In this document: one piece after another, positions 1 through 64,000 of the stretch
How the letters are laid out: every line of letters begins with the position of its first letter
Numbering within the stretch: the stretch's first letter is position 1
Assembly: GCF_000010345.1 (NCBI RefSeq)
Contig: NC_009663.1
Location: forward strand, 1,860,001-1,924,000
Reading direction: 5' to 3'
From: Sulfurovum sp. NBC37-1
GTDB taxonomy: Bacteria > Campylobacterota > Campylobacteria > Campylobacterales > Sulfurovaceae
DNA: 64,000 nt
Position numbers and translations under genes: made by a program
The notes under the pieces: model-generated
What the model saw: the letters and a program-made list of their open reading frames with translations, nothing else
What the model was told of the DNA's origin: nothing
The model's database searches: none

Positions 1-294
1 CGCGATCGCCATACCGTTATCTGCACCCAGAGAGGAGTCCTTCGCCTTCATCCATCCCTCTTCTTCATACGTCTCTATTTTCGGTGCCTTCCCCATACAG
101 ACCATGTCGTAATGTGCCTGCAGACAAAGTTTTGGCACTCCTTTGTGGATGTAAATGTTCTTCACCTCATCCACCTCTACCTCATACCCTCTCTCTTTGG
201 CGAACACCACCAGAAAATCACACAGTTTTTCCGCCTCCTTGGAACAGTGCGGAATCTGCGTAAGTGTTTTGAAATGTTCTATAATATTTGACAT
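1..294 (-). CDS. pepD: Aminoacyl-histidine dipeptidase (PepD-like), 5' part only
   Basis: Cytosolic M20-family zinc dipeptidase that cleaves unspecific dipeptides such as Xaa-His. Only the first 98 codons are in the window; the gene runs off the left edge in frame. The start is ATG at 294, preceded by a strong GGAGGG ribosome site. Visible family signatures are the N-terminal IPHCSKEAEKLCDFL stretch (residues 14-28), the metal-site motif HYDM with H61 and D63, and the GADNGM motif with D92, which bridges the two metals in M20 enzymes. The downstream part with the catalytic Glu-Glu pair is not visible, so catalytic competence cannot be judged. Assignment to PepD rather than another M20 peptidase follows from the spacing and the LQAHYDMVC wording typical of PepD. 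Confidence 0.88.
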   Translation of the reverse strand, partial: MSNIIEHFKTLTQIPHCSKEAEKLCDFLVVFAKERGYEVEVDEVKNIYIHKGVPKLCLQAHYDMVCMGKAPKIETYEEEGWMKAKDSSLGADNGMAIA

Positions 295-358
295 GAATCC
301 CTCCGGGAAGCGTTCAGCTTTTAGCGCTGAGCATTTAGTATTTTTATTGGAAATCCTA

Positions 359-399
359 TATATCAAGTAAAACTTTGATATAACCAAAAGAAGTATAAT
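359..399 (+). promoter_or_regulatory. Promoter -10 box with operator-like inverted repeat
   Basis: TATAAT lies at 394-399, 28 bases before the TTG start of the small membrane protein. Just upstream is an inverted repeat, TATATCAA (359-366) and TTGATATA (375-382), separated by 8 bases, placed where it would overlap the -35 region. This is what a repressor or activator site would look like, but no regulator is identified. No good -35 hexamer at 17-base spacing is seen. Confidence 0.4.
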
Positions 400-427
400 A
401 CATTCACATAAAAATAAGGATTACACC

Positions 428-646
428 TTGTGCCTCATCATTACCCTCATCATGCTCGTCCTCAGCATCCAGAACCTCATGGAAGGTTACTACAACATCG
501 GCATCCTGCAACTTGTGATCGCCCTCGGTTTTGCTTTCATGCTTTGGAGAAATATTCAAATCACCCGTTGTGAGAGATCAGGGAATTGCAGTGGGTGCAC
601 ACTTCCAAAGTGGCTAACGAAATGGTTCAGGAAAGAAGAAAAGTGA
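428..646 (+). CDS. Small single-span membrane protein with C-terminal cysteines
   Basis: A 72-residue protein of unknown function. Residues 2-40 are almost entirely hydrophobic and should form one or two membrane segments; the tail is basic and carries a Cys cluster (CERSGNCSGC, residues 48-57), which could bind a metal or form disulfides. The start is TTG at 428 with AAGGA at 416-420. Its stop TGA shares one base with the ATG of the next gene (TGATG at 644-648), so the two are probably translationally coupled. I do not recognise a family. Confidence 0.6.
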   Translation: MCLIITLIMLVLSIQNLMEGYYNIGILQLVIALGFAFMLWRNIQITRCERSGNCSGCTLPKWLTKWFRKEEK

Positions 647-828
647 TGGAACATTTTTTTATCTGCCCCTACTGCTGGGAACAGATCTCAATGGTACTTG
701 ACCCCAGTGAAGAAGAGAGTGAATACATTGAAGACTGTGAAGTCTGCTGCCGTCCCATCGAACTGTTTTTCAGATTTTCAGGTAACAGGCTTGTCTATTT
801 TGAAGCACGGAAAATGGAGGGGATATAA
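646..828 (+). CDS. CPXCG-motif cysteine-rich protein
   Basis: A 60-residue protein matching the CPXCG/Cys_rich_CPXG family: C7-P-Y-C10 near the N-terminus and C31-E-V-C34 after an acidic linker, followed by a short beta-rich tail. The four cysteines probably bind one zinc. A longer reading frame starts at 586, but the ATG at 646 is preferred because it overlaps the upstream stop (TGATG) and gives the usual family length and N-terminus (FxCPYC). The cellular role of this family is unknown. Confidence 0.75.
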   Translation: MEHFFICPYCWEQISMVLDPSEEESEYIEDCEVCCRPIELFFRFSGNRLVYFEARKMEGI

Positions 829-864
829 AAAAATACTATCTATTTTTTTAGGATCAAAGATATC

Positions 865-961
865 CGTAGGGTGCATAATCACGCACCTTCCCTATGGCCT
901 TTCGGCACAAATAAAATTGTATGCCGAGTCTATCACAGGGTGCGTGATCACGCACCCTACG
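865..961. repeat. Composite palindromic (REP/BIME-like) element, copy 1
   Basis: Two palindromes in mirror arrangement. The left unit (GTAGGGTGC...GCACC, 866-887) is imperfect; the right unit GGGTGCGTGATCACGCACCC (938-957) is a perfect 20-base palindrome. The outer edges CGTAGGGTGC (865) and GCACCCTACG (961) are inverted copies. The spacer holds a weaker CGGCA/TGCCG inverted repeat. The right edge supplies the TAG stop codon (complement of 957-959) of the DUF1653 gene. Related elements lie at 7288, 12714 and 59328. Confidence 0.8.
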
Positions 962-1169
962 CATATAAAAACTTAAACCGGTCTACCTTCTCACCATTGA
1001 TCTCAACCTGTGAGATGAACATATCATACGGCCTTGCCCAGACACCATAGTCACCATAGAGAGCACGGTAAACCACCATCCACTCTTCCGTTTCCGAATG
1101 GCGTGCCGCCATCAGCACTTCATACTCATTTCCCTTGTAATGCCGGTAAATACCTTTTTGTATTTCCAA
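957..1169 (-). CDS. DUF1653 family protein
   Basis: A 70-residue protein that closely follows the DUF1653 pattern: YRHYKGNEYEVL near the N-terminus, then ARHSETEEWMVVYRALYGDYGVWARP and a closing VDRF. The biochemical role of this widespread small domain is unknown. The start is TTG at 1169 with AAGGAACC ahead of it. The last two codons and the stop (GCG TAG) are formed by the edge of the palindromic repeat at 865-961, so the element may have been inserted at, or have slightly changed, the 3' end of the gene. Confidence 0.85.
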   Translation of the reverse strand: MEIQKGIYRHYKGNEYEVLMAARHSETEEWMVVYRALYGDYGVWARPYDMFISQVEINGEKVDRFKFLYA

Positions 1170-1217
1170 TTCCGGTTCCTTGTATGCGTTTGTAGGATTG
1201 TATCACAAATAGGTTTT

Positions 1218-2249
1218 TTAGCCCAATGCCTTTTCTGCTACGATCAGCGCGACGACACCGTCGTACATATCCTGTACCGCCTGAACTTCGGTAATGCCGA
1301 GACGGCGGCGGTTGCTGATGTCATAGACACCGCCTTCACTCTCGGAATGCTCCCCATGGATACCGCGTATCTGCAAATGATACTTATCTGTAATGGCTTT
1401 GAAAGCCTCCATATCCTGTGAGAGTTTTGGCAGGGCTATATGTACACTCGCACGCATGGCTGTACCCAGATTGGTAGGGCAGGAAGTAATGAAACCCAGA
1501 TGGTAGCTGTAGGAGAAGGGTATTTTCGTCTCGATGCTTTTGACCGCATTGACCAGACGTGTAAAGACCGCTTTGATATCTCCACCCTTCTGCATAGAGA
1601 TGATACGAAGCTGGTCCTCTTCATTGACCCATACCAGGAAAGTTTTGTCGTTGTTGTGGTAGATTCCCCTACCTTCGGGCCAGTCTTGGTTCAGTCCGGC
1701 AGCGTCAAGGAAACGGTCACCTTCCTTGAAAAGAAAATGATCCTGTATCAAAGCATCCTGCACTTCTTTTGACATACCAAGAAGCGGATAATACTTCCCT
1801 GCTAGGTCTCCTTCAAGCCGATGCAAGGCTTTGACTACATCCGATTCCACTTGATTACGCTGTTCTCTTGTTATTGCAGGGCCTAAGGGTATATTGTCGA
1901 CATTGCGCCCTACCCTGATCCTCGTTGAAAGAATGAACTTGCCTTCAGGATCGGGATTGGATGCATGTAGAAGATCCGGTTCCATATTGCTGTGGTGGGA
2001 ATCATCTTTGGTGAATCCGTGATACTCTTCAATGATCGGATCGAACAAAAGTCCAAAAACCCTGTACGATTCTTTATCGCCGGCATAGACACCGATACTG
2101 CTGTCAGGGTTCATCACACCGGAGTTGATCGCCTGTTCCAGGGTAAACCCGTTGGATGTTTTCTTGTCTTTTAGCGCTTCGAATACTTCAGGTGTCAGGT
2201 ACTTGCAGAGTAACGATCTACAGTTCTCTGGAAAATTCGGATAGTCCAT
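1218..2249 (-). CDS. Arginine kinase (ATP:guanido phosphotransferase)
   Basis: Full-length phosphagen kinase of 343 residues that should reversibly transfer phosphate from ATP to a guanidino substrate. It has both the N-terminal helical domain and the C-terminal catalytic domain, unlike McsB. By comparison with arginine kinases I see the guanidino-specificity loop DSSIGVY (49-55), the phosphate-binding arginines in STRIR (R110, R112), NEEDQLR (E211, R215), SCPTNLG (active Cys C257), R266 and RGIHGE (R295, E300). The short specificity loop favours arginine rather than creatine as substrate. GGGGGA precedes the ATG. Phosphagen kinases are typical of animals; bacterial ones are known but scattered, which suggests old horizontal transfer. 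It stands alone, between DUF1653 and a long hairpin. Confidence 0.9.
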   Translation of the reverse strand: MDYPNFPENCRSLLCKYLTPEVFEALKDKKTSNGFTLEQAINSGVMNPDSSIGVYAGDKESYRVFGLLFDPIIEEYHGFTKDDSHHSNMEPDLLHASNPDPEGKFILSTRIRVGRNVDNIPLGPAITREQRNQVESDVVKALHRLEGDLAGKYYPLLGMSKEVQDALIQDHFLFKEGDRFLDAAGLNQDWPEGRGIYHNNDKTFLVWVNEEDQLRIISMQKGGDIKAVFTRLVNAVKSIETKIPFSYSYHLGFITSCPTNLGTAMRASVHIALPKLSQDMEAFKAITDKYHLQIRGIHGEHSESEGGVYDISNRRRLGITEVQAVQDMYDGVVALIVAEKALG

Positions 2250-2330
2250 TCTTAGTCCCCCATTCCAATATATAATTTTTACTTTTGATTATTATAACTA
2301 AAACATACTTTTAGTGTCCTCGTTCCATTC

Positions 2331-2496
2331 AGCACAAATCTCGAAATAGAATTCTTGTAATCTTTGCCATGCTCGTGTTCATGGGGTTTGTTTTCATGTT
2401 TGAGGCGCACCCGTCGGTGCGGTAATGAATATGAAGCAAAGTCCATGAATACGATGATGGTGAAAAGTGCTGAATTTCTATTTCGAGATTTGGGCT
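2331..2496. repeat. 166-bp imperfect palindrome (MITE-like or long hairpin)
   Basis: The whole segment is symmetric about 2413/2414. The outer 20 bases of each arm (2331-2350 and 2477-2496) match at 19 positions as an inverted repeat; the interior arms match about half to three-quarters, and the centre is a perfect CGCACC (2406-2411) / GGTGCG (2416-2421) stem with a 4-base loop. It fills the 304-base gap between the arginine kinase and trpB. It could be a non-autonomous transposable element, a strong RNA hairpin acting as terminator for one or both sides, or part of a trpB leader. No target duplication is obvious. Confidence 0.65.
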
Positions 2497-2553
2497 CAGT
2501 CACACAAAAACTCTTTTAATGTACAATATTTTATTTAGCTCAAAGGAGATTTT

Positions 2554-3777
2554 ATGGCAACAAATATTTTCAACTGTCCGCTACCGGATGAAAAAGGGTA
2601 TTTCGGAGAGTATGGCGGCGCATTCATCCCGCCTGAACTACAGACGATCATGGATGAGATTACAGCTTCTTATGAAGAGATCAGACAGGATCCTGCATTC
2701 CTTGAGGAGCTTGCAGACCTTTACCAGCATTACGTTGGCCGTCCAAGCCCGATCTTCCATGCGAAGCATCTTTCCGAAAAGTACGGTGCAGACATCTACC
2801 TTAAAAGGGAAGACCTCAACCATACCGGCGCACATAAGATAAACCACTGTCTGGGCGAAGCACTGCTTGCCAAGAAAATGGGCAAAAAGAAGATCATCGC
2901 TGAGACCGGTGCCGGACAGCACGGTGTGGCACTTGCTACGGCAGCGGCCCTTGTGGGACTGGAATGTGACATTTATATGGGTGAGGTCGATATGGCAAAA
3001 GAACATCCAAATGTGGTTAGAATGCACATTCTCGGTGCCAACGTCATCCCTGCTACACATGGCAGACGTACCCTCAAAGAGGCCGTCGATACGGCATTCG
3101 AGAATTACCTTAAAGATCCGGTGACACAACTTTACGCCATCGGCTCCGTCGTAGGTCCCCACCCTTTCCCGCGGATGGTAAGAGATTTCCAATCCATCGT
3201 AGGGGTAGAAGCCAGAGAGCAATTCCAGCAAATGACAGGAAAGCTTCCGGACAATCTTGTCGCCTGTGTAGGTGGCGGTTCAAATGCTATGGGACTTTTT
3301 ACTGCATTCATCGATGACGAAACCGTTGCCATGCACGGTGTAGAACCTGCCGGCAGAAGCCTCGATATCCCTGGAGAGAATGCCGCGACCATCACTTTGG
3401 GCAAACCGGGCGTCATGCACGGCTTTAAATCCTACATGCTTCAGGATGAAAACGGTGAACCACAGGAGGTTTACTCGGTTGCCAGCGGACTTGACTACCC
3501 TTCCGTAGGGCCGCAGCATGCCTATCTCAAGGATATCGGACGTGTCAACTACAGTTCCATCAACGACAAAGAGGCGATCGATGCATTCTTCGAACTCTCA
3601 CGAGAAGAGGGGATCATCCCTGCCATCGAGTCGGCACACGCAGTCGCCTATGCGCTCAAACTTGCCAAAGAGCCTGACGTGGGGAGCATTCTGGTGAACC
3701 TCTCAGGACGCGGGGACAAAGATATAGACTTTGTTGTGGAAAATTACGGTAAGGATTACGGTATTCCCCAGGATTGA
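2554..3777 (+). CDS. trpB: Tryptophan synthase beta subunit
   Basis: PLP enzyme that joins indole and serine to make tryptophan, normally as an alpha2-beta2 complex with TrpA. Length 407 is normal. The PLP lysine is K95 in NHTGAHKIN; the phosphate loop is GGGSNAMG (240-247); ETGAGQHG (117-124) and the C-terminal SGRGDKD are also present. The ATG at 2554 follows AAAGGAG. A TACAAT hexamer at 2522-2527 is a possible -10 box. trpA is not adjacent here, so trpB is separated from its usual partner, at least on this side. The 166-bp palindrome lies directly upstream. Confidence 0.97.
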
Positions 3778-3784
3778 TCATACC

Positions 3785-3812
3785 AGGGATGTAAAATACC
3801 ATATCCCTTCTT
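3785..3812. terminator. Weak stem-loop after trpB
   Basis: AGGGAT (3785-3790) can pair with ATCCCT (3803-3808), followed by a T-rich TCTTTC run. It lies between the convergent ends of trpB and the exported protein, so it could end trpB transcription. The stem is short and the loop about 12 bases, so support is modest. Confidence 0.35.
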
Positions 3813-3822
3813 TCATACTATT

Positions 3823-4110
3823 TCAATCAACCAGACAGGTCGATCGTTTGAACTCAAGCGGATCGGCTGGTCCTACCATCCCTTTGGGCTTCAAAGACTC
3901 TTTTCTGTGAAAGATCACTTTGCACCCTGCTCCGAAACGTATCACTTTCTCCTCAAGGTCTATAACGCGAAGCGTTGCCATGACCTTGGGATGGCTTTTT
4001 GCAAAGTCCGTCATGACGGCAAGATCTTTTTCATTCTGTACCTGCGGCGACAAAGCGGCAAAAAGAAGCCCTGAACCAAAAAATAATACTACTGCTGTTT
4101 TCTTCATCAT
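3823..4110 (-). CDS. Exported protein of unknown function
   Basis: About 95 residues with an N-terminal signal peptide (MMKKTAVVLFFGSGLLFAALS) and a mature part of about 70 residues with one cysteine (FGAGCKVIFHRK), predicted periplasmic. The frame is open from a TTG at 4122, but the GAGGAG ribosome site sits inside that extension and points to ATG at 4110 or 4107; 4110 is given. I do not recognise the mature domain. It is convergent with trpB and divergent from the cytochrome b gene. Confidence 0.6.
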   Translation of the reverse strand: MMKKTAVVLFFGSGLLFAALSPQVQNEKDLAVMTDFAKSHPKVMATLRVIDLEEKVIRFGAGCKVIFHRKESLKPKGMVGPADPLEFKRSTCLVD

Positions 4111-4218
4111 CTTTCTCCTCAATTCTTTTTATTTCAACATAGATTGTTAATCATAGCAGAAACTCCGTTATTTTTTCATGCTACAATGGCAATAGCTATT
4201 CATACAAAAGGACCAATC

Positions 4219-4800
4219 ATGCAAAAATGGAGTTTTAATTTCAGGCTTTGGCACTGGATAAACGCGTTGGTGGTCATGGGCCTTATAGGGACGGTACTGC
4301 TACGCAAAAGTTTTCTGAGCTGGAGGACCAACTCGGAGATCATCATCCGAAAACTTGCCGAACAGGGCATCGATATCGTGGCCGAAGAGGCCAAAGTCGT
4401 GGCGAAGGCCATCCGCGGGCCCATGTGGGAGTGGCATATCATTCTCGGGTATGTACTTGCCGCACTGGTGGTATGGCGGATACTTCTCTTTTTTACCCGA
4501 AGCGGAAAACAGAACTACAGGCATCTCAGACAGGAGAACTTTCACAAGAAAATGGTCAAGTTAGGCTACCTTCTCATTTATGCAAGCCTACTTTTTATGG
4601 CGGTAAGCGGTCTGGTCATCCACTTTTATGAAGCACTCGGACTGAGCAAAGATACGGCGCATGACATCAAAGAGGTACACGAACTGGTCTACCAGGTTCT
4701 GCTCTACTTCGTACCGCTGCATATACTCGGTGTTTTCGTCGCGGAGAACAAAGATGAACCAGGCATACTCTCCACCATGGTCAATGGTGGAAAACAATAG
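4219..4800 (+). CDS. Cytochrome b561-type membrane protein
   Basis: A 193-residue protein of the cytochrome b561 / Ni-Fe hydrogenase b-subunit superfamily, expected to hold two haems b and pass electrons across the inner membrane. Four hydrophobic spans are visible, with histidines at the expected places: RLWHWINA at the N-terminus, EWHIILGYV, and in the last span HELVYQVLLYFVPLHILG. The ATG at 4219 is preferred to the upstream ATG at 4144 because AAAGGA precedes it and MQKWSFNFRLWHW is the usual family start. No redox partner is adjacent, so the donor and acceptor are unknown. Confidence 0.8.
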   Translation: MQKWSFNFRLWHWINALVVMGLIGTVLLRKSFLSWRTNSEIIIRKLAEQGIDIVAEEAKVVAKAIRGPMWEWHIILGYVLAALVVWRILLFFTRSGKQNYRHLRQENFHKKMVKLGYLLIYASLLFMAVSGLVIHFYEALGLSKDTAHDIKEVHELVYQVLLYFVPLHILGVFVAENKDEPGILSTMVNGGKQ

Positions 4801-4844
4801 CACTTTCGCTATACTTCGTCCAATATTTTACAATTGGACGATAG

Positions 4845-6680
4845 ATGATACAGCTTACAAACCTTTCCAAAAGCTTCGGTGGCCAGACACTCTTCAAAAA
4901 CCTCAACCTTAAAGTCATGGCCCATCAGAAGATCGGCCTCATAGGACGCAACGGTACAGGGAAATCGACCCTCTTCAAACTGATACTCGGAGAAGAGAGT
5001 TATGACGAAGGGGAGATCAGCATCCCGAAGAATTACCGTATCGGTACTCTGCGGCAGCACCTCAAATTTACCAAGCATACTGTTGAAGAGGAGTGCGCAC
5101 AGATACTCCCCGAAGATGAACAGTACAACTTCTACAAGATCGAAAAGATCCTTTTTGGACTGGGCTTTACTGCAGAGGACCTGCAAAAAGACCCTTTGAG
5201 CTTTTCAGGAGGGTACCAGATACGTATCAATCTGGCAAAACTGCTGGCAACCGAACCCAATATGCTGCTTCTGGATGAACCAACCAACTACCTCGACCTT
5301 CTCTCCCTGCGCTGGCTCAAACAGTTCATACGCGAGTTTGACGGAGAGGTCATCCTCATTACCCACGACCGTGAATTCATGGATGCCGTGACCACACATA
5401 CCATGGGCATACAGCGAAAAGGTCTTTTTATGGTCCAGGGCGATACACACAAATACTATGAAACGCTTGCGCTTCAGGATGAGACCTATGAGAAAACAAG
5501 GCTCAATCAGGAGAAGAAACGCAAAGAGCTCGAAGAGTTCATTGCCCGAAACAAAGCCAGGGCTTCCACTGCCGCCCTGGCACAATCCAAAGTGAAGATA
5601 CTCGAAAAGATGGATGAGATGGATGAATTGGAGAGCGAAAGTTCTCTCTCTTTCCACTTCAACTACAAGGAAACACCTGCCAAGATACTTTTCAGGGCTG
5701 AGGAGCTCGGTTTTGGGTACAAAGAGGATCAACCGCTTTTTGAACATCTCACTTTTGCGATGGAGAACGGAAAGACACTCGCCATCATAGGGAAGAACGG
5801 CAAGGGTAAATCCACCCTGCTCAACTACATCGCAGGGGAACTGCCACAGCAGCAGGGTACCCTCTCTTTCCACCCCTCTACCACTATGGCACACTTCGGA
5901 CAGACAAACATCGAGCGACTCAACACCCAACATACCATTATAGATGAGATCACATCTGCCGACAAAAAGATAGGCATGGCCGAAGTACGTGCCATCTGCG
6001 GGACGATGATGTTCTCCGGCGAACTGGCAGACAAAAAGATAGAAGTACTTTCCGGAGGTGAACGAAGCCGTGTTATGCTCGGTAAGATCATAGCAACACC
6101 TGCAAACCTTCTCCTGCTCGATGAACCGACCAACCACCTCGATATGCAGTCCATAGACTCCCTTTGTGATGCTATAGAGAATTTTCAGGGCTCCACCATC
6201 ATGGTCACACACTCTGAAATGCTACTCCGAAGACTGGCGGATACACTCATCATCTTTCATAAAGGAGGGGCCGAATATTTTGACGGCGGTTACGACGACT
6301 TTCTGGAGAAGATAGGCTGGGAAGAGGAAGAAGGCACGGTAAAACCCAAGAAGAGCAAGCCGAAACTTGACAAAAAAGAACGTAAAAAAAGACGGAGTGC
6401 CATCATAGAAGAAAAAGCCAAAGAGGCTAAACCCCACAGGGATGAGATCAAACACTGCGAAAAAAGAATGGACGTGCTGGAAGTGCTGGAAGAAGAACAA
6501 AATGCAGCACTGCTCGAAGCATCAAATGCCGGAGACAACTCAGGCATGATCGAACATTCAAAAGCTGTGGCAGAAACCCAGGCAGAGATAGAAGAGATCT
6601 TTGAGAGGCTTGAGATCGCCACCGAAGCACTCGATAAGATCAATGCCAAATATGACCTAAAACTTAAAGAGATAGAGTAG
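4845..6680 (+). CDS. ABC-F family ATPase (Uup/Ettp-like)
   Basis: Soluble protein of 611 residues with two ABC ATPase domains and no membrane segments, as in ABC-F translation factors that act on the ribosome E site. First domain: Walker A GRNGTGKST (34-42), signature SFSGG (119-123), Walker B LLLDEPTNYLD. Second domain: GKNGKGKST (316-324), LSGGE (402-406), LLLLDEPTNHLD. The linker between domains (about 205-260) is helical and charged. A long lysine/glutamate-rich C-terminal tail (about 505-611) should form a coiled coil, the arrangement found in Uup. The first signature reads LSFSGG with Y instead of Q/E next. It may bind ribosomes or structured DNA; the exact subfamily is uncertain. Confidence 0.9.
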   Translation: MIQLTNLSKSFGGQTLFKNLNLKVMAHQKIGLIGRNGTGKSTLFKLILGEESYDEGEISIPKNYRIGTLRQHLKFTKHTVEEECAQILPEDEQYNFYKIEKILFGLGFTAEDLQKDPLSFSGGYQIRINLAKLLATEPNMLLLDEPTNYLDLLSLRWLKQFIREFDGEVILITHDREFMDAVTTHTMGIQRKGLFMVQGDTHKYYETLALQDETYEKTRLNQEKKRKELEEFIARNKARASTAALAQSKVKILEKMDEMDELESESSLSFHFNYKETPAKILFRAEELGFGYKEDQPLFEHLTFAMENGKTLAIIGKNGKGKSTLLNYIAGELPQQQGTLSFHPSTTMAHFGQTNIERLNTQHTIIDEITSADKKIGMAEVRAICGTMMFSGELADKKIEVLSGGERSRVMLGKIIATPANLLLLDEPTNHLDMQSIDSLCDAIENFQGSTIMVTHSEMLLRRLADTLIIFHKGGAEYFDGGYDDFLEKIGWEEEEGTVKPKKSKPKLDKKERKKRRSAIIEEKAKEAKPHRDEIKHCEKRMDVLEVLEEEQNAALLEASNAGDNSGMIEHSKAVAETQAEIEEIFERLEIATEALDKINAKYDLKLKEIE

Positions 6681-6697
6681 TCTTCTGAAGATTACTC
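6675..6697. terminator. Stem-loop spanning both convergent stop codons
   Basis: GAGTAGTCT (6675-6683) pairs with AGATTACTC (6689-6697), one G-U pair, with a 5-base loop. The TAG stop of the ABC-F gene (6678-6680) and the TAA stop of the opposite gene (6692-6694) are both inside the stem. There is no long T run on either side, so it may act as an RNA end-protecting hairpin rather than a classic intrinsic terminator. Confidence 0.45.
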
Positions 6698-6955
6698 TAC
6701 GCTATCTGGAGTGATACCAACCTCTTCGAGAAAATGTTTTAGCCTTACCACCTCATCCTTGCTTAAATGATCCCCGTGAGGCAAAGCGAGGACAAACTCT
6801 TTTTCATTGTAGAAAAGCTTTGCCTTGTGTTTTTTGGTGATATCCACCTCAAATCCGTAATGCTCCAGCGCAGAGAGCAGCTTCTTGACATCCACATTGT
6901 TAGAGATGGGATGCGTGAAAAGTTTCTCAATCTTGTTTTTATGTCTGTGACTCAT
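6692..6955 (-). CDS. Small HicA-like (double-stranded RNA-binding fold) protein
   Basis: An 87-residue basic protein. The order LLSALEHYGFEVD, a basic strand, FVLALPHGDHLSK and a final helix VVRLKHFLEEVGI resembles the HicA/YcfA mRNA-interferase fold, where the PHG-type histidine region is catalytic. The match is by eye and partial: the usual GSHH motif is replaced by TKKHKAKLFYN. No HicB antitoxin gene is next to it, so if it is HicA-like it is an orphan and may not be a toxin. AAGGAG precedes the ATG at 6955. Confidence 0.5.
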   Translation of the reverse strand: MSHRHKNKIEKLFTHPISNNVDVKKLLSALEHYGFEVDITKKHKAKLFYNEKEFVLALPHGDHLSKDEVVRLKHFLEEVGITPDSVE

Positions 6956-7021
6956 TGTAACTCCTTTTTTTAGAAAAATTTTACCAAAGAAACATATTGT
7001 ACAAATGCAACTAAAGATACA

Positions 7022-7216
7022 TTAGCCCCCAAAGCGCTGCAGAATGAAAGCGGCCAGATAGAGTACTATGATCATAGATATGCTCCATATCATCGCACGC
7101 TTCACGCCCATAGAAGGGTTGTGCGTTCCACAGTGGGGACATCGTTTGATCCCTTTGTCCACCTCCAGCTTGCAGTAGCGGCAAGGAACCTTTTTCTTTG
7201 TATCTTTTTTTTCCAA
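7022..7216 (-). CDS. Zinc-ribbon membrane-anchored small protein
   Basis: A 64-residue protein with one treble-clef/zinc-ribbon motif (CRYC at residues 12-15 and CPHC at 26-29) and one transmembrane segment (about 42-60). Topology with the zinc ribbon in the cytosol is likely from the basic N-terminus. The start codon is TTG at 7216. Function unknown; such proteins are common in Campylobacterota. Confidence 0.6.
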   Translation of the reverse strand: MEKKDTKKKVPCRYCKLEVDKGIKRCPHCGTHNPSMGVKRAMIWSISMIIVLYLAAFILQRFGG

Positions 7217-7287
7217 TTATTTCTCTTTGATATTTGATTTCATTCGGCTTTCGCCATGACCGTTGACTATATGCCTATCGCCCTTAT

Positions 7288-7310
7288 GGTGGGTGATACC
7301 CACCCTACGC
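7288..7310. repeat. Palindromic (REP-like) element, copy 2
   Basis: GGTGGGT (7288-7294) and ACCCACC (7298-7304) form a perfect stem around GAT, followed by the family edge CTACGC (7305-7310). Only one palindrome and one edge are present, so this is a half element. It lies between the zinc-ribbon gene and the 3' end of metH. Confidence 0.7.
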
Positions 7311-7336
7311 GTGGATCATAACAAAAGTGCATATAT

Positions 7337-10300
7337 CTATATCGCGTAGTAGGTCGCTTTAGGGTGGTGCACCACCAAAGCCGTCGTACTTTGTTCCGGA
7401 TGTATCTGGAAGGTTTCACTCAGCTCGATACCGAACTCTTCGGGCTTCAAGAGATCAAAGATGATACGGCTCTGCTCAAGGTCCGGGCAGGCCGCATAGC
7501 CAAATGAATATCTTGCACCCCGATAGCGGTTCATTCGGACATCCCTGAGTGTAGCACCCTCATCTTCTTTGAGAATACCGAGATCCATACGTATCTGTTT
7601 ATGTGCTACTTCGGCAAGGGCTTCGGCAAGCTCTACCGAGAAACCGTGTACCATGTTGTATTCAAGGTATTTGCCCGCATCGTAAAGTTCTTTCTCATAG
7701 GCTGAGAATTTGGAACCCGCACTCACGCAGGTGATCCCCAGTACATCGTGTCTTTCATGCCTGAAAAAGTCACTCAGCGCTCTGTAGGGTTTTCTTCTCT
7801 GTCTCGGAAAAGAGAAGGCATATTCGGCTCTGCCTACCACCTCTTTGAAAGGTTCCCTGTCGGCATTTTCGTCGACATTCCATCCTTCGCTCTCCGAAAA
7901 GACCAGAAGCTCTCTGTCGTTGCTCCGTACAGGATAGTAGCCGTAAATGATGGTCGGATCAAAAAGATCCTTCTCTATAAACTCTTTTTTCAGACGTTCA
8001 TAGGCAGGATAGACCGTTTCATCCAGCAATTTCTGGTACGCCTCTTTTGTCATCCCTTTGCTCTTGTAGCCCCAATGCATTTTGATGACCGTTTTCTGGT
8101 TGACCCAGTCAAAGACCATATTCAGGTCAAGGTCCTTTTTTTGCAATACCCTTCTGCCCCAGAACGGCGGTGTCGGGATATCGACAGGTTCAGGCATTTG
8201 GATCTCTTCAAAAGGCGGAATGACCACCTCTTTCTTTTCTTTCTTCTCTTCTCTTTTCACCATATCACCGGCCAGACGGGTATCTAGACCAACAGAAGGA
8301 TCTTCATTGTATTTCTCAATACGGCTCATCACAATCACACCGTCAAAGGCATCACGGCAGTAGAAGATGGGCCCTTTGTAGATGGGGCGGCAGAAGTCGT
8401 CAACAAAAGAGCGTGTCAGTGCCGCACCGCCCAGAAGTACAGGTATCGTCATTCCCATCTCGGCCATGGTTTCCAGGTTATCTTTCATGACCGCCGTGGA
8501 TTTTACCAGCAGGCCGCTCATGCCGATGGCCTGTACCTTATGCTCCTTATGGGCTTCAAGATAGGTATCAAGATCCGTCTTGATACCGACATTGATCACC
8601 TTGAAACCGTTGTTGGAGAGGATGATGTCGACAAGGTTCTTCCCGACATCGTGCACATCGCCTTTGACCGTTCCGATCACCAGCGTCGTATCGGTTTCTT
8701 TCTCCTGCTTGGTCAGGTACGGGTTCAGATAGTCAACTGTCGCTTTCATCGTTTCCGCAGACTGCAGAACAAAAGGCAGCTGCATCTGACCTGAACCAAA
8801 GAGTTCACCGACTACTTTCATCGCATCGATGAGGATTTCGTTGACAATCCTGTCCGGATCGATCTCTTTTCTTGCTTCTTCGACCAGAGGAATCATACGC
8901 TCTTTGTCCCCGTCAAGCAGCAGTTTGGCGATTTTCTCTTCACTGTTCATCGCCTCGTATTCCTCATCGGTTCCGGAGTCGTCCACCGTTTTGTCAGAGA
9001 AGTGTTCTATGAACCTGAAAAGCGAGTTGTCGTCCGGACGGAAGAGCAGCTCTTCGCAGATATCGATGTCTTCCTGACTCATCTTGGCCAGGGGTACGAT
9101 GTGTTTGACGTTGATAATCACCGAGGTCATCCCTGCCTGAATACAGTGGTGTAGGAAAACGGAGTTCAGATAGATCCTTGCATTCTTGTCCAGCCCGAAG
9201 GAGATGTTCGACAGTCCCAGTGTCGAACCGACTTCCGGGTGTCTTTTGTGCAGTTCCCTGATCGCTTCGAGTGTCTGTATCGCCGCATCACGGTACTCCA
9301 GGTCCCCTGAACCGACCGTAAAGGTCAGCATATCGAAAATGAGGTTTCTAGGATCGATCCCGTGACGGTTTACACAGAGGTCATAAATACGTTCCGCTAC
9401 CCTAAGCTTCTCTTCTGTCGTTTTCGCCATACCGGTCTCATCGATGGTCAGACAGACCAGCGCTGTGCCGTATTTCTTCGCAAGCTGACAGATGGCATCG
9501 AGCTTGCCTTCCCCGTCTTCAAGATTGACGGAGTTGATGATGGGTTTTCCACCGATGCATTTGAGCGCTGCTTCCATCGTACCCACGCGGGTGGCATCGG
9601 GCATGAGCGGTAGAGGGATCTTCTGGTTATAGAGTTCCATGACCGCGGACATGTCGGTCGCACCGTTACGCCCTGCAAACTCCACGTTCACATCCAGACA
9701 GTGCGCCCCGTCACGTACCTGCGCCTGGCCTACGGTCAGTGTCCCCTCATAATCACCGGCAATGATGAGTTCCCTGAATGCTTTGGAGCCCGTGGCGTTG
9801 CTCCGCTCCCCGATAAGCAGCGGAGCAGGTTTTTGAAACAGTTCGGTCGTAGTGAAGAGTGAAGCGATAGAAGGCTCTATAGAACCTGTCGGCTTCTTCG
9901 GCTTGATGGTCTCTACCGCTTTTTTTAGCGCCTGAATGTGCTGTGGTGTCGTACCGCAGCAGCCGCCAAGGAAGCTCACCCCGTCAAACTCTGTGAACTC
10001 GAGCTGTTTCTGTGTGAATTCATCAGGCCCCATCGGATAATAGGTATATCCCCCGCGATTCTGCGGCAATCCTGCATTGGCATGTACAGAGATGGGGATA
10101 CTGCACAGCTCGCTCAGTGTTTTGAGATGTTTCTTCACCTGGTCGGGGCCGGTTCCGCAATTAAAGCCCAGAGAGAGAATATCAAAAGGTTCCATAATGG
10201 TAACGATCGTCGTCGCATCCGTACCGATAAGCATAGAGCCGCTCAGTTCAATAGTGACGGAAACCATTACCGGCAGTTCAACACCGCGCTCTTTGTTGGC

Positions 10301-10846
10301 ATCCTGACAGGCATGCAGTGCTGCTTTGATCTGAAGAGGGTCCTGACATGTTTCAAGTAAAAATACATCGCATCCGCCGTCGATCAGCCCCAAAGCTACA
10401 GTCTTGTACCCCTCGTACATCTCGTCGTAATGGATGTGCCCCAAAGAAGGCAGTTTGGTTCCCGGGCCGATGGAGCCAAGTACGAATTTCGGTGAAATCT
10501 TCGTGCTGTATTCTGCACAAATCTCTTTAACCAGTTCTGCCCCTTTTTTGGAGAGTTCATAGGCACGTTCACCCATCTGGTATTCATCAAGTACCCAGGG
10601 CATGGTACCAAAAGTATTGGTTTTTATCAGGTCGGCACCCGCCATCGCGTAGCGTTTATGGATACGTTTGATCAAGTCGGCTGCAGTATCGTTGAGCAGT
10701 TCGTTGCAGCCTTCCTGTTCCTTGCCACTGTGATCAATCCACGCTTCTTTTGGTACGTCAAGGTCTTGTATCTGCGTACCCATAGCACCATCTATGACCA
10801 GTATACGCTTTTCCAATAATGATTTAATTGTTTCGGTAATTGACAA
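7337..10846 (-). CDS. metH: Cobalamin-dependent methionine synthase
   Basis: Cytosolic enzyme of 1169 residues that transfers methyl from methyltetrahydrofolate to homocysteine through cobalamin. Domains in order: homocysteine-binding TIM barrel (about 1-325; VIDGAMGTQIQ start, zinc cysteines in GGCCGTTPQ near residue 294), pterin-binding barrel (about 340-620; GERSNATGSKAF, DVNVE), cobalamin cap and binding domain (about 640-870; GDVHDVGKN with the cobalt-ligand His near 731), and the SAM-binding reactivation domain (about 890-1169; MNRYRGARYSFGYAACPDL). Slightly shorter than the E. coli enzyme (1227) but complete. The start is TTG at 10846 with AAGGA upstream. It is transcribed alone, divergent from the PAS protein; no riboswitch is recognisable in the 145-base gap. 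Confidence 0.96.
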   Translation of the reverse strand: MSITETIKSLLEKRILVIDGAMGTQIQDLDVPKEAWIDHSGKEQEGCNELLNDTAADLIKRIHKRYAMAGADLIKTNTFGTMPWVLDEYQMGERAYELSKKGAELVKEICAEYSTKISPKFVLGSIGPGTKLPSLGHIHYDEMYEGYKTVALGLIDGGCDVFLLETCQDPLQIKAALHACQDANKERGVELPVMVSVTIELSGSMLIGTDATTIVTIMEPFDILSLGFNCGTGPDQVKKHLKTLSELCSIPISVHANAGLPQNRGGYTYYPMGPDEFTQKQLEFTEFDGVSFLGGCCGTTPQHIQALKKAVETIKPKKPTGSIEPSIASLFTTTELFQKPAPLLIGERSNATGSKAFRELIIAGDYEGTLTVGQAQVRDGAHCLDVNVEFAGRNGATDMSAVMELYNQKIPLPLMPDATRVGTMEAALKCIGGKPIINSVNLEDGEGKLDAICQLAKKYGTALVCLTIDETGMAKTTEEKLRVAERIYDLCVNRHGIDPRNLIFDMLTFTVGSGDLEYRDAAIQTLEAIRELHKRHPEVGSTLGLSNISFGLDKNARIYLNSVFLHHCIQAGMTSVIINVKHIVPLAKMSQEDIDICEELLFRPDDNSLFRFIEHFSDKTVDDSGTDEEYEAMNSEEKIAKLLLDGDKERMIPLVEEARKEIDPDRIVNEILIDAMKVVGELFGSGQMQLPFVLQSAETMKATVDYLNPYLTKQEKETDTTLVIGTVKGDVHDVGKNLVDIILSNNGFKVINVGIKTDLDTYLEAHKEHKVQAIGMSGLLVKSTAVMKDNLETMAEMGMTIPVLLGGAALTRSFVDDFCRPIYKGPIFYCRDAFDGVIVMSRIEKYNEDPSVGLDTRLAGDMVKREEKKEKKEVVIPPFEEIQMPEPVDIPTPPFWGRRVLQKKDLDLNMVFDWVNQKTVIKMHWGYKSKGMTKEAYQKLLDETVYPAYERLKKEFIEKDLFDPTIIYGYYPVRSNDRELLVFSESEGWNVDENADREPFKEVVGRAEYAFSFPRQRRKPYRALSDFFRHERHDVLGITCVSAGSKFSAYEKELYDAGKYLEYNMVHGFSVELAEALAEVAHKQIRMDLGILKEDEGATLRDVRMNRYRGARYSFGYAACPDLEQSRIIFDLLKPEEFGIELSETFQIHPEQSTTALVVHHPKATYYAI

Positions 10847-10991
10847 AAAAAATCCTTTTAACTAATTGTTGCAATTGTATCAAAGTATGCAGGAAAAACG
10901 GTTAAATTCAGTTATTATTTAAATTTCTTATAATTATCTTAAGCTTTCTACTGATATGATTAGAAAATAGACTATAGCCAGTGGAGAAAGC

Positions 10992-11447
10992 ATGGGCAAA
11001 ACTATCAAAAACATTATCACCGGAAAAGAAATCGTAAAACCTGATCCCGTCGATGAAGAAGTTCCTTTCGACGGTGGTGTCATGATCACTGAAACGGACA
11101 CAGCTGGTATCATTACCTATGCCAACCGTAAGTTCAGAGAATTAACCGGCTATTCAAAAGAAGAGCTGATTGGGTCGCCGCATAGTATTAACAGACATCC
11201 GGATATGCCCAAAGCTGCATTCAAAGGCCTATGGGAGATAATCAAGAAAGGGAACTACTGGGAAGGTCTTGTCAAAAATATGAACAAAGATGGGAAGTAC
11301 TATCTTGTTATAGTCTGGATCAAACCGAAATTTGATGAAGATGGAAATATTGTAGGGTACATTGCCGGACGTAAGATAGCCGATCGAGATGCAATGAACA
11401 AAGCACTTGCACAGTACAAAGAAATGAAGGCCGCTGAAGAAGCATAG
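10992..11447 (+). CDS. Single-domain PAS sensor protein (Aer-like)
   Basis: A 151-residue soluble protein made of one PAS domain (about 25-140). The run TYANRKFRELTGYSKEELIG, HPDMPKAAFKGLW and WEGLVKNMNKDGKYY is the pattern of Aer-type PAS domains that bind FAD and sense redox state or oxygen. No output domain is fused, so it must act through a partner, perhaps a chemoreceptor or kinase. GGAG precedes the ATG; TATAAT at 10929-10934 is a possible -10 box. The neighbours are metabolic and give no hint of the partner. Confidence 0.85.
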   Translation: MGKTIKNIITGKEIVKPDPVDEEVPFDGGVMITETDTAGIITYANRKFRELTGYSKEELIGSPHSINRHPDMPKAAFKGLWEIIKKGNYWEGLVKNMNKDGKYYLVIVWIKPKFDEDGNIVGYIAGRKIADRDAMNKALAQYKEMKAAEEA

Positions 11448-11454
11448 CGGCTTT
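11427..11454 (+). terminator. Stem-loop at the 3' end of the PAS gene
   Basis: AAGGCCGCT (11427-11435) pairs with AGCGGCTTT (11446-11454) around a 10-base loop, 9 base pairs with one G-U. The stem includes the last codons and the stop of the PAS gene and faces the end of the convergent gene at 11460. A T7 run follows only after about 15 bases. Confidence 0.5.
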
Positions 11455-11459
11455 CGTAC

Positions 11460-11690
11460 TTATAAACTTTTTTTGGCTTCCTCTAGTGCTGCAATGAGAG
11501 CATCAATATTCGCTTTTGGAATATGGACTTTCCAGTCCGGCTCTTCGGCGCCTGCCTGAAGAGATATCCCTATACTTGCCACGCTCTCACTTCCTGCACC
11601 ATAAGGGTCGGTAATTGTTGTGATCGTGATCTTTCCGTCCTTTGTACCGCTCAATGCCAATTCGTCTATTTTGGTTACTGTTCCACTCAT
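11460..11690 (-). CDS. Small conserved-looking protein, unknown function
   Basis: A 76-residue acidic protein, predicted beta-rich in the first half (MSGTVTKIDELALSGTKDG, ITITTITDP) and helical at the end (ANIDALIAALEEAKKSL). No signal peptide or membrane segment. CAGGAG precedes the ATG. I do not recognise a family and the neighbours (PAS protein, lpxD) do not suggest a role. Confidence 0.6.
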   Translation of the reverse strand: MSGTVTKIDELALSGTKDGKITITTITDPYGAGSESVASIGISLQAGAEEPDWKVHIPKANIDALIAALEEAKKSL

Positions 11691-11741
11691 CTTATACTCC
11701 TGAAAATAATTTTACAGATTGATTATAACACAAATAGTTAA

Positions 11742-12701
11742 CTATTTTTTCTTTTTGATCAATCCCGATATTTTGGCCTGCAGCCTGAGCCATAGCCGAT
11801 GTTCAATGGCAGGGAAACCACCGTAAGTTTTACCGCCTTCAAGTGATTTCGTAGCCACACATCGTCCCGCAAGTGTAGAGAAATCACCTATACTCAAATG
11901 GCCTGTCGTTGCACTCTGCCCGCCCATGACCACATTCCTTCCCAGTGTCGTTGAACCCGAAAGCCCCACCTGCGAAGCAAAAAGACAGTGTTCACCCACA
12001 TCACAGTTGTGCGCGATCTGGATGAGATTGTCTATCTTGGTGCCTTTTCTCACATAGGTCGTACCGAATACCGCTCTGTCGACCGTACAATTCGCACCGA
12101 TCTCGACATCGTCCTCGATGATCGCATTGCCGTTCTGATAGATCTTGACATGTTCTCCTGTTCTTGTATGCGCAAAACCGTATCCGTCGGACCCTATGAC
12201 CGTTCCGCTGTGAATGATGCAGCGTTCCCCGATCTGCGTACCGTGATAGAGTGTCACATTTGGATGCAGCAGCGTATTCGAACCTACGGTCACATTGTCT
12301 CCAAGATAACAGCCTGCCAGTATGGTCACATTGTCTCCCAGCGTTACATTCTTACCAAAACGTACTTGTTCATCAATATCACACCCTTCACCCGTCTTTG
12401 GGGCATCTCCCTTTGTTTCAATCTTGTGGGCGAAAAGTTTGGATGCCAGTGCAAGTTTGAGGTAGGGTTCATCCGTAACCAATGCTATACTCGTTTCAGG
12501 CAGCAGTTTGGCATGTTCCGCATCGATCAGTACGGCGCCCGCTTTGGTCTCTGCCAATTGTGAGGCATATTTTGCATCGTTAAAAAAACTGAGTTGGGAA
12601 GAGGAAGCTTCGCTTAATGTATGTATGCCGTCTATATCGATATCTTTACCCTGATAATCCAGGCCGATCGTTTCTGCAATTTGGGAGAGTTTGTAAGTCA
12701 T
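11742..12701 (-). CDS. lpxD: UDP-3-O-acylglucosamine N-acyltransferase
   Basis: Third step of lipid A synthesis: adds the N-linked hydroxyacyl chain to UDP-3-O-acyl-glucosamine from acyl-ACP. The 319-residue protein has the N-terminal uridine-binding domain (about 1-95), a left-handed parallel beta-helix of hexapeptide repeats (about 100-280; [41 protein letters not shown]) with the catalytic His in [11 protein letters not shown], and a helical tail. The frame is open to 12767, but the extra residues are read from a palindromic repeat; ATG at 12701 with AGAAGGA is the true start. It follows ilvN in an apparent ilvB-ilvN-lpxD operon. Confidence 0.95.
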
Positions 12702-12713
12702 ATCGATCCTTCT

Positions 12714-12775
12714 GTAGGGTGTGCAATTGCACACCAAAAATACGATGAATACGGTGTGCAATTGCACACCCTACG
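12714..12775. repeat. Composite palindromic (REP/BIME-like) element, copy 3
   Basis: Two identical perfect 18-base palindromes, GGTGTGCAATTGCACACC at 12718-12735 and 12753-12770, separated by 17 bases. The outer edges are GTAGGGTG (12714) and CACCCTACG (to 12775), the same edges as copy 1, but the palindrome core differs. It occupies nearly all of the gap between ilvN and lpxD and ends just before the lpxD ribosome site, so it may affect translation or partial termination between the two genes. Confidence 0.85.
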
Positions 12776-12780
12776 GGAAA

Positions 12781-13260
12781 TTAACGTTCTATGGCGACTA
12801 CACCGCCCCGTACGGTCTCACACGGATTGTAACGCTGCGCCGCTTCGATGAAATGCTTGATACGCTTCGGCTCGTCTGCCACCTGTGCGATGACCATTTC
12901 TTTGCCGACATTGACGATACCGCCGTTATACGCCCCGCACAGCGCCTGGATATCACTCAGGTTCTCGGCGATAGGGAACTTGATGAGCACCATCTCTTTT
13001 TCCACCATCTCTTCATGCTCGATGACCTTGTAGACCGGAATAAGTTTATGCAGCTGTTTGGTGATTTGTTCCATTACTCTGGCATTCCCCTTGGTCGCAA
13101 TGGTAATATGGGACATTTCACTGTCAGGGATGGGCGCAACGGTCAGAGACTCGATGTTGTATCCGCGTCCGGCAAAAAGTGCCGTGACCCTTGCAAGTAC
13201 TGAACTTTCATTCATGACCACGACGGAGATCACACGTCTTTCATTGATATTTTCAGTCAT
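12781..13260 (-). CDS. ilvN: Acetolactate synthase small (regulatory) subunit
   Basis: Regulatory subunit of acetohydroxyacid synthase, which activates the large subunit and confers valine feedback inhibition. The 159 residues hold an N-terminal ACT domain (about 8-85; VVVMNESSVLARVTALFAGRGYNIESL) and the C-terminal ALS small-subunit domain (about 88-159). The length is that of IlvH/IlvN long forms. The ATG shares one base with the ilvB stop (TAATG), so translation is coupled and the subunits should be made together. The gene could equally be named ilvH. Confidence 0.95.
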   Translation of the reverse strand: MTENINERRVISVVVMNESSVLARVTALFAGRGYNIESLTVAPIPDSEMSHITIATKGNARVMEQITKQLHKLIPVYKVIEHEEMVEKEMVLIKFPIAENLSDIQALCGAYNGGIVNVGKEMVIAQVADEPKRIKHFIEAAQRYNPCETVRGGVVAIER

Positions 13261-14969
13261 TATTTCTCCTCCCCGCCTGTTTCGGTTTTTGAAGGCAGCA
13301 TCATGTTGAAGAGTGCCCCGCCTGACGGTACCATTGGAAGTACGTTCTCAAAACGGTTGACCGCAACGTTCATGAAACATACCTTGTCCTGCTCGATCGC
13401 ATCTTTGATCGCCGCATCGAATTCCTCTTTGGTCGTCACATCGTACCCGATACCGCCGCACGCTTCCGCCAGCGCCTTCCAGTTCGGCTGGAATGTCAGG
13501 TCTGTCTCGGAGTAGCGTTTTTCATAAAAGAAGGTCTGCCACTGTCTTACCATTCCCAGGAAATGGTTGTTGAGGATCATATTGATCACAGGGGTTTTAT
13601 ACTCGGCAGCCGTCACAAGTTCCTGCATATTCATCAGGATCGATCCGTCACCGGTCACGTTGATGACCGTCTTCTCAGGAAAAGCTCTTTTGGCACCGAT
13701 GGCTGCAGGGAAACCGAAGCCCATCGTTCCCAGGCCGCCCGAGTTGATCCACTGGCGCGGCCTGTCGAACGGATAGTGCTGCGCCGCCCACATCTGGTGC
13801 TGACCGACATCCGAAGTGATGATGGCATCTTCACCGACAAGTTCTCCGATACGCTCGATAGCCCACTGCGGCTTGATGACTTCATCCGAATCGACATAGG
13901 ATTGCGGATGCAGTTCATCATAACGCTTGAGGATCTCCCTCCAGGCATTGTAGCGCTCAGTGTTCACATCATCAAGCAATGGAAGCATCTGCTCAAGTAC
14001 CTGCGAGACATCGCCAACGATTGGGTAGTCCACATCGACCAGCTTCGCGATATTGGCCGGGTCGATATCGACATGGATGATATCGGCATACTTGGCGAAC
14101 TCGGAAAGTTTTCCCGTGACCCTGTCATCGAATCTTGCACCCAGAGAGATGACAAGATCTGTCTCGGACATCGCCATATTGGAAGCATAGTTTCCGTGCA
14201 TACCGAGCATGCCGAGCAACAACGGGTTCTTTGCACCCATAACCCCTCTTGCCATCAATGTTTCAACGGCAGGTATCTGTGTTGTTTCAGCTAGTTGGCG
14301 TACCAGTTTATAGGCATTGGAAAGTACAACACCGCCACCGATATACAACAGCGGTTTCTTCGCTTTTTTGATCGCTTCGACCGCTTTTTCTATCTGTCTT
14401 TTATTCCCTTTGTAGGTCGGCTTGTAACTCGGAATATTCACAGAATCCGGATACTTGAACTCACCAATCTCTACCGTGATATCTTTGGGAACATCGACCA
14501 GTACAGGTCCCGGTCTGCCGCTTCTTGCAATGTAGAAAGCTTCTTTGAGGATACGCGGAAGCTCTTCAAGCGAGCGTACCAGGAAGTTATGCTTCGTACA
14601 GGGTCTGGAGATACCCACGGCATCGATCTCCTGAAAACCGTCCGTACCGATGAGAGACAAAGGTACCTGTCCGGAGATCACAACCATGGGAATGGAGTCC
14701 ATATAGGCTGTTGCCAGTCCTGTAACTGCATTGGTAAATCCCGGACCCGATGTCACCATGGCAACACCGACTTTTCCTGTCGCTCTTGCATATCCGTCTG
14801 CAGCATGTACTGCTGCCTGCTCATGACGGTTGAGAATATGTTCAAAACCGTTCTGCTTGTAAATTTCATCGTAAACGTGCATGATCGCACCGCCGGGGTA
14901 ACCGAATACGGTCTTAACACCCTCGGCAATAATCGCCTCACACACCATTTGTGCACCACTCATTTGCAT
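13260..14969 (-). CDS. ilvB: Acetolactate synthase large (catalytic) subunit
   Basis: Thiamine-diphosphate enzyme that makes acetolactate or acetohydroxybutyrate, the first common step of branched-chain amino acid synthesis. 569 residues. The N-terminal Pyr domain shows GYPGGAIMHVYDEIY and the TPP-activating glutamate in NRHEQAAVHAADGYARATG; the middle FAD-binding domain follows; the C-terminal domain has the TPP/Mg motif GDGSILMNMQE and NNHFLGMV. GGAG lies 8 bases before the ATG. TATAAT on the minus strand at 15002-14997 is a good -10 candidate. First gene of ilvB-ilvN-lpxD. Confidence 0.96.
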   Translation of the reverse strand: MQMSGAQMVCEAIIAEGVKTVFGYPGGAIMHVYDEIYKQNGFEHILNRHEQAAVHAADGYARATGKVGVAMVTSGPGFTNAVTGLATAYMDSIPMVVISGQVPLSLIGTDGFQEIDAVGISRPCTKHNFLVRSLEELPRILKEAFYIARSGRPGPVLVDVPKDITVEIGEFKYPDSVNIPSYKPTYKGNKRQIEKAVEAIKKAKKPLLYIGGGVVLSNAYKLVRQLAETTQIPAVETLMARGVMGAKNPLLLGMLGMHGNYASNMAMSETDLVISLGARFDDRVTGKLSEFAKYADIIHVDIDPANIAKLVDVDYPIVGDVSQVLEQMLPLLDDVNTERYNAWREILKRYDELHPQSYVDSDEVIKPQWAIERIGELVGEDAIITSDVGQHQMWAAQHYPFDRPRQWINSGGLGTMGFGFPAAIGAKRAFPEKTVINVTGDGSILMNMQELVTAAEYKTPVINMILNNHFLGMVRQWQTFFYEKRYSETDLTFQPNWKALAEACGGIGYDVTTKEEFDAAIKDAIEQDKVCFMNVAVNRFENVLPMVPSGGALFNMMLPSKTETGGEEK

Positions 14970-14996
14970 GGTCTACACTCCATTAATTTTTTACTG

Positions 14997-15002
14997 ATTA
15001 TA
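14997..15002 (-). promoter_or_regulatory. -10 box for ilvB operon
   Basis: Minus-strand TATAAT 28 bases before the ilvB ATG. No consensus -35 hexamer is seen at 17 bases, which is usual in Campylobacterota, where the -35 region is poorly conserved. Confidence 0.45.
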
Positions 15003-15100
15003 GCAAAATAACATTAGAGTGGATACAAATTCGTATAAAATCAGATAAAAAGAGTCCTTTTTTCTTGATTAGAATCATCAAAATGCTCAGCTGATTTCAT

Positions 15101-15106
15101 TATACT
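15101..15106 (+). promoter_or_regulatory. -10 box giving a leaderless or near-leaderless mRNA
   Basis: TATACT ends 5 bases before the ATG of the ODP-kinase. If it is used, transcription would begin at or within a base or two of the start codon. No ribosome-binding sequence is visible upstream of this ATG, which agrees with a leaderless message. Confidence 0.35.
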
Positions 15107-15111
15107 TTTCT

Positions 15112-16641
15112 ATGGATTTTACACAAGCCGTAAAGATAGCGAAATACATTTACTGGGTGGGAATGTATCTGGAAAATGATCCTTTTCAGTGTCACCCCTA
15201 CTTCATAGAGAACGGTAATGAATCAATATTGATAGACCCCGGTTCCATGCTTGAATTCGAAGCCGTTGTCAGGAAGGTCAACACGATCTCTTCGATGAAA
15301 AACATCAAGTATATCATTCTGCACCATCAGGACCCGGACCTGGCCGCTGCAGTTCCCCAGATGGAAAAACTGATAGACCGCTCCGATCTTCTTGTCATTA
15401 CGCACAGCAGAATGGTTCCCCTGGTCAAACACTATCTTATCAAGTCAAATTACTACGAGATAGACAAACATGACCATCAGCTTGTAAGCGGCAATCTTCA
15501 CCTGCAGTTCATCACTACACCCTACTGCCACTCTCCCGGAGCCTTCGTAACGTATGAGCCCTCCACAAAAACACTCTTTTCAGGTGATATCTTCGGGGGC
15601 ATTGAAGAGTCGTGGGAATTCTTCGCAGGTGATGACTACTTCGAGAAAGCCAAACCGTTCCATGCCGAATATATGCCCAGCAGGGATATCTTCAATTATT
15701 CGCTCTCGAAGATAGAAAAGCTCGACCTGAATCTGATTGCACCGCAGCACGGATCTATCATACAAAAAGAGAAGATCACAGATCTGATCGAACAGATGAA
15801 GGGACTTGAATGCGGTCTGTACATTGAAAGGGAGTACAAAGACAGGCTCATTCATACTATCGAAGAGCTCAAAGAGAAAGACCTTGCACTGCGTGCCTCC
15901 ATGAAGGAACTTAAAGAGAAAGAAGAACTCCTTTTCCAGAAAGCAAAAATGGCCGATATGGGAGAGATGATAGCCAATATTGCACATCAGTGGCGCCAAC
16001 CGCTCGCAATGAACAATACCCTGATCTCTATTCTCAAAGAAAAGAATCGGCAGGATATCCTGCAGAGCGGGGAACTGGCCAGAAAGCTTCAGGAAATGGA
16101 GAGTAATATTCAGTACATGTCAAAGACCATAGATGATTTCATGCATTTCTATCACCCTGAAAAAGAGAAAAACCGTTTTCTCATTTCAGAAGTGCTTCAA
16201 CAGGCACTTGATATTACAAACCCTATGCTGAAAAAAGCAGGGATCGATCTTACATTCGAAAACATTTCCGAAGAAGCTGCCGAGGGATATATGAACGAAT
16301 ACATGCAGGTGATCATTTCCATTTTGCACAACGCGAAAGACACTCTCCTGTACAGAAAGGTCAAGGACCCCCATATAGCGCTCAGGCTCTATGAAAAAGA
16401 CGAAGATGTACTTCTTGAGATCAGCGACAATGCAGGTGGAGTACCCCAAGAGGACATACACCGTATCTTCGACCCCTATTTTACCACCAAACACAAATCG
16501 CTCGGTACGGGACTGGGGCTTTACATCTCAAAAATGATCATAGAGAAGAATATGGAGGGAACACTCTCTGTCTCCAATACCCGGGAGGGTGCCTTGTTCA
16601 GGATTGTGATGCCAAAAGCAGGAAAAACGGATGCAGCATAA
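15112..16641 (+). CDS. Histidine kinase with N-terminal ODP/metallo-beta-lactamase sensor domain
   Basis: Soluble 509-residue kinase with no membrane segments. Residues 1-235 form a metallo-beta-lactamase fold of the ODP/flavodiiron type: the likely metal ligands are H72-x-D74-x-D76, H140, D159 and H213, in the order and spacing of flavodiiron proteins. ODP domains bind non-haem di-iron and sense oxygen or iron. A charged coiled coil (about 237-280) leads to the dimerisation domain with H292 in AHQWRQPL, then the ATPase domain with N407 (LHNAKD), D439NAGG and GTGLGL (465-470). The last ligand of the FprA motif (His after D76) is Leu here. The gene overlaps its response regulator by 11 bases, so the two form a cognate pair. 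Inferred role: cytosolic oxygen/redox sensing. Confidence 0.88.
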   Translation: MDFTQAVKIAKYIYWVGMYLENDPFQCHPYFIENGNESILIDPGSMLEFEAVVRKVNTISSMKNIKYIILHHQDPDLAAAVPQMEKLIDRSDLLVITHSRMVPLVKHYLIKSNYYEIDKHDHQLVSGNLHLQFITTPYCHSPGAFVTYEPSTKTLFSGDIFGGIEESWEFFAGDDYFEKAKPFHAEYMPSRDIFNYSLSKIEKLDLNLIAPQHGSIIQKEKITDLIEQMKGLECGLYIEREYKDRLIHTIEELKEKDLALRASMKELKEKEELLFQKAKMADMGEMIANIAHQWRQPLAMNNTLISILKEKNRQDILQSGELARKLQEMESNIQYMSKTIDDFMHFYHPEKEKNRFLISEVLQQALDITNPMLKKAGIDLTFENISEEAAEGYMNEYMQVIISILHNAKDTLLYRKVKDPHIALRLYEKDEDVLLEISDNAGGVPQEDIHRIFDPYFTTKHKSLGTGLGLYISKMIIEKNMEGTLSVSNTREGALFRIVMPKAGKTDAA

Positions 16642-17320
16642 CAAGATCACTGATGTCTCCATTCTGATCGCAGAAGATGAAGAGGCACTTCTTGACTCCA
16701 TGACAGAGTACCTCGAACTCTTTTTTGAAAAGGTGTACAGGGCAAAAGATGGTCAGGAAGCGTACCAAAGTTACTTGAAACACCATCACGATATTATTAT
16801 TGCCGATATCAACATGCCGCGTCTCGACGGACTTGCTATGATAAGAAAGATCAGAGAAAATGACCAAAAAACGAAGATCATCATCACTTCGGCACACTCC
16901 GATCAGGAGAGACTTTTGCAGGCCATAGAGCTGCATTTAGTCAAGTACCTCATCAAACCTGTACAGAGTGACTGGCTCAAAACCCTTCTCTTGTCACTGG
17001 TCGACGAGTTGAGGTCCCAAAGGCATACACTTGCATTAAAAGAGGCTTTTTACTGGGATACTTTGAATCAAAAACTGTTTCATAATGCTGAAGAGATAGC
17101 GCTGAAGCCCAGGGAACGCAAAGTCATGTCACTGCTCTGCTCACATCCGAACCAGAGTGTTTCAGCCATAGACATATACAATCACCTATATGAAGACCAA
17201 CCGGAACGGGACTTCTCCTCCCATGCTATCGCTTCCCTGATGAAACGGCTGAGACAGAAACTGCCCAAAGATACGATTAAAAGTGCCTACGGGGTAGGTT
17301 ATATTTTACAAACAAAATAA
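16631..17320 (+). CDS. OmpR-family response regulator
   Basis: A 229-residue transcription factor: receiver domain (about 8-122) with the acidic pocket E15-D16, phospho-acceptor D59 (IIIAD), T86/S87 and K109-P110, followed by a winged-helix Trans_reg_C DNA-binding domain (about 135-229; RERKVMSLLCSHPNQSVS, ASLMKRLRQKLPKD, AYGVGYIL). It starts inside the 3' end of the ODP-kinase gene and should be phosphorylated by it. AGGAAA precedes the ATG. The target genes are unknown; a palindromic operator just downstream (17353-17367) is one candidate site. Confidence 0.93.
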   Translation: MQHNKITDVSILIAEDEEALLDSMTEYLELFFEKVYRAKDGQEAYQSYLKHHHDIIIADINMPRLDGLAMIRKIRENDQKTKIIITSAHSDQERLLQAIELHLVKYLIKPVQSDWLKTLLLSLVDELRSQRHTLALKEAFYWDTLNQKLFHNAEEIALKPRERKVMSLLCSHPNQSVSAIDIYNHLYEDQPERDFSSHAIASLMKRLRQKLPKDTIKSAYGVGYILQTK

Positions 17321-17323
17321 AAA

Positions 17324-17342
17324 TAGAGAAAAATCTCTTTTT
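17324..17342 (+). terminator. Short stem-loop with T run after the response regulator
   Basis: AGAGA (17325-17329) pairs with TCTCT (17334-17338), loop AAAA, followed by four to five T. The stem is only 5 A/T-rich base pairs, so termination would be weak. Confidence 0.4.
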
Positions 17343-17352
17343 GACAAGATTT

Positions 17353-17373
17353 GACAAACTCTTTGTCTATAAT
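17353..17373 (+). promoter_or_regulatory. Promoter with operator palindrome abutting the -10 box
   Basis: A perfect TATAAT at 17368-17373 directly follows a perfect inverted repeat GACAAA-CTC-TTTGTC (17353-17367). TTGACA occurs at 17341 and again at 17351, at spacings (21 and 11) that are not canonical for a -35 box. No protein-coding gene follows on the plus strand, so this promoter would drive the small RNA candidate at about 17380. Confidence 0.45.
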
Positions 17374-17379
17374 TTTATT

Positions 17380-17495
17380 CAAGAGGTGGAAAAAGTATAT
17401 CTCCCCCCCCTTGTATATATGACAAAGACACCTCTGAGTACCACACTAACCAAACTGTAAAAAAGAGTGTTGCAAACAAACTCTATTCTTTATTC
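17380..17495 (+). ncRNA. Candidate small RNA
   Basis: The gap between the response regulator and ppx holds a promoter-like -10 box and then two possible stems: AGAGGTG (17382-17388) with CACCTCT (17429-17435), whose loop contains a run of eight C, and AGAGT (17464-17468) with ACTCT (17480-17484) followed by a T-rich stretch. No open frame of note exists. The 12-base GGTGGAAAAAGT near its 5' end recurs at 24231. The evidence is structural only, so this is tentative. Confidence 0.22.
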
Positions 17496-17525
17496 CTTTT
17501 GTTCACAACGGGAAGTGTGGCTATT

Positions 17526-18458
17526 TTATTCTTTACAACTATCCAGTGCAACACCCTCACGCAACCCATCATCGATCACAACGCATGATTCAAATTCCAC
17601 AATATTGTAAATTTCTTTGAAGATCAGTATACCTGCGGTGATCAGATCGCTTCTGCCTGTACCGACCATGATCTCCCGTTCTTCAAAAGGCATGGAAAGG
17701 AGTTTTTTCAGATAGAGGTCCAGCTCCTCCTGTTTGAGTGAAGTCCCATTGATCTTTTTGGCATCATAGTTCTCATAGGTCTGCCCGAGTTTCATGGCTG
17801 CTACCGTGGTAGGCGTACCTGCAGTCGCAATGAACGCTTCCGGCCTTCCTTTCGTCGCATAGACCTCGGCGCAGTACATCTGTATATCGAGCATCACTTC
17901 GGGGAGAGCAGTTTCTATCTGTTCAAGTGTTTCATAGCGCTGGGCAATCGTAACAATACCGACAGGGAAGCTTTTGGAGAATACCTCTTCTCCATAACGG
18001 AATATCAGCTCCGTCGAGCCTCCGCCGATATCGATAAGTACGAAATCCCTGGCAGCGAAATGCAGTTTTTCCAGCCGATGCTTTACGGCAAGCAGTGTAA
18101 GCTTTGCCTCTTCTTCACCTGTAATGACCTCAAAGCTTACCCCTGTCTCTTTCCTGATCCGGGCAAGGACATCTACCCTGTTATGCGCCCGGCGTATCGC
18201 TTCCGTAGTAACGGCTCTAATCGATGCGTCGGAGAAACCGATCTGCTTCTGCGCCTCTTTGATCGCATAGATCACGCGATCCACCGCTTCATGATGGATC
18301 ACCCCCGTACGTTCCAGCATATCTGCCGTTTTGACGATCTTCTCATACTCGTTAACGAATTTCCCGCTCCTGCAGTCCAGTTTCGTCACACGAAGTGTAT
18401 TTGACCCCAGATCGATCGCAACGACATATTCCTCACTCCTCTCTGCTCCATCATCCAT
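17526..18458 (-). CDS. Ppx/GppA-family phosphatase
   Basis: Exopolyphosphatase / guanosine pentaphosphate phosphatase family protein of 310 residues with the two-lobed actin-like ATPase fold: AIDLGSNTLR (phosphate-1 loop, 14-23), the catalytic Glu region ITGEEEAKL, DIGGGSTEL (phosphate-2) and a final DDGLREG. It lacks the C-terminal HD domain of the long E. coli forms, as is usual for short members in this phylum. Possible roles are polyphosphate hydrolysis or (p)ppGpp adjustment. It follows ilvA by 31 bases on the same strand and could be co-transcribed with it. Confidence 0.88.
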   Translation of the reverse strand: MDDGAERSEEYVVAIDLGSNTLRVTKLDCRSGKFVNEYEKIVKTADMLERTGVIHHEAVDRVIYAIKEAQKQIGFSDASIRAVTTEAIRRAHNRVDVLARIRKETGVSFEVITGEEEAKLTLLAVKHRLEKLHFAARDFVLIDIGGGSTELIFRYGEEVFSKSFPVGIVTIAQRYETLEQIETALPEVMLDIQMYCAEVYATKGRPEAFIATAGTPTTVAAMKLGQTYENYDAKKINGTSLKQEELDLYLKKLLSMPFEEREIMVGTGRSDLITAGILIFKEIYNIVEFESCVVIDDGLREGVALDSCKE

Positions 18459-18489
18459 CTTCTATCCTCCATCATCAATCCGGAAAGCG

Positions 18490-19701
18490 TCAGTGTTCTT
18501 CCCTGAAGGCAAAACCGCCTTCTTCAAGCTTTTGGCGTATCAGAGCCTGATGCTCCTCGCCTTTGGTCTCAAGCGCCACGGAGACATGCGCATCGCCGAA
18601 TTCAAGATCGATAGAAGTTCTGTCGTAGCCTATCTGTACGATGTTGGCACCCACCTCGGTAAGTATCTGCGTAAATGACTGAAGGGCTCCCGGTTTGTCG
18701 ACCAGCGTGACCATCAGCTTCATTTTTCTTGCAGACTTCATTAGACCCTTTTCGATAATGAGAGAGAGCATTGTGACATCGATATTCCCTCCGCTGAGAA
18801 CGATCCCCACTTTGGCACCCTTTGGCAGATCGATCTTGCCGTGCATCAAGGCAGCCACCCCGACCGATCCGGCCCCTTCGACCAGTACTTTCTGTTTTTC
18901 AAGCAGAAAGAGAATGGCTGAAGCGATCTCGTCGTCACAGACAGACTCGAAACTGTCTACATTTTTCAAAATATACTCCAACGTGATCGGTGACGTGTCA
19001 CGTACTGCGATCCCATCTGCAATGGTCCGGACCGAAAGCGTATCCAACGGCCGTTTGGCATCGTAGGAGTTCTTCATGGCAGGTGCTCCTTCGGCTGAGA
19101 CCGCGATGATCTTCATGTCGGGTTTCAATGCTTTGGCCGCAACGGACATTCCGCTAATCAACCCGCCGCCACCGACCGGAACGATCATAGCATCAAGGTC
19201 TTCAACATCTTCAAGCATTTCAAGCGTAATGGTTCCCTGCCCCGCCATAACCTCTTCATCGGTAAAAGGGTGTACAAAGGTAAAGTTGTTCTCTTTTCCA
19301 AAGGTCACAGCATAAGCATAGGCTTCATCATAGTTGCTTCCGTGAAGAATGACATTGGCACCGAACTCTTTGACACCCTGTACTTTGGTCAGTGGGGTGG
19401 ATTCAGGCATCACGATCGTTGCTTCTATACCGAAATGTTTGGCGGCAAAAGCTACACCCTGGGCATGGTTCCCCGCTGATGCTGCTACCACACCGCCTCT
19501 GTCACCTTTCTCGACAAGAGAAGCAATACGGTTGAAGGCACCCCGCAGTTTGAAGGCACCCGTACGCTGAAGGTTCTCCTTCTTTAGGTAGACTTCATAT
19601 CCGCTGATCTGTGAAAGGATAGGGGCATAAGAGAAAGGGGTACGGTGTACGACACCCTGCACCCTCTCATAGGCCTGTCTGATACTTGCTAAATCCAACA
19701 T
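18490..19701 (-). CDS. ilvA: Threonine ammonia-lyase (biosynthetic threonine deaminase)
   Basis: PLP enzyme of 403 residues that converts threonine to 2-oxobutyrate, feeding isoleucine synthesis together with IlvBN in this window. The PLP lysine is in LQRTGAFKLRGAFNR (K53), the phosphate loop is VGGGGLISG (about 178), and a C-terminal ACT domain (about 325-403; LMVTLVDKPGALQSFTQILTE) allows allosteric control. The single ACT domain and the length match the TdcB/IlvA short clade rather than the 510-residue E. coli IlvA. It lies ahead of ppx in a leftward run. Confidence 0.92.
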   Translation of the reverse strand: MLDLASIRQAYERVQGVVHRTPFSYAPILSQISGYEVYLKKENLQRTGAFKLRGAFNRIASLVEKGDRGGVVAASAGNHAQGVAFAAKHFGIEATIVMPESTPLTKVQGVKEFGANVILHGSNYDEAYAYAVTFGKENNFTFVHPFTDEEVMAGQGTITLEMLEDVEDLDAMIVPVGGGGLISGMSVAAKALKPDMKIIAVSAEGAPAMKNSYDAKRPLDTLSVRTIADGIAVRDTSPITLEYILKNVDSFESVCDDEIASAILFLLEKQKVLVEGAGSVGVAALMHGKIDLPKGAKVGIVLSGGNIDVTMLSLIIEKGLMKSARKMKLMVTLVDKPGALQSFTQILTEVGANIVQIGYDRTSIDLEFGDAHVSVALETKGEEHQALIRQKLEEGGFAFREEH

Positions 19702-19757
19702 AATATTTCCTACGTTATAAATTGGCGAAATTATACCTAAAAGAAAGCTAATTCATC

Positions 19758-20852
19758 CTATCGATACTCTTTCAAAAACGCTTCGATCTCCTGAGCATTT
19801 CCCCGGAACAGTATTCTCGAAGCATTCCTCTCTATCTGGTAATCATACATCGGGTCATAGTATTCACTCAGAAGATAGGCGATCCACACTTTGTATCCCT
19901 CAAGCGAACTGTTCTTCTTCTGCTCTTTCAATGCATCCTCGAATATCTCACAGACGATCTTGTAGCGCTGTCCACCGAGCCTTTTCTGTATCCTTTTCAT
20001 CGCTTCATGCATATCTTCGGTCCAGACTTTCAGGTAGTCGGCATGATAGACCTCTTTGTATTTTTCATGTGCTTTGGCGACATACTCGTCAAAAGTGATC
20101 TCTATCCGCTTCTCTGTCGGTGTTTCAAGCACCACAAGCGGTGCTTCGGAGAGATGCTCCACCAGTATTTTGGGTAGATAGATCCGTCCGACACACTTTC
20201 CTTCATCTTCGAAGACCAGATGTTCAAATCCCTGATCGAGTTTCTGTATCAGGTCATAGGCCAAAGCATTCTCAAAATCGATCAGTGTAGGCTGCGGTGT
20301 GATATCACGCCCGAAAGAAGAGCCCCTGTGGTTTGCCAGGCCTTCCAGGTCAATAGCATTCTGCAGTTTTTTCAGAAGTATGGTCTTCCCCGAACCTGTG
20401 CGGCCGCCGAGCACGATGGGTTTGAACTGCTCCACAGCTTTTTCAGTCTCCTGCATCAGCCAGTTCCGGAATGCCTTGTAGCCACCTTTGAGCCGCACGA
20501 TCTCCCTGCCGTTTTCAGCGAGCCACTCCTGCGCTATCTGTGAACGCTGCCCTCCCCTGAAACAGTAGAGCATTGCATCGGGATGACTTGCGATGAAATC
20601 CGTCCATGCTTTAATACGCGCTTCTTTGACATCGCCGCTTACCAGAGCATGCCCCAGTTTGACCGCTTCGGCATTCCCCTCTTCTTTGTATTTGATGCCC
20701 ACGACATGCCGTTCTTCATCGTTCATAAGAGGCAGGTTCACGGCATGGGGGAAAGCACCTTTTGCGAATTCGACGGGTGCGCGAACATCTATGAGCGGTG
20801 TGTTGTTCAGAACGATCGATCGGAAATCACTGCTTTGCGGAAGTTCCTCCAC
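19758..20852 (-). CDS. mnmH: tRNA 2-selenouridine synthase
   Basis: Replaces sulfur by selenium in 2-thiouridine at the wobble position of certain tRNAs, using selenophosphate. 364 residues: an N-terminal rhodanese domain with catalytic C97 ([10 protein letters not shown]) and a C-terminal P-loop domain (GGRTGSGKT, 149-157). The start codon is GTG at 20852, directly after the selD stop TAA (TAAGTG), so the two genes are tightly coupled. The pairing with selD shows that selenium is used at least for tRNA here. Also called selU or ybbB. Confidence 0.94.
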
Positions 20853-21884
20853 TTAGAGGACCTCAACAAGATGCTGACTTTTTACCGTGGTTTCACCGAT
20901 CGGTTCAAGTGTCAATCCCGCAGCTTCAGTCACCTTTTTGAATGCTTCAAGGCCATCTTTTTTAACGATCACAAGCAGTCCGCCGGATGTCTGTGCATCA
21001 CAGAGTATCTCTCTTTGCTGCTGTGTCATCTCACTTATTTTGTCTCCGTAACTGGCAAAGTTCTTACGCGCTCCGCCGGGAATACAGCCAAGCTGTCTGT
21101 ACTTTTCCACATTGGGAAGCAGCGGTACCTTCTCGAACCAGACCTGTGCACTGATGTCGCTGGCTTCACAGATCTCGCTCAAGTGGCCCAGCAGTCCGAA
21201 ACCGGTCACATCCGTCATCGCAACCACAGATTCCAGCGGGGCCAGATCGGCACCTACTTTGTTGAGTGTGGTCATCGCTTGGATCGCCGGGTCTATGTGC
21301 CCCTCTTCGATCTTTTTCTGTTTCTGCGCTGTGGAGAGGATGCCTATACCCAACGGTTTGGTCAGGAAAATGTAACATCCTTTCTTGGCACTGTCGTTCT
21401 GCATCAGGTTGGCATTGTCCACCAATCCCGTCGCCGCCAGCCCGAAGATAGGCTCGGGTGAGTCTATGGAGTGACCTCCCGCCAACGGTATGCCGGCATC
21501 TTCACAGATGGAACGTCCACCGTCTATCACTTCTCTTGCCACATCTGCTGAAAGTTTGTCTATAGGCCATCCGAAAATGGAAATAGCCATTAGCGGTTTG
21601 CCTCCCATCGCATAGATGTCACTCAGGGCATTCGTCGCCGCGATCTGTCCGAAAGTGAAAGCATCATCCACGATGGGCATGAAAAAATCCGTAGTCGAAA
21701 GAACGGATGTTCCATTGCCCAGGTCGTATGCCGCGGCATCATCTTTGTTCGCATTGCCTACCAGAAGCTGCGGATAGACACTCGTTTTCTGAGTACTCTC
21801 CAAAATCTCATCGAGCAGCATAGGTGAGATCTTGCATCCGCATCCTGCTCCGTGACTGTATTCCGTTAATTTGACTGATGACAT
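20853..21884 (-). CDS. selD: Selenide, water dikinase
   Basis: Makes selenophosphate from selenide and ATP. 343 residues, PurM-like fold. The active-site motif HGAGCGCKIS has C15 (equivalent to E. coli C17), C17 and K18, so the reactive residue is Cys rather than selenocysteine. ATP and metal motifs follow: DDAAAYDL, TTDFF, GGHSID and MTDVTGFGLLGHL. It heads the selD-mnmH operon. Selenophosphate could also serve selenoprotein synthesis, but selA/selB are not in the window. Confidence 0.95.
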   Translation of the reverse strand: MSSVKLTEYSHGAGCGCKISPMLLDEILESTQKTSVYPQLLVGNANKDDAAAYDLGNGTSVLSTTDFFMPIVDDAFTFGQIAATNALSDIYAMGGKPLMAISIFGWPIDKLSADVAREVIDGGRSICEDAGIPLAGGHSIDSPEPIFGLAATGLVDNANLMQNDSAKKGCYIFLTKPLGIGILSTAQKQKKIEEGHIDPAIQAMTTLNKVGADLAPLESVVAMTDVTGFGLLGHLSEICEASDISAQVWFEKVPLLPNVEKYRQLGCIPGGARKNFASYGDKISEMTQQQREILCDAQTSGGLLVIVKKDGLEAFKKVTEAAGLTLEPIGETTVKSQHLVEVL

Positions 21885-21903
21885 TTAGCAACCTTTATTT
21901 TGA

Positions 21904-21970
21904 TATAATGTTTAATATTAATTGGAAGCGAAGGCTTCAGCCTCGCCTGTTCGGGACTAAAGTCTCCGCG
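21904..21970 (+). repeat. Promoter -10 box followed by a double-hairpin repeat-like element
   Basis: TATAAT at 21904-21909 could start the HAD gene transcript. It is followed by two adjacent inverted repeats: GCGAAGGCTTCAGCCTCGC (21928-21946, one bulged A) and GGGACTAAAGTCTCC (21953-21967, one bulge). The GC-rich pair stands out from its AT-rich surroundings and resembles dispersed palindromic elements of other bacteria. Within this window it occurs once, so its repeat nature is inferred. Confidence 0.4.
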
Positions 21971-22009
21971 ATACCATAAACGATCAAAATTATATCACCG
22001 GGAGATTAA

Positions 22010-22474
22010 ATGATAGAGATACCTAATTACAAAACCCTGAATATTATACATATTGTCTGCGACTACAACGGTACCATCGCCAAGGACGGCATGGTCCATC
22101 CCGAAGTCAAAGTACTGTTCGAGACACTTGCCCAAAGCTACACCCTGCATGTCATCACCGCCGATACCTTCGGCAGTGTCGCTGCACAGCTTGCCGATAG
22201 CCCGGTGACCATCAAAGTGCTTTCCGGAAGCGACCATACACAGGAGAAAGCCGACTTCATCGATAAATTGGGGGCGGAGAGCTGTGCAGCGCTCGGCAAC
22301 GGCAACAACGATGCGGCCATGCTTCAGACCGCTACACTGGGCATTGCCATTTTCGGAGAAGAGGGATGTGCAAAAGATACGCTGATTGCTTCTGACATAG
22401 TGTGCAAAGATGTCACAGATGCCCTGAGCCTTTTTCTTCACCCCAAACGGCTCATTGCAACCTTAAGGAAATAG
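22010..22474 (+). CDS. HAD-family phosphatase (soluble P-type-ATPase-like)
   Basis: A 154-residue single-domain HAD hydrolase resembling COG4087 proteins, which look like the phosphorylation domain of P-type ATPases. Motif I is DYNGT (18-22): the nucleophile D18 is present but the usual second Asp is Asn, as in families where that acid/base role is altered. Motif II Thr is in VITADT, and GNGNNDAAML (about 96-105) is the metal-binding motif. No cap domain. The substrate is unknown. GGGAG precedes the ATG; a CoA-binding protein gene follows after 39 bases. Confidence 0.8.
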   Translation: MIEIPNYKTLNIIHIVCDYNGTIAKDGMVHPEVKVLFETLAQSYTLHVITADTFGSVAAQLADSPVTIKVLSGSDHTQEKADFIDKLGAESCAALGNGNNDAAMLQTATLGIAIFGEEGCAKDTLIASDIVCKDVTDALSLFLHPKRLIATLRK

Positions 22475-22513
22475 AGGTTACAGTAGTAAAGAAAGTTAAT
22501 AAAGGAGTTTTTT

Positions 22514-22942
22514 ATGGAATGTGAATTTCCCACAGTCAACAGCAATCAGGAAGAAATCAAAGAGATTTTCGACACAGTAAAGACCATTGCGGTCCTCGGC
22601 CTCTCTCCGGACCCGACCAAAGCCAGCCACCGTGTCGCCGCCTACCTTCAGGAGGTAGGCTACAAGATCGTCCCGGTCTACCCAAAAGAAGAGACCATAC
22701 TGGGAGAAAAGGTCTACCGTTCTCTTGCAGAAATACCGTTTGAGATCGACATGGTGGACATTTTCAGGAAACCTGCCGCTTTCGATGCCATTGCCGATGC
22801 CTGTATAGAAAGAGGTGATGTCAAAGTATTCTGGGGGCAGCAGGGACTGGTCAACAATGCCGCTGCTGAAAAAGCAAAAGATGCTGGTATGAAAGTGGTA
22901 CAGAATTTCTGTTCCATGGTAGCACATAGAAGTTTGGCTTAA
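22514..22942 (+). CDS. CoA-binding domain protein (YccU-like)
   Basis: A 142-residue Rossmann-fold CoA_binding protein: VLGLSPDPTKASHRVAAYLQ holds the glycine loop, and GKKVYRSL-like and VFWGQQGLVN motifs complete the domain (about 18-135). Stand-alone members bind CoA or acyl-CoA but have no proven enzymatic role. It is in the same direction as the HAD gene and probably co-transcribed. AAAGGAG lies before the ATG. Confidence 0.85.
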   Translation: MECEFPTVNSNQEEIKEIFDTVKTIAVLGLSPDPTKASHRVAAYLQEVGYKIVPVYPKEETILGEKVYRSLAEIPFEIDMVDIFRKPAAFDAIADACIERGDVKVFWGQQGLVNNAAAEKAKDAGMKVVQNFCSMVAHRSLA

Positions 22943-22960
22943 ACAGGTTTCAAGCTTCCT

Positions 22961-24076
22961 TTACTTTTTCTGCAAAAACACACCACTTTCCACATGTTCC
23001 GTATGCGGAAACTGGTCGAAGAGTGCAGCTTCCATGACAGTGTGCGTTTTGATAAGCGTTTCAAGGTCGCGTGCCAGTGTCTCCGGATTGCATGATATAT
23101 AGATGATATTGTCTATATTGGAAATAAGTTCTATCGTTCCTTCATCCAGCCCTGCTCTTGGCGGGTCTACCAGTACTGTTGAAAAATCATAGGATTTCAG
23201 GTCTATTCCCTTGAGGCGGCTGAACTCACGTACGCCGTTCAGTGCTTCGGTCATCTCTTCTGATGCCAGTCTTGCAAAAGTAATATTCTCTACAGCGTTC
23301 AGCTCACAGTTCTGCAGTGCCGCGTGAATGGAACGCTTGGAGATCTCTGTTGCCAGTACATTGTCAAAGTAGTGTGACAGAGGCAGCGTGAAGTTCCCCA
23401 GACCGCAATAGCTCTCCAGGAAGTCCCCGTAACCCACTTTTTTGGCCTGCCAGATCGCCCACTCGATCATTTTGACATTAACCGCCGGGTTGGGCTGGGT
23501 AAATCCACTCTCATATTGCACGTAGGTAAATTCCTTGCCATCGATCTCAAGTGTTTCGGTCACAAACTCATCGGAGAGGATCACCTTCTGTTTACGGCTT
23601 CTGCCCATGACCCTGCAGTTCAGTTCTCTCTCAAGCATTTTGGCTTCTTCACTCCACGCTTCATCCAGTTTTCTGTGGTAGAGCATAGTGACAAGACACT
23701 CATCCGTCGTCGTTGCCAGGAATTCAACGGCAAAAAGACGCTGTTTCAGTACTTCCTGCGAGGCATTGATCTTCTCAAGCAGTTTCCACATCCGTTTTTC
23801 AATGGGCTCGATCACCTTGGGACACTCTTCTATGGTGACGGCACCTTTCTTTTCAATATTCCCCATTGCATAGTCACACCTTTCACTCTCATGCCAGATA
23901 CGGAACTCTGCCCTGGCACGGTAGCGTGAATCGGGTGAATCAAAGAGTTCAAGTTCTCCTGTATAAAAAGGAGAAAGGAGTTCTGAAACTCTCTGCTCTT
24001 TTAACTGGAGCTGCTGCGTATAATTCTGATTATACAGCGCGCAGGAACCGCAACTTCCAAAATGTTTACATACCAA
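22961..24076 (-). CDS. trmA: tRNA (uracil-5-)-methyltransferase, with Fe-S-type cysteines
   Basis: SAM-dependent enzyme that makes 5-methyluridine-54 in tRNA. 371 residues: the methyltransferase core has YCGLGNFTLP (SAM loop), VLVDPPRAG, the catalytic Cys in YISCNPETLARDL and the general-base Glu in HTEHVESGVFL; LFDQFPHTEHVE is TrmA-like. At the N-terminus are C3, C9 and C12 (CKHFGSCGSC) and C85 (EECPKV), the C-x5-C-x2-C-x72-C spacing known from the [4Fe-4S] cluster of RlmD (RumA). E. coli TrmA lacks this cluster and RlmD has a TRAM domain, which is absent here. The substrate could therefore be tRNA or rRNA; TrmA is favoured. Confidence 0.85.
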   Translation of the reverse strand: MVCKHFGSCGSCALYNQNYTQQLQLKEQRVSELLSPFYTGELELFDSPDSRYRARAEFRIWHESERCDYAMGNIEKKGAVTIEECPKVIEPIEKRMWKLLEKINASQEVLKQRLFAVEFLATTTDECLVTMLYHRKLDEAWSEEAKMLERELNCRVMGRSRKQKVILSDEFVTETLEIDGKEFTYVQYESGFTQPNPAVNVKMIEWAIWQAKKVGYGDFLESYCGLGNFTLPLSHYFDNVLATEISKRSIHAALQNCELNAVENITFARLASEEMTEALNGVREFSRLKGIDLKSYDFSTVLVDPPRAGLDEGTIELISNIDNIIYISCNPETLARDLETLIKTHTVMEAALFDQFPHTEHVESGVFLQKK

Positions 24077-24164
24077 AATGATTAGCCTTTTTTAAATGAT
24101 TGATATTGGGTATTTTACCTTAAGTACCTTGTTTCTTAAAATTGAATCTACAATTTATACATAA

Positions 24165-24207
24165 TTGATCTAAATCAATACTATTTTTAGTAAAAAAAAC
24201 ATATAAT
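24165..24207 (+). promoter_or_regulatory. FNR/CRP-family box with class II spacing
   Basis: TTGAT-CTAA-ATCAA at 24165-24178 is a perfect FNR consensus (TTGATnnnnATCAA). A perfect TATAAT lies at 24202-24207, so a start at about 24214 would place the box centre near -42, the class II activator position. The promoter points toward the FIST phosphorelay operon. Regulation by a Crp/Fnr protein in low oxygen is the inference. Confidence 0.65.
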
Positions 24208-24456
24208 GTACCTATTAAAAAAGAGGGAAAGGTGGAAAAAGTCAAAATATATTAGGCTTTAAGTGTACGATGATCATCATATTATGTGTAAGTAGTATAA
24301 GATTCTTAACTTTATTACGCGGGAGAACATGAAGAGTTCAATGAGTTTCTCGATCTTTTTTTACGCAGACCAATTATGCCTATAGATTATAAAAAGCATT
24401 TTAAAAAACTTTAAACTTGACAAAGTAGATAAAAGAAGTGTAAGGAGTTTGCAATC
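24208..24456 (+). other. Long untranslated leader of the FIST operon
   Basis: About 240 bases separate the predicted transcription start from the FIST start codon. It contains GGTGGAAAAAGT (24231-24242), also present at 17385, a GATGATCATC palindrome (24270-24279) and a 30-codon open stretch (24310-24411) that could be a gene remnant. No known riboswitch is recognised. Confidence 0.35.
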
Positions 24457-25566
24457 ATGAAACAAATTGCTGTAACAGGTGCATCATTGGGTCATATTGA
24501 TTTTACTCCGACCATTATTATCGGATTCTACCGGAAAAGTCAGAAAACACTTTTTTCCGCGGAATATCAAATACTCAGAGAACGTTTCCCCCTTGCTGAC
24601 ATCATAGCCTGCAGCAGTGCAGCAAACATTGCCGACGAACTTCCCTATGTTGAATCACGTGATCAGTTCCCCAGTGTCTATCTTTGTCTAGAAATGGAGA
24701 AAGGTACTTTCGCTGTTGACATATTTTCTGAAGATGTCACTCCCTCCCTCAATGTAGACAATAAGAAAAAATATCAGGTCATTATGTTAAGCAGTTTCAG
24801 TTCTTCCACACTAGAAAAAACACTCTCTTCATTCCCCAGCACAATAACTACTCAAAAGATTTTTGGTGGTGTGTCAGGTACAGATATTTCCTCCGAGGAT
24901 ACAGGTGAACTCTTTTATAACGGTGTATTCTATAACCGGCATATACTGTTATGGCTGATCGATAAAAACAAATACAAAATAGAGGGTATGAGTATGCACC
25001 TGTTCAGACCGGTAGGACTCCCTCTTCAAATAACCAAAGCAGAGAAAAACAAAATTTATGAACTTAATAATAAACCGGCACAGGATGTAATTGAATCATT
25101 CGCCGGAGAGTTAAAAGAATCAGCGATCAACAACTTTGCCTATCCTCTTTTTTTACAAAAAGAAGCAGATGGGGACTGGAACAGTGCACCACTGGCCTCA
25201 ATGACAAGCGTAAACAAAAAGGACAAAAGCATTCTTCTCTACAGAGAAGTATGTGAAAAAGAGTATGTAAAGATCGCTATCATGATAAGCCAGCAGGACC
25301 AGTTAAAACGCCTAAGACGACTCTATACCTTTGCACCGTCCAAAAGTGTAGCTATTCTGTTCAACTGTATCGGTATAGCAAAGAACCTTTCCATGATGGA
25401 ATATCTCTATCTTGAAGATATAAAAAAGCACCTGGGAATTACATTTATCGGTGCGCATACATTCGGGGAGATAGGTCCTCCTGCTACTTCGAAAAAACGA
25501 AGTGGGACACTGCTTCACAATCAAACCATGACTATTGCACTCATCTCCGAAAAGGAAGTATACTGA
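24457..25566 (+). CDS. FIST-domain sensory protein
   Basis: A 369-residue cytosolic protein made of FIST_N (about 25-200) and FIST_C (about 210-345) domains, which are thought to bind small ligands such as amino acids. Characteristic pieces are ADIIACSSAANI, FGGVSGTD, and near the end FIGAHTFGEIGP followed by LLHNQTMTIALIS. It has no output domain; its stop TGA overlaps the ATG of the hybrid kinase by one base (TGATG), so it probably delivers its signal to that kinase. AAGGAG precedes the ATG. The gene is visibly AT-richer than the metabolic genes around it. Confidence 0.85.
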   Translation: MKQIAVTGASLGHIDFTPTIIIGFYRKSQKTLFSAEYQILRERFPLADIIACSSAANIADELPYVESRDQFPSVYLCLEMEKGTFAVDIFSEDVTPSLNVDNKKKYQVIMLSSFSSSTLEKTLSSFPSTITTQKIFGGVSGTDISSEDTGELFYNGVFYNRHILLWLIDKNKYKIEGMSMHLFRPVGLPLQITKAEKNKIYELNNKPAQDVIESFAGELKESAINNFAYPLFLQKEADGDWNSAPLASMTSVNKKDKSILLYREVCEKEYVKIAIMISQQDQLKRLRRLYTFAPSKSVAILFNCIGIAKNLSMMEYLYLEDIKKHLGITFIGAHTFGEIGPPATSKKRSGTLLHNQTMTIALISEKEVY

Positions 25567-27428
25567 TGCTCAATATCGTACAGGAAAAATATTTCATATC
25601 TGAGATCATGAAAAGATTCGGGTATTCAGAAAAGAATGCACAACAAACTGTCAAGAAGCTTGAAGCCCTGATCTTTCATCAGGATGAAAAGATTCTTTAT
25701 GACTTTCAATATGAAATATTTATCCAAAATAACCCCAATTACACCCGTACTCTGGTAGAATTTCTCTTTCAGAGCTTTTCCTACTTGTATGATACGGCAC
25801 AGAACAGAGAAGAGAAGAATAGACTTCGGGAAAGTATCAGCAAACTTTTTCATTTTATCTTCATTGAGCGGTGCATTTACGCCAAACAGATTGAAGCACA
25901 GTCTGTTGCCGCGCAGCATATTTTAAAAAATGTAAGCTCTCAGCTGAATACTGTACTCAAAACACAGGAACGAATGATCGCCAATCTTTCGCATGAAATG
26001 CGTACATCACTCAATGCCATTACCGGATATCTAACTATACTTGAAGAGAGCAAAGCATTACGGGGGGAAGGGAAATTTCATTTGAAAAAAGCAATGAACG
26101 GCGCTGAAAGTCTTCAATCACTTGTTAAAGATATTTTAAACATTACCAAACTTAACAGCGGACAACTGGAGATACAAAAAGAATTTTTCGCGTTAGATGA
26201 AATGCTACTGGAATGTATTGACCATCTTTCCCTGGAGATAAAAAACCGGTACCATATCGATTTTCAGTTTAGCTCAACATTTATGCCTATATTTGTGCAT
26301 GGCGACAAAATGCATATTATGGAAATCCTCATCAACTTTCTTAGTAATGCATTCAAATATACTGAAACAGGTTTTATCAAGCTCTCTATGGATTACCGCA
26401 TAGAAGCAGGTGGCGTACGTACAGTATTCAGTGTTTCAGATAGCGGTATAGGTATGACACCAGAGCAGACAGAGGATGTGTTTTCTCCGTACAGTCGTTA
26501 TAAAAAAGAGAAAGACGGACTTGGGTTAGGTATGCATATAACCAAACAACTTTCAGAAAAACTGGGTGGAGAACTGAATGTTCAAAGTACTGTCGGCAAA
26601 GGAACAACCTTTTCTTTTAGCTGTCTTTTTGAGAAAACCAGACCCCAGGAACTGAATTTTGAAGGGAAAAAGATCTGTTTCTATATTGGGGAGATGGAGA
26701 TCAGTACCTATCTACAAGAAAAGATCCATTTCCTCGAAAAGTGCGGTGCGAAGATAATACACTTTAAAAAAGAAAGTACCCTGATCAATTACCTTTTGAA
26801 TACGAAAGAAGATACACCAAATATTATTTCCATTATGGCAGAAACAGAAGCCTATACCAAATTCGATGCACTGATCTACTATCTTAGAAGTGCAAAGCAT
26901 TTTAACAATACTATATTTCTAGCTGAAAATATGCACCAGCACCTCTCCTTAAAGTATTTTGACGACTTGTATGAATACTGCGCACCCCTGTCACGCTACG
27001 AAAAGCTGTTAAAAAGCAGGACCTTGCTTCATACGAACAAAGAAAAGCTTACTCTGTCGGTTCTTGTTGTTGACGACACAGAAACAAATTTGGATATTTT
27101 CCAGCTTTTTATCCAAAAAGAGTATCCTGACGCAATAATTGATCTGGCAGGTGGCGGATATGAGGCTATCGGTATGTGCAAGATAAAAACATATGATGTG
27201 ATCTTTCTCGATCTTAAAATGCCAGGAATGGACGGATTTGAAGTCATAAAAAAGCTCAAAATACTCAATGGTCCTTTACCGATAATCTATGCTTTTACTG
27301 CTGATGTCTATAAATCCACCTATGAAAAAGTAGAAGAGGCCGGGTTTGCCGGAATACTTGAAAAACCATTGAACCCGGAAATTCTTTATGAAATTTTAAC
27401 AAGGATAGAACATGCAAAAACTACTTGA
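25566..27428 (+). CDS. Soluble hybrid histidine kinase / response regulator
   Basis: A 620-residue cytosolic kinase. After a helical N-terminal region (1-125) comes the HisKA domain with the phospho-His in ANLSHEMRTSLNAI (about 143), the HATPase domain (INFLSNAFKYT, SDSGIGMT, GLGLGMHI), a poorly conserved receiver-like segment (about 365-485), and a functional receiver at the C-terminus (about 495-615; VVDDTE, phospho-acceptor Asp in FLDLKMPGMDG near 549, and LEKPLN). It has no own sensor domain, so the upstream FIST protein is the likely input. It overlaps the HPt gene by 17 bases, making a FIST-kinase-receiver-HPt phosphorelay. Confidence 0.9.
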   Translation: MLNIVQEKYFISEIMKRFGYSEKNAQQTVKKLEALIFHQDEKILYDFQYEIFIQNNPNYTRTLVEFLFQSFSYLYDTAQNREEKNRLRESISKLFHFIFIERCIYAKQIEAQSVAAQHILKNVSSQLNTVLKTQERMIANLSHEMRTSLNAITGYLTILEESKALRGEGKFHLKKAMNGAESLQSLVKDILNITKLNSGQLEIQKEFFALDEMLLECIDHLSLEIKNRYHIDFQFSSTFMPIFVHGDKMHIMEILINFLSNAFKYTETGFIKLSMDYRIEAGGVRTVFSVSDSGIGMTPEQTEDVFSPYSRYKKEKDGLGLGMHITKQLSEKLGGELNVQSTVGKGTTFSFSCLFEKTRPQELNFEGKKICFYIGEMEISTYLQEKIHFLEKCGAKIIHFKKESTLINYLLNTKEDTPNIISIMAETEAYTKFDALIYYLRSAKHFNNTIFLAENMHQHLSLKYFDDLYEYCAPLSRYEKLLKSRTLLHTNKEKLTLSVLVVDDTETNLDIFQLFIQKEYPDAIIDLAGGGYEAIGMCKIKTYDVIFLDLKMPGMDGFEVIKKLKILNGPLPIIYAFTADVYKSTYEKVEEAGFAGILEKPLNPEILYEILTRIEHAKTT

Positions 27429-27717
27429 TGAAACAGAAAAAAAAGCTTATGTTTTTTTAAAAAAATTCGGATTTGAGGAGGCTAAGATTACACCCATTGT
27501 CGAAAAAGGGAAACAAAATCTCGAAACAACACTCAAAGACCTGGAACATCTGCTCTCTTCAGAGGCAACATACAGTGATACAAAAGTAGATGATGTGTTA
27601 CATGCCCTGAAAGGTCTGTTGGGCCAAATGGGAAACCATAAAAGATCCGAAGAAATAGAAGCTCTTAGAAATCATCTGGAGAGACAGAAACTGGTAGCAT
27701 GGCTGGAACATGCATAG
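27412..27717 (+). CDS. HPt-domain phosphotransfer protein
   Basis: A 101-residue helical protein. The motif VLHALKGLLGQMG (62-74) is the histidine-phosphotransfer signature, with H64 the phosphorylatable residue; the four-helix bundle would span about 5-95. The gene starts inside the hybrid kinase gene, so it should carry phosphate from that kinase's receiver to a response regulator that is not in this operon. It overlaps the following pseudogene by 8 bases. Confidence 0.8.
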   Translation: MQKLLDETEKKAYVFLKKFGFEEAKITPIVEKGKQNLETTLKDLEHLLSSEATYSDTKVDDVLHALKGLLGQMGNHKRSEEIEALRNHLERQKLVAWLEHA

Positions 27718-27932
27718 TAAAAAACCCGCACAAGGAGTAAAAAATAGCAAGACTATTTATAATATAACAGAAGCTGTCAGTATCAAAAATATCTCGCAAA
27801 CTATCGATGTAACTGGAAAACAGCGTATGTATACCCAGAGAATATTTAAAGATTATAGCGCATTGTTGAAAAAAGCTCAAGTTCTTTGAGGTTATGAACA
27901 AATCAAGTTCCAAGTTCATTTTCCAAAATTAA
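27710..27932 (+). pseudogene. Internally deleted, frameshifted PilJ-like gene
   Basis: An ATG at 27710 opens a 59-codon frame (stop 27887-27889). It contains TIDVTGKQRMYTQRIFKDYS, nearly the same as the AVDVAGKQRMYTQRMLKDYA block of the intact PilJ-like proteins at 38737-40300. Directly after it comes LLKKAQ, which in the intact protein lies some 150 residues later (LLKKAERSFKFFE). One base out of frame, at 27885-27929, the sequence continues FEVMNKSSSKFIF, matching FEIMNKSKSKFIP. So the centre is deleted, there is a frameshift near 27884, and the C-terminal 25-30 residues are missing. The 59-residue product might still be made, coupled to the HPt gene. Confidence 0.8.
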
Positions 27933-28016
27933 AAAAACTCACTCACTTAATTTCAATTCGATATAATCACGATAATTATAAATATTTATGCAATTTTATC
28001 CAAAAGGTTCTCAATA

Positions 28017-29309
28017 ATGTCCATATCCGTTGTAATTCTTGCCGCCGGCCAAGGTACCAGAATGAAATCTTCCACACCGAAAGTCCTGCACACTATTTCG
28101 GGTAAACCCATGCTTTTCCATGCCATCGATGCGGCCAAAGAGATCTCCGATGATATCACAGTGATACTCCACCATCAGGAGGAACGGATACAAAAAGAAG
28201 TGGAAGCAGAATATGAGAACATCATATTCCACAGACAGGATGCCAAGAACTTCCCCGGAACAGGTGGAGCGATGAAAGGGGTATATACCAGGCACGAACG
28301 TACCCTCATTCTCAACGGAGATATGCCACTCATTAAAAAATCTTCTCTTGAAGCACTCACCTCTGGTGATGCTGACATAAATATGTCTATCATCAGACTC
28401 GAAGACCCTTCCGGATATGGCCGTGTGATCATCGAGGATGACAAGGTCGTGGAGATCGTAGAGCAGAAAGACTGTAACGAAGCACAGCTTTGCACCCAGA
28501 CGGTCAATGCCGGTATCTATGCCGTCGATACAGCACTGCTGGAGCGCTATATCCCGCTGCTACGCAACGACAATGCACAAAAAGAGTATTATCTTACCGA
28601 TATCGTCAAAATGGCGGTGGATGAAGGCAGGACGGTGCATCCCGTCTATGTGGAAGAGGAGGAGTTCAAGGGGGTCAACTCCAAACTTGACCTTGCACGA
28701 GCCGAGGAGATCATGCAGCGACGCATCAAAGAAGCACTGATGATGGCCGGTGTGACCATGTGCCTACCCGAGACCATCTACATCGACTGCCGCGCCACAT
28801 TCGAGGGGGAGTGCGAACTGGAGAACGGTGTACGCATCCAGGGAGCGGCGCAGCTTGTCAACACACATATCAAAGCGCACTCCGTCATCGAGGACTCCTA
28901 CCTTAAAAATTCCGACGTGGGTCCTATGGGCCGTGTCAGACCGGGTTCCAAACTTGTAGATACTCACATTGGCAACTTTGTGGAGGTAAAAAAATCAGAT
29001 CTAAACGGCGTCAAAGCAGGTCATCTTTCATACATCGGTGATGCTCAGATCGGAGAAGGCTCCAACATCGGTGCCGGGGTCATCACCTGTAACTATGACG
29101 GGAAGAACAAGTTCAGGACCATCATCGGCAAAAACGTTTTTGTCGGTTCGGACACACAACTTGTGGCCCCTGTATGTATAGAGGACGATGTCATAATCGC
29201 TGCGGGGACTACCGTGAACAAAGATGTGGAAAAAGGCGTACTTGCCATTTCAAGAACCCCTATGAGAACGGTCAAAAACTTTTTCTACAAATTCTTCGGA
29301 GACAAATAA
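28017..29309 (+). CDS. glmU: Bifunctional GlcNAc-1-P uridyltransferase / glucosamine-1-P acetyltransferase
   Basis: Makes UDP-GlcNAc for peptidoglycan and lipopolysaccharide. 430 residues: the N-terminal nucleotidyltransferase domain has LAAGQGTRMKSSTPKVLH (8-25), FPGTGGA and NGDMPL; the C-terminal left-handed beta-helix holds SHRxR-like and CNYDGKNKFRTIIG motifs with the acetyltransferase active region (AGHLSYIGDAQIGEGSNIGAG). AAAGG precedes the ATG at moderate distance. It begins a rightward run glmU-coaBC-uppS-prepilin peptidase-lptF/G-truA with very short gaps or overlaps. Confidence 0.96.
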   Translation: MSISVVILAAGQGTRMKSSTPKVLHTISGKPMLFHAIDAAKEISDDITVILHHQEERIQKEVEAEYENIIFHRQDAKNFPGTGGAMKGVYTRHERTLILNGDMPLIKKSSLEALTSGDADINMSIIRLEDPSGYGRVIIEDDKVVEIVEQKDCNEAQLCTQTVNAGIYAVDTALLERYIPLLRNDNAQKEYYLTDIVKMAVDEGRTVHPVYVEEEEFKGVNSKLDLARAEEIMQRRIKEALMMAGVTMCLPETIYIDCRATFEGECELENGVRIQGAAQLVNTHIKAHSVIEDSYLKNSDVGPMGRVRPGSKLVDTHIGNFVEVKKSDLNGVKAGHLSYIGDAQIGEGSNIGAGVITCNYDGKNKFRTIIGKNVFVGSDTQLVAPVCIEDDVIIAAGTTVNKDVEKGVLAISRTPMRTVKNFFYKFFGDK

Positions 29310-29310
29310 T

Positions 29311-30579
29311 ATGCAGATCAATCTCAACAAAAAATCCATACTTCTCGGTGTGACAGGAAGCATTTCGGCCTACAAGGCCTGTGACCTTGCCAGACTTTTC
29401 GTCAAGGCGGGTGCCCAGGTACACGTGATGATGAGTCCGAGTGCCGAGCGTTTTGTCTCGGCCCTGACCTTTGAAGCCCTGACACGAAATCCGGTGCTGA
29501 CAGAAAGTTCTGAGAGCTGGAGTTCGGAACTCAATCATATCGAAATCGGCAAGAAGTGTGATGTCTTTATCGTAGCCCCCGCCACAGCCAACAGTCTCAA
29601 TAAACTAAGTAAAGGCATTGCCGACAACATCCTGCTGCAAACAGCCCTTGCCTATGCCGGCCCCATGCTCGTCGCTCCGGCCGCCAATACCCAGATGCTT
29701 AAGAACCACTATACTGCCGGCTCACTTAAGATGCTTGCAGTAAACGACTATACAATCATCGAGCCCCAGAAAAAACAGCTTGCCTGCGGCGATGTGGGAA
29801 GCGGTGCACTGGCAGACCCGCAGGAGATCTTCTTTGAAACGGCCAAAGCCCTTTTCAAAGAACCTTTCTGGGATGACAGACGCATAGTGGTGACCGGTGG
29901 CGGGACCAGAGAGAAGATCGATGAAGTGCGCTACCTTTCCAACTACTCTTCGGGGAAAATGGCAGAGGCGCTCTGTCTTGCCCTCTATCTTAAAGGTGCG
30001 GATATCTGCTACATCACGACCACCGGTAACGAGAACCTGCCGCAAAGTATCTACACAATCGAAGTAGAAAGTGCCAAAGAGATGCTCGACTATACACAGG
30101 ATGCGGTACGCGTTGCCAAGAAAGGCAAGATGAGCAAGGCGAGTATGAACACGAGCGAACCTGTGCACCTCATTCAGAAAGAGCCTTATCTCTTCATGGC
30201 AGCTGCTGTAGCAGACTATACACCGAAATTCCCGCAGAATGGAAAATTGAAAAAGAGTATGCTCGGAGAGATGTGGACGCTTGAACTCGTTCAGACAGAG
30301 GATATCCTCTCTTCACTTCGTAAAGACGGGATCAAGACCATCGCCTTTAAAGCAGAAATGGACGCACAGAACGGCCTCGATAATGCCAGAAAACTTCTGG
30401 ATGAAAAAGAGGTCGATGCGGTTTGCTACAACCTCCTGGTAGGTGCGGAAAGCTTCGGTACTGAGGACAATGAAATCATCTACATAAGTAAAGAAGGTGA
30501 TACCCCACTTGGAAGAGCGGATAAACTGACACTCTCTGAGAAGATCCTGGAAGAAGCCAAGGCACTGTGCAATGCCTAA
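29311..30579 (+). CDS. coaBC: Phosphopantothenoylcysteine decarboxylase / synthase
   Basis: Bifunctional coenzyme A enzyme of 422 residues. The N-terminal CoaC flavoprotein domain shows GVTGSISAYKACDLAR, the active-site His in NHIEIGKKC, APAANTQM (usual APAMNTxM with Ala for Met) and ACGDVGSGAL; the C-terminal CoaB domain begins at RRIVVTGGGTREKIDEVRYLSN with the nucleotide loop and ends with AFKAE and KEVDAVCYN. It starts one base after the glmU stop and overlaps uppS by 8 bases, so all three should be co-expressed. Confidence 0.95.
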   Translation: MQINLNKKSILLGVTGSISAYKACDLARLFVKAGAQVHVMMSPSAERFVSALTFEALTRNPVLTESSESWSSELNHIEIGKKCDVFIVAPATANSLNKLSKGIADNILLQTALAYAGPMLVAPAANTQMLKNHYTAGSLKMLAVNDYTIIEPQKKQLACGDVGSGALADPQEIFFETAKALFKEPFWDDRRIVVTGGGTREKIDEVRYLSNYSSGKMAEALCLALYLKGADICYITTTGNENLPQSIYTIEVESAKEMLDYTQDAVRVAKKGKMSKASMNTSEPVHLIQKEPYLFMAAAVADYTPKFPQNGKLKKSMLGEMWTLELVQTEDILSSLRKDGIKTIAFKAEMDAQNGLDNARKLLDEKEVDAVCYNLLVGAESFGTEDNEIIYISKEGDTPLGRADKLTLSEKILEEAKALCNA

Positions 30580-31261
30580 AACGACATTGAAAAACCTGGC
30601 GATCATTATGGATGGCAACGGAAGATGGGCACAGCAGCGCGGGCTCAACCGTACCAAAGGCCATGAACAAGGTGCCGAGATCATCCGCGATGTTACCGTT
30701 TACTGTGCCAAGCACCCAAGCATTGAGACGGTAACCTTCTACGCTTTCAGTACCGAAAACTGGAAACGCCCCAAGCTCGAAGTGGAATTCCTGATGAAAC
30801 TGCTTGATCGATATTTACAAAAAGAGCTTGATACCTACCAGAACAACAATGTATGCTTTGAGGCTATTGGAAATATCGGAGCCTTTTCGGACAAGCTTCA
30901 AAAGCGTATCAAAATAACAGAAGAAGCAACCCGTAACAATACCGATCTTACACATATTCTTGCTCTCAACTATGGAGGAAGAGCAGAGATAACAGCTGCC
31001 GTGAACAAGCTGATCACCGAGGGGAAAAAGGAGGTGACCGAAGCTGATATCTCTTCCGCACTGCAAACCCCCTACAGTGACATTGACCTGCTCATCAGAA
31101 CCAGCGGAGAGGAGCGGATCTCGAACTATCTTCTCTGGCAGATAAGCTATGCCGAGCTCTACTTCACAGAAACTCTCTGGCCAGATTTTACCACACAGGA
31201 ACTCGATGAGATCGTCACCGATTTCGAGCAGCGCACCAGACGATTTGGAGGTTTGGCATGA
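30572..31261 (+). CDS. uppS: Undecaprenyl diphosphate synthase
   Basis: Cis-prenyltransferase of 229 residues that builds the C55 lipid carrier for cell-wall and lipopolysaccharide precursors. It shows the family motifs IIMDGNGRWAQQRG (11-24, catalytic Asp), YAFSTENWKRP, ALNYGGRAEI, DLLIRTSGEERISNYLLWQ and TLWPDF. It overlaps coaBC by 8 bases at its start and the prepilin peptidase by 4 bases (ATGA) at its end. Confidence 0.97.
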   Translation: MPKTTLKNLAIIMDGNGRWAQQRGLNRTKGHEQGAEIIRDVTVYCAKHPSIETVTFYAFSTENWKRPKLEVEFLMKLLDRYLQKELDTYQNNNVCFEAIGNIGAFSDKLQKRIKITEEATRNNTDLTHILALNYGGRAEITAAVNKLITEGKKEVTEADISSALQTPYSDIDLLIRTSGEERISNYLLWQISYAELYFTETLWPDFTTQELDEIVTDFEQRTRRFGGLA

Positions 31262-31998
31262 CAGAAACAGTAACAATGGCCTTTTTGGTCTTTATTTTTG
31301 GAGCAATGATCGGCTCTTTTCTGAATGTGGTCATTTACCGTATTCCCAAAGGTGAGAGCATCGTTTTTCCCTCTTCCAAATGCCAAAGCTGCCAGACACA
31401 GCTGAAATGGTGGCACAACATTCCCATCTTCTCCTGGCTTTTTCTAAGAGGAAAATGCTATTTCTGCCATGAGAAGATCTCCGTACAGTACCCTGTTGTT
31501 GAATTTCTTACGGGGCTCATCTTCCTGATGCTCTACCTGAAACTCGGACTGGTCTGGTATCTGCCTTTTGTCGCGAGTTCATTTGCAGCACTCCTCGCCC
31601 TGGTGATGATTGACTTCAAATATATGGCCGTGCCGGACAATGTGAATTTTACTGCACTGATCTTTGCCTTGGTACAGCCGAACTTTCTTCATTCCGCACT
31701 TTATGCAGCCATTGCCGCCGGCGGGCTCTATCTCATAGGTCTGCTTTCCTCTCTGCTTGCACGAAGACAGGCGATGGGCGGAGCAGATGTTATTGTTGCA
31801 GGTACGATGGGGGCTTTGCTTGGTTTCCCCAACTTCTTCGTCGCCATCTTTCTCTCCGCCATACTGGCAATGATCCCGGCACTGATCTACCGTGAAAGAG
31901 GTGTACCTTTTGTTCCTTTTTTAGCAATGGCCACCTTTATTGTTTACCTTTACGATACGCAGTCCGTCCAACTGCTGGAGAAACTCATTTATGGTTAA
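31258..31998 (+). CDS. Prepilin peptidase (type IV leader peptidase / methylase)
   Basis: Inner-membrane aspartyl protease of 246 residues with about eight spans that cleaves and N-methylates type IV prepilin-like proteins. The N-terminal methylase domain has FGAMIGSFLNVVIYRIP and the zinc cysteines C42-x2-C45 and C67-x2-C70. The protease Asp residues are D119 (VMIDFKYMAVPD) and D177 in GGAD; the usual GxGD has Ala in place of the last Gly. No pilin or secretion genes are in the window, so its substrates are encoded elsewhere. It may be called pilD or gspO. Confidence 0.92.
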   Translation: MTETVTMAFLVFIFGAMIGSFLNVVIYRIPKGESIVFPSSKCQSCQTQLKWWHNIPIFSWLFLRGKCYFCHEKISVQYPVVEFLTGLIFLMLYLKLGLVWYLPFVASSFAALLALVMIDFKYMAVPDNVNFTALIFALVQPNFLHSALYAAIAAGGLYLIGLLSSLLARRQAMGGADVIVAGTMGALLGFPNFFVAIFLSAILAMIPALIYRERGVPFVPFLAMATFIVYLYDTQSVQLLEKLIYG

Positions 31999-33016
31999 TG
32001 TCAAAGGGTATATCTCGTCAAATTTCACGAAAGCATTTTTGACCATTTTTATACCCTTTTTCCTAATCATATCACTTGTATATCTGGTCAAGATCTCCTC
32101 TTTGACCGCACAGATACAGATAAATTTTCTGGAATTGTTGCTGCTATACAGTTACTCCCTGCCCAATATCATTTTCTATACCATTCCCCTCTCTTTCATC
32201 GCTGCAGTGACCAACACACTGATGAAACTTTCACAGGACAATGAGCTCATCGCACTCTATGCACTGGGCCTCAAAGCCAAGAAGGTACTTCGGAGCATAC
32301 TGCTGCTTGGTATTCTATTTTCTGTTCTTCTCTCTACTCTCTCCTTTCTGGGCATTCCGATAAGCAAACAGCTTTACAATGCATTTAAAGAGAAGAAAAA
32401 AACTGAAGCAACACTCAACATCATTCCGGGCAAACTTGGACAGAAGTTTGGTGACTATTACATCTATGTCAAAGAGAAAGATGAGAAGAGCAAACTTTTC
32501 CATGACATGGTCATCTATAACCGGACCAAGAAAGATGCAGAGCAGTTCTTTTCCTCGAAGCAGGGACAGCTCAATCGGGACAAACTGGTCGCATCTCTTC
32601 TTCTGAAGGAGGGGTATGGCTACACTTATACCAAAAACAAGCTCCAGCAGGCAAAATACAAATCTCTGGAAGTCTTTGATAGCAAACAGAAATACCGTTT
32701 CCATTTTCAAGATATTGTTTCTTACTGGGCTCTGATCAAAACAGACAAACATAGAATGGGAAGGGCACTTTTTTACCTCTTTGTCAGCCTGATCCCGATC
32801 CTCTCTGTCTACCTTGTAGCCGCTTTTGCCATGATCAACCCACGCTATCAAGCCAACTATTCTTTTATTATCATCTTTTCTATCACGCTGTCTCTCTACC
32901 TCATCGCTTCTTCTCTGGAAAAGTGGGGGGATATCCCTGCACTCATCCTTACAGCCATCGTTATCTTCATATTTGGCAGAGTTATATTTGAGAAGCGTGT
33001 AGCAAGGTATTTTTAA
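31991..33016 (+). CDS. LptF/LptG-family lipopolysaccharide export permease
   Basis: A 341-residue membrane protein of the YjgP/YjgQ family: three N-terminal spans (about 12-110), a periplasmic beta-jellyroll-like region (about 130-245; KLGQKFGDYYIYVKEKD) and three C-terminal spans (260-335). As part of LptB2FG it would extract lipopolysaccharide from the inner membrane. ATG at 31991 is preferred to the upstream 31940, because it gives the usual start and an 8-base overlap with the prepilin peptidase gene. Whether it is LptF or LptG cannot be decided here. Confidence 0.85.
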   Translation: MVNVKGYISSNFTKAFLTIFIPFFLIISLVYLVKISSLTAQIQINFLELLLLYSYSLPNIIFYTIPLSFIAAVTNTLMKLSQDNELIALYALGLKAKKVLRSILLLGILFSVLLSTLSFLGIPISKQLYNAFKEKKKTEATLNIIPGKLGQKFGDYYIYVKEKDEKSKLFHDMVIYNRTKKDAEQFFSSKQGQLNRDKLVASLLLKEGYGYTYTKNKLQQAKYKSLEVFDSKQKYRFHFQDIVSYWALIKTDKHRMGRALFYLFVSLIPILSVYLVAAFAMINPRYQANYSFIIIFSITLSLYLIASSLEKWGDIPALILTAIVIFIFGRVIFEKRVARYF

Positions 33017-33026
33017 AAGGATAACA

Positions 33027-33749
33027 ATGAGAGTAAAAGCTGTGATCGCTTATGACGGAAGTGCCTTTCAGGGATTTCAGAAGCAAACCCGTACAAACAG
33101 GACCGTAACCACTACCATAGAAAATGCTCTCGCAGATCTTCAGATTATCTCACCCCTTACAGGTAGCGGACGTACTGATGCAGGTGTGCATGCAAGCGGA
33201 CAGGTTATCCATTTTGACCTACCTGAATTCTGGTCTGACCTAAACAGATTAAAGAACAGCCTCAACAAAAAACTCTCAACGATACGCTTCAAACATATCT
33301 CTGCTGCTCCTGATGATTTTCATGCACGATTCTCTGCCAAAAAACGTATCTACCGATATATATTCAAAGAGAATGAGCTCTCTGTATTCGAGAGAAAATA
33401 TGTTGCACATTACAGCAGTTTTGATCCGGATATCCTCAAAAGAGCACTGTTGATGTTCGTAGGTGAACATGACTTTATCTATTTCCACAAAACAGGTTCC
33501 GACATACATACCACGGTCAGAAAGATTTATGATGCGAATTACAGACAAGAGGGAAAATATCACTTCCTCTATTTCACTGCAAACGGATTTTTGCGTTCAC
33601 AGGTAAGAATGATGGTAGAGTCGGCAATGCTCTGTGCGCAGAATGAACTTACACTTGAGCAGTTGCAAAAGCAGATAAATGCGGAAAAACGGTATCACTC
33701 CAGACTTTCCCCTCCCGAAGGACTATATCTGGCAAGAATCTTATACTGA
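33027..33749 (+). CDS. truA: tRNA pseudouridine(38-40) synthase
   Basis: A 240-residue enzyme that isomerises uridines 38-40 in tRNA anticodon stems. YDGSAFQGFQKQ near the start, the catalytic Asp in SGRTDAGVHASGQ (about 50), YRYIF and FLRSQVRMMV are the family motifs. AAAAGGA precedes the ATG. Its last 9 bases overlap the end of the convergent NIT-kinase gene, so the two transcripts run into each other. Confidence 0.95.
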   Translation: MRVKAVIAYDGSAFQGFQKQTRTNRTVTTTIENALADLQIISPLTGSGRTDAGVHASGQVIHFDLPEFWSDLNRLKNSLNKKLSTIRFKHISAAPDDFHARFSAKKRIYRYIFKENELSVFERKYVAHYSSFDPDILKRALLMFVGEHDFIYFHKTGSDIHTTVRKIYDANYRQEGKYHFLYFTANGFLRSQVRMMVESAMLCAQNELTLEQLQKQINAEKRYHSRLSPPEGLYLARILY

Positions 33750-36700
33750 GGCTTCCAACTTTTTCTTTATCTCCTCGACATCAGGCTCCATACTTAAAGT
33801 TTCACAGCAAATATTACCGATCTCTTTCTCTGAAACAAAAAGGAAGGGTCTTGCACCTGCATCATGCACGATATCGGCTATCAGACAGTGTATCTGCATA
33901 AATGAATCGGCATCAAACAGTACAAAGTGGTAATAGTTGTTCTCCACTTTATCCATAAAATCTATGGTAGAGTCTGCAACATCTACGGTATATCCCAAAT
34001 TTCGCAACATTGTTGCATATACTTTTGATGACAAAGGCTCTTCATGATGTAGAAGAATATCTGCTTCAATGGTTATTGCTTCAACAGGTGTCTCCATTTC
34101 TTCTTCCTTTTCAGAAGAGGCTTCAGTTTCAGGTATTTCGTCATTTGGACTCAAATCTTCTTCTGTAGGCACTTGCGTTTGTACCATAGATGACTTTACT
34201 TCCTCCTCAGCTATCTCTTCTTTATTGTTTATCATTTTATTTTCAAAATACTTCTCTAACAACTGTGTTAGATGTTCTAGTACAAGTGGTTTGGACAAGT
34301 AATCATCCATACCTGCCTTGATATACTTCTCTTTATCTCCCTGCAATGCATTGGCAGTCAATGCTACGATAGGAATATGATGCTTGCGGTTTTTTTCTTC
34401 ATAGGTCAGGATCTCTTTTGTCGCATCGATCCCTCCCATCACAGGCATCTGTACATCCATAAAGATCATATCATAGTTATTTTTCTGGCGTAAATGCAGT
34501 GCCTCTTCACCATTATTGGCAAGCGTAACTTGTAAACCCAGTTTGTTCAGAACATTCAAAATAAGTTTTTGATTGATAACATTGTCTTCTGCTACCAGTA
34601 TGTTAAGGCCTTTGAAGAATCTCTTTTCGTTCTCTTCCTCATGCCGTGATACATCCACAGTATTTATTTCGCTGTAAACAACTTCAAGTGCTTTGTATGT
34701 TTTGGTGAGATTGACCGGTTTATAGACAACTTTGTCAATCTTATCCATTAGGGATTCAATTTGATGTTTTTTATCGCTTGTTGTGAAAAGTATCGTTCTT
34801 ATATACAAATCAAGATATTTTTCCAGTTCATCTTCCCGCTGGAAATAGCTATGGTCTAGAAAGAGCAGATCAGGCAGAGCATCCGTTTTTTCCTGCAAAA
34901 TTTCATCCTCGTCATAGATCATAAATTTTGCATCTGTAGCACCCACATACTCTTGGAGATTGCGTGCAAGAATACTCTCTGTATTTTTATCCGGAAGTAC
35001 CGTTGCTACAGTAAATCCGTTCATGACAGGTCTTGGCAGTACAGAAGCGGATTCACCTTTTTGCAAGGTCAGAGAGAAGAAGAACACCGATCCTTCACCT
35101 TCTTCACTTTCAATATCCAGTTCACCGCCCATAAAGGCAGTCAGTTTTACGGAAATAGCCAACCCCAGACCCGTACCGCCGTATTTTCTGCTGGTACTGA
35201 CATCTGCCTGGGAGAAGGGATCGAAGATTTTGTCTTTCTGTTCTTCAGTAATACCAATTCCTGTATCTCTTACAGAGAATTTCATAGTAACGTTTTCTTC
35301 CGTTTCATTCATCTTCTCTATACGAACATCAATGCTTCCATGCGTACTTGTGAACTTAATCGCGTTACTGATTAGATTGACAATGATTTGAGAAATTTTA
35401 GTCGGATCACCGATCAATGGTGTAGGAAGACCCGGATCTATAAATACCCCAAGTTCAATATCTTTTTCCGCCGCCCTTGCCCCGTAAGACTCAATAGCGG
35501 ATTCAAACTTCTCTATTGCATTGAAAGGAATGCTTTCAAGCTCAATCTTGTCTGCTTTGATTTTCGAGAGATCCAGAATATCATTCACGATCGCAAGCAG
35601 GTTGTCGGAACTGTTCTCTATGACGGTAATGAACTCTTCCTGATCAGGAGTAGGATTTGTAGATTTCAACAACTGGGTAAAGCCAACGATTCCATTCAGA
35701 GGTGTACGAATTTCATGAGACATATTTGCAAGGAAGAGGTCTTTTGCCTCATTGGCTTCTTGTATGGTATTGACGAGGAATCGATAAATATTATTGATAT
35801 CATGTCTGTCGATAAGTTTCTGCAATTCTTTTTGCTGCTCTTTGTTAAGAACAGCTTCTATATCTCTCAAAGTATCATCGAAGAGCTGTTTGTCTCTATT
35901 GATGTTGTAATTGACTATCAGCATAACCAAAAGTACAAAAAGTGCAAAAAGTGTACCTGCTCCATACTGCATTAAACTGTTTTCGCTTTCTATGCTGCGA
36001 TCTGCCGCCTTAACCTGTACCGTCCCCAACAGGATATGCTGTGCCCGTATCAGATAGTCTGTTTTCTTCCTGCTCTGCTTCATCCACTCTTTTGGCGTTA
36101 TCTGATACTCTCCTGTCTCAGCATCGTAAAGTACTTTAATACGTTCAGGATTCCCTATTTTCCCATAGGCGTCTGCCGAAACAATCGATACAAGACTTTT
36201 CTTCAGGTTATAATCCGTAATCTGTTTCAAAGAGGGCAAAGCATCATGCAAAAGCAACTGATCCCAGGTTTGAAGATCTTCATCTTTCATAGGGTATCTT
36301 CCATTGATCACATAGAGTATTCCACTGTCTTCCAGCAGAACATTTCCATTGGCTTTCAAATAATCAGCATAGCTTGAAAGATACGCTTTCATAGCAGGAT
36401 CTTGTTCCCCTGCTGTAATCACTCTTATCGCTCCAATAAGAGGCTGAAATATCTCCTGATGATAAAGGGTATAAAAAATATCTTTATAGTCGGACCCCAT
36501 CGTATCGATCTTGTTTCTGACCTCCGAAAGTTTCTTTTTAACCATAGCAATTCTTTTGCTATGCAGTCTCAGGTTTGCATTCTGTCTGACATACATTTCC
36601 AAAGAACCAACGGTATGGTCTACAGCTTCACGGCTTGCCTTCAATTCACTGTCAGCAGCAGTACCGCCACTTCCCATATAGCTTGCACTGTCCAAGCGCT

Positions 36701-36887
36701 CTTTGGCAAGGGCATCTATTGTCTGGCTGAGCAGTTCAACAAAACGGACTTCTTTTTTACTCTCTTCGGCCTTCCTGTAATCATTATACGAAAAATATGT
36801 CTGGTAGGATACTCCTCCTAAACCGGCAAGAATCAGTACAATCAGAAAGGAAAAAATATTTTTATTGTTTAACAGATTCATCTTCAT
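33741..36887 (-). CDS. NIT-domain membrane hybrid histidine kinase
   Basis: A 1048-residue inner-membrane sensor. One span at about 12-32, a periplasmic region of about 280 residues with the nitrate/nitrite-sensing (NIT) pattern (LAKERLDSASYMG near 62-74), and a second span at about 315-337. Cytosolic part: HisKA with His near 388 (ANMSHEIRTPLNGI), HATPase (LISNAIKFT, DTGIGIT, GTGLGLAI), a degenerate receiver (about 640-760), an active receiver (about 770-890; VAEDN, phospho-acceptor Asp in FMDVQMPVMGG near 810, LSKPL), an acidic linker and a second degenerate receiver (about 950-1048). It is the last gene after four exported PilJ-like proteins, 6 bases from the previous one, suggesting that they present its signal. 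Confidence 0.88.
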   Translation of the reverse strand: MKMNLLNNKNIFSFLIVLILAGLGGVSYQTYFSYNDYRKAEESKKEVRFVELLSQTIDALAKERLDSASYMGSGGTAADSELKASREAVDHTVGSLEMYVRQNANLRLHSKRIAMVKKKLSEVRNKIDTMGSDYKDIFYTLYHQEIFQPLIGAIRVITAGEQDPAMKAYLSSYADYLKANGNVLLEDSGILYVINGRYPMKDEDLQTWDQLLLHDALPSLKQITDYNLKKSLVSIVSADAYGKIGNPERIKVLYDAETGEYQITPKEWMKQSRKKTDYLIRAQHILLGTVQVKAADRSIESENSLMQYGAGTLFALFVLLVMLIVNYNINRDKQLFDDTLRDIEAVLNKEQQKELQKLIDRHDINNIYRFLVNTIQEANEAKDLFLANMSHEIRTPLNGIVGFTQLLKSTNPTPDQEEFITVIENSSDNLLAIVNDILDLSKIKADKIELESIPFNAIEKFESAIESYGARAAEKDIELGVFIDPGLPTPLIGDPTKISQIIVNLISNAIKFTSTHGSIDVRIEKMNETEENVTMKFSVRDTGIGITEEQKDKIFDPFSQADVSTSRKYGGTGLGLAISVKLTAFMGGELDIESEEGEGSVFFFSLTLQKGESASVLPRPVMNGFTVATVLPDKNTESILARNLQEYVGATDAKFMIYDEDEILQEKTDALPDLLFLDHSYFQREDELEKYLDLYIRTILFTTSDKKHQIESLMDKIDKVVYKPVNLTKTYKALEVVYSEINTVDVSRHEEENEKRFFKGLNILVAEDNVINQKLILNVLNKLGLQVTLANNGEEALHLRQKNNYDMIFMDVQMPVMGGIDATKEILTYEEKNRKHHIPIVALTANALQGDKEKYIKAGMDDYLSKPLVLEHLTQLLEKYFENKMINNKEEIAEEEVKSSMVQTQVPTEEDLSPNDEIPETEASSEKEEEMETPVEAITIEADILLHHEEPLSSKVYATMLRNLGYTVDVADSTIDFMDKVENNYYHFVLFDADSFMQIHCLIADIVHDAGARPFLFVSEKEIGNICCETLSMEPDVEEIKKKLEASV

Positions 36888-36893
36888 TCTCCT

Positions 36894-37868
36894 TTACTGA
36901 TTCTGATTATGATATAAGGCAATCTTGACGATCAAGTCTTCAAGATAGGCTGTCGACATCAACATAAGTTTCGGAATGAAAAGTGTTTCTGACTTTCCCA
37001 AATACATACCATTGGCATACCAGGACCCCAACAGTTCACTCTTTACTTTATTGATATCCACAGGGTATTGATAGGATTCAACATCATTTAACTTATTTCC
37101 AAACTGTGCAATAGATTTATTCATCTGTTCACGATTGGTAGGGTTGTCAAAGCCCACATGCAGTGCCATATAGTATTTCATAATACGTTCTACCAGATAC
37201 TCCATCTGTTTGGCTGCCATCAGCATACGTTCTTCTTTGCTAAAATCATACGCATGTGCTGCGGCAATGGAGTCAGCTCCTTCCAGCAGTGTTTCACTGT
37301 AGTCAAGCATCAATGCTGCATTTTCTTCCGTGACCTCTTCAGACAAAGTCTCTGCAATCTGGTCTTTACTGTATGCCAGGAACTCCAAAATATCTTTTGA
37401 ATCAACATCTTTTGTCGTCGATGCGATCATTCGGATATTGTTGCTCAGTGTGACCAGTCTCTTCTTCAGTTGTACCTTTACCGGCTCTTTCTGAGGTGTC
37501 ACGAACAGAAAAAGATACTCTTTTACGATCTGTTGACTTAAAAAACGTATATTTTCCGTAGCTTCAAGAATTTTGACATCACCCCTGGTAATTGTAGCAA
37601 CCTTCTTTTCATTGATATCTTGTGTATTGTTATTGTCTACCGATTTTGAAAGTACTTTGGAGACCGTAGCAACCTTTTTCTGCTGTGCACTCTGTGTATT
37701 ATCATTATCTTTTGTTTTTTTTGAAACTTTAGCTTTAGGGGTAGCCTTCTTTTTGGTAACCTTTTTCTGTGTGCTGTGTGTACTACTTTTGTCTCTTGTT
37801 TTCGAGTGTACCTGGGCTGCATACGCCAAACTTCCTGCCAAAAGACAGATACATAAGATTTTATTCAT
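36894..37868 (-). CDS. Exported PilJ-like protein with lysine-rich repeats
   Basis: A 324-residue protein with a signal peptide (MNKILCICLLAGSLAYAA). Residues 20-95 are a lysine/asparagine/threonine-rich low-complexity segment with three imperfect repeats of the pattern DNxNTQ...KKVAT. The remainder (about 100-324) resembles the other proteins of the cluster in helix pattern (ILEATENIRFLSQQIVKEYLF, MLMAAKQMEYLVERIMKYYM) but has lost the GKQRM motif, so it looks like a diverged member. Likely periplasmic. Between a clear PilJ-like gene and the NIT-kinase in one operon. Confidence 0.65.
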   Translation of the reverse strand: MNKILCICLLAGSLAYAAQVHSKTRDKSSTHSTQKKVTKKKATPKAKVSKKTKDNDNTQSAQQKKVATVSKVLSKSVDNNNTQDINEKKVATITRGDVKILEATENIRFLSQQIVKEYLFLFVTPQKEPVKVQLKKRLVTLSNNIRMIASTTKDVDSKDILEFLAYSKDQIAETLSEEVTEENAALMLDYSETLLEGADSIAAAHAYDFSKEERMLMAAKQMEYLVERIMKYYMALHVGFDNPTNREQMNKSIAQFGNKLNDVESYQYPVDINKVKSELLGSWYANGMYLGKSETLFIPKLMLMSTAYLEDLIVKIALYHNQNQ

Positions 37869-37898
37869 TTCAAATCCTTCTTGATTTTACAAATCATC

Positions 37899-38723
37899 TT
37901 ACTTATAAAGTTCAACATACATTGCCGTGATCGTATTCATTTTCTTTGTAATATCATCTGTCGTATTGAAAACAATCAGAGGCAGTCCGCCTTTTTCTAT
38001 GTTAAGATAGAATTTATAGACGATTTTCCACAGTCTGTCTACTTCATGAAGTTTCCTATTTATCTCCGGGGTATTTGCCTGATTTTTCATTAATGCCTTG
38101 TGCGCTTCCGAAAATTCGGCAACAGCTGCTTTCATTTGATCAACCGTATTTTTGTCTTTGATCCCTGCCTGATAAGCGATATAGTATTTTGCGATACGTT
38201 GAGCAAGCATTCTCTGCTTACCGGACTTTCCGACAATAGCGGATTCTTTCACTTTCACTTTCTCTTTAAGAGAGTTAACGACATACTGGCTTCCCTCAAG
38301 CATAGACTCGCTCAAGTCGATGATCAGCTGGGCATTATCAAGATTGAACGGTTCGTTTGCTGTTGTCTTAAAGTCTTCGATACTGAGTTCAACGAAAGAG
38401 AGCAGATTTTGAATCTCCGGATCATTGATGGAATCTACCAGTACTTTGTGTGCAGCAATCATCTCTTCAATAGACTTCTTCTGCTGTTTGCTTGCTTTCG
38501 ATACGGCTATCTTTTTCCCGACATACAAATAATCCTTCGCTATCCTCTGGGAAAGCATACGCTGCTTCCCTGCGATATCGATCAGTTGGACCACATCGGC
38601 AATGGCCGTTTTTTTCGTTGTTGCAGCCGGTGCCTCTGTTGTCTGAACAGCATAGACATTTCCGGAGAACACTAAAACCGCTGCCGCCGCCATACTTATA
38701 TTTTTTATCCATACATTTTTCAT
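37899..38723 (-). CDS. Exported double PilJ-domain protein
   Basis: About 274 residues with a signal peptide (KNISMAAAAVLVFSGNVYA). Two PilJ/NarX-like sensor repeats: IDIAGKQRMLSQRIAKDYLY (near 50) and SGKQRMLAQRIAKYYIA (near 180), each heading a helical bundle. This domain is found as the periplasmic input module of NarX/NarQ-type kinases and PilJ, but here it is secreted without a membrane anchor. The frame extends to 38774; ATG at 38723 fits the AAGGA spacing best (38729 is possible). Member of the five-gene leftward operon. Confidence 0.75.
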   Translation of the reverse strand: MKNVWIKNISMAAAAVLVFSGNVYAVQTTEAPAATTKKTAIADVVQLIDIAGKQRMLSQRIAKDYLYVGKKIAVSKASKQQKKSIEEMIAAHKVLVDSINDPEIQNLLSFVELSIEDFKTTANEPFNLDNAQLIIDLSESMLEGSQYVVNSLKEKVKVKESAIVGKSGKQRMLAQRIAKYYIAYQAGIKDKNTVDQMKAAVAEFSEAHKALMKNQANTPEINRKLHEVDRLWKIVYKFYLNIEKGGLPLIVFNTTDDITKKMNTITAMYVELYK

Positions 38724-38736
38724 CTTCATCTTCCTT

Positions 38737-39516
38737 TTATTTTGATTCAATTTTGACATACTGTTGTGTAACACTGTTCATATTTTTCAAGATATCATTC
38801 GACTTCTTATAGATCAGGGTTGGAACAAATTTTGACTTTGAGCGATTCATCATTTCAAAGAAAACAAATGAACGCTTTACCTTGGCCAGCAAAATATTAA
38901 TCTCCTCATTGTTCAACGGGGATTTTTCCAACTTTTCCAGCGAACTTTTGAAAAGTGTCAATGCATCATCCAGTTTCACTTTGAATTTTGGATCTTTGAC
39001 ACCCCAGACTTTCAACATATAGAGACTTGCCATCCTTTGTGAAAGCATACGCTGACGCCCCGCTATATTGACAATTTCACCAGAGTTTTTACCCGTTTCC
39101 CGAGTAAAGAGCTTTGTCGTTTTGTCCGACGCCTTCAGAAGTTTTTCCAGATCCACCTGCAGTGTTTCCGCTTTATCTATTTTCGGGCCCTCCTGCAATG
39201 TTTTTTGAAGTGGTTTCCACAGGGCTTCAACCTCATCAAGACTTTTTTTAATTGTATCATTTTTCGCATACCCTTTCAATGACGCCAAATAGTCTGCAAA
39301 TTCATCGATAGTCTTTTTAAGATCCTTGGCCGGATCTCCAAAGGTATTTCCCATTCCGACCATAGCATAATCTTTCAACATACGCTGTGTATACATTCGC
39401 TGTTTACCAGCAATATTTACCGCATCCTCAGGACTCTGAATATCCACTGCCGCCAACGAAGCGGTCAACAGAAAAAAGGTTCCCAACTGTTTTGTTTTTT
39501 TGTATATATCAGCCAT
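38737..39516 (-). CDS. Exported double PilJ-domain protein (paralogue)
   Basis: A 259-residue protein with a signal peptide and two PilJ-type repeats: NIAGKQRMYTQRMLKDYAM (about 33-51) and NIAGRQRMLSQRMASLYML (about 149-167). It is closely similar along its length to the next upstream gene product, sharing GKNSGEIVNIAGRQRM-like and MNRSKSKFVPTLIYKKSNDIL blocks, so the pair arose by tandem duplication. Its ATG overlaps the previous stop by 8 bases. Predicted periplasmic, function inferred as ligand-binding partner of the NIT-kinase. Confidence 0.78.
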   Translation of the reverse strand: MADIYKKTKQLGTFFLLTASLAAVDIQSPEDAVNIAGKQRMYTQRMLKDYAMVGMGNTFGDPAKDLKKTIDEFADYLASLKGYAKNDTIKKSLDEVEALWKPLQKTLQEGPKIDKAETLQVDLEKLLKASDKTTKLFTRETGKNSGEIVNIAGRQRMLSQRMASLYMLKVWGVKDPKFKVKLDDALTLFKSSLEKLEKSPLNNEEINILLAKVKRSFVFFEMMNRSKSKFVPTLIYKKSNDILKNMNSVTQQYVKIESK

Positions 39517-40300
39517 TTAATTTACCTTCCTGGGCAGCATAAAGACCCGTCGCAGTATTCATATCTTTGAGAATATCATTGGACTTTTTATAGATCAAAG
39601 CCGGAATAAACTTCGACTTTGACTTGTTCATGATCTCAAAGAACTTAAAAGACCTTTCCGCTTTTTTCAAAAGTACCGTTATCTCCGGAGTGTTCATATC
39701 GGATTTCATCAGGCGGTTAAGGGAATCTTTGAAAAGTTTCATAGACGCATCCATCTTCTTCTTGAACTGCGGGTCATCCACCCCCCAGACTTTCAGCATG
39801 TACAGACTCGCCATTCTCTGAGAGAGCATACGCTGCCTCCCTGAGATATTGATAATCTCACCAGACTGCTTCCCTGTCTGCTTGGCAAAGAGGCCAACTG
39901 CCTCATTGGATTGTTTCAACAGTGCTTCCAGATCTTCCTGCATCTTTCCGGCTTTCTCTTTGCTTGTCGGTTCATTCAGTGCTCTTTTAATGGGTCCCCA
40001 CATCTTCTTCACTTTCAAGAGGCTCTCTTCTGTTTTGGGCTCTTTGTTGAATGCGATCAGTGAGTCGAGGTGATTTTCAAAATTCGCCATCGTCTTCGTC
40101 AGGTCTTCTTTTGGATTTCCGAAATTGTTCTGCAGACCGATCATTGCATAATCTTTCAGCATCCGCTGGGTATACATACGCTGCTTTCCTGCGACATCCA
40201 CAGCTTGGGATAGGTTGACAATCTCAATGGCATGCAAAAATCCGATTGAGAAACACATTATTAGAAGGGTTTTTATCCAGTGTTGGAGAGGTTTATGCAT
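39509..40300 (-). CDS. Exported double PilJ-domain protein, first gene of the array
   Basis: A 263-residue protein with a signal peptide (TLLIMCFSIGFLHA) and two PilJ-type repeats: DVAGKQRMYTQRMLKDYAM (about 35-53) and NISGRQRMLSQRMASLYML. The C-terminal block FEIMNKSKSKFIPALIYKKSNDIL is shared with the paralogue downstream and, in decayed form, with the pseudogene at 27710-27932. It opens the PilJ-array/NIT-kinase operon. A perfect 7-6-7 inverted repeat lies 55 bases upstream (40355-40374). AAGGAG precedes the ATG. Confidence 0.78.
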   Translation of the reverse strand: MHKPLQHWIKTLLIMCFSIGFLHAIEIVNLSQAVDVAGKQRMYTQRMLKDYAMIGLQNNFGNPKEDLTKTMANFENHLDSLIAFNKEPKTEESLLKVKKMWGPIKRALNEPTSKEKAGKMQEDLEALLKQSNEAVGLFAKQTGKQSGEIINISGRQRMLSQRMASLYMLKVWGVDDPQFKKKMDASMKLFKDSLNRLMKSDMNTPEITVLLKKAERSFKFFEIMNKSKSKFIPALIYKKSNDILKDMNTATGLYAAQEGKLNG

Positions 40301-40354
40301 TGTAACTCCTTTTTAATATTGAAAAAGGAACCACAATTAAAGTAATATGAAGTA

Positions 40355-40374
40355 ATAGATACTACTTTATCTAT
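40355..40374 (-). promoter_or_regulatory. Operator-like inverted repeat ahead of the PilJ operon
   Basis: ATAGATA (40355-40361) and TATCTAT (40368-40374) are perfect inverted copies 6 bases apart, starting 55 bases upstream of the first PilJ gene. The regulator is unknown; the spacing does not match the NarL 7-2-7 arrangement. Confidence 0.4.
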
Positions 40375-40528
40375 GGCAGTCTGGTAAACTTGATATTCTA
40401 AAGTCCCATAACTTTCCGTCCCTGTCTCACAACAAGTTTGGCTTTTTCATTTTTTAGACAATTTTACATTTTGTCTTTATTGATTATACTTGGCATAATA
40501 TTAAACAAAAGTTATTTTTTTATCAAAA

Positions 40529-40557
40529 TTGATTTTTCATCATTTTATGAATATAAT
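40529..40557 (+). promoter_or_regulatory. Sigma-70 promoter for cytochrome c gene
   Basis: TTGATT (40529-40534), 17-base spacer and TATAAT (40552-40557), ending 22 bases before the ATG. The -35 box overlaps an ATCAA-AA-TTGAT inverted repeat (40522-40533). Confidence 0.6.
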
Positions 40558-40579
40558 ATACCAAAAAAGAGTGTTTGGA

Positions 40580-40936
40580 ATGAAGAAAAAGATATTACTT
40601 GTACTTTTGTCGAACCTGCTGTTAAATGCAGAGACGATCTCGGAAGTCTATTTGAAGAACGGATGTCATGGATGTCACGGGCTTTTTGGGGAAGGTATCG
40701 GTGCATCACCTAGATTGCAGGGACGAAGAGAAGAGGTACTGCTCAAAAGGCTTAAAGACCTGCAAAACGGCAAAACACGGACGGCATTTGGAAATGTCAT
40801 GATCTCATTTGCAAAAAACCTGGATAGAAACCAGACCGCCAAGATGGCGAAGTACCTCTCTACCCTTAAAAGAACGGAACAAGACGAAGTATACGAATTG
40901 GATTATGATGACAATGCAGGAGACGGGAGCTCCTGA
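40580..40936 (+). CDS. Small periplasmic cytochrome c
   Basis: A 118-residue class I cytochrome c with a signal peptide (MKKKILLVLLSNLLLNA) and the haem motif C29-H-G-C32-H33. Met in VMISFAKNL is the likely sixth ligand. ATG at 40580 is preferred to the upstream ATG at 40529 because it gives a proper signal peptide and follows the predicted promoter. It is transcribed alone, divergent from the PilJ operon. It probably carries single electrons in the periplasm; the partner is unknown. Confidence 0.85.
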   Translation: MKKKILLVLLSNLLLNAETISEVYLKNGCHGCHGLFGEGIGASPRLQGRREEVLLKRLKDLQNGKTRTAFGNVMISFAKNLDRNQTAKMAKYLSTLKRTEQDEVYELDYDDNAGDGSS

Positions 40937-40957
40937 TCACTGTAAACAATTAAAGCA

Positions 40958-41959
40958 CTATTCTGCAGGAGCGATCTCTTTCTTCTCATCTGCCTGAGCT
41001 TCACTTTTGAAGTTCGCGCTATCTTCTTTTGTGTCAAATGCCTCTTTTGATGCAGCTTCCTCCACTTCTGCAGATGCTGCCGCATGATCTTTTACAGCTT
41101 CTGGAGCGGCTATTGCAGCGGACTCCTCTTTACTGACACTGTCTTCAAGTTTCGTTGGTTCGGCAGGAGCGATCTCTTTTTTCTCGTCTACCTGAGCTTC
41201 ACTTTTGAAGTTTGCACTGTCCTCTTTAGTCTCAAATGCTTCTTTCGATGCAGCCTCCTCTACTTCTGCAGCTGCTGCTGTGTGGTCTTTTACAGCTTCT
41301 GGAGTAGCTATTGCTGCAGATTCCTCTTTGCTGACACTGTCTTCAGGCTTTGCAGATTCCTCTGTCTTTTTGGCCTCTGCCGCCGCTTTCGCTTCCTCTT
41401 CAGCCTCTTTCTCTTCGGCTATATAATCACTCAGGTCATCTTTACAGTCAAAGAGTTCGTCATCTTTGGTCTTCACGATCTTGACATTGGCACCGTAAGT
41501 ATAGACCAGTTCACCACCTTCTTTGCCCTGCTTCAGGATACCCACTACAAAAAGGATGAGTACCAGTAGGTAAAGTGCTTTCATCATCCCTCTGTTAATT
41601 ATGGCAGAGAACAATTTAAAGACAAGTACAATACCCGATGCCAGCATCAGGTATGTTCCAAGTGTCTTGTGGGCCTTCAGGTCCGCCTGTCCCGCTTCAG
41701 AGAGCAGATCCCATGCGTGTTTTCCATCGGCTGATCCTGTAAGATATGCAGCAATTGCCGCCACAACAGTCAGTATCAGCAAGAAGAAAGAGATCATTCC
41801 TATCGCTCTTTTTTTGGTAAAAAGATTAATAATCTCCAACAAAAGCACCACGATCGGCAATGCAATGATAAAGTGATCGACCGGTGGGTGCATAAGTGCC
41901 GGTATATCGAACGGAAGCGGTATCTCAGGTATTTTAAACGGTAGAGTTGGTAATTCCAT
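40958..41959 (-). CDS. DUF2231 membrane protein with acidic repeat tail
   Basis: A 333-residue protein. The N-terminal half (about 20-145) has four hydrophobic spans and the DUF2231 pattern HPPVDHFIIALPIVVLLLE and KAHKTLGTYL; its histidines might bind haem. Residues 180-333 form a glutamate/alanine/lysine-rich soluble tail that contains two near-identical 66-residue repeats (206-271 and 272-333). The tail should be extended and strongly charged. Function unknown. It is the last gene of the leftward group that includes hemJ. Confidence 0.75.
   Translation of the reverse strand: MELPTLPFKIPEIPLPFDIPALMHPPVDHFIIALPIVVLLLEIINLFTKKRAIGMISFFLLILTVVAAIAAYLTGSADGKHAWDLLSEAGQADLKAHKTLGTYLMLASGIVLVFKLFSAIINRGMMKALYLLVLILFVVGILKQGKEGGELVYTYGANVKIVKTKDDELFDCKDDLSDYIAEEKEAEEEAKAAAEAKKTEESAKPEDSVSKEESAAIATPEAVKDHTAAAAEVEEAASKEAFETKEDSANFKSEAQVDEKKEIAPAEPTKLEDSVSKEESAAIAAPEAVKDHAAASAEVEEAASKEAFDTKEDSANFKSEAQADEKKEIAPAE
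40961..41344 (-). repeat. 198-bp coding tandem repeat, two copies
   Basis: Unit 1 is 41147-41344 (198 bases) and unit 2 is 41146-40961 (186 bases, cut by the stop codon). They encode residues 206-271 and 272-333 of the DUF2231 protein and differ at only a few residues (for example ATPEAVKDHT/AAPEAVKDHA and EAQVDEKKE/EAQADEKKE). The unit is a multiple of three, so copy-number change would keep the frame. Confidence 0.9.
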
Positions 41960-42019
41960 AATTCTTTCCTTAAATGTTGATGTTTAGAGATTATAACACA
42001 AAACTATTTAGTTTTATGA

Positions 42020-42454
42020 CTAGAACGGTTTGACTACAACCATAATGACAATGAAAATCATCAGCAGTGTCGGTACTTCATTGTAAAATCTGAAATACTT
42101 CCCGCTTTTGTAGTAAGGATCAACGATCAGCTTTTTACGTATCATATTGAGTGAAAAACTGTATGCGATAAGCAAAGCAACAAAGAAGAGTTTCGCATGC
42201 ATCCATCCGCCGCTTTGAAAAATACCGGGATTCAGATAGAGCATAAGTCCACCCGAAAGTATCGTCGCCCACATAGCTGGTACCCCTATATAGGTATAGA
42301 GCTTGTACTCCTGTACCTCCACCACTTCGCCAAAAGCCTTGTTGTCGGCATGCTCCCTGTGGTAAATGAAAAGTCTCGGTAGATAAAAAAGCATTGCCAT
42401 CCAACTTGTAAAACTCATGACGTGAAATGCCAGTATCCATGTATAATATGCCAT
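42020..42454 (-). CDS. hemJ: HemJ-type protoporphyrinogen IX oxidase
   Basis: A 144-residue membrane protein with four spans of the UPF0093/HemJ family, which oxidises protoporphyrinogen IX in bacteria lacking HemG/HemY. The conserved H11 (LAFHVMSFTSWM) and K88 (WMHAKL) required for activity are present, as is YLPRLFIYH. It is followed (leftward) by the DUF2231 gene and preceded by a nuclease gene 3 bases away. Haem demand fits the many cytochromes nearby. Confidence 0.9.
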   Translation of the reverse strand: MAYYTWILAFHVMSFTSWMAMLFYLPRLFIYHREHADNKAFGEVVEVQEYKLYTYIGVPAMWATILSGGLMLYLNPGIFQSGGWMHAKLFFVALLIAYSFSLNMIRKKLIVDPYYKSGKYFRFYNEVPTLLMIFIVIMVVVKPF

Positions 42455-42457
42455 CTT

Positions 42458-44002
42458 TCAATCCTTCAAAATCGTAAAATCTTTTTTGCTGTAAATGACC
42501 AGCTGTAACTTCTTATAATACCCAAGATGTGCATAGTCTATCTTGATTTTTGACCCGTTTTGGGGTGTAAGTTTCCGGTTTTTGAAATAGAGGGATATCT
42601 TTTTGCCATTGACGTACAAATACCCATTTTTAACCACACCCACAAGATTACGTACCACCTCATTCTGTTTCATCACATCCAGAGAAGCATAATAAGGTAT
42701 CAGGTCAGCCGTACCTTTTTCTTTCAGTTTGACCAGTGCCATGATCTCTTTGAGTCCTTTGTAGGTCGATATCTCCTGTACACGAAGGTCGAGCTTCATC
42801 CCCTCTTTCATACCCTTTACTACGCCAAATATAAAAATACCCCGTCCTTTTGGTGACTGTTTAACCACGGCATAACGCCCCCGCTTCAGGATGACTACAA
42901 CATCCTCAAGTACAATAGGATGGTCCAGTTGATTCATTTTGTAAAGATCTTCGATACTACCCACAGTTGCTTTCTCCGGCATATCTTTTACAGAAGGAAT
43001 ATACGGTTTTGTATCGAATATCGCATAGACCGGGAGATGGTCGGAATACCCCCTGCCCGTATGTTTCCCGTTCTTGATCTGCCAGCGGTTGATATACCCT
43101 TTTGAAGTAAAGAGTCGGTCAGTCTTGAAAACCCTGAAAGAGTTGTTGACATAGTCAATGCCTTTACCATCGAACATCGAAGGCGGCAGCAAGATATGGT
43201 CAAGTGTACTCCTGTGTCCGTAGAACCTGTGGCTCCATCTCTCTTTGTAAGACAGCTCATTCCAGGTGCTGTAGTGCATTCCTTCAGGGGCTTTGCGTAT
43301 TTGGGATTTACTGATGAGTTTATTGTTGTCAATCGTTTTCAGTATGTGATTGATCCCGGTCTTTCCCTGTGTATCATTCAGTTTTTTTGGCAGTGTCAGG
43401 TAGGCATCGTAGTTGGAGTTGAGATCTCCGAGGATTATGTACTCTTTGCTTGCCGGCATGGACAAGATACGTTTTTCAAGTGTCCTGGCATAGGCGATCC
43501 GTTTGCTCTCAACCCCTTTCCTGCTTTTAGACTTCCAGTGATTGGCAAAGATCGTCAGAGGATACCCGTCGACCTCTGCTTCCACTTCCAGGATGTTACG
43601 GACATAGGGAGAAAAGCTTACCTGAAGGTCCCTATGCTTTTTGAGAGGAAAACGAGACAGAAGCGCCACCTGGATGGGTGCGCCTTTTTTATGGGTAATC
43701 GCGCTGTATCGGTAGGGGCAGCCTACTCTCTTGAGTCTTTTCTGTAAAGCATTGAAAACACTTTCATTCTCTATTTCCTGCAACGCCACGATGTCGGCAT
43801 CGAGATCGCAAAGTACTTCGGTTGTATGGTCAAGTTTGATCTCGGCCATACGTTTCGTCCAGTTGTGTTTCCCCGGGATATACTCCTCATATTCCGTTCC
43901 CTGATGGTTTGCATCAAAAAGGTTCTCAACATTGTAGGAAGCCACTTTGAAGGGTTTGGAAAAAAGCAGGAGGGGGAACAGTAAGAAAACAAGATAGCGC
44001 AA
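42458..44002 (-). CDS. Exported endonuclease/exonuclease/phosphatase-family protein
   Basis: A 514-residue protein with a signal peptide (MRYLVFLLFPLLLFS). Residues 18-330 form an EEP domain: ASYNVENLF, ALQEIENE (metal Glu), FANHWKSKSR, LGDLNSNYD, and a final GYSDHLPVYA with the catalytic His. The C-terminal 150 residues look like an OB-type beta domain (KMNQLDHPIVLEDVVVILKRG...). This arrangement occurs in secreted DNases that scavenge DNA for phosphate or nucleotides; a phosphoesterase acting on lipids is the alternative. Periplasmic or extracellular. Confidence 0.82.
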   Translation of the reverse strand: MRYLVFLLFPLLLFSKPFKVASYNVENLFDANHQGTEYEEYIPGKHNWTKRMAEIKLDHTTEVLCDLDADIVALQEIENESVFNALQKRLKRVGCPYRYSAITHKKGAPIQVALLSRFPLKKHRDLQVSFSPYVRNILEVEAEVDGYPLTIFANHWKSKSRKGVESKRIAYARTLEKRILSMPASKEYIILGDLNSNYDAYLTLPKKLNDTQGKTGINHILKTIDNNKLISKSQIRKAPEGMHYSTWNELSYKERWSHRFYGHRSTLDHILLPPSMFDGKGIDYVNNSFRVFKTDRLFTSKGYINRWQIKNGKHTGRGYSDHLPVYAIFDTKPYIPSVKDMPEKATVGSIEDLYKMNQLDHPIVLEDVVVILKRGRYAVVKQSPKGRGIFIFGVVKGMKEGMKLDLRVQEISTYKGLKEIMALVKLKEKGTADLIPYYASLDVMKQNEVVRNLVGVVKNGYLYVNGKKISLYFKNRKLTPQNGSKIKIDYAHLGYYKKLQLVIYSKKDFTILKD

Positions 44003-44018
44003 AGGTGATCTTTTCAGT

Positions 44019-44456
44019 TTATCGAAACATTTTGCTTAGCATGTCCATTGGGTTTCCCGAACCACCCATCATCTGGTCTACAATGTTGTTCTCTCCTGAA
44101 GTAACCCGGTCTATCACCTGTGGCAATGCATCCGCCAATGCTTTTTTGGCACTTTCTTCTCCTACGCCAAGTTCCTGGGCAAAGGTACTTACACGCTCTT
44201 CTCCAAGCAGATCAGGAACTTTTTCCGGATCAATCGCTTTGTTCTCACCGTTACCCAGCCATGAACCGACAATCTCACCAAGACCGTTACTTGAAAGTTT
44301 TGTCAATATAGAAGCCAGATCGATATTCCCGTCTCCATGTGTCAGTATCTTGCTCAGGGCAGTCGTGATATTCTCAAGATCAAGCCCTGTTGTTGCATCA
44401 TCGCTATTGCCCTCTATTAACGAGGCACCCATCTTAAAAAGTTCATTCATATCCAT
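44019..44456 (-). CDS. YidB/DUF937-like protein
   Basis: A 145-residue soluble protein with the YidB pattern: an N-terminal helical part, NGLGEIVGSWLGNGENKAIDP (53-73), VPDLLGEERVSTFAQELGVGEESAKKALADALPQVIDRVT and a glycine-rich tail. The role of YidB proteins is not established. The ATG directly follows the stop of the cytochrome c-thioredoxin gene, so the two are coupled. Confidence 0.82.
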   Translation of the reverse strand: MDMNELFKMGASLIEGNSDDATTGLDLENITTALSKILTHGDGNIDLASILTKLSSNGLGEIVGSWLGNGENKAIDPEKVPDLLGEERVSTFAQELGVGEESAKKALADALPQVIDRVTSGENNIVDQMMGGSGNPMDMLSKMFR

Positions 44457-45245
44457 CTACTCTCCTTTATGTTTTGTTTCTGCCATTTTTTTGACATTTT
44501 CCAGTAATTCCAGGAATTCATCGGCAGTACCGAAACCCTGCACCATTTCTATCACCTTGTCTCCATCCGAATTGATGAAATAGAACGAAGGTGTTCCCAG
44601 ATGTTTGATCCCCAAAGGCAGTTTTTCGATCAGAAAGTTTTTCTTGACAAAAACAAAATCTTTGTTAAGCGCTTCCTTTACCTTATCTTCTACCATCACT
44701 TCTCTGTCCATACGTATACACCCGCGGCAGAAAGAGATGTAACCTTCGATCAGAATAATTTTATTCTGCTTCTTGGCGATCTTTTTGGCTTCCTCATAAC
44801 TGTAACGTTTCACACTGTGTGCCACAGTCATTTTCTCGGAATAGCCATAGATAAAATCCGTCAATGCTTCGACCTCATCTTCGTCAAGCTGCCCTTTCAT
44901 ACTTGGCATCACCTCGAAAAAACGCGTAAATTCATCAGGTAAGACACCTTTGTCTCTGGTCGGTGCATTCAAATAGTCGGTCAGCCACTCCTCTATCTGG
45001 AATTTCTGCCCCTCCGCATCAAGCGCACGGTCACCGACCTGGTCTTTGATCATGAACGACATCTCTGTCAGCGTTGGCGCAGTCAGGTTCAAGTCTTTGT
45101 TGTCATGTTTTGCATTGGCTATGATTTTGTTCTGGGGAACATAGTATTGGTGGCAGGAAGCGCACTTCTGCTTGAAGACTTTTTCTCCCGACAGGGCAAA
45201 AAGGAAACTGTTCAGTAATATAAATGTTATAAAAACCGATCTCAT
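44457..45245 (-). CDS. Cytochrome c-thioredoxin fusion, periplasmic
   Basis: A 262-residue exported protein (signal peptide 1-19). N-terminal cytochrome c domain with C28-A-S-C31-H32 and a Met ligand in EVMPSMKGQL (about 113); C-terminal thioredoxin-like domain (about 150-255) with the redox pair C173-R-G-C176 and a cis-Pro in LGTPSFYF. Both redox modules in one chain suggest transfer between a thiol pair and haem, or reduction of a substrate in the Sox/Dsb context. Alternatively the thioredoxin part acts in cytochrome c maturation. Followed by the YidB-like gene. Confidence 0.85.
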   Translation of the reverse strand: MRSVFITFILLNSFLFALSGEKVFKQKCASCHQYYVPQNKIIANAKHDNKDLNLTAPTLTEMSFMIKDQVGDRALDAEGQKFQIEEWLTDYLNAPTRDKGVLPDEFTRFFEVMPSMKGQLDEDEVEALTDFIYGYSEKMTVAHSVKRYSYEEAKKIAKKQNKIILIEGYISFCRGCIRMDREVMVEDKVKEALNKDFVFVKKNFLIEKLPLGIKHLGTPSFYFINSDGDKVIEMVQGFGTADEFLELLENVKKMAETKHKGE

Positions 45246-45253
45246 TGTGACGC

Positions 45254-46117
45254 CTACACTAATTTGATACTGTCTTCAAGCAGAACGATCTTTTTGGCTT
45301 CTATCAGAGCGGTCAACGTACGTTTGAAGTTCTTTTTGCTCAACCCGAACACTTTTTTTATCTCTTCTGCATCACTTTTGTAGGTAAAGGGAAGCTCACC
45401 GTCCGCCTCTTTAAGGAGTTCCAAAATACTTCCTTCGGCTTCACCTATCTTTGCCTGTTTGCCTATGGGTTGTAATGAAAGGTCAAGCTTTCCGTCTTTA
45501 CGAACGGTCTTGATATAGACCTTCTTACGGTCCCCTACTTTCACGGGCTCAAAGATCTCATTGGAGAACAGCATCCCTTCATACTGGTTGTCCGCGATCA
45601 CTTTATAGCCAAGTGGCGTCTGGGCCAGCACAATGGCATCAAGCACTTTGTTCTGATGCAAGCCTTTCATTTCACGGTTGAAATATTTGCCGATCTTCTG
45701 TGTTCCGTAAAGCCGTCCGGTCTGCTCATCGAGACAGACACGCAGCAGGTATTTCTTGCCGATGTTAAAATGTTCCTTCTGCTGGGAGAGCGGCACAAAA
45801 AGGTCTTTGGGGAGCCCCCAGTTAACAAATGCTCCGTAGGGTTTGTAGTCCACCACGGTAAAGTAACCGTACTCGCCGAGTTTTGCATACGGCATCTTCG
45901 TCGTCGCTACGGGACGGTCCTCGCTATCCGTATAGACAAAGATATCCAGAAGCGAGCCCATAGGCATCTCATCTTCCATAATGTAGACATTGGGAAGCAG
46001 TACCTCTTCATAATCTTTGGAGGCAAGATAATATCCGAAGTCAGTATCGCGCTCTATCTTTAGGGTATTGACCTCACCTATCTTTATATGTTCGTTCTGG
46101 GTTTTTGTTTCTGTCAT
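45254..46117 (-). CDS. CvfB-like S1-domain RNA-binding protein
   Basis: A 287-residue soluble protein. It shows S1-like OB repeats (about 10-65, 70-140 with VVDYKPYGAFVNWGLPKDLFVPLSQQ, and 150-215) and a C-terminal winged helix (about 225-287; DGELPFTYKSDAEEIKKVFGLSKKNFKRTLTALIEAKKI). This is the CvfB arrangement, which binds RNA and influences gene expression. A minus-strand TATAAT at 46173-46168 is a suitable -10 box. Divergent from the FecR-barrel gene. Confidence 0.88.
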   Translation of the reverse strand: MTETKTQNEHIKIGEVNTLKIERDTDFGYYLASKDYEEVLLPNVYIMEDEMPMGSLLDIFVYTDSEDRPVATTKMPYAKLGEYGYFTVVDYKPYGAFVNWGLPKDLFVPLSQQKEHFNIGKKYLLRVCLDEQTGRLYGTQKIGKYFNREMKGLHQNKVLDAIVLAQTPLGYKVIADNQYEGMLFSNEIFEPVKVGDRKKVYIKTVRKDGKLDLSLQPIGKQAKIGEAEGSILELLKEADGELPFTYKSDAEEIKKVFGLSKKNFKRTLTALIEAKKIVLLEDSIKLV

Positions 46118-46167
46118 GGGTTATTCCGTTTTTGTCTGGTTTCGTGATACTCTCACGTTTTGCTGCT

Positions 46168-46173
46168 ATTATA
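46168..46173 (-). promoter_or_regulatory. -10 box for the CvfB-like gene
   Basis: TATAAT on the minus strand, 51 bases before the ATG, with TTGTAT 16 bases upstream as a possible -35. Confidence 0.4.
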
Positions 46174-46237
46174 GCGGTTTTTGAGGGTATATACAATCTA
46201 ATAGGCAATTTACCTGACGATTTTAAATGAAACAATG

Positions 46238-46243
46238 TATAAT
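46238..46243 (+). promoter_or_regulatory. -10 box for the FecR-cyclase operon
   Basis: TATAAT 76 bases before the FecR-barrel ATG, with CTGACG 18 bases upstream as a weak -35. GTGAGGAAG lies just before the ATG as ribosome site. Confidence 0.4.
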
Positions 46244-46318
46244 TGATAGTTTGAATTGCTGACCAATGGCAACTAAGTTAATTGCGTCAGTGATATATGA
46301 TAAAAAAGGTGAGGAAGA

Positions 46319-47392
46319 ATGAGAAATTTACTATTTGTAGTGCTATTGAGCAGCTTTGTCTGGTCAAGTATTGGTTATGTAAGTAATTTTAAAGGGAGTG
46401 CAGACATCGTACGCAGTATGAATACCCTGAAAGTAAAAAACGGTACGAAAATAAAGGTGAAAGATAAAATTATCACTCAGGAGAAGTCACGTGTAAAAGT
46501 AATTTTAGAAGATAACACTGTTGTGACTATCGGTGCCAATTCTACTTTTGTATTTGATCGTTATAAATTTGGGACCAGAGATAACAGTGTGGCAGATATG
46601 CATATTGAACGAGGTTTTTTTCGTAGTGTATCCGGAAAAATAGGCAAACTGGCACCGGAGCATTTTAAAGTCAAAACTATTATGTCGACTATAGGAATAC
46701 GCGGTACCGACTTTAGTGCGGCACTTGCAGACACATTTGAACTTTACAAGTGTTACAAAGGAAAGATAAGTGTCCTGCATAACGGAAAAACTTACATTGT
46801 AGCGGAGGGTGAGCAGTTACGTCTGGAAAAAGAGTCATTCAGTTCTGTTGCCCCGTTTAAGTTTTATGTGGGAGCCGGTACGATTTACAATAGAACCTAC
46901 TCGGTTGACTCGGGCTGGTTCGATGACGGTATTGCTACACAGGATGAAACAGGCGGTATCTCTTTGATCGCCGGATATCAATTTAATGATTATCTTGCTC
47001 TGGAAACCCGTATCACTACAACATTTTATGAGAGGAACTATGCTGACCTGACTGCCTACAGTATGTTTCTGAAGCCTCAGTACCCTGTAACGGACACATT
47101 CAGTGTTTATGGACTTTTAGGCTTTGGAAAAGTTAAAGTAGAAGGTTCAAAAGGAGACAGTTTTCCCGGCGCACATACTGATATGATAGGCAAAACAATA
47201 TTGGACGATACCCAATTCCAATGGGGAATCGGGGTCAGCTACAATGTTACAGATAATTTTTCAATATTTGCAGATTATACCTCATTGGCAAATGATGCGG
47301 ACATAGATTCCACCCTGTACAGTTATGATCCTGCGGTATATCATAAGTTGAGTGTTGACGGTGTTACTGTAGGGTTACTCTATAGTTTCTGA
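46319..47392 (+). CDS. FecR-domain protein fused to an outer-membrane beta-barrel
   Basis: A 357-residue exported protein (signal peptide 1-18). Residues 25-165 are a FecR domain: KVKNGTKIKVKDKIITQ, VVTIGANSTF, FRSVSGKIG, STIGIRGTDFSA and a closing VLHNGKTYIVAEGE. Residues about 178-357 form a small beta-barrel: alternating amphipathic strands (FYVGAGTIYN, GGISLIAGYQFNDYLALE, FSVYGLLGFGKV, WGIGVSYNVTDNFSIFADYTS) and a C-terminal Phe (VGLLYSF), as in eight-stranded OmpA-like barrels. FecR domains usually sense or bind at the cell envelope. The next gene, 18 bases on, is a CHASE2 cyclase, a known partner type of FecR proteins. Confidence 0.82.
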   Translation: MRNLLFVVLLSSFVWSSIGYVSNFKGSADIVRSMNTLKVKNGTKIKVKDKIITQEKSRVKVILEDNTVVTIGANSTFVFDRYKFGTRDNSVADMHIERGFFRSVSGKIGKLAPEHFKVKTIMSTIGIRGTDFSAALADTFELYKCYKGKISVLHNGKTYIVAEGEQLRLEKESFSSVAPFKFYVGAGTIYNRTYSVDSGWFDDGIATQDETGGISLIAGYQFNDYLALETRITTTFYERNYADLTAYSMFLKPQYPVTDTFSVYGLLGFGKVKVEGSKGDSFPGAHTDMIGKTILDDTQFQWGIGVSYNVTDNFSIFADYTSLANDADIDSTLYSYDPAVYHKLSVDGVTVGLLYSF

Positions 47393-47410
47393 TCACTATA
47401 CAAATAATAT

Positions 47411-49543
47411 ATGAGATCACTGCCCAAGTATAGCATTGTCCTACTTTTTGCTCTGCTTCTTTCCTGGGCCTATCTTTTCCCACCCCAGCTGTTTATTTCA
47501 CTCAATACAGAAATAAGTGATTTCTTTTTCCGTATGCGGGGGAATATTCCCCAAAGCCAAAAGGTTGTGATAGTAGATATAGATGAGGCCTCTTTGGAAA
47601 AATATGGACAGTGGCCATGGTCACGATTGAGAGTATCTGAGCTTATCCGCAAGATAAATGATGCCGGAGCTGGTATCATAGGATTGGATATTATTTTTGC
47701 CGAATCGGACAAAACTTCACCACACAGCATTGCTTCCAAACTTAAAACAGATATTAAAAACCTGGATGACTATGATCAAATACTGAGAGAAACATTTATT
47801 GCCACACCTACAATAGGAGGATATTTTTTCAGGTTTGATAAAAAAACCCCTGAAAAGGCACCGGTCGTACCGGCTGTATTTATCGAAAAAGGATTGCTGA
47901 ACAATTACACAATACCTCAGCCCAAAGGTGTTGTTTTAAATATCGATATATTACAGGAGAGTCTATATTCAAGCGGTTTTTTGAATAATATACCCGACAC
48001 AGACGGTATGGTACGTTCCGTCCCTTTGATCATGCGCTATGAAGGAACGATCTACCCCTCGCTTGCACTTGAACTTTTGCGTATTTACAGTCATACAAAA
48101 GAGGTGACTGTTGTAGGTGATGAGATCGGGGTGAAAAAGATAGAGCTTGGTACCTTCCATATTCCTACAGATTTTGCAGGTCGTTTATATGTCAATTACA
48201 GGAGCAAAAGAGGCTATTTCAAATATATCAGTGCGGCCGACATACTTCAGGATCATTTTGACATCAAAGATATTGCCGGAAAATTTGTTCTGGTGGGCAC
48301 TTCCGCTATAGGCCTTGCCGACTTGAAAGCGATGCCCCTGGACAATGTCATTCCCGGGGTTGAAATACAGGCCAATACTCTGGACAATATGCTTCAGGGC
48401 GATTATCTGCACGAGCCATTCAACAAAGTGATCTATGATCTTTTGATCCTGTGGTGTATCATTTTCGTTTTCTCCTATATTTTTTTCAATACCAGAGTAT
48501 GGCTGCTGGCACCAGCATTTATGCTTTCTTTTATTTTGCTGTATGAAATCTTTTTTTACCTCTTTTTTGATCAGGGTATAGTGCTTAATCTCTTTTTTCC
48601 TCTTGTAGCACTTTTCGGTACATTTGGTTTGACAGCAGGATACAATTACTTCAGTACTTCAAAACAGAAAGAATCTATACAGCGTATTTTTGCCAAAAAA
48701 GTTTCAAAAGCTGTTATGAATGATTTGCTCAAACATAAAAACAACAAAATTTTGGAAGCACACGAACAGGAAGTCGCTATATTTTTCAGCGATATACGAA
48801 AATTTACAACTATTTCCGAAACACTTGATTCATCACAAAAAGTCGTAGCATTACTAAATCGCTATGTCACACCTATGGTAGAGGATATTTCCAGGCATGA
48901 AGGTACCGTGGACAAGTTTATCGGAGATTCCATAATGGCATATTGGAATGCACCCAACAATGTGGCTGACTATATGGACAAAGCCGTTCAATCCGCACTC
49001 AGTCAGATAGCATTACTTGAAGCACTCAATCATGATCTGAATGTCGAGTTTGGCGTGAAACTAAAAATCGGTATAGGCATACATACCGGTTTGGTAACGG
49101 TAGGGGAAATGGGTTCTCTTGAGCGATCGGATTATACCATCATCGGAGACAATGTGAATATAGCTTCCCGAATAGAGGAGCTGAACAAACTTTACGATAC
49201 GACGCTCATTATCTCATACGCTGCAAAAGAGAGGTTGAAAAAAACATATACCATACGCTCACTGGATATTGTCCGGCTGAGAGGGCAGCAAAAGGCCATA
49301 GAGATATTTGAAGTACTCTCTTCGGGTATTGACGAAAAAGTACAGAAGGAACTTGAGCATTACAATAAAGCACTGACTCACTACAGGAAAGGAGAACTCC
49401 GCCGTGCTGCGGCTGAATTTGAAAAACTGTATGCCCGATACAAAAATAAACTTTATCGTCTCTATCTTGATCGCTGCGCAGTCTATTTCAACCATCCTGA
49501 GAAAGATTTCGATCTTGTCTATACCGGAGAAACGACCTTTTGA
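47411..49543 (+). CDS. CHASE2-domain adenylate cyclase
   Basis: A 710-residue membrane enzyme: an N-terminal span (about 8-28), a periplasmic CHASE2 sensor (about 30-330; VVIVDIDEASLEKYGQWPW, GIIGLDIIFAE), three spans (about 335-410), a class III cyclase domain (about 450-625) and a short TPR-like tail. The metal-binding Asp residues are D461 (FFSDIRKFT) and D506 (KFIGDSIMAY), and the Lys before FIGD and the Asp in YTIIGD with NIASR favour ATP as substrate. It should make cAMP in response to an envelope signal, probably through the FecR-barrel protein. Its end overlaps that of the convergent MBL-GAF gene by 25 bases. Confidence 0.9.
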   Translation: MRSLPKYSIVLLFALLLSWAYLFPPQLFISLNTEISDFFFRMRGNIPQSQKVVIVDIDEASLEKYGQWPWSRLRVSELIRKINDAGAGIIGLDIIFAESDKTSPHSIASKLKTDIKNLDDYDQILRETFIATPTIGGYFFRFDKKTPEKAPVVPAVFIEKGLLNNYTIPQPKGVVLNIDILQESLYSSGFLNNIPDTDGMVRSVPLIMRYEGTIYPSLALELLRIYSHTKEVTVVGDEIGVKKIELGTFHIPTDFAGRLYVNYRSKRGYFKYISAADILQDHFDIKDIAGKFVLVGTSAIGLADLKAMPLDNVIPGVEIQANTLDNMLQGDYLHEPFNKVIYDLLILWCIIFVFSYIFFNTRVWLLAPAFMLSFILLYEIFFYLFFDQGIVLNLFFPLVALFGTFGLTAGYNYFSTSKQKESIQRIFAKKVSKAVMNDLLKHKNNKILEAHEQEVAIFFSDIRKFTTISETLDSSQKVVALLNRYVTPMVEDISRHEGTVDKFIGDSIMAYWNAPNNVADYMDKAVQSALSQIALLEALNHDLNVEFGVKLKIGIGIHTGLVTVGEMGSLERSDYTIIGDNVNIASRIEELNKLYDTTLIISYAAKERLKKTYTIRSLDIVRLRGQQKAIEIFEVLSSGIDEKVQKELEHYNKALTHYRKGELRRAAAEFEKLYARYKNKLYRLYLDRCAVYFNHPEKDFDLVYTGETTF

Positions 49544-50916
49544 GTTTTGGCGTTTTCCACAGCCGAAGACAGCTGCAATGCAAATGTTTTGATGCTTTCC
49601 TGATCGTATGTATCAAAAGCGATGGTTTCGTTATAGATATTTCTTTTGTTCATCACCTGTAAAATACCCAGCAGATTGTTCTTTTGATCCAATACAGGCT
49701 CCATCACTATAGACTGTGTGCGGTAGCCTGTTTTTTGATCAAACATTTTTATCTCCTCAAAGCCACTGGTATCGTGTGTATAAATATCGTTTGAAACAAA
49801 CGCTTCTTTTTTTGTATCGAACATAGACAGCAGACTGCTGTTCAATTTCATATATTCGGCATATACGGGTGCATTTTTTTTCGTTGCTCTGCTTGCTTTT
49901 AGTTTCAAAGTATTGTTTGAAAAAATACCGCACTGCAACGCTTTTTCCCGCGTATTGGCAAGGTAGAGCGAAGCTGCATCGGCATGGGTGAGGTTCATCG
50001 CATGTTCCAAAATATTTTCAAACAGTTCGATCCGGTCTACTGTATTATCAGGTATGGCTTGAAGCAGTTTGAACAGACTGCTTAAATAATTTCTGTCATT
50101 GTAATACAACTCCAGATTCCTGGTACTCTGACGTTTCTCCATAGGTGTAAATAGATCAAGTATGTCACCTGTCTTTAAACGCTTACCGCCATTTTTAAGC
50201 AAATCCAATTCCGAAAGTTCGTTATCTATCTGTTGTGTATGTCTTGGTTTTTGGTGATAGGTATAGATTGAAACATCATCCCGTTCGAGAGAAGAGAACA
50301 TCTGCTCAAGCAGTTTTGGCGTCAAGTGTTTGGTCATATGGGCAAGGTCTTCTTCTGTAGAGGGCAATGAAATATCGATGAGCAAAGAAGAGATATTTTT
50401 ATCATTATTTAACAATGCTATCAGTTCATCGTTAAGATAGGTATCACCACTGAAGAGAAAAGCCCTATCCTCCTTCTCTACTTTGAATCCGCAGGTAGGA
50501 ACGGTATGGTTTGCCTTGACTGCAGTCATTTTAATATTGTCTACGGTAATAGTCTGACCATATTCGATAGGTATGAATTTCAACGAAAATTCATTATTGA
50601 TATGTTTTATGTTTGCAAAGTTCGGAGAGATATTCCAATTGAAAAGATACTGCTTGAGAGTATCTAGATTTTCTTTCAACGCATACACTTTAAGAGGTTT
50701 TGTTCTACAGTTGAAATAACTGTCAATAATAAAAGGGAGATCTACGATATGATCAAAATGCGTATGGGTAATAAAAACATGTTCGATCTTGCAGCATTCT
50801 TCTCCCATACTCTTTATAATGTTACCCGCATCGATAACAATGTTTTTTTCTATTAAAAATGATGTAGCATCACCTTTATGTGAATAACTGCCGTCAGCAC
50901 CCAGTACTTTTATCAT
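49519..50916 (-). CDS. Metallo-beta-lactamase-fold phosphodiesterase-like protein with GAF domain
   Basis: A 465-residue cytosolic protein. Residues 1-265 are a metallo-beta-lactamase fold of the RNase Z/class II cyclic-nucleotide phosphodiesterase group: T-H51-T-H53-F-D55-H56, then a His in KANHTVPTCG, Asp in FLFSGDTY and His in TYHQKPRH. Residues about 285-455 form a GAF domain (NLTHADAASLYLANT, SIVMEPVLDQKNNLLGILQVMNK). GAF domains often bind cyclic nucleotides and control phosphodiesterases. The gene is convergent with the CHASE2 cyclase; cAMP hydrolysis is inferred from fold plus context, and a different phosphoester substrate remains possible. Confidence 0.82.
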   Translation of the reverse strand: MIKVLGADGSYSHKGDATSFLIEKNIVIDAGNIIKSMGEECCKIEHVFITHTHFDHIVDLPFIIDSYFNCRTKPLKVYALKENLDTLKQYLFNWNISPNFANIKHINNEFSLKFIPIEYGQTITVDNIKMTAVKANHTVPTCGFKVEKEDRAFLFSGDTYLNDELIALLNNDKNISSLLIDISLPSTEEDLAHMTKHLTPKLLEQMFSSLERDDVSIYTYHQKPRHTQQIDNELSELDLLKNGGKRLKTGDILDLFTPMEKRQSTRNLELYYNDRNYLSSLFKLLQAIPDNTVDRIELFENILEHAMNLTHADAASLYLANTREKALQCGIFSNNTLKLKASRATKKNAPVYAEYMKLNSSLLSMFDTKKEAFVSNDIYTHDTSGFEEIKMFDQKTGYRTQSIVMEPVLDQKNNLLGILQVMNKRNIYNETIAFDTYDQESIKTFALQLSSAVENAKTQKVVSPV

Positions 50917-51001
50917 ATCTTCCCTTCATAAATATAGAAGACACCGCTCATAATAGATGCCCTCAGACATGTAGTATAACACAAATTAACACCAAATTCA
51001 G

Positions 51002-51007
51002 TATAAT
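51002..51007 (+). promoter_or_regulatory. -10 box for the FIST-PAS kinase
   Basis: TATAAT 48 bases before the ATG at 51055. The -35 region is poor. The ribosome site is also weak (AAGG about 15 bases before the ATG). Confidence 0.4.
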
Positions 51008-51054
51008 GACTTTGTTCTTCAGTGCGATTCAGATAAAAGGTATATTGAATAAAA

Positions 51055-54000
51055 ATGAAAACTTTTAATACATACTATGAAAACCATGAAACATTGCAAA
51101 CTTTTGTTGAGATACACAGCATACAGGACGCACCTTCCCTTTTAATCCAGGTATTTACCTCGGAAAACAATCCATCTTACATTCAAAAACTTCTCAATGA
51201 ACTGACTGCCTTCTTACCCCAGGCTGTCATTATCGGGAGCACTACAGATGGTGAGATAATGAATGGAAAAGTCTCTACACGCAAAACGGTATTGAGTTTC
51301 ACCCGGTTTGAACACACGCAGCTTAAAGCAGATGCAGCCATACATCAAAAAAATGGCTATTTTTCAGGTCAGGACCTGGCAAAATCATTAATCCGGGAAG
51401 ATACCAGACTGCTTATTGCCTTTGTAGATGGCCTTCACACCAATGGAGAAGCATTTCTAAGCGGTATTGATTCCGTTTCTGGTGACGTCATCGTCTCAGG
51501 AGGCCTGGCCGGAGACAATGGATCTCTTACAGAAACATACGTATTTACAAAAGACCATATCATTCAAAAAGGCGCAGTAGCAGTATCGTTCAGCAGTCAT
51601 TCCCTGATAATACACAATGCCTACAATTTTAACTGGTACACAATAGGGAAAGAACTGACGGTTACCCACGCTGCAGATAACCGTGTCTACACCATAAACA
51701 ACAAACCGGCTACTGAAATCTACAGTTACTATCTGGGTGAAGAGGTAGCAGCAGTACTGCCTTCCATAGGTATTGAGTTTCCTCTTATTACTGTACGTAA
51801 CGGTATCGAGGTTGCACGTACAATAGTATCTAAAGAAGATGACGGTTCCCTGGTATTTACCGGTAATTTGCACACAGGGGAGAAAGTACAGTTCGGATAC
51901 GGCAATACATTGGATCTGTTAACACATGCAGGAGATATATATCATCAACTGCAGAGAAAACCTTCCGAAGCAATTTTCATCTATTCCTGTGGGGCACGCA
52001 AACATATTATGCCAGATATGATTCACAAAGAGATAGAGCCGTTACAGGCCATAGCCCCCACTTCCGGATTTTTTACGTATGGCGAATTCTATACAGACAA
52101 AAGAAAAGAATTGTTAAATCAAACTATGACGATTGTTTCCCTGAGTGAAGAGGTTACCATATCAGAATCCAAAACACTTCCGTCATTGCATACTGACAGT
52201 AAATTTTCCATCATGGATGCACTCACAAATCTGTTGAACAGAACAAATCAGGAACGTATGGAAGAAGACTTAATTGCACTTGAAAAGTCGCAAGATGGTA
52301 TTTTGGTTCTTGAAAATGATACATTTCTTCAATGCAACCAAAAAATACTTGATATGTTCGGGTACAGTACCACAGAAAATTTTGTCAAGGCATATCCCCA
52401 TAAGCTTTTCCCGGGAAAACAGCCTGATGGTAGCTATTCATCAGTAAAAATGGAGAAAATGAAGGCACTGACAAAAAAAAATGGAAGCCATCAGTTTGAA
52501 TGTCTGAATGTAAAGCAAAACGGAGAACCTTTCTGGGTAAATATCATTCTTAGCTACCGTATGATTAACGAAAAAGAGATTTTCCATATGGTCTATCGGA
52601 ACGTTACCGATAAAAAGAATCAGGAAAATGAAAACAGTTTCATTACAAACCGTATGGAGTTGGCTCTTGCGGGAAGCAAAACTGCTGTTTTGGACTGGGA
52701 CTTTCGTGACAACAGTATGTATATTTCTCCCAGTTGGAAAGAGATGCTTGGATTTAGGGATGATGAACTGCCGAATGCTCCCTCAAGCTGGTTCAGACGT
52801 GCTCACACGGAGGACAAAAAAACTATTTTGGCCATGTTGAGAGAACATGAAAAAAATAAAATACGCTTTTTTGAAAGCAACCACCGCCTCAAACATAAAG
52901 ATGGCCATTGGGTCTGGGTTTTAGGTAGAGCACAAATACTCTTTGACGAAAACGGAAAAAAGGTTCGTATGATCGGTACGCATACCGATATCACTAAAGA
53001 AAAAGAATCACAGATCAAGTATTTTCAGCAGGTACAGATCATGGAACAAATCCATGACGGTATTGTCACTACAGACCTGGAGGGAAACGTAACCAGCTGG
53101 AACAAGGGTGCAGAAGAACTGTTCGGATACAGCCAGAGTGAAATAATAGGGAAACACATTTCTCTGATTTATCGCAAAAAAGATATTCCGGGCATCAAAG
53201 AGCGTATTCGTGCATCACTGGAAGAGACAGGTCTTTACCAAGGTGATTTGACCTTTATTACAAAATCCAAAAAAATCATACCGGTATCTCTGTCTCTTTC
53301 TTTATTGAAGGATGAGCACGGAAATGTAGCGGGAAGGATAGGTATAAACCAGGATATCACCCAACGTAAAAAAGATGAAAAATCTCTCCTGAAAGCCAAA
53401 CGAAAAGCAGAAGAATCAGCCAAATCAAAATCTGAATTCCTTGCCAATATGAGCCACGAGATCAGAACCCCGTTGAGTGCTATTTTAGGTTTTATCGATT
53501 TGCTTAAAAAAGAAAATATAGAAAAAAAAGCAAAAGAATATGTTGATATTATTGATACTTCCAGCAAAGGATTGCTGAAAATTATAGAAGATATTTTAGA
53601 TTTTTCAAAAATAGAAAGCGGAAAACTCGAAATTGACAAAATAGACTTTAGTCCCAAAATAGAATTCGAAACCATCATACATCTTTTTCTTGCAAAATGT
53701 GCGGAAAAAGACATTGCCTTAACGCTGATTCTGGATGAAAGTCTTCCGGAAACCATCCATACTGATCCGTTGAGAATAAAACAGATTATTTCCAACCTCC
53801 TGAGTAATGCAATTAAATTTACGGATCAAGGCAAAAAAATAACCGTTACCATCAACTACAAAAACGGCTTCTTGAATGTATCTGTTAAGGATGAGGGAAA
53901 AGGCATAGCCAAAGAAAAACTTTCTCACATATTTGAATCTTTTGCCCAGGAAGACAGTTCAACGACAAGAGAATACGGTGGAACCGGCCTGGGACTGACA

Positions 54001-54525
54001 ATATCTTACAGACTTGTCAAAATTTTGGGCGGAGAACTGCATGTCAAAAGTAAGGTAGGTGCCGGAAGCGAGTTTTATTTTTCCATTAAAGTTTCAGAAG
54101 GTAAAGATATTTTGAAAACAAAAGAGTCTATGGGAAAAATGACATTCGATAACAAAAAAGTTCTTTTGGTAGAAGATGTCAAGACCAATCAACTCTTTAT
54201 GTCTATCATATTGGAAGGATTGCATTTTGAAGTTGCTACGGCAGATAACGGTATAGAAGCAGTAGAGGCATTCAAGCAAAACAGCTATGATCTCATTTTG
54301 ATGGATGAGCATATGCCAAAAATGAACGGCATAGAGGCTACCAAACAGATTCTGGCCATAGAGGGTGAAAATAATTTGCCGCATACGCCGATCATTGCTT
54401 TAACTGCCAATGCCATCAAAGGCGACAGGGAGAGATTTTTAAAAGCCGGCATGGATGAGTATGTCACAAAACCCATCAATCAAAATATTTTTGTTAAAGT
54501 CTTAAGAAAAGTTTTGTTTGCATAG
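51055..54525 (+). CDS. FIST-PAS hybrid histidine kinase
   Basis: A 1156-residue soluble kinase with its sensors in the same chain. FIST_N (about 25-225; IIGSTTDGEIMNG, VSGGLAGDNG), FIST_C (about 230-365; IYSCGARKHI, TSGFFTYGEF, LLNQTMTIVSL), then three PAS domains (about 415-520, 535-650, 660-775), HisKA with His near 804 (ANMSHEIRTPLSAI), HATPase (LLSNAIKFT, DEGKGIA, GTGLGLTI) and a C-terminal receiver (about 1030-1150; VEDVKTN, phospho-acceptor Asp in LMDEHMPKMNG near 1083, VTKPIN). No membrane segment. It is the fused counterpart of the separate FIST and kinase genes at 24.5-27.4 kb. AT-rich like that operon. Confidence 0.9.
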   Translation: MKTFNTYYENHETLQTFVEIHSIQDAPSLLIQVFTSENNPSYIQKLLNELTAFLPQAVIIGSTTDGEIMNGKVSTRKTVLSFTRFEHTQLKADAAIHQKNGYFSGQDLAKSLIREDTRLLIAFVDGLHTNGEAFLSGIDSVSGDVIVSGGLAGDNGSLTETYVFTKDHIIQKGAVAVSFSSHSLIIHNAYNFNWYTIGKELTVTHAADNRVYTINNKPATEIYSYYLGEEVAAVLPSIGIEFPLITVRNGIEVARTIVSKEDDGSLVFTGNLHTGEKVQFGYGNTLDLLTHAGDIYHQLQRKPSEAIFIYSCGARKHIMPDMIHKEIEPLQAIAPTSGFFTYGEFYTDKRKELLNQTMTIVSLSEEVTISESKTLPSLHTDSKFSIMDALTNLLNRTNQERMEEDLIALEKSQDGILVLENDTFLQCNQKILDMFGYSTTENFVKAYPHKLFPGKQPDGSYSSVKMEKMKALTKKNGSHQFECLNVKQNGEPFWVNIILSYRMINEKEIFHMVYRNVTDKKNQENENSFITNRMELALAGSKTAVLDWDFRDNSMYISPSWKEMLGFRDDELPNAPSSWFRRAHTEDKKTILAMLREHEKNKIRFFESNHRLKHKDGHWVWVLGRAQILFDENGKKVRMIGTHTDITKEKESQIKYFQQVQIMEQIHDGIVTTDLEGNVTSWNKGAEELFGYSQSEIIGKHISLIYRKKDIPGIKERIRASLEETGLYQGDLTFITKSKKIIPVSLSLSLLKDEHGNVAGRIGINQDITQRKKDEKSLLKAKRKAEESAKSKSEFLANMSHEIRTPLSAILGFIDLLKKENIEKKAKEYVDIIDTSSKGLLKIIEDILDFSKIESGKLEIDKIDFSPKIEFETIIHLFLAKCAEKDIALTLILDESLPETIHTDPLRIKQIISNLLSNAIKFTDQGKKITVTINYKNGFLNVSVKDEGKGIAKEKLSHIFESFAQEDSSTTREYGGTGLGLTISYRLVKILGGELHVKSKVGAGSEFYFSIKVSEGKDILKTKESMGKMTFDNKKVLLVEDVKTNQLFMSIILEGLHFEVATADNGIEAVEAFKQNSYDLILMDEHMPKMNGIEATKQILAIEGENNLPHTPIIALTANAIKGDRERFLKAGMDEYVTKPINQNIFVKVLRKVLFA

Positions 54526-54559
54526 GTATTAAAATTCAGATTATAAGGCAGAAATTATT

Positions 54560-56338
54560 CTACTCTATTTGCTCCATATGCTTCGCAAATGCATCCGGTT
54601 TAATGAATCCTGTCAGGGTCTTTTCCGGCAGGTAATTGTTCTTTTTGTCAAAGAAGATGATGTTGGGCGTACCAAAAAGTTCGAACTTCTTCAAAAGTGC
54701 TTTGTCATCTTCGGTATTGTCCGTCAGGTCTATCTTGATAAAGGTGAACTTTTTCAATGCTTCCTGCACTTTGGGATCAGGGAAGGTGATTTCTTCAAGT
54801 TCGGTACATGCCGTACAGGAATCTTTTCCGAAATCGACCACCACCGGCTTGTCCGAAGCCACTACCTCTTTGAGGAGACGGTCGATGCTGTAACCTCGAT
54901 GGCTGGACTTGTCTTCTTTGACTGCTACCATCGCTGTTCCGCCACCCGAAGTGAATTTCTCAAACGGTCTCAACATCGAATCGGCACCACTGATGGCACC
55001 GACAAAAAGAGAAGCACCGTACAGCATGAAAACAACTGCAAGCAACTGTACCAGTTTCTTCATCCCTTTCTTGGTGCTGCTCGGGTCGAACACACCCATA
55101 TAGAGCGCCGAACCTATAAAGAGCAGTGACCAGAGTATCAGGGTAACGCTGTCAGGAAGTATGCGCGAGAGCATAAAGATACCCAGTCCGAGCATCATTA
55201 CACCAAACACCTGCGACACAACCGTCATCCATCCGCCGGGCTTCGGCATGAACTTGCCTGCACCGATACCCACAAGCAGTAACGGCATGCCCATTCCCAT
55301 ACTCATGATGAAAAGTGCTGTTCCGCCCAGTAGGGCATCACCCGTATGGGAAATGAAGAGTACAGCCCCGCCCAGCGGCGGTGCAACGCACGGTCCGACA
55401 ATGAGCGCAGAGAGAAGACCCATGACCGCCGTACCGACAATACCGCCCTTCTGTCCGGCTTCATCACTTACTGAAGAGAGTTTGGACTGCCAGGAAGCCG
55501 GGAGACCTATCTCATAGTAACCAAAGAGTGAGAACGCCAGAGCAACGAACATCAAAGCGAAAATAGTCAGGACCCATGGGTTCTGCATGGCCGTCTGTAT
55601 GTCCGCCCCCAAAAGTCCGGCGATCACTCCGACAACCGTGTAGGTCAATGCCATAGCGACCACATAGACGAGCGAGGTGAAGAAGGCTTTCCCCACACTC
55701 GGTTTTTCATTCCCCGACTGGGAGACAATAATGGAGGAAAGTATCGGAATCATTGGGAAAACACAGGGAGTCAGGGCCAGCAGCAAACCGAATATAAAGA
55801 AGAGGATAATAATAAAAAGTGAACTCTCACTTCCAAGAACATCAGCGATCTTGGCAGTGTTCCCCTCCTGTGTCAATGAAGAGATCTTGTCAAAGAATCC
55901 AGCTTTGGCACCTTTGAAAGTGAAAGATTTTCTGAATGGCTGATAACAGATACCTTTGTCAGAACACCCGACAACCTCGATCTCGAGGGTATAGTCGCCT
56001 TTAACCTTCCGGGTGATCTCTTTTACCGGGATATTAACGACAAGTTCTTTTTCATAGACCATGTCACCGTCGAACTCATGTGCGGGAGGAAGAGCAGGTT
56101 TCAGGTCTATCTTTGTAGGAGAAACGATGCGGTACTTCAGGTCATCCTTATAGATATGTATCTTGTCAGCGAGTGTGATCTTTGTTTCGATCACATTGTC
56201 TTTTTGTACCGCAGAGATATGAAACGCCTCTTCTGGCTGTAAAAACTTGTTTTTCTTCAGTGCCGAACTGAAACCGCCAAATACCAAACCACTAAAAAGT
56301 ACACTCAATATAAGTAACTTTTTGATCAAATTCTGCAT
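54560..56338 (-). CDS. dsbD: Thiol:disulfide interchange protein DsbD
   Basis: Carries reducing power from cytosolic thioredoxin to the periplasm. About 592 residues: signal peptide, N-terminal alpha domain with C125/C131, an eight-span membrane domain with the redox Cys pair C192 (LTPCVFPM) and C317 (VGPCVAPP), and a C-terminal thioredoxin domain with C508-T-A-C511. The frame is open from 56353, but ATG at 56338 fits the AGAGAG ribosome site better. Complete and with all six cysteines. It should support cytochrome c maturation and the thioredoxin fusions of this window. Confidence 0.95.
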   Translation of the reverse strand: MQNLIKKLLILSVLFSGLVFGGFSSALKKNKFLQPEEAFHISAVQKDNVIETKITLADKIHIYKDDLKYRIVSPTKIDLKPALPPAHEFDGDMVYEKELVVNIPVKEITRKVKGDYTLEIEVVGCSDKGICYQPFRKSFTFKGAKAGFFDKISSLTQEGNTAKIADVLGSESSLFIIILFFIFGLLLALTPCVFPMIPILSSIIVSQSGNEKPSVGKAFFTSLVYVVAMALTYTVVGVIAGLLGADIQTAMQNPWVLTIFALMFVALAFSLFGYYEIGLPASWQSKLSSVSDEAGQKGGIVGTAVMGLLSALIVGPCVAPPLGGAVLFISHTGDALLGGTALFIMSMGMGMPLLLVGIGAGKFMPKPGGWMTVVSQVFGVMMLGLGIFMLSRILPDSVTLILWSLLFIGSALYMGVFDPSSTKKGMKKLVQLLAVVFMLYGASLFVGAISGADSMLRPFEKFTSGGGTAMVAVKEDKSSHRGYSIDRLLKEVVASDKPVVVDFGKDSCTACTELEEITFPDPKVQEALKKFTFIKIDLTDNTEDDKALLKKFELFGTPNIIFFDKKNNYLPEKTLTGFIKPDAFAKHMEQIE

Positions 56339-56467
56339 TTTCTCTCTTTTCATAGTAAACTTTTATAGTATTCTATTGTACTATTTGTGTATATGCTGTG
56401 TAATGTCAGCTATTTGTGGCGTTATAATAGCAAAAATGGATTAATCATTTATCAATAAGAGGACAAA

Positions 56468-58402
56468 ATGGCCAATCATCTCAAGAACGAACACTCTCCC
56501 TATCTTCAACAACATGCCGACAATCCTGTAGACTGGTATCCCTGGGGCGAAGAGGCTTTCAAAAAAGCACATGATGAGCATAAGCCCATCTTTCTCTCTA
56601 TAGGATACAGTTCCTGCCACTGGTGTCATGTAATGGAACACGAATCGTTCCAGGATGAAAAGACTGCGAAGATCCTGAACAAATACTTCGTCTCCATCAA
56701 GGTTGACCGTGAAGAACGCCCCGACATTGACAAACATTTCCAGAGTGTCTATCAGCTGATGAACGGCCGTCCCGGCGGATGGCCTACCTCCATTTTCCTG
56801 ACTGAAGAGCTGAAGCCTTTTTACTCCGCCACCTACATTCCCGATGAACCCAAGTACGGCATGATGAGCTTTTCATCTCTGCTTGAAGTCATCGCCGACA
56901 AATACAAAAATGAGAAACAGGTGCTCGTCAAGGAAGCGGACAAGATACTCAAGCACCTCAACCCCAAAGAGGACAGCATACAGGCGACCAAACTTGACGA
57001 AAGTATCATGGCCAGGGTACTCAAGCAGGCAGAACAGCTCTTTGACAGCAAAGAGGGAGGCTTCAACAAAGCACCCAAGTTCCCACAGGCTTCTATGCTT
57101 GAACTTCTGCTGGACCTCTACCGCATTACGGCAGAAAAGGAAGCACTCAATATGGCTGCATTCTCCCTCTCTTCCATGGCAAGAGGCGGACTGCGTGACC
57201 TGGTCGACGGCGGTTTCTGCCGCTACTCCACCGACAACGAGTGGCTGGTACCCCACTTTGAGAAAATGACCTACGACAATGCGCTGCTTGCCTCTGTCTA
57301 TCTGCAAGCCTATCACGTCACACATAATGATTTTTATAAAGATGTCGCCTTTGAGACCATTGATTTCATGCTCAAAAAAATGAGCGAGAATGATCTTTTC
57401 TACTCCGCTTCCGATGCCGATACCGAGGGACAGGAAGGGAAATATTTTGTCTATACTTACGAAAAGGCACTCAAGTCATTCTCCAAAGCGGGCATCCCCG
57501 AAAAGGCCCAGTCCAAACTGGCCAAAGCACTGCATATCACACCGGAAGGAAACTTTGAGGGCAAAAATATCGTCAGAGTGGATGACCCTGCGAAGATCAA
57601 CATTCCCTATTATAAAGAAGCCATAGAGGCTTTGCGAAAAAGAAGGGATGAAAAACGTGTCTACCCTTTCATCGATACCAAAGTGATCGTCTCGTGGAAT
57701 GCGATGATGATCAGTACTCTTTTCAGAGCGGGAAGAGTGGAAAAGAAGTACCTAAAACAGGCAAAAAGATCTCTGGAGAAACTGCTCGATACTATGTACA
57801 TCAATTCACAGCTCTTTCACTCGACACTGATAGGCAAAGAGCCGAAGATTCAGGCATTTCTCGAAGATTATGCCTATCTGGGAGAAACACTTATCGAAGC
57901 CTATGAAAGCACACTGGACGAAAGCTACCTTGTACTTGCGACACGGCTGGCGAACAATGCCATCGAAAAGTATTATCAGCACGGAAAATGGAAATTCTCC
58001 AGAGGCGAGTTCGAGACAGACGCCGACATTTACGATAGCTCCTATCCCTCTTCCGTTGCCACGATGATTTCCGTACTTCATTCTCTCTCATCCCTGGTCG
58101 ATACGGTATACAAGAAATTCGTTTTCAAAACACTCGAGATCTATTCCTACGACATCATGAGACAGCCAATCTCCACCCCAAAAACGAGCCTGATGGCCAT
58201 CCGTTACCTCAAGGACGACATCATCATCAAAGCACAGACCGATGCACTACTGCCGCATATTTCACAACTTGATGAGATCACCTACCCTTTCACCTTTTTC
58301 AAGAACGATACCAACAACGGTTTTATGCTCTGCAACTCCAACAGCTGTTTCGGACATGAGAAGGACTTTGAAAGTATCGTCAAGTTCTTAGAGAAGAGAT
58401 GA
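56468..58402 (+). CDS. YyaL-type thioredoxin-domain protein (DUF255/glycosidase-like)
   Basis: A 644-residue cytosolic protein of the YyaL/spermatogenesis-associated protein 20 family. N-terminal thioredoxin-like domain (about 1-165) with C50-H-W-C53-H and [10 protein letters not shown], followed by an alpha/alpha-barrel like that of N-acylglucosamine epimerases (about 180-640; [49 protein letters not shown]). The activity of the family is unproven. It overlaps apbE by 4 bases (ATGA) and may be co-transcribed with it. Confidence 0.9.
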
Positions 58403-59331
58403 TACGTACGCTTCTTCTATTCCTCCTTCCGCTTTTCCTTTTTGCGGAGAAACCCATGCTCACACGCATGCAGATGCTTATGGGTACCTATGCGACCATC
58501 ACCCTTCCCAAAAACAGCAACCGGGAGATCAGTAAAACATTCGAACTGATCGGAGAAATAGAACATTCACTCTCGACCTATGACCACACAGCCATGCTCT
58601 ATCAGTTGAATGTAACACACAAAGTTCCCTATGATAGCTATCTTGCAGAGGCACTGAGGCTTTCAAAACATTATTACAGAGATACTGACGGGTACTTCGA
58701 TGTAACTATCGGCTCCATTTCCAAAAATCTCTATCATTTCGGCGAGGAAAAACCATTATCACCCGACAAAAAAGCACTGAAGAACGCTCCTCTGAATATC
58801 GATGGTGTTCATATAGATCAAGCATTCATCACTACAGATAAAAACATTACCCTCGACCTTGGGGGTATAGGGAAAGGATATGCAGTCGACAAAGCTGCTG
58901 CATATTTGTCTGAAAGAAATATCACGGACGGCATCGTGGCACTCAGCGGTGACATACGCTGTATTGGTACCTGCAAGATATACTTGCAATCCCCTTTCAC
59001 TGAAGAAACATTTGCAAAGGTGACCTCCAAAGTACCTGACCTCTCCGTTTCAACCAGTGGTACCTACCGGCGATATGCGACAAAAAAGAGTGAACACCAC
59101 CTCATCGACCCCAAAACCGCTTCGCAGGGGAAGGCTTTTGTCTCCGTTTCGCTCTTTACCAGAACCTATAATACTAAGATTGATGCCTATGCTACCGCCG
59201 TCTCTGTCATGCCAAAAGCCAAAGCCTTACAGTTTTTGAAAGAACACAATGAAATTGGATATGTGCTGATAGAGCCTGACGGGAATGTGATTTCTGGGAA
59301 TCTGGAAACATTGTTGGACATAAAAATGTAG
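58399..59331 (+). CDS. apbE: FAD:protein FMN transferase
   Basis: Exported enzyme of 310 residues (signal peptide 1-16) that attaches FMN covalently to threonine of periplasmic FMN-binding domains. Motifs: [44 protein letters not shown] and the Mg site in [12 protein letters not shown]. The TAG stop is the first three bases of palindromic repeat copy 4. It faces an operon that encodes an FMN-binding protein with a flavinylation motif (T153), its probable target. Confidence 0.93.
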
Positions 59332-59353
59332 GGTGCGTGGTTACGCACCTTAC
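59328..59353. repeat. Palindromic (REP-like) element, copy 4
   Basis: GGTGCGT (59332-59338) and ACGCACC (59343-59349) pair around GGTT; the edges are GTAG on the left and TTAC on the right. It lies exactly between convergent genes and gives both their stop codons: TAG of apbE (59329-59331) and TAA of the opposite gene (complement of 59350-59352). The hairpin may serve as a bidirectional terminator. Confidence 0.8.
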
Positions 59354-59793
59354 AATGAAGCCGCCACCATCCCAAGCAACACCAAAAACACCCCGATAAA
59401 AAATGTCATCGTAAACAGTTTGATCCATCCTGACGCCAGCAGGCCAAAAGCGATGGCGCCATAGGAGAGAATATTCAAAAGCGCGAAAATGAACAGAACC
59501 ATTGCTACGGCCAATGACACTTTCTGGGAGATCTTCGTACTGAAAAGCATAAAGTGCGCCACAACAAAAATGAGCATGCCTATGGCAAAGAGATGGGGTG
59601 TTGCCACCTCTACCAGGTTATGCATACTTTTTGGCTCCGGTGTACCGATCACTTTTTGCAGAGCAGCATCAAGCTGTTCAACACTGTTCAATCCCTGCGA
59701 GAGCAGAAAGAGCCATACACCCGTAGCGAGTATCGCTACCGTATAGAGCAGCAGATAGGCAATGGGAATATTGAAGTAGATGAGCTTTTTCAT
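59350..59793 (-). CDS. Inner-membrane protein of the flavin electron-transfer operon (second)
   Basis: A 147-residue membrane protein with four hydrophobic spans (about 5-30, 67-87, 92-115, 120-145) and a periplasmic loop. HLFAIGMLIFVVAHFMLFS contains two histidines at a helix spacing that could bind haem b. ATG at 59793 overlaps the stop of the upstream gene by 4 bases (ATGA); the frame is open to 59850. I do not recognise a named family. Context: last gene of the porin/FMN-binding operon, so a role in passing electrons to the flavoprotein is inferred. Confidence 0.65.
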   Translation of the reverse strand: MKKLIYFNIPIAYLLLYTVAILATGVWLFLLSQGLNSVEQLDAALQKVIGTPEPKSMHNLVEVATPHLFAIGMLIFVVAHFMLFSTKISQKVSLAVAMVLFIFALLNILSYGAIAFGLLASGWIKLFTMTFFIGVFLVLLGMVAASL

Positions 59794-60263
59794 CGGAACT
59801 TCAAACGTGGAAAAATAGAGAAGCAGACCAGCAATGCAAAAAGATGCCAAAGCAGGAAGGCTCCCGCCCAGACCACAGCAAAGGCTTCAGAGAAGAAGTA
59901 GGCCCCCAGCAGAGAGAGTGGTGCCGACAGGCCCAGTATGAACAGGGCATGCAGGATCCACTTCATCGTTTTCGTTCTGTCATGCAAACGGATGTAGATA
60001 GCGGATAGTATGACCAGAACAAAGACGGTCGTGAAAAGGTCAATGTGCACCTGAAGCAGCAGTGAATCTATCAGAATAGGTTCTTCAAAAGTCTCTTCAT
60101 TCCCGAACAGTGTGTTATGGACCGCTGTCATGTCGGAGCCTATCACATAAGAGTGAAGCACGATATCGAGTCCAAGATAGAGAAGTATCGCAACCAGTAC
60201 CCCGCCCATCAGGTAGGCCAGCAGTTGCGAATGTGCGAGATCTTTTGTTATGAGAAATTTCAT
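59790..60263 (-). CDS. Inner-membrane protein of the flavin electron-transfer operon (first)
   Basis: A 157-residue membrane protein with four spans (about 14-36, 68-90, 100-122, 125-150) and a periplasmic loop (38-66). LLLQVHIDLFTTVFV, ILHALFILG and LLWHLFALL carry histidines inside spans that might bind haem. It begins 4 bases after the FMN-binding gene and is coupled to the next gene. Together the two small membrane proteins could form a haem-bearing membrane complex that reduces the periplasmic flavin; this is inference from context. Confidence 0.65.
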   Translation of the reverse strand: MKFLITKDLAHSQLLAYLMGGVLVAILLYLGLDIVLHSYVIGSDMTAVHNTLFGNEETFEEPILIDSLLLQVHIDLFTTVFVLVILSAIYIRLHDRTKTMKWILHALFILGLSAPLSLLGAYFFSEAFAVVWAGAFLLWHLFALLVCFSIFPRLKFR

Positions 60264-60267
60264 AGGC

Positions 60268-60798
60268 TCATTTCCTAATAGCTATCTCAAGCAAAGCCCT
60301 TGCGATCCGTGCACCATCAGAGATATTGCGTGCAGAAAGCGTTGCACCGCTGATGGTCGGAATATCCTTCCCCATCTTGAGCGGCGTATTGCGGCCTTTG
60401 TCTTTGAACTGTCCCATCCATATTTCGTTCGGGATATACTCCGGAGGCTCGCCGAATGCCATGATCTCAGAAAATTTCAATGTACCAGCGGGGGTAAATC
60501 CGTACAGTACCGTTGCCATCTTCGTTCTGACCTTCCGACTGATGAGAACGCCGTATCCGACTGTTTTACTTCCACTTTTAAAGACGTAGTAGCGATAAAC
60601 CTTCGTATCCACCTTCGCCCTAGCACGCGCCTGAACCTTACGATGCTGTTCTTTCGTCAAAATGAGTCGTTTTGTCTCGATGTCACTGACAGCATCGAAC
60701 GAAGTCTTGACCACCTTTTCCACTTTGACATTCGTTTTGGCATAAACAGTTTGCGAGAGAAATATGCCAAGCAATAGAGTTGCAACGATCTTTTTCAT
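60268..60798 (-). CDS. Periplasmic FMN-binding domain protein
   Basis: A 176-residue exported protein (signal peptide MKKIVATLLLGIFLSQTVYA) with an FMN_bind domain as in NqrC/RnfG. The flavinylation motif D145-IPTI-SGAT153-LSA is complete, T153 being the residue expected to receive FMN from ApbE. VGYGVLISRKV and FTPAGTLKFSEI match the domain core. The frame extends to 60846; ATG at 60798 gives the signal peptide. It is soluble and periplasmic, unlike NqrC, so it may act as a diffusible or loosely bound electron carrier. Confidence 0.88.
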   Translation of the reverse strand: MKKIVATLLLGIFLSQTVYAKTNVKVEKVVKTSFDAVSDIETKRLILTKEQHRKVQARARAKVDTKVYRYYVFKSGSKTVGYGVLISRKVRTKMATVLYGFTPAGTLKFSEIMAFGEPPEYIPNEIWMGQFKDKGRNTPLKMGKDIPTISGATLSARNISDGARIARALLEIAIRK

Positions 60799-60811
60799 AA
60801 TACTTCCCTTC

Positions 60812-62062
60812 CTAGAATACAAACCCAAGCCCTGCCGAGAATACATCCTGGTCTTGGTTGTTCACCTCTTTCATTGCATAGTCAGCTTTGAGGACCACCT
60901 GATCTACAGGGAAGAAGTTCATACCGATCGTAGTCGTTTTTGTCTTGTACGTATCTTCGTTGAGCCCGTCAACGGTCGATGCGATCGGATTGAGATCTTC
61001 ATACTGTACAAACAGCGGTATCTTGTAATCAACTCCTGCCAATGATCCCACATCATAAGAGAAGTTCACGTAGTAACCTTTTGCCTTCTCGACCGCAGTG
61101 TTGCTGATCTTCTCTGCACCGTCAAGGATGGTCTGTGTATAGAGTCCATAAGCCCTGAAAGGACCATTCTCGTAGTTGGCGTGAATATCGAACATCGTCG
61201 TCGTCAAACCGGAGACATCCTGGATCGGGTCGGCCAGTTTCGGATCCTTAAGGTTCGATCCAGCGCCATAATAAAGTGATGCACCTACCAGCAACCCGTT
61301 AATCCCGGTATAATCCACCCTGCCTACAAAAGCCGGATCGAACGCCGCTTTTGCTTTGGACCCCTGTCTTCCATCTCTGATCCAATTCGGTTTGGCATCC
61401 ATGGTATCTACATTGTTCAGATTCAGTGCATTGATGATCCCGGCAGTATATTCCAGACCAGTATCACCCAGCCTTCCATAGATCAGTGCACCGTTCTCAT
61501 GCCAGGTACTCGGGATCAGTTTATTCTCCACTTCCGGTCTCTGTACCGTATTGAAAAGTATCGGTTCATGCCTGAGGTTGATCAAGCCCATCGGTACAAG
61601 GAGATTTCCAAGTCTGAAGTTGGCTTCGTCTCTCCAGAGAAAGTCAAGATACATGAATTCTATAGCAACTTCACCACCATCTTCCGCATTGGCACCGTGT
61701 TCGAACTCTATCTCGGCATTCAGGATCACATTCTCGGAGAACTTGTACCCGAAGTAGGTTACAAATCTGTAAACATCCGCATAATCATCACCTCCTTTGG
61801 GATTGGCGTAGTACATCTCGCCGTATCCGCCAATAGAAAGCGGGTTCTTGGAAAAGTAGACTTTGGATGCGGCCGGGCCCAGACCATTGTATTGATTTTC
61901 TGTATCAACCAGTGTAAACCCTCCTGTCTGTGTCGCAAGGACCTCTTCGGTCAGCGTATTATTCTTCTCTTCAAGTGCTGCCACTCTCTCTTCAAGAGAT
62001 GCCGCTGTAGCTCCTGTAGCCAGTACAGCCGCCATACTCGTTATCCACGTTAATTTTTTCAT
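60812..62062 (-). CDS. Outer-membrane porin-like protein
   Basis: A 416-residue exported protein: signal peptide, a short coiled coil (SLEERVAALEEKNNTLTEEVLA, typical of trimeric porins), then a beta-barrel with many amphipathic strands and a C-terminal Phe (SAGLGFVF). It looks like an OprP/OprO- or phosphate-selective-type porin, but the substrate is not readable. Two Fur-like boxes lie upstream, one ending 23 bases before the ATG. First gene of the operon with the FMN-binding protein, so it may let iron or another electron acceptor into the periplasm. Confidence 0.85.
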   Translation of the reverse strand: MKKLTWITSMAAVLATGATAASLEERVAALEEKNNTLTEEVLATQTGGFTLVDTENQYNGLGPAASKVYFSKNPLSIGGYGEMYYANPKGGDDYADVYRFVTYFGYKFSENVILNAEIEFEHGANAEDGGEVAIEFMYLDFLWRDEANFRLGNLLVPMGLINLRHEPILFNTVQRPEVENKLIPSTWHENGALIYGRLGDTGLEYTAGIINALNLNNVDTMDAKPNWIRDGRQGSKAKAAFDPAFVGRVDYTGINGLLVGASLYYGAGSNLKDPKLADPIQDVSGLTTTMFDIHANYENGPFRAYGLYTQTILDGAEKISNTAVEKAKGYYVNFSYDVGSLAGVDYKIPLFVQYEDLNPIASTVDGLNEDTYKTKTTTIGMNFFPVDQVVLKADYAMKEVNNQDQDVFSAGLGFVF

Positions 62063-62084
62063 ATTTTTTCCTTATTTATAATTT

Positions 62085-62099
62085 TGATATTTATTATCA
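62085..62099 (-). promoter_or_regulatory. Fur-like box, proximal
   Basis: TGATATT-T-ATTATCA is a 7-1-7 inverted repeat with one mismatch to the Fur consensus TGATAATnATTATCA. It lies 23 bases before the porin ATG, where bound Fur would block transcription. Confidence 0.6.
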
Positions 62100-62141
62100 T
62101 ATTCGTAATGTACCCATTAATTTCTTAACTAATAATTAAAT

Positions 62142-62156
62142 TGATAATTATTATTA
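62142..62156. promoter_or_regulatory. Fur-like box, distal
   Basis: TGATAAT-T-ATTATTA, one mismatch to the same 7-1-7 consensus, 80 bases before the porin ATG in a very AT-rich stretch. It could regulate the porin operon or the divergent DUF1538 gene; AT-richness makes chance similarity more likely than for the proximal box. Confidence 0.45.
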
Positions 62157-62265
62157 ATTAATAGGTTGGCTCCAGGAAGATTGGGAAGTAACACTCCTTT
62201 AGAGAAAGACAGGACTTCTCTCTTAACATAGCACAAGCGGAAGTTCTCTTGGTTATAATTCTTCT

Positions 62266-63795
62266 ATGAAAGAAAGCCTGAAGATATTTGCCGGGGACCT
62301 GAAAAACTCCTTTATGGATCTGCTTCCCATCATCATTGTCGTGGCACTGTTCCAGGGTGCGATCATCCGTGCGGTACCCGACAATCTGCTCTCCATCGTC
62401 ATCGGCCTGACCATTGTCGCTGTGGGACTGGCGCTGTTCATTCGTGGCCTGGAACTGGGAATCTTCCCCATCGGTGAGGGACTGGCTGTGGACTTTGCCA
62501 GAAAGGGTTCCGCTTTCTGGCTTTTGACCTTCGCCTTCACCATTGGCTTTTCAACGACTGTCGCGGAACCAGCACTTATTGCCATCGCCAACAAGGCCGC
62601 CATGATCTCACACGGTCTCATAAACGCCTTCTGGCTGCGTATGACAGTAGCCCTCTCGGTAGGCTTTGCCATTGCGCTGGGCGTCCTGCGTATCCTGCTG
62701 GGACATCCTATCTCCTACTACATCATCGGAGGGTACATATTGGTGGTTGCCATTACCTTCTTTGCACCGCCCGAGATCATAGGCCTGGCCTATGACAGCG
62801 GAGGAGTAACCACTTCGACTGTAACCGTACCACTTGTTGCAGCCCTTGGTATCGGACTGGCTTCGAGTATCAAGGGTCGGAACCCTGCCATCGACGGTTT
62901 CGGCCTTATCGCTTTTGCTTCGCTCACCCCGATGATCTTCGTGCAGCTCTACGGTATACTTGCCTATTCATCTGTAGATTCAGCTACTGCGGTACAGACA
63001 GTCGTCCAGGCCGCAGCGGAGCATACACCAAAAATAGACCATTTTGTCTGGAGCGATCTCTTTTTTGACCTTGTCGGAACCATTAAAGATGTGGCTCCCA
63101 TTATCGCGGTTATCTTCTTTTTTCAGTATATTATTATCAAAAAACCCGTAGCCCATCTGCACCGTATTATTACCGGTATCCTTATGGTGATACTCGGACT
63201 CTATGCGTTTATCGTAGGTCTGGAAATGGGACTTTTTCCCATTGGCGAAACGATCGCATACCAGCTGACCGACATGAACAACAACCTGCTTATCTACCTG
63301 TTCGCTTTCCTCATCGGCTTCTCAACGACCATGGCGGAGCCGGCACTTCTGGCCATCGCCATCAAAGCCGAGGAGATCAGTGAAGGGAACATTAAACAAA
63401 ATGTACTTAGAATGGTGGTAGCATTAGGTGTTGCCATAGGTATCGGTCTGGGTGCTTACCGTATCGTTGCTGGCGATCCAATACATTACTATATCATCGC
63501 AGGGTATATATTTGTGATCATATTTACCTATTTTGCACCAAACTATATCGTACCCATCGCCTACGACAGCGGCGGTGTGACCACTTCGACCGTTACCGTA
63601 CCTTTGGTCGCGGCATTGGGATTGGGGCTGGCAGAAAATATCGAGGGGCGTAATCCGCTCATCGACGGTTTCGGTCTCATCGCCTTTGCTTCCCTCTTCC
63701 CTATGCTGACGGTCATGGGGTACGGAATACATGCGGAGTACTATAAAAAACGTCTTTTGGCGCAAGAAAAATCAACAGAGCAGGAGGAGAAATGA
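62266..63795 (+). CDS. DUF1538 membrane transporter (tandem duplicated)
   Basis: A 509-residue integral membrane protein with two homologous halves (about 1-245 and 255-500). Each half carries FxIGFSTTxAEPAL, then [19 protein letters not shown] and a closing [17 protein letters not shown]. The inverted/repeated halves look like a secondary transporter or channel fold. DUF1538 genes are often next to PII-like genes, and here the PII-like gene overlaps by 4 bases, suggesting PII control of transport. The substrate is unknown; ammonium/nitrogen or bicarbonate-type solutes are the usual targets of PII-regulated transporters. Confidence 0.85.
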
Positions 63796-64000
63796 AATTC
63801 ACAGCACTCATAGCCATCATCCAGGACAAAGATGAAGAAGATGCGATCAGGGTAGCCAAAGAAGCCGGCGCGGGAACCGTTACCATCGTACACGGAAGGA
63901 ACATAGGGTTGCAGGAGAAGAAGGTTTTTTTCGGCCTCACCCTGGAAGAGAACGTCTCCGTACTATTTTTTATCCTTCCCAAACGGCTCTCCATGAGGGT
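63792..64000 (+). CDS. PII-like (GlnB-family) signalling protein, 5' part only
   Basis: The first 69 codons ([21 protein letters not shown]...) are in the window; the gene runs off the right edge. The beta-alpha-beta start, [20 protein letters not shown] and the loop [22 protein letters not shown] follow the ferredoxin-like PII fold, with the T-loop region short. GlnB's uridylylated Tyr in the T-loop is not visible, so this is a PII-like protein rather than classic GlnB. Start overlaps the DUF1538 stop (ATGA). Confidence 0.8.

Follow-up and report, generated by a model that had tools for sequence, protein, structure and literature searches.

A histidine kinase with a predicted di-iron (ODP) sensor domain at its N-terminus in Sulfurovum and its relatives: a candidate oxygen or nitric oxide check on anaerobic metabolism with a putative small RNA output

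ODP is known as a chemotaxis sensor and, as Muok is said to have found in 2019, binds O2 as a stable peroxo species. The chemotaxis ODPs of Thermotoga maritima and Treponema denticola (6qrq, 6qwo, 6r9n, 6qnm) are separate proteins that act through a chemoreceptor and CheA, whereas the protein considered here, ODP-HK, carries its ODP domain fused to HisKA and has a transcription regulator of its own; both kinds share the fold, the motifs H-x-D-P-D-[L/I/V] and PQHG, and the lack of a flavodoxin domain. In the T. maritima ODP, a Gln from motif 5 replaces the third His of motif 2 (PMC7785958). The flavodiiron NO/O2 reductases resemble ODP-HK in their metallo-beta-lactamase fold and in five of the six core ligand positions, but they combine HxExD-H and (P/T)LHG with a flavodoxin domain. 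Because ODP-HK has HxDxD-L and PQHG and no such domain, turnover like that of the reductases is not expected from it. By what is known of these families, hemerythrin-domain and globin-coupled O2 sensors, as well as the NO sensors NorR and NNR/DNR, likewise rely on metal-based gas sensing at the aerobic/anaerobic switch, but with sensor folds unrelated to ODP. A 2019 review described the regulation of respiration in Campylobacterota as largely unknown, with no orthologues of ArcA, FNR and NarP found (PMC6682613).

ODP-HK is encoded in the window, by which we mean the whole stretch of 64,000 nucleotides from Sulfurovum sp. NBC37-1 that was analysed (NC_009663.1, positions 1,860,001 to 1,924,000; Table 1). 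We consider it rather probable, from sequence comparison, that ODP-HK and its regulator form a cytoplasmic two-component system that would read the state of a di-iron site, would be made anaerobically, and whose regulator would control an RNA and, in relatives, the nor-nir or nrdDG genes.

Table 1. Features of the ODP-HK locus, in coordinates of the window.
Feature	Position	Strand	Basis or remark
FNR/NNR-type box TTGATTAGAATCAT	15065..15078	+	conserved before nearly all Sulfurovum orthologues
-10 element TATACT, 22 bp past the box, 5 bp before ATG	15101..15106	+	predicted leaderless transcript
ODP-HK, soluble histidine kinase with a predicted di-iron (ODP) sensor domain at the N-terminus	15112..16641	+	509 aa ORF, Pfam, AlphaFold2 model
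ODP sensor domain, residues 1-235; H72, D74, D76, H140, D159, H213 and Q212	15112..15816	+	PF19583, ligand columns
Signal helix/coiled-coil linker, residues 236-275	15817..15936	+	heptad-sized length change; PAS insertion in some relatives
HisKA (H292) and HATPase_c (N407, D439, GTGLGL) kinase core, residues 276-505	15937..16626	+	Pfam, alignment
OmpR/PhoB-family response regulator gene	16631..17320	+	Response_reg and Trans_reg_C (Pfam)
Candidate regulator box TTGACA-N4-TTGACA, PhoB-box-like 10-bp direct repeat	17341..17356	+	directly behind the regulator gene
-10 element TATAAT, 11 bp past the repeat, of the predicted promoter for the RNA	17368..17373	+	spacing alike in orthologues
Conserved structured RNA, 5' hairpin: P1 AGAGGUG/CACCUCU, variable P2, C-rich loop UCCCCCCCCUUGU	17381..17437	+	
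Second long stem CCACACU...AGUGUGG, ends at convergent ppx	17441..17520	+	alignment, single-sequence fold

Residues 25-214 of ODP-HK match the ODP family over the full length of its profile (PF19583, positions 1-194 of 194; E 2.5e-59; 200.8 bits, against a curated cut-off of 27.2 bits). HisKA (283-348) and HATPase_c (398-502) follow in the Pfam matches, in keeping with an earlier note on this DNA that had described a lactamase-type sensor domain joined directly to a kinase. The two-component signature is complete, with H-box, N-box and G-boxes in ODP-HK and a receiver and a winged helix in the regulator. Neither the Pfam matches nor the AlphaFold2 model (mean pLDDT 77.5) contain a transmembrane segment, which agrees with the soluble kinase of that note, and Pfam gave no match to a flavodoxin domain. 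Among PDB sequences, ODP-HK matches two oxygen-binding di-iron proteins best, 6qrq and 6qnm. Structure prediction, which the note had proposed as a check, led to the same proteins: the model is closest in Foldseek to the T. maritima ODP (6qwo, 6qrq; target-normalised TM 0.73-0.77), and HK853-type kinases rank next. The regulator gene does overlap the kinase ORF as had been noted, by 11 bp, and this overlap, together with the conserved pairing of the two genes, suggests that phosphotransfer would run from ODP-HK to this regulator. The coiled-coil linker was borne out as well, since the lengths between the C234 region and the H-box differ by one heptad: across the 37 PAS-less orthologues measured there are 51 residues in 20 of Sulfurimonadaceae type and 58 in 17 of Sulfurovaceae type, with no other value. 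These lengths fit a phase-locked coiled coil that would have changed in one event, dividing two families. In four relatives (L047-L050), a PAS domain is inserted into the linker.

A phylogenomic search for the same domain order, also put forward in the earlier note, found a close ODP-HK orthologue in 24 of the 397 genomes of the class. The ODP domains of these proteins form one clade in the tree, in Sulfurovaceae and Sulfurimonadaceae. Public assemblies under the titles Sulfurovum, Sulfurimonas, Sulfuricurvum and Campylobacterales contain more copies, none was found in a search of plasmids, and the only other ODP match in the genome of the window is weak and under the cut-off (C1:509040). More distant ODP fusions, in Campylobacterota, Desulfobacterota and Pseudomonadota, end in GGDEF. 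ODP is in this sense an input module that can be moved between outputs: it is joined to kinases and, in the genomes sampled, much more frequently to diguanylate cyclases. In the literature searched, we found no description of an ODP-cyclase family, nor of any kinase or diguanylate cyclase with an ODP or metallo-lactamase fold.

Sulfurovum orthologues conserve the motif TTGAT-N4-ATCAT upstream of the kinase gene. Of the 17 orthologues in which the box can be recognised, 16 have a gap of 22 bp from the box to TATACT, which is the class-II spacing of FNR-type promoters, and one has 23 bp. To judge from the start codon, which in most Sulfurovum orthologues lies only 5-9 bp past TATACT, the transcript is probably leaderless. 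Over the whole genome (2,562,277 bp), TTGATNNNNATCA has 82 matches, versus 7 for the reversed control. Such boxes stand before napA, nosZ, ahbAB (siroheme decarboxylase), moaA, the bc1 Rieske gene and nrdD, with a close variant before norCB, and the same genome has two CRP/FNR-family genes above the cut-off, one of them beside ahbAB and the nap cluster. Because ODP-HK shares the FNR-type box with nap, nor, nos and heme-d1 genes and with moaA, bc1 and nrdD, it looks like a member of the anaerobic/denitrification regulon.

In the lineage of the window, the ODP-HK/regulator pair lies between ilvB (ilvBN) and ppx, neighbours that are uninformative on function, and nirS is far from ODP-HK in the genome. 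In Sulfurimonadaceae, including Sulfurimonas, the pair closes the operon norC-norB-nirS-cyt c-nirJ-nirF-nirE. It comes and goes as a cassette, since in four loci (L155-L158) this operon has nirE as its last gene and passes straight to the next gene, the pair being cleanly absent. Elsewhere (loci L047-L050 and genome G357), nrdD and nrdG come after the pair. Altogether, nirS is present in 23 of the 24 genomes with ODP-HK versus 28 of the 373 others (Fisher p 3.7e-22, kinship ignored), and the sole ODP-HK genome without it is G357, with the order ODP-HK-RR-nrdD-nrdG. Since relatives keep the pair beside denitrification or nrdDG genes and the RNA described below, the system probably signals the presence of oxygen or nitric oxide to the cell.

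Between these two ligands, the nor-nir linkage favours NO. A reading in which the physiological ligand is nitric oxide from NirS, and the di-iron site sets norCB-nirS expression, is fairly unlikely in our judgement, yet it is the rival that we take most seriously: the pair ends the nor-nir operon, ODP-HK co-occurs almost totally with nirS, and flavodiiron relatives are known as a family to reduce NO. The nrdDG linkage favours O2 instead, as the pair also accompanies the genes for this oxygen-sensitive enzyme, even in the genome that lacks nirS, and the solved ODPs, to go by the title of 6r9n, bind O2 in the form of a stable peroxo species.

Behind the regulator gene, the window copy of the direct repeat reads TTGACA-AGAT-TTGACA, followed after 11 bp by TATAAT. 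Like PhoB/OmpR-type sites, it has a direct-repeat period of about 10 bp and ends some 10-11 bp before the -10 element; it differs from them in the sequence TTGACA-N4-TTGACA and in its predicted output, a small RNA or nrdD. The pattern occurs 27 times in 373 kb, versus 0-1 times in shuffles. In 2.34 Mb of loci it occurs 35 times, in each case (35/35) downstream of an ODP-HK-type regulator gene and no more than 1.6 kb away from it, although these loci were chosen around ODP genes and the boxes do not represent 35 independent cases, because some loci overlap or repeat a genome. In four relatives (L047-L049 and L174), the regulator gene is separated from nrdD by such boxes, as many as three in series. 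In the genome of the window, of which about 170 kb was searched, no TTGACA-type box was found before nor, nir or nrdD. Among Sulfurimonadaceae, five loci keep the TTGACA-type box (L116, L117, L169, L045 and L174); most others are without it and have GTTTCA-N4-GTTACA before the nor operon (norCB-nirS) instead. As a target of the regulator, this nor-operon repeat is suggestive only. Placed on the NirS tree, it shows in Sulfurimonas mostly one gain, and one loss, in a genome also without ODP-HK. The form TGTTTC-N5-GTTACA was rejected as proof that the regulator binds at nor promoters, because it goes back mostly to that one gain, is present in a genome without ODP-HK (G306), and is missing from L116, L117 and L188.

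Past the -10 element, the RNA starts with AAGAGGTG, and continues with a variable stem and a C-rich loop, which reads UCCCCCCCCUUGU in the window; CACCTCT comes next. Stem P1 is nearly invariant across relatives, and in P2 two pairs are changed on both sides (5 compensatory cells), with a covariation score that 0 of 500 shuffles reach and that is lost when the pairing partner is slid. The claim of an RNA rests on this conservation and covariation, since the inner-stem energy z-scores against inner shuffles are weak (mean -1.0). A covariance model (R1) found the RNA only behind ODP-HK-type regulators in the 756 kb searched, Rfam 15 gave no match over the gathering score in six relatives (L047-L050, L174 and L154), and in L039 the box and the RNA were lost together. 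The arms of the second stem have changed in the alignment yet still pair, and this stem is probably the 3' part or the terminator of the RNA. In Sulfurovum, ppx beyond it runs the opposite way, so that the box promoter must serve an RNA. Regulatory RNAs such as RepG of Helicobacter pylori, in a related phylum, have an unpaired C-rich loop like the one found here, whereas structure and location differ.

It is nonetheless conceivable, and on the whole unlikely, that another regulator binds the direct repeat and that the putative RNA is an untranslated stretch or a terminator shared by the regulator gene and ppx. The assignment of the repeat to this regulator comes from sequence patterns, and the second stem, which ends exactly at ppx, could be such a shared terminator; but every one of the 35 boxes lies behind an ODP-HK-type regulator gene, the same box precedes nrdD in other relatives, and the near-invariance of P1 and the compensatory changes in P2 speak against this reading as well. 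Separately, three direct-repeat promoters follow one another in the interval from the regulator gene to nrdD in both L047 (8543-9015) and L048 (8542-9130); the two small RNAs apparent there share the AGAGGTG/CACCTCT closing stem and differ in their insides.

The six metal ligands listed in the earlier note are all confirmed and align with those of 6qrq and 6qnm. Together with L77 and Q212, they are invariant in 33 of 33 full-length ODP-HK orthologues, and the ODP is the best-conserved part of the protein (mean conservation 0.81 versus 0.61 for the catalytic domain). What did not hold is the suggestion that Leu77 tunes the site. Side by side, the intact ODPs compared have H-x-D-[PS]-D-[L/I/V] and PQHG, and flavodiiron proteins from the same phylum H-x-E-P-D-H and LHG; Val follows the second Asp in both solved ODPs, and Leu, Ile or Val does so in every intact ODP compared. 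Because these residues are normal there and the Gln of PQHG serves as a ligand, Leu77 and Gln212 belong, by this alignment, to an ordinary ODP site and not to a tuned variant. The earlier interpretation is thus retained for the direct fusion with an intact set of di-iron ligands and given up for the tuning residue. The direct ODP-kinase fusion, the intact ligands and the single-clade family make a metal-dependent gas or iron sensor the natural reading of ODP-HK. A sensor of iron or redox state instead of gas, with the kinase switched by loading or loss of Fe(II), strikes us as quite improbable: the title of a paper cited in PMC9665402 does describe the Treponema ODP as an Fe(II) and oxygen sensor, but the neighbourhoods read, whose genes were partly annotated, showed no linkage to Fur-type, ferritin or iron-uptake genes. 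Degenerate ODP domains do exist (L143, L144), but the strict conservation of ligands and domain makes it most improbable that the ODP of ODP-HK is a degenerate or structural domain without metal and that some other input sets the kinase.

For the two-component system that we favour, the sequences show the domains, the ligand residues, the conserved linkage, the boxes and the conservation of the RNA, and from these we infer the metal, the ligand, the direction of signalling, the binding of the regulator and the function of the RNA, in the following scheme. At low oxygen, an FNR/NNR-type regulator would turn on ODP-HK and its regulator along with the denitrification genes, as their common box suggests. 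The ODP domain would carry two irons, and binding of O2, or possibly NO, would alter the domain, a change relayed through the coiled coil to the autophosphorylation of H292. Once phosphorylated, the regulator would bind as a dimer to TTGACA-N4-TTGACA, which would stand in for the -35 element. In Sulfurovum, the window included, the box would drive the small RNA with its C-rich loop; in relatives, the box would act before nrdDG, and the related repeat GTTTCA-N4-GTTACA before norCB-nirS. With this system, the switch to anaerobic life would be subject to a second check, one based on metal. New beyond the earlier note are the single clade of orthologues, the linkage to denitrification and nrdDG genes, the box in the promoter and the putative RNA behind the regulator gene. 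Our opinion is evenly balanced on whether the whole is an undescribed cassette of vent and sulfur-oxidising Campylobacterota, in which an ODP kinase and an OmpR regulator, the latter driving a new family of sRNAs with a C-rich loop, would provide an O2/NO check on denitrification and anaerobic nucleotide reduction. ODP-HK, lying within the denitrification operon itself in relatives, is a concrete candidate regulator with a predicted DNA site and RNA output and, if this is confirmed, would add a non-haem di-iron sensor to the means by which denitrifiers perceive oxygen or NO.

Several other ODP proteins were encountered. ODP-GGDEF diguanylate cyclases (L256-L285 and others; L126 7431-9065, L131 8897-10648) are common in Pseudomonadota and also present in Desulfobacterota and Campylobacterota. 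Single proteobacterial cases combine ODP with a hybrid histidine kinase (L271 1375-3705) or with a class III nucleotide cyclase (L267 1399-3711). The ODPs of L143 (6347-7846, minus strand; weak GGDEF match) and L144 (7004-8518, plus strand) have no metal ligands (QNYEPDT, PRYG/PKYG) and sit in an operon for an ABC transporter of branched-chain amino-acid type, and L124 has intact ODP-GGDEF relatives of these proteins in the same transporter operon. Stand-alone ODP proteins of about 250 aa lie beside a receiver-domain protein of about 500 aa (L140 7644-9903, minus strand; L141 6060-8307; L142; L146-L150), which gave no further Pfam match in the one scanned; L141 also encodes a CBS-PAS-GGDEF-EAL protein. 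A small single-PAS protein of the window (10992-11447) has similar counterparts adjoining ODP-GGDEF (L124) and stand-alone ODP (L142). The window also contains two sensory systems with FIST domains: in one (24457-27428) a FIST protein has a hybrid kinase next to it, and the other (51055-54525) is a FIST-PAS-hybrid kinase. In the same 64 kb as ODP-HK there is, in addition, a hybrid histidine kinase whose NIT domain is of the nitrate/nitrite sensing kind (33741-36887, minus strand).
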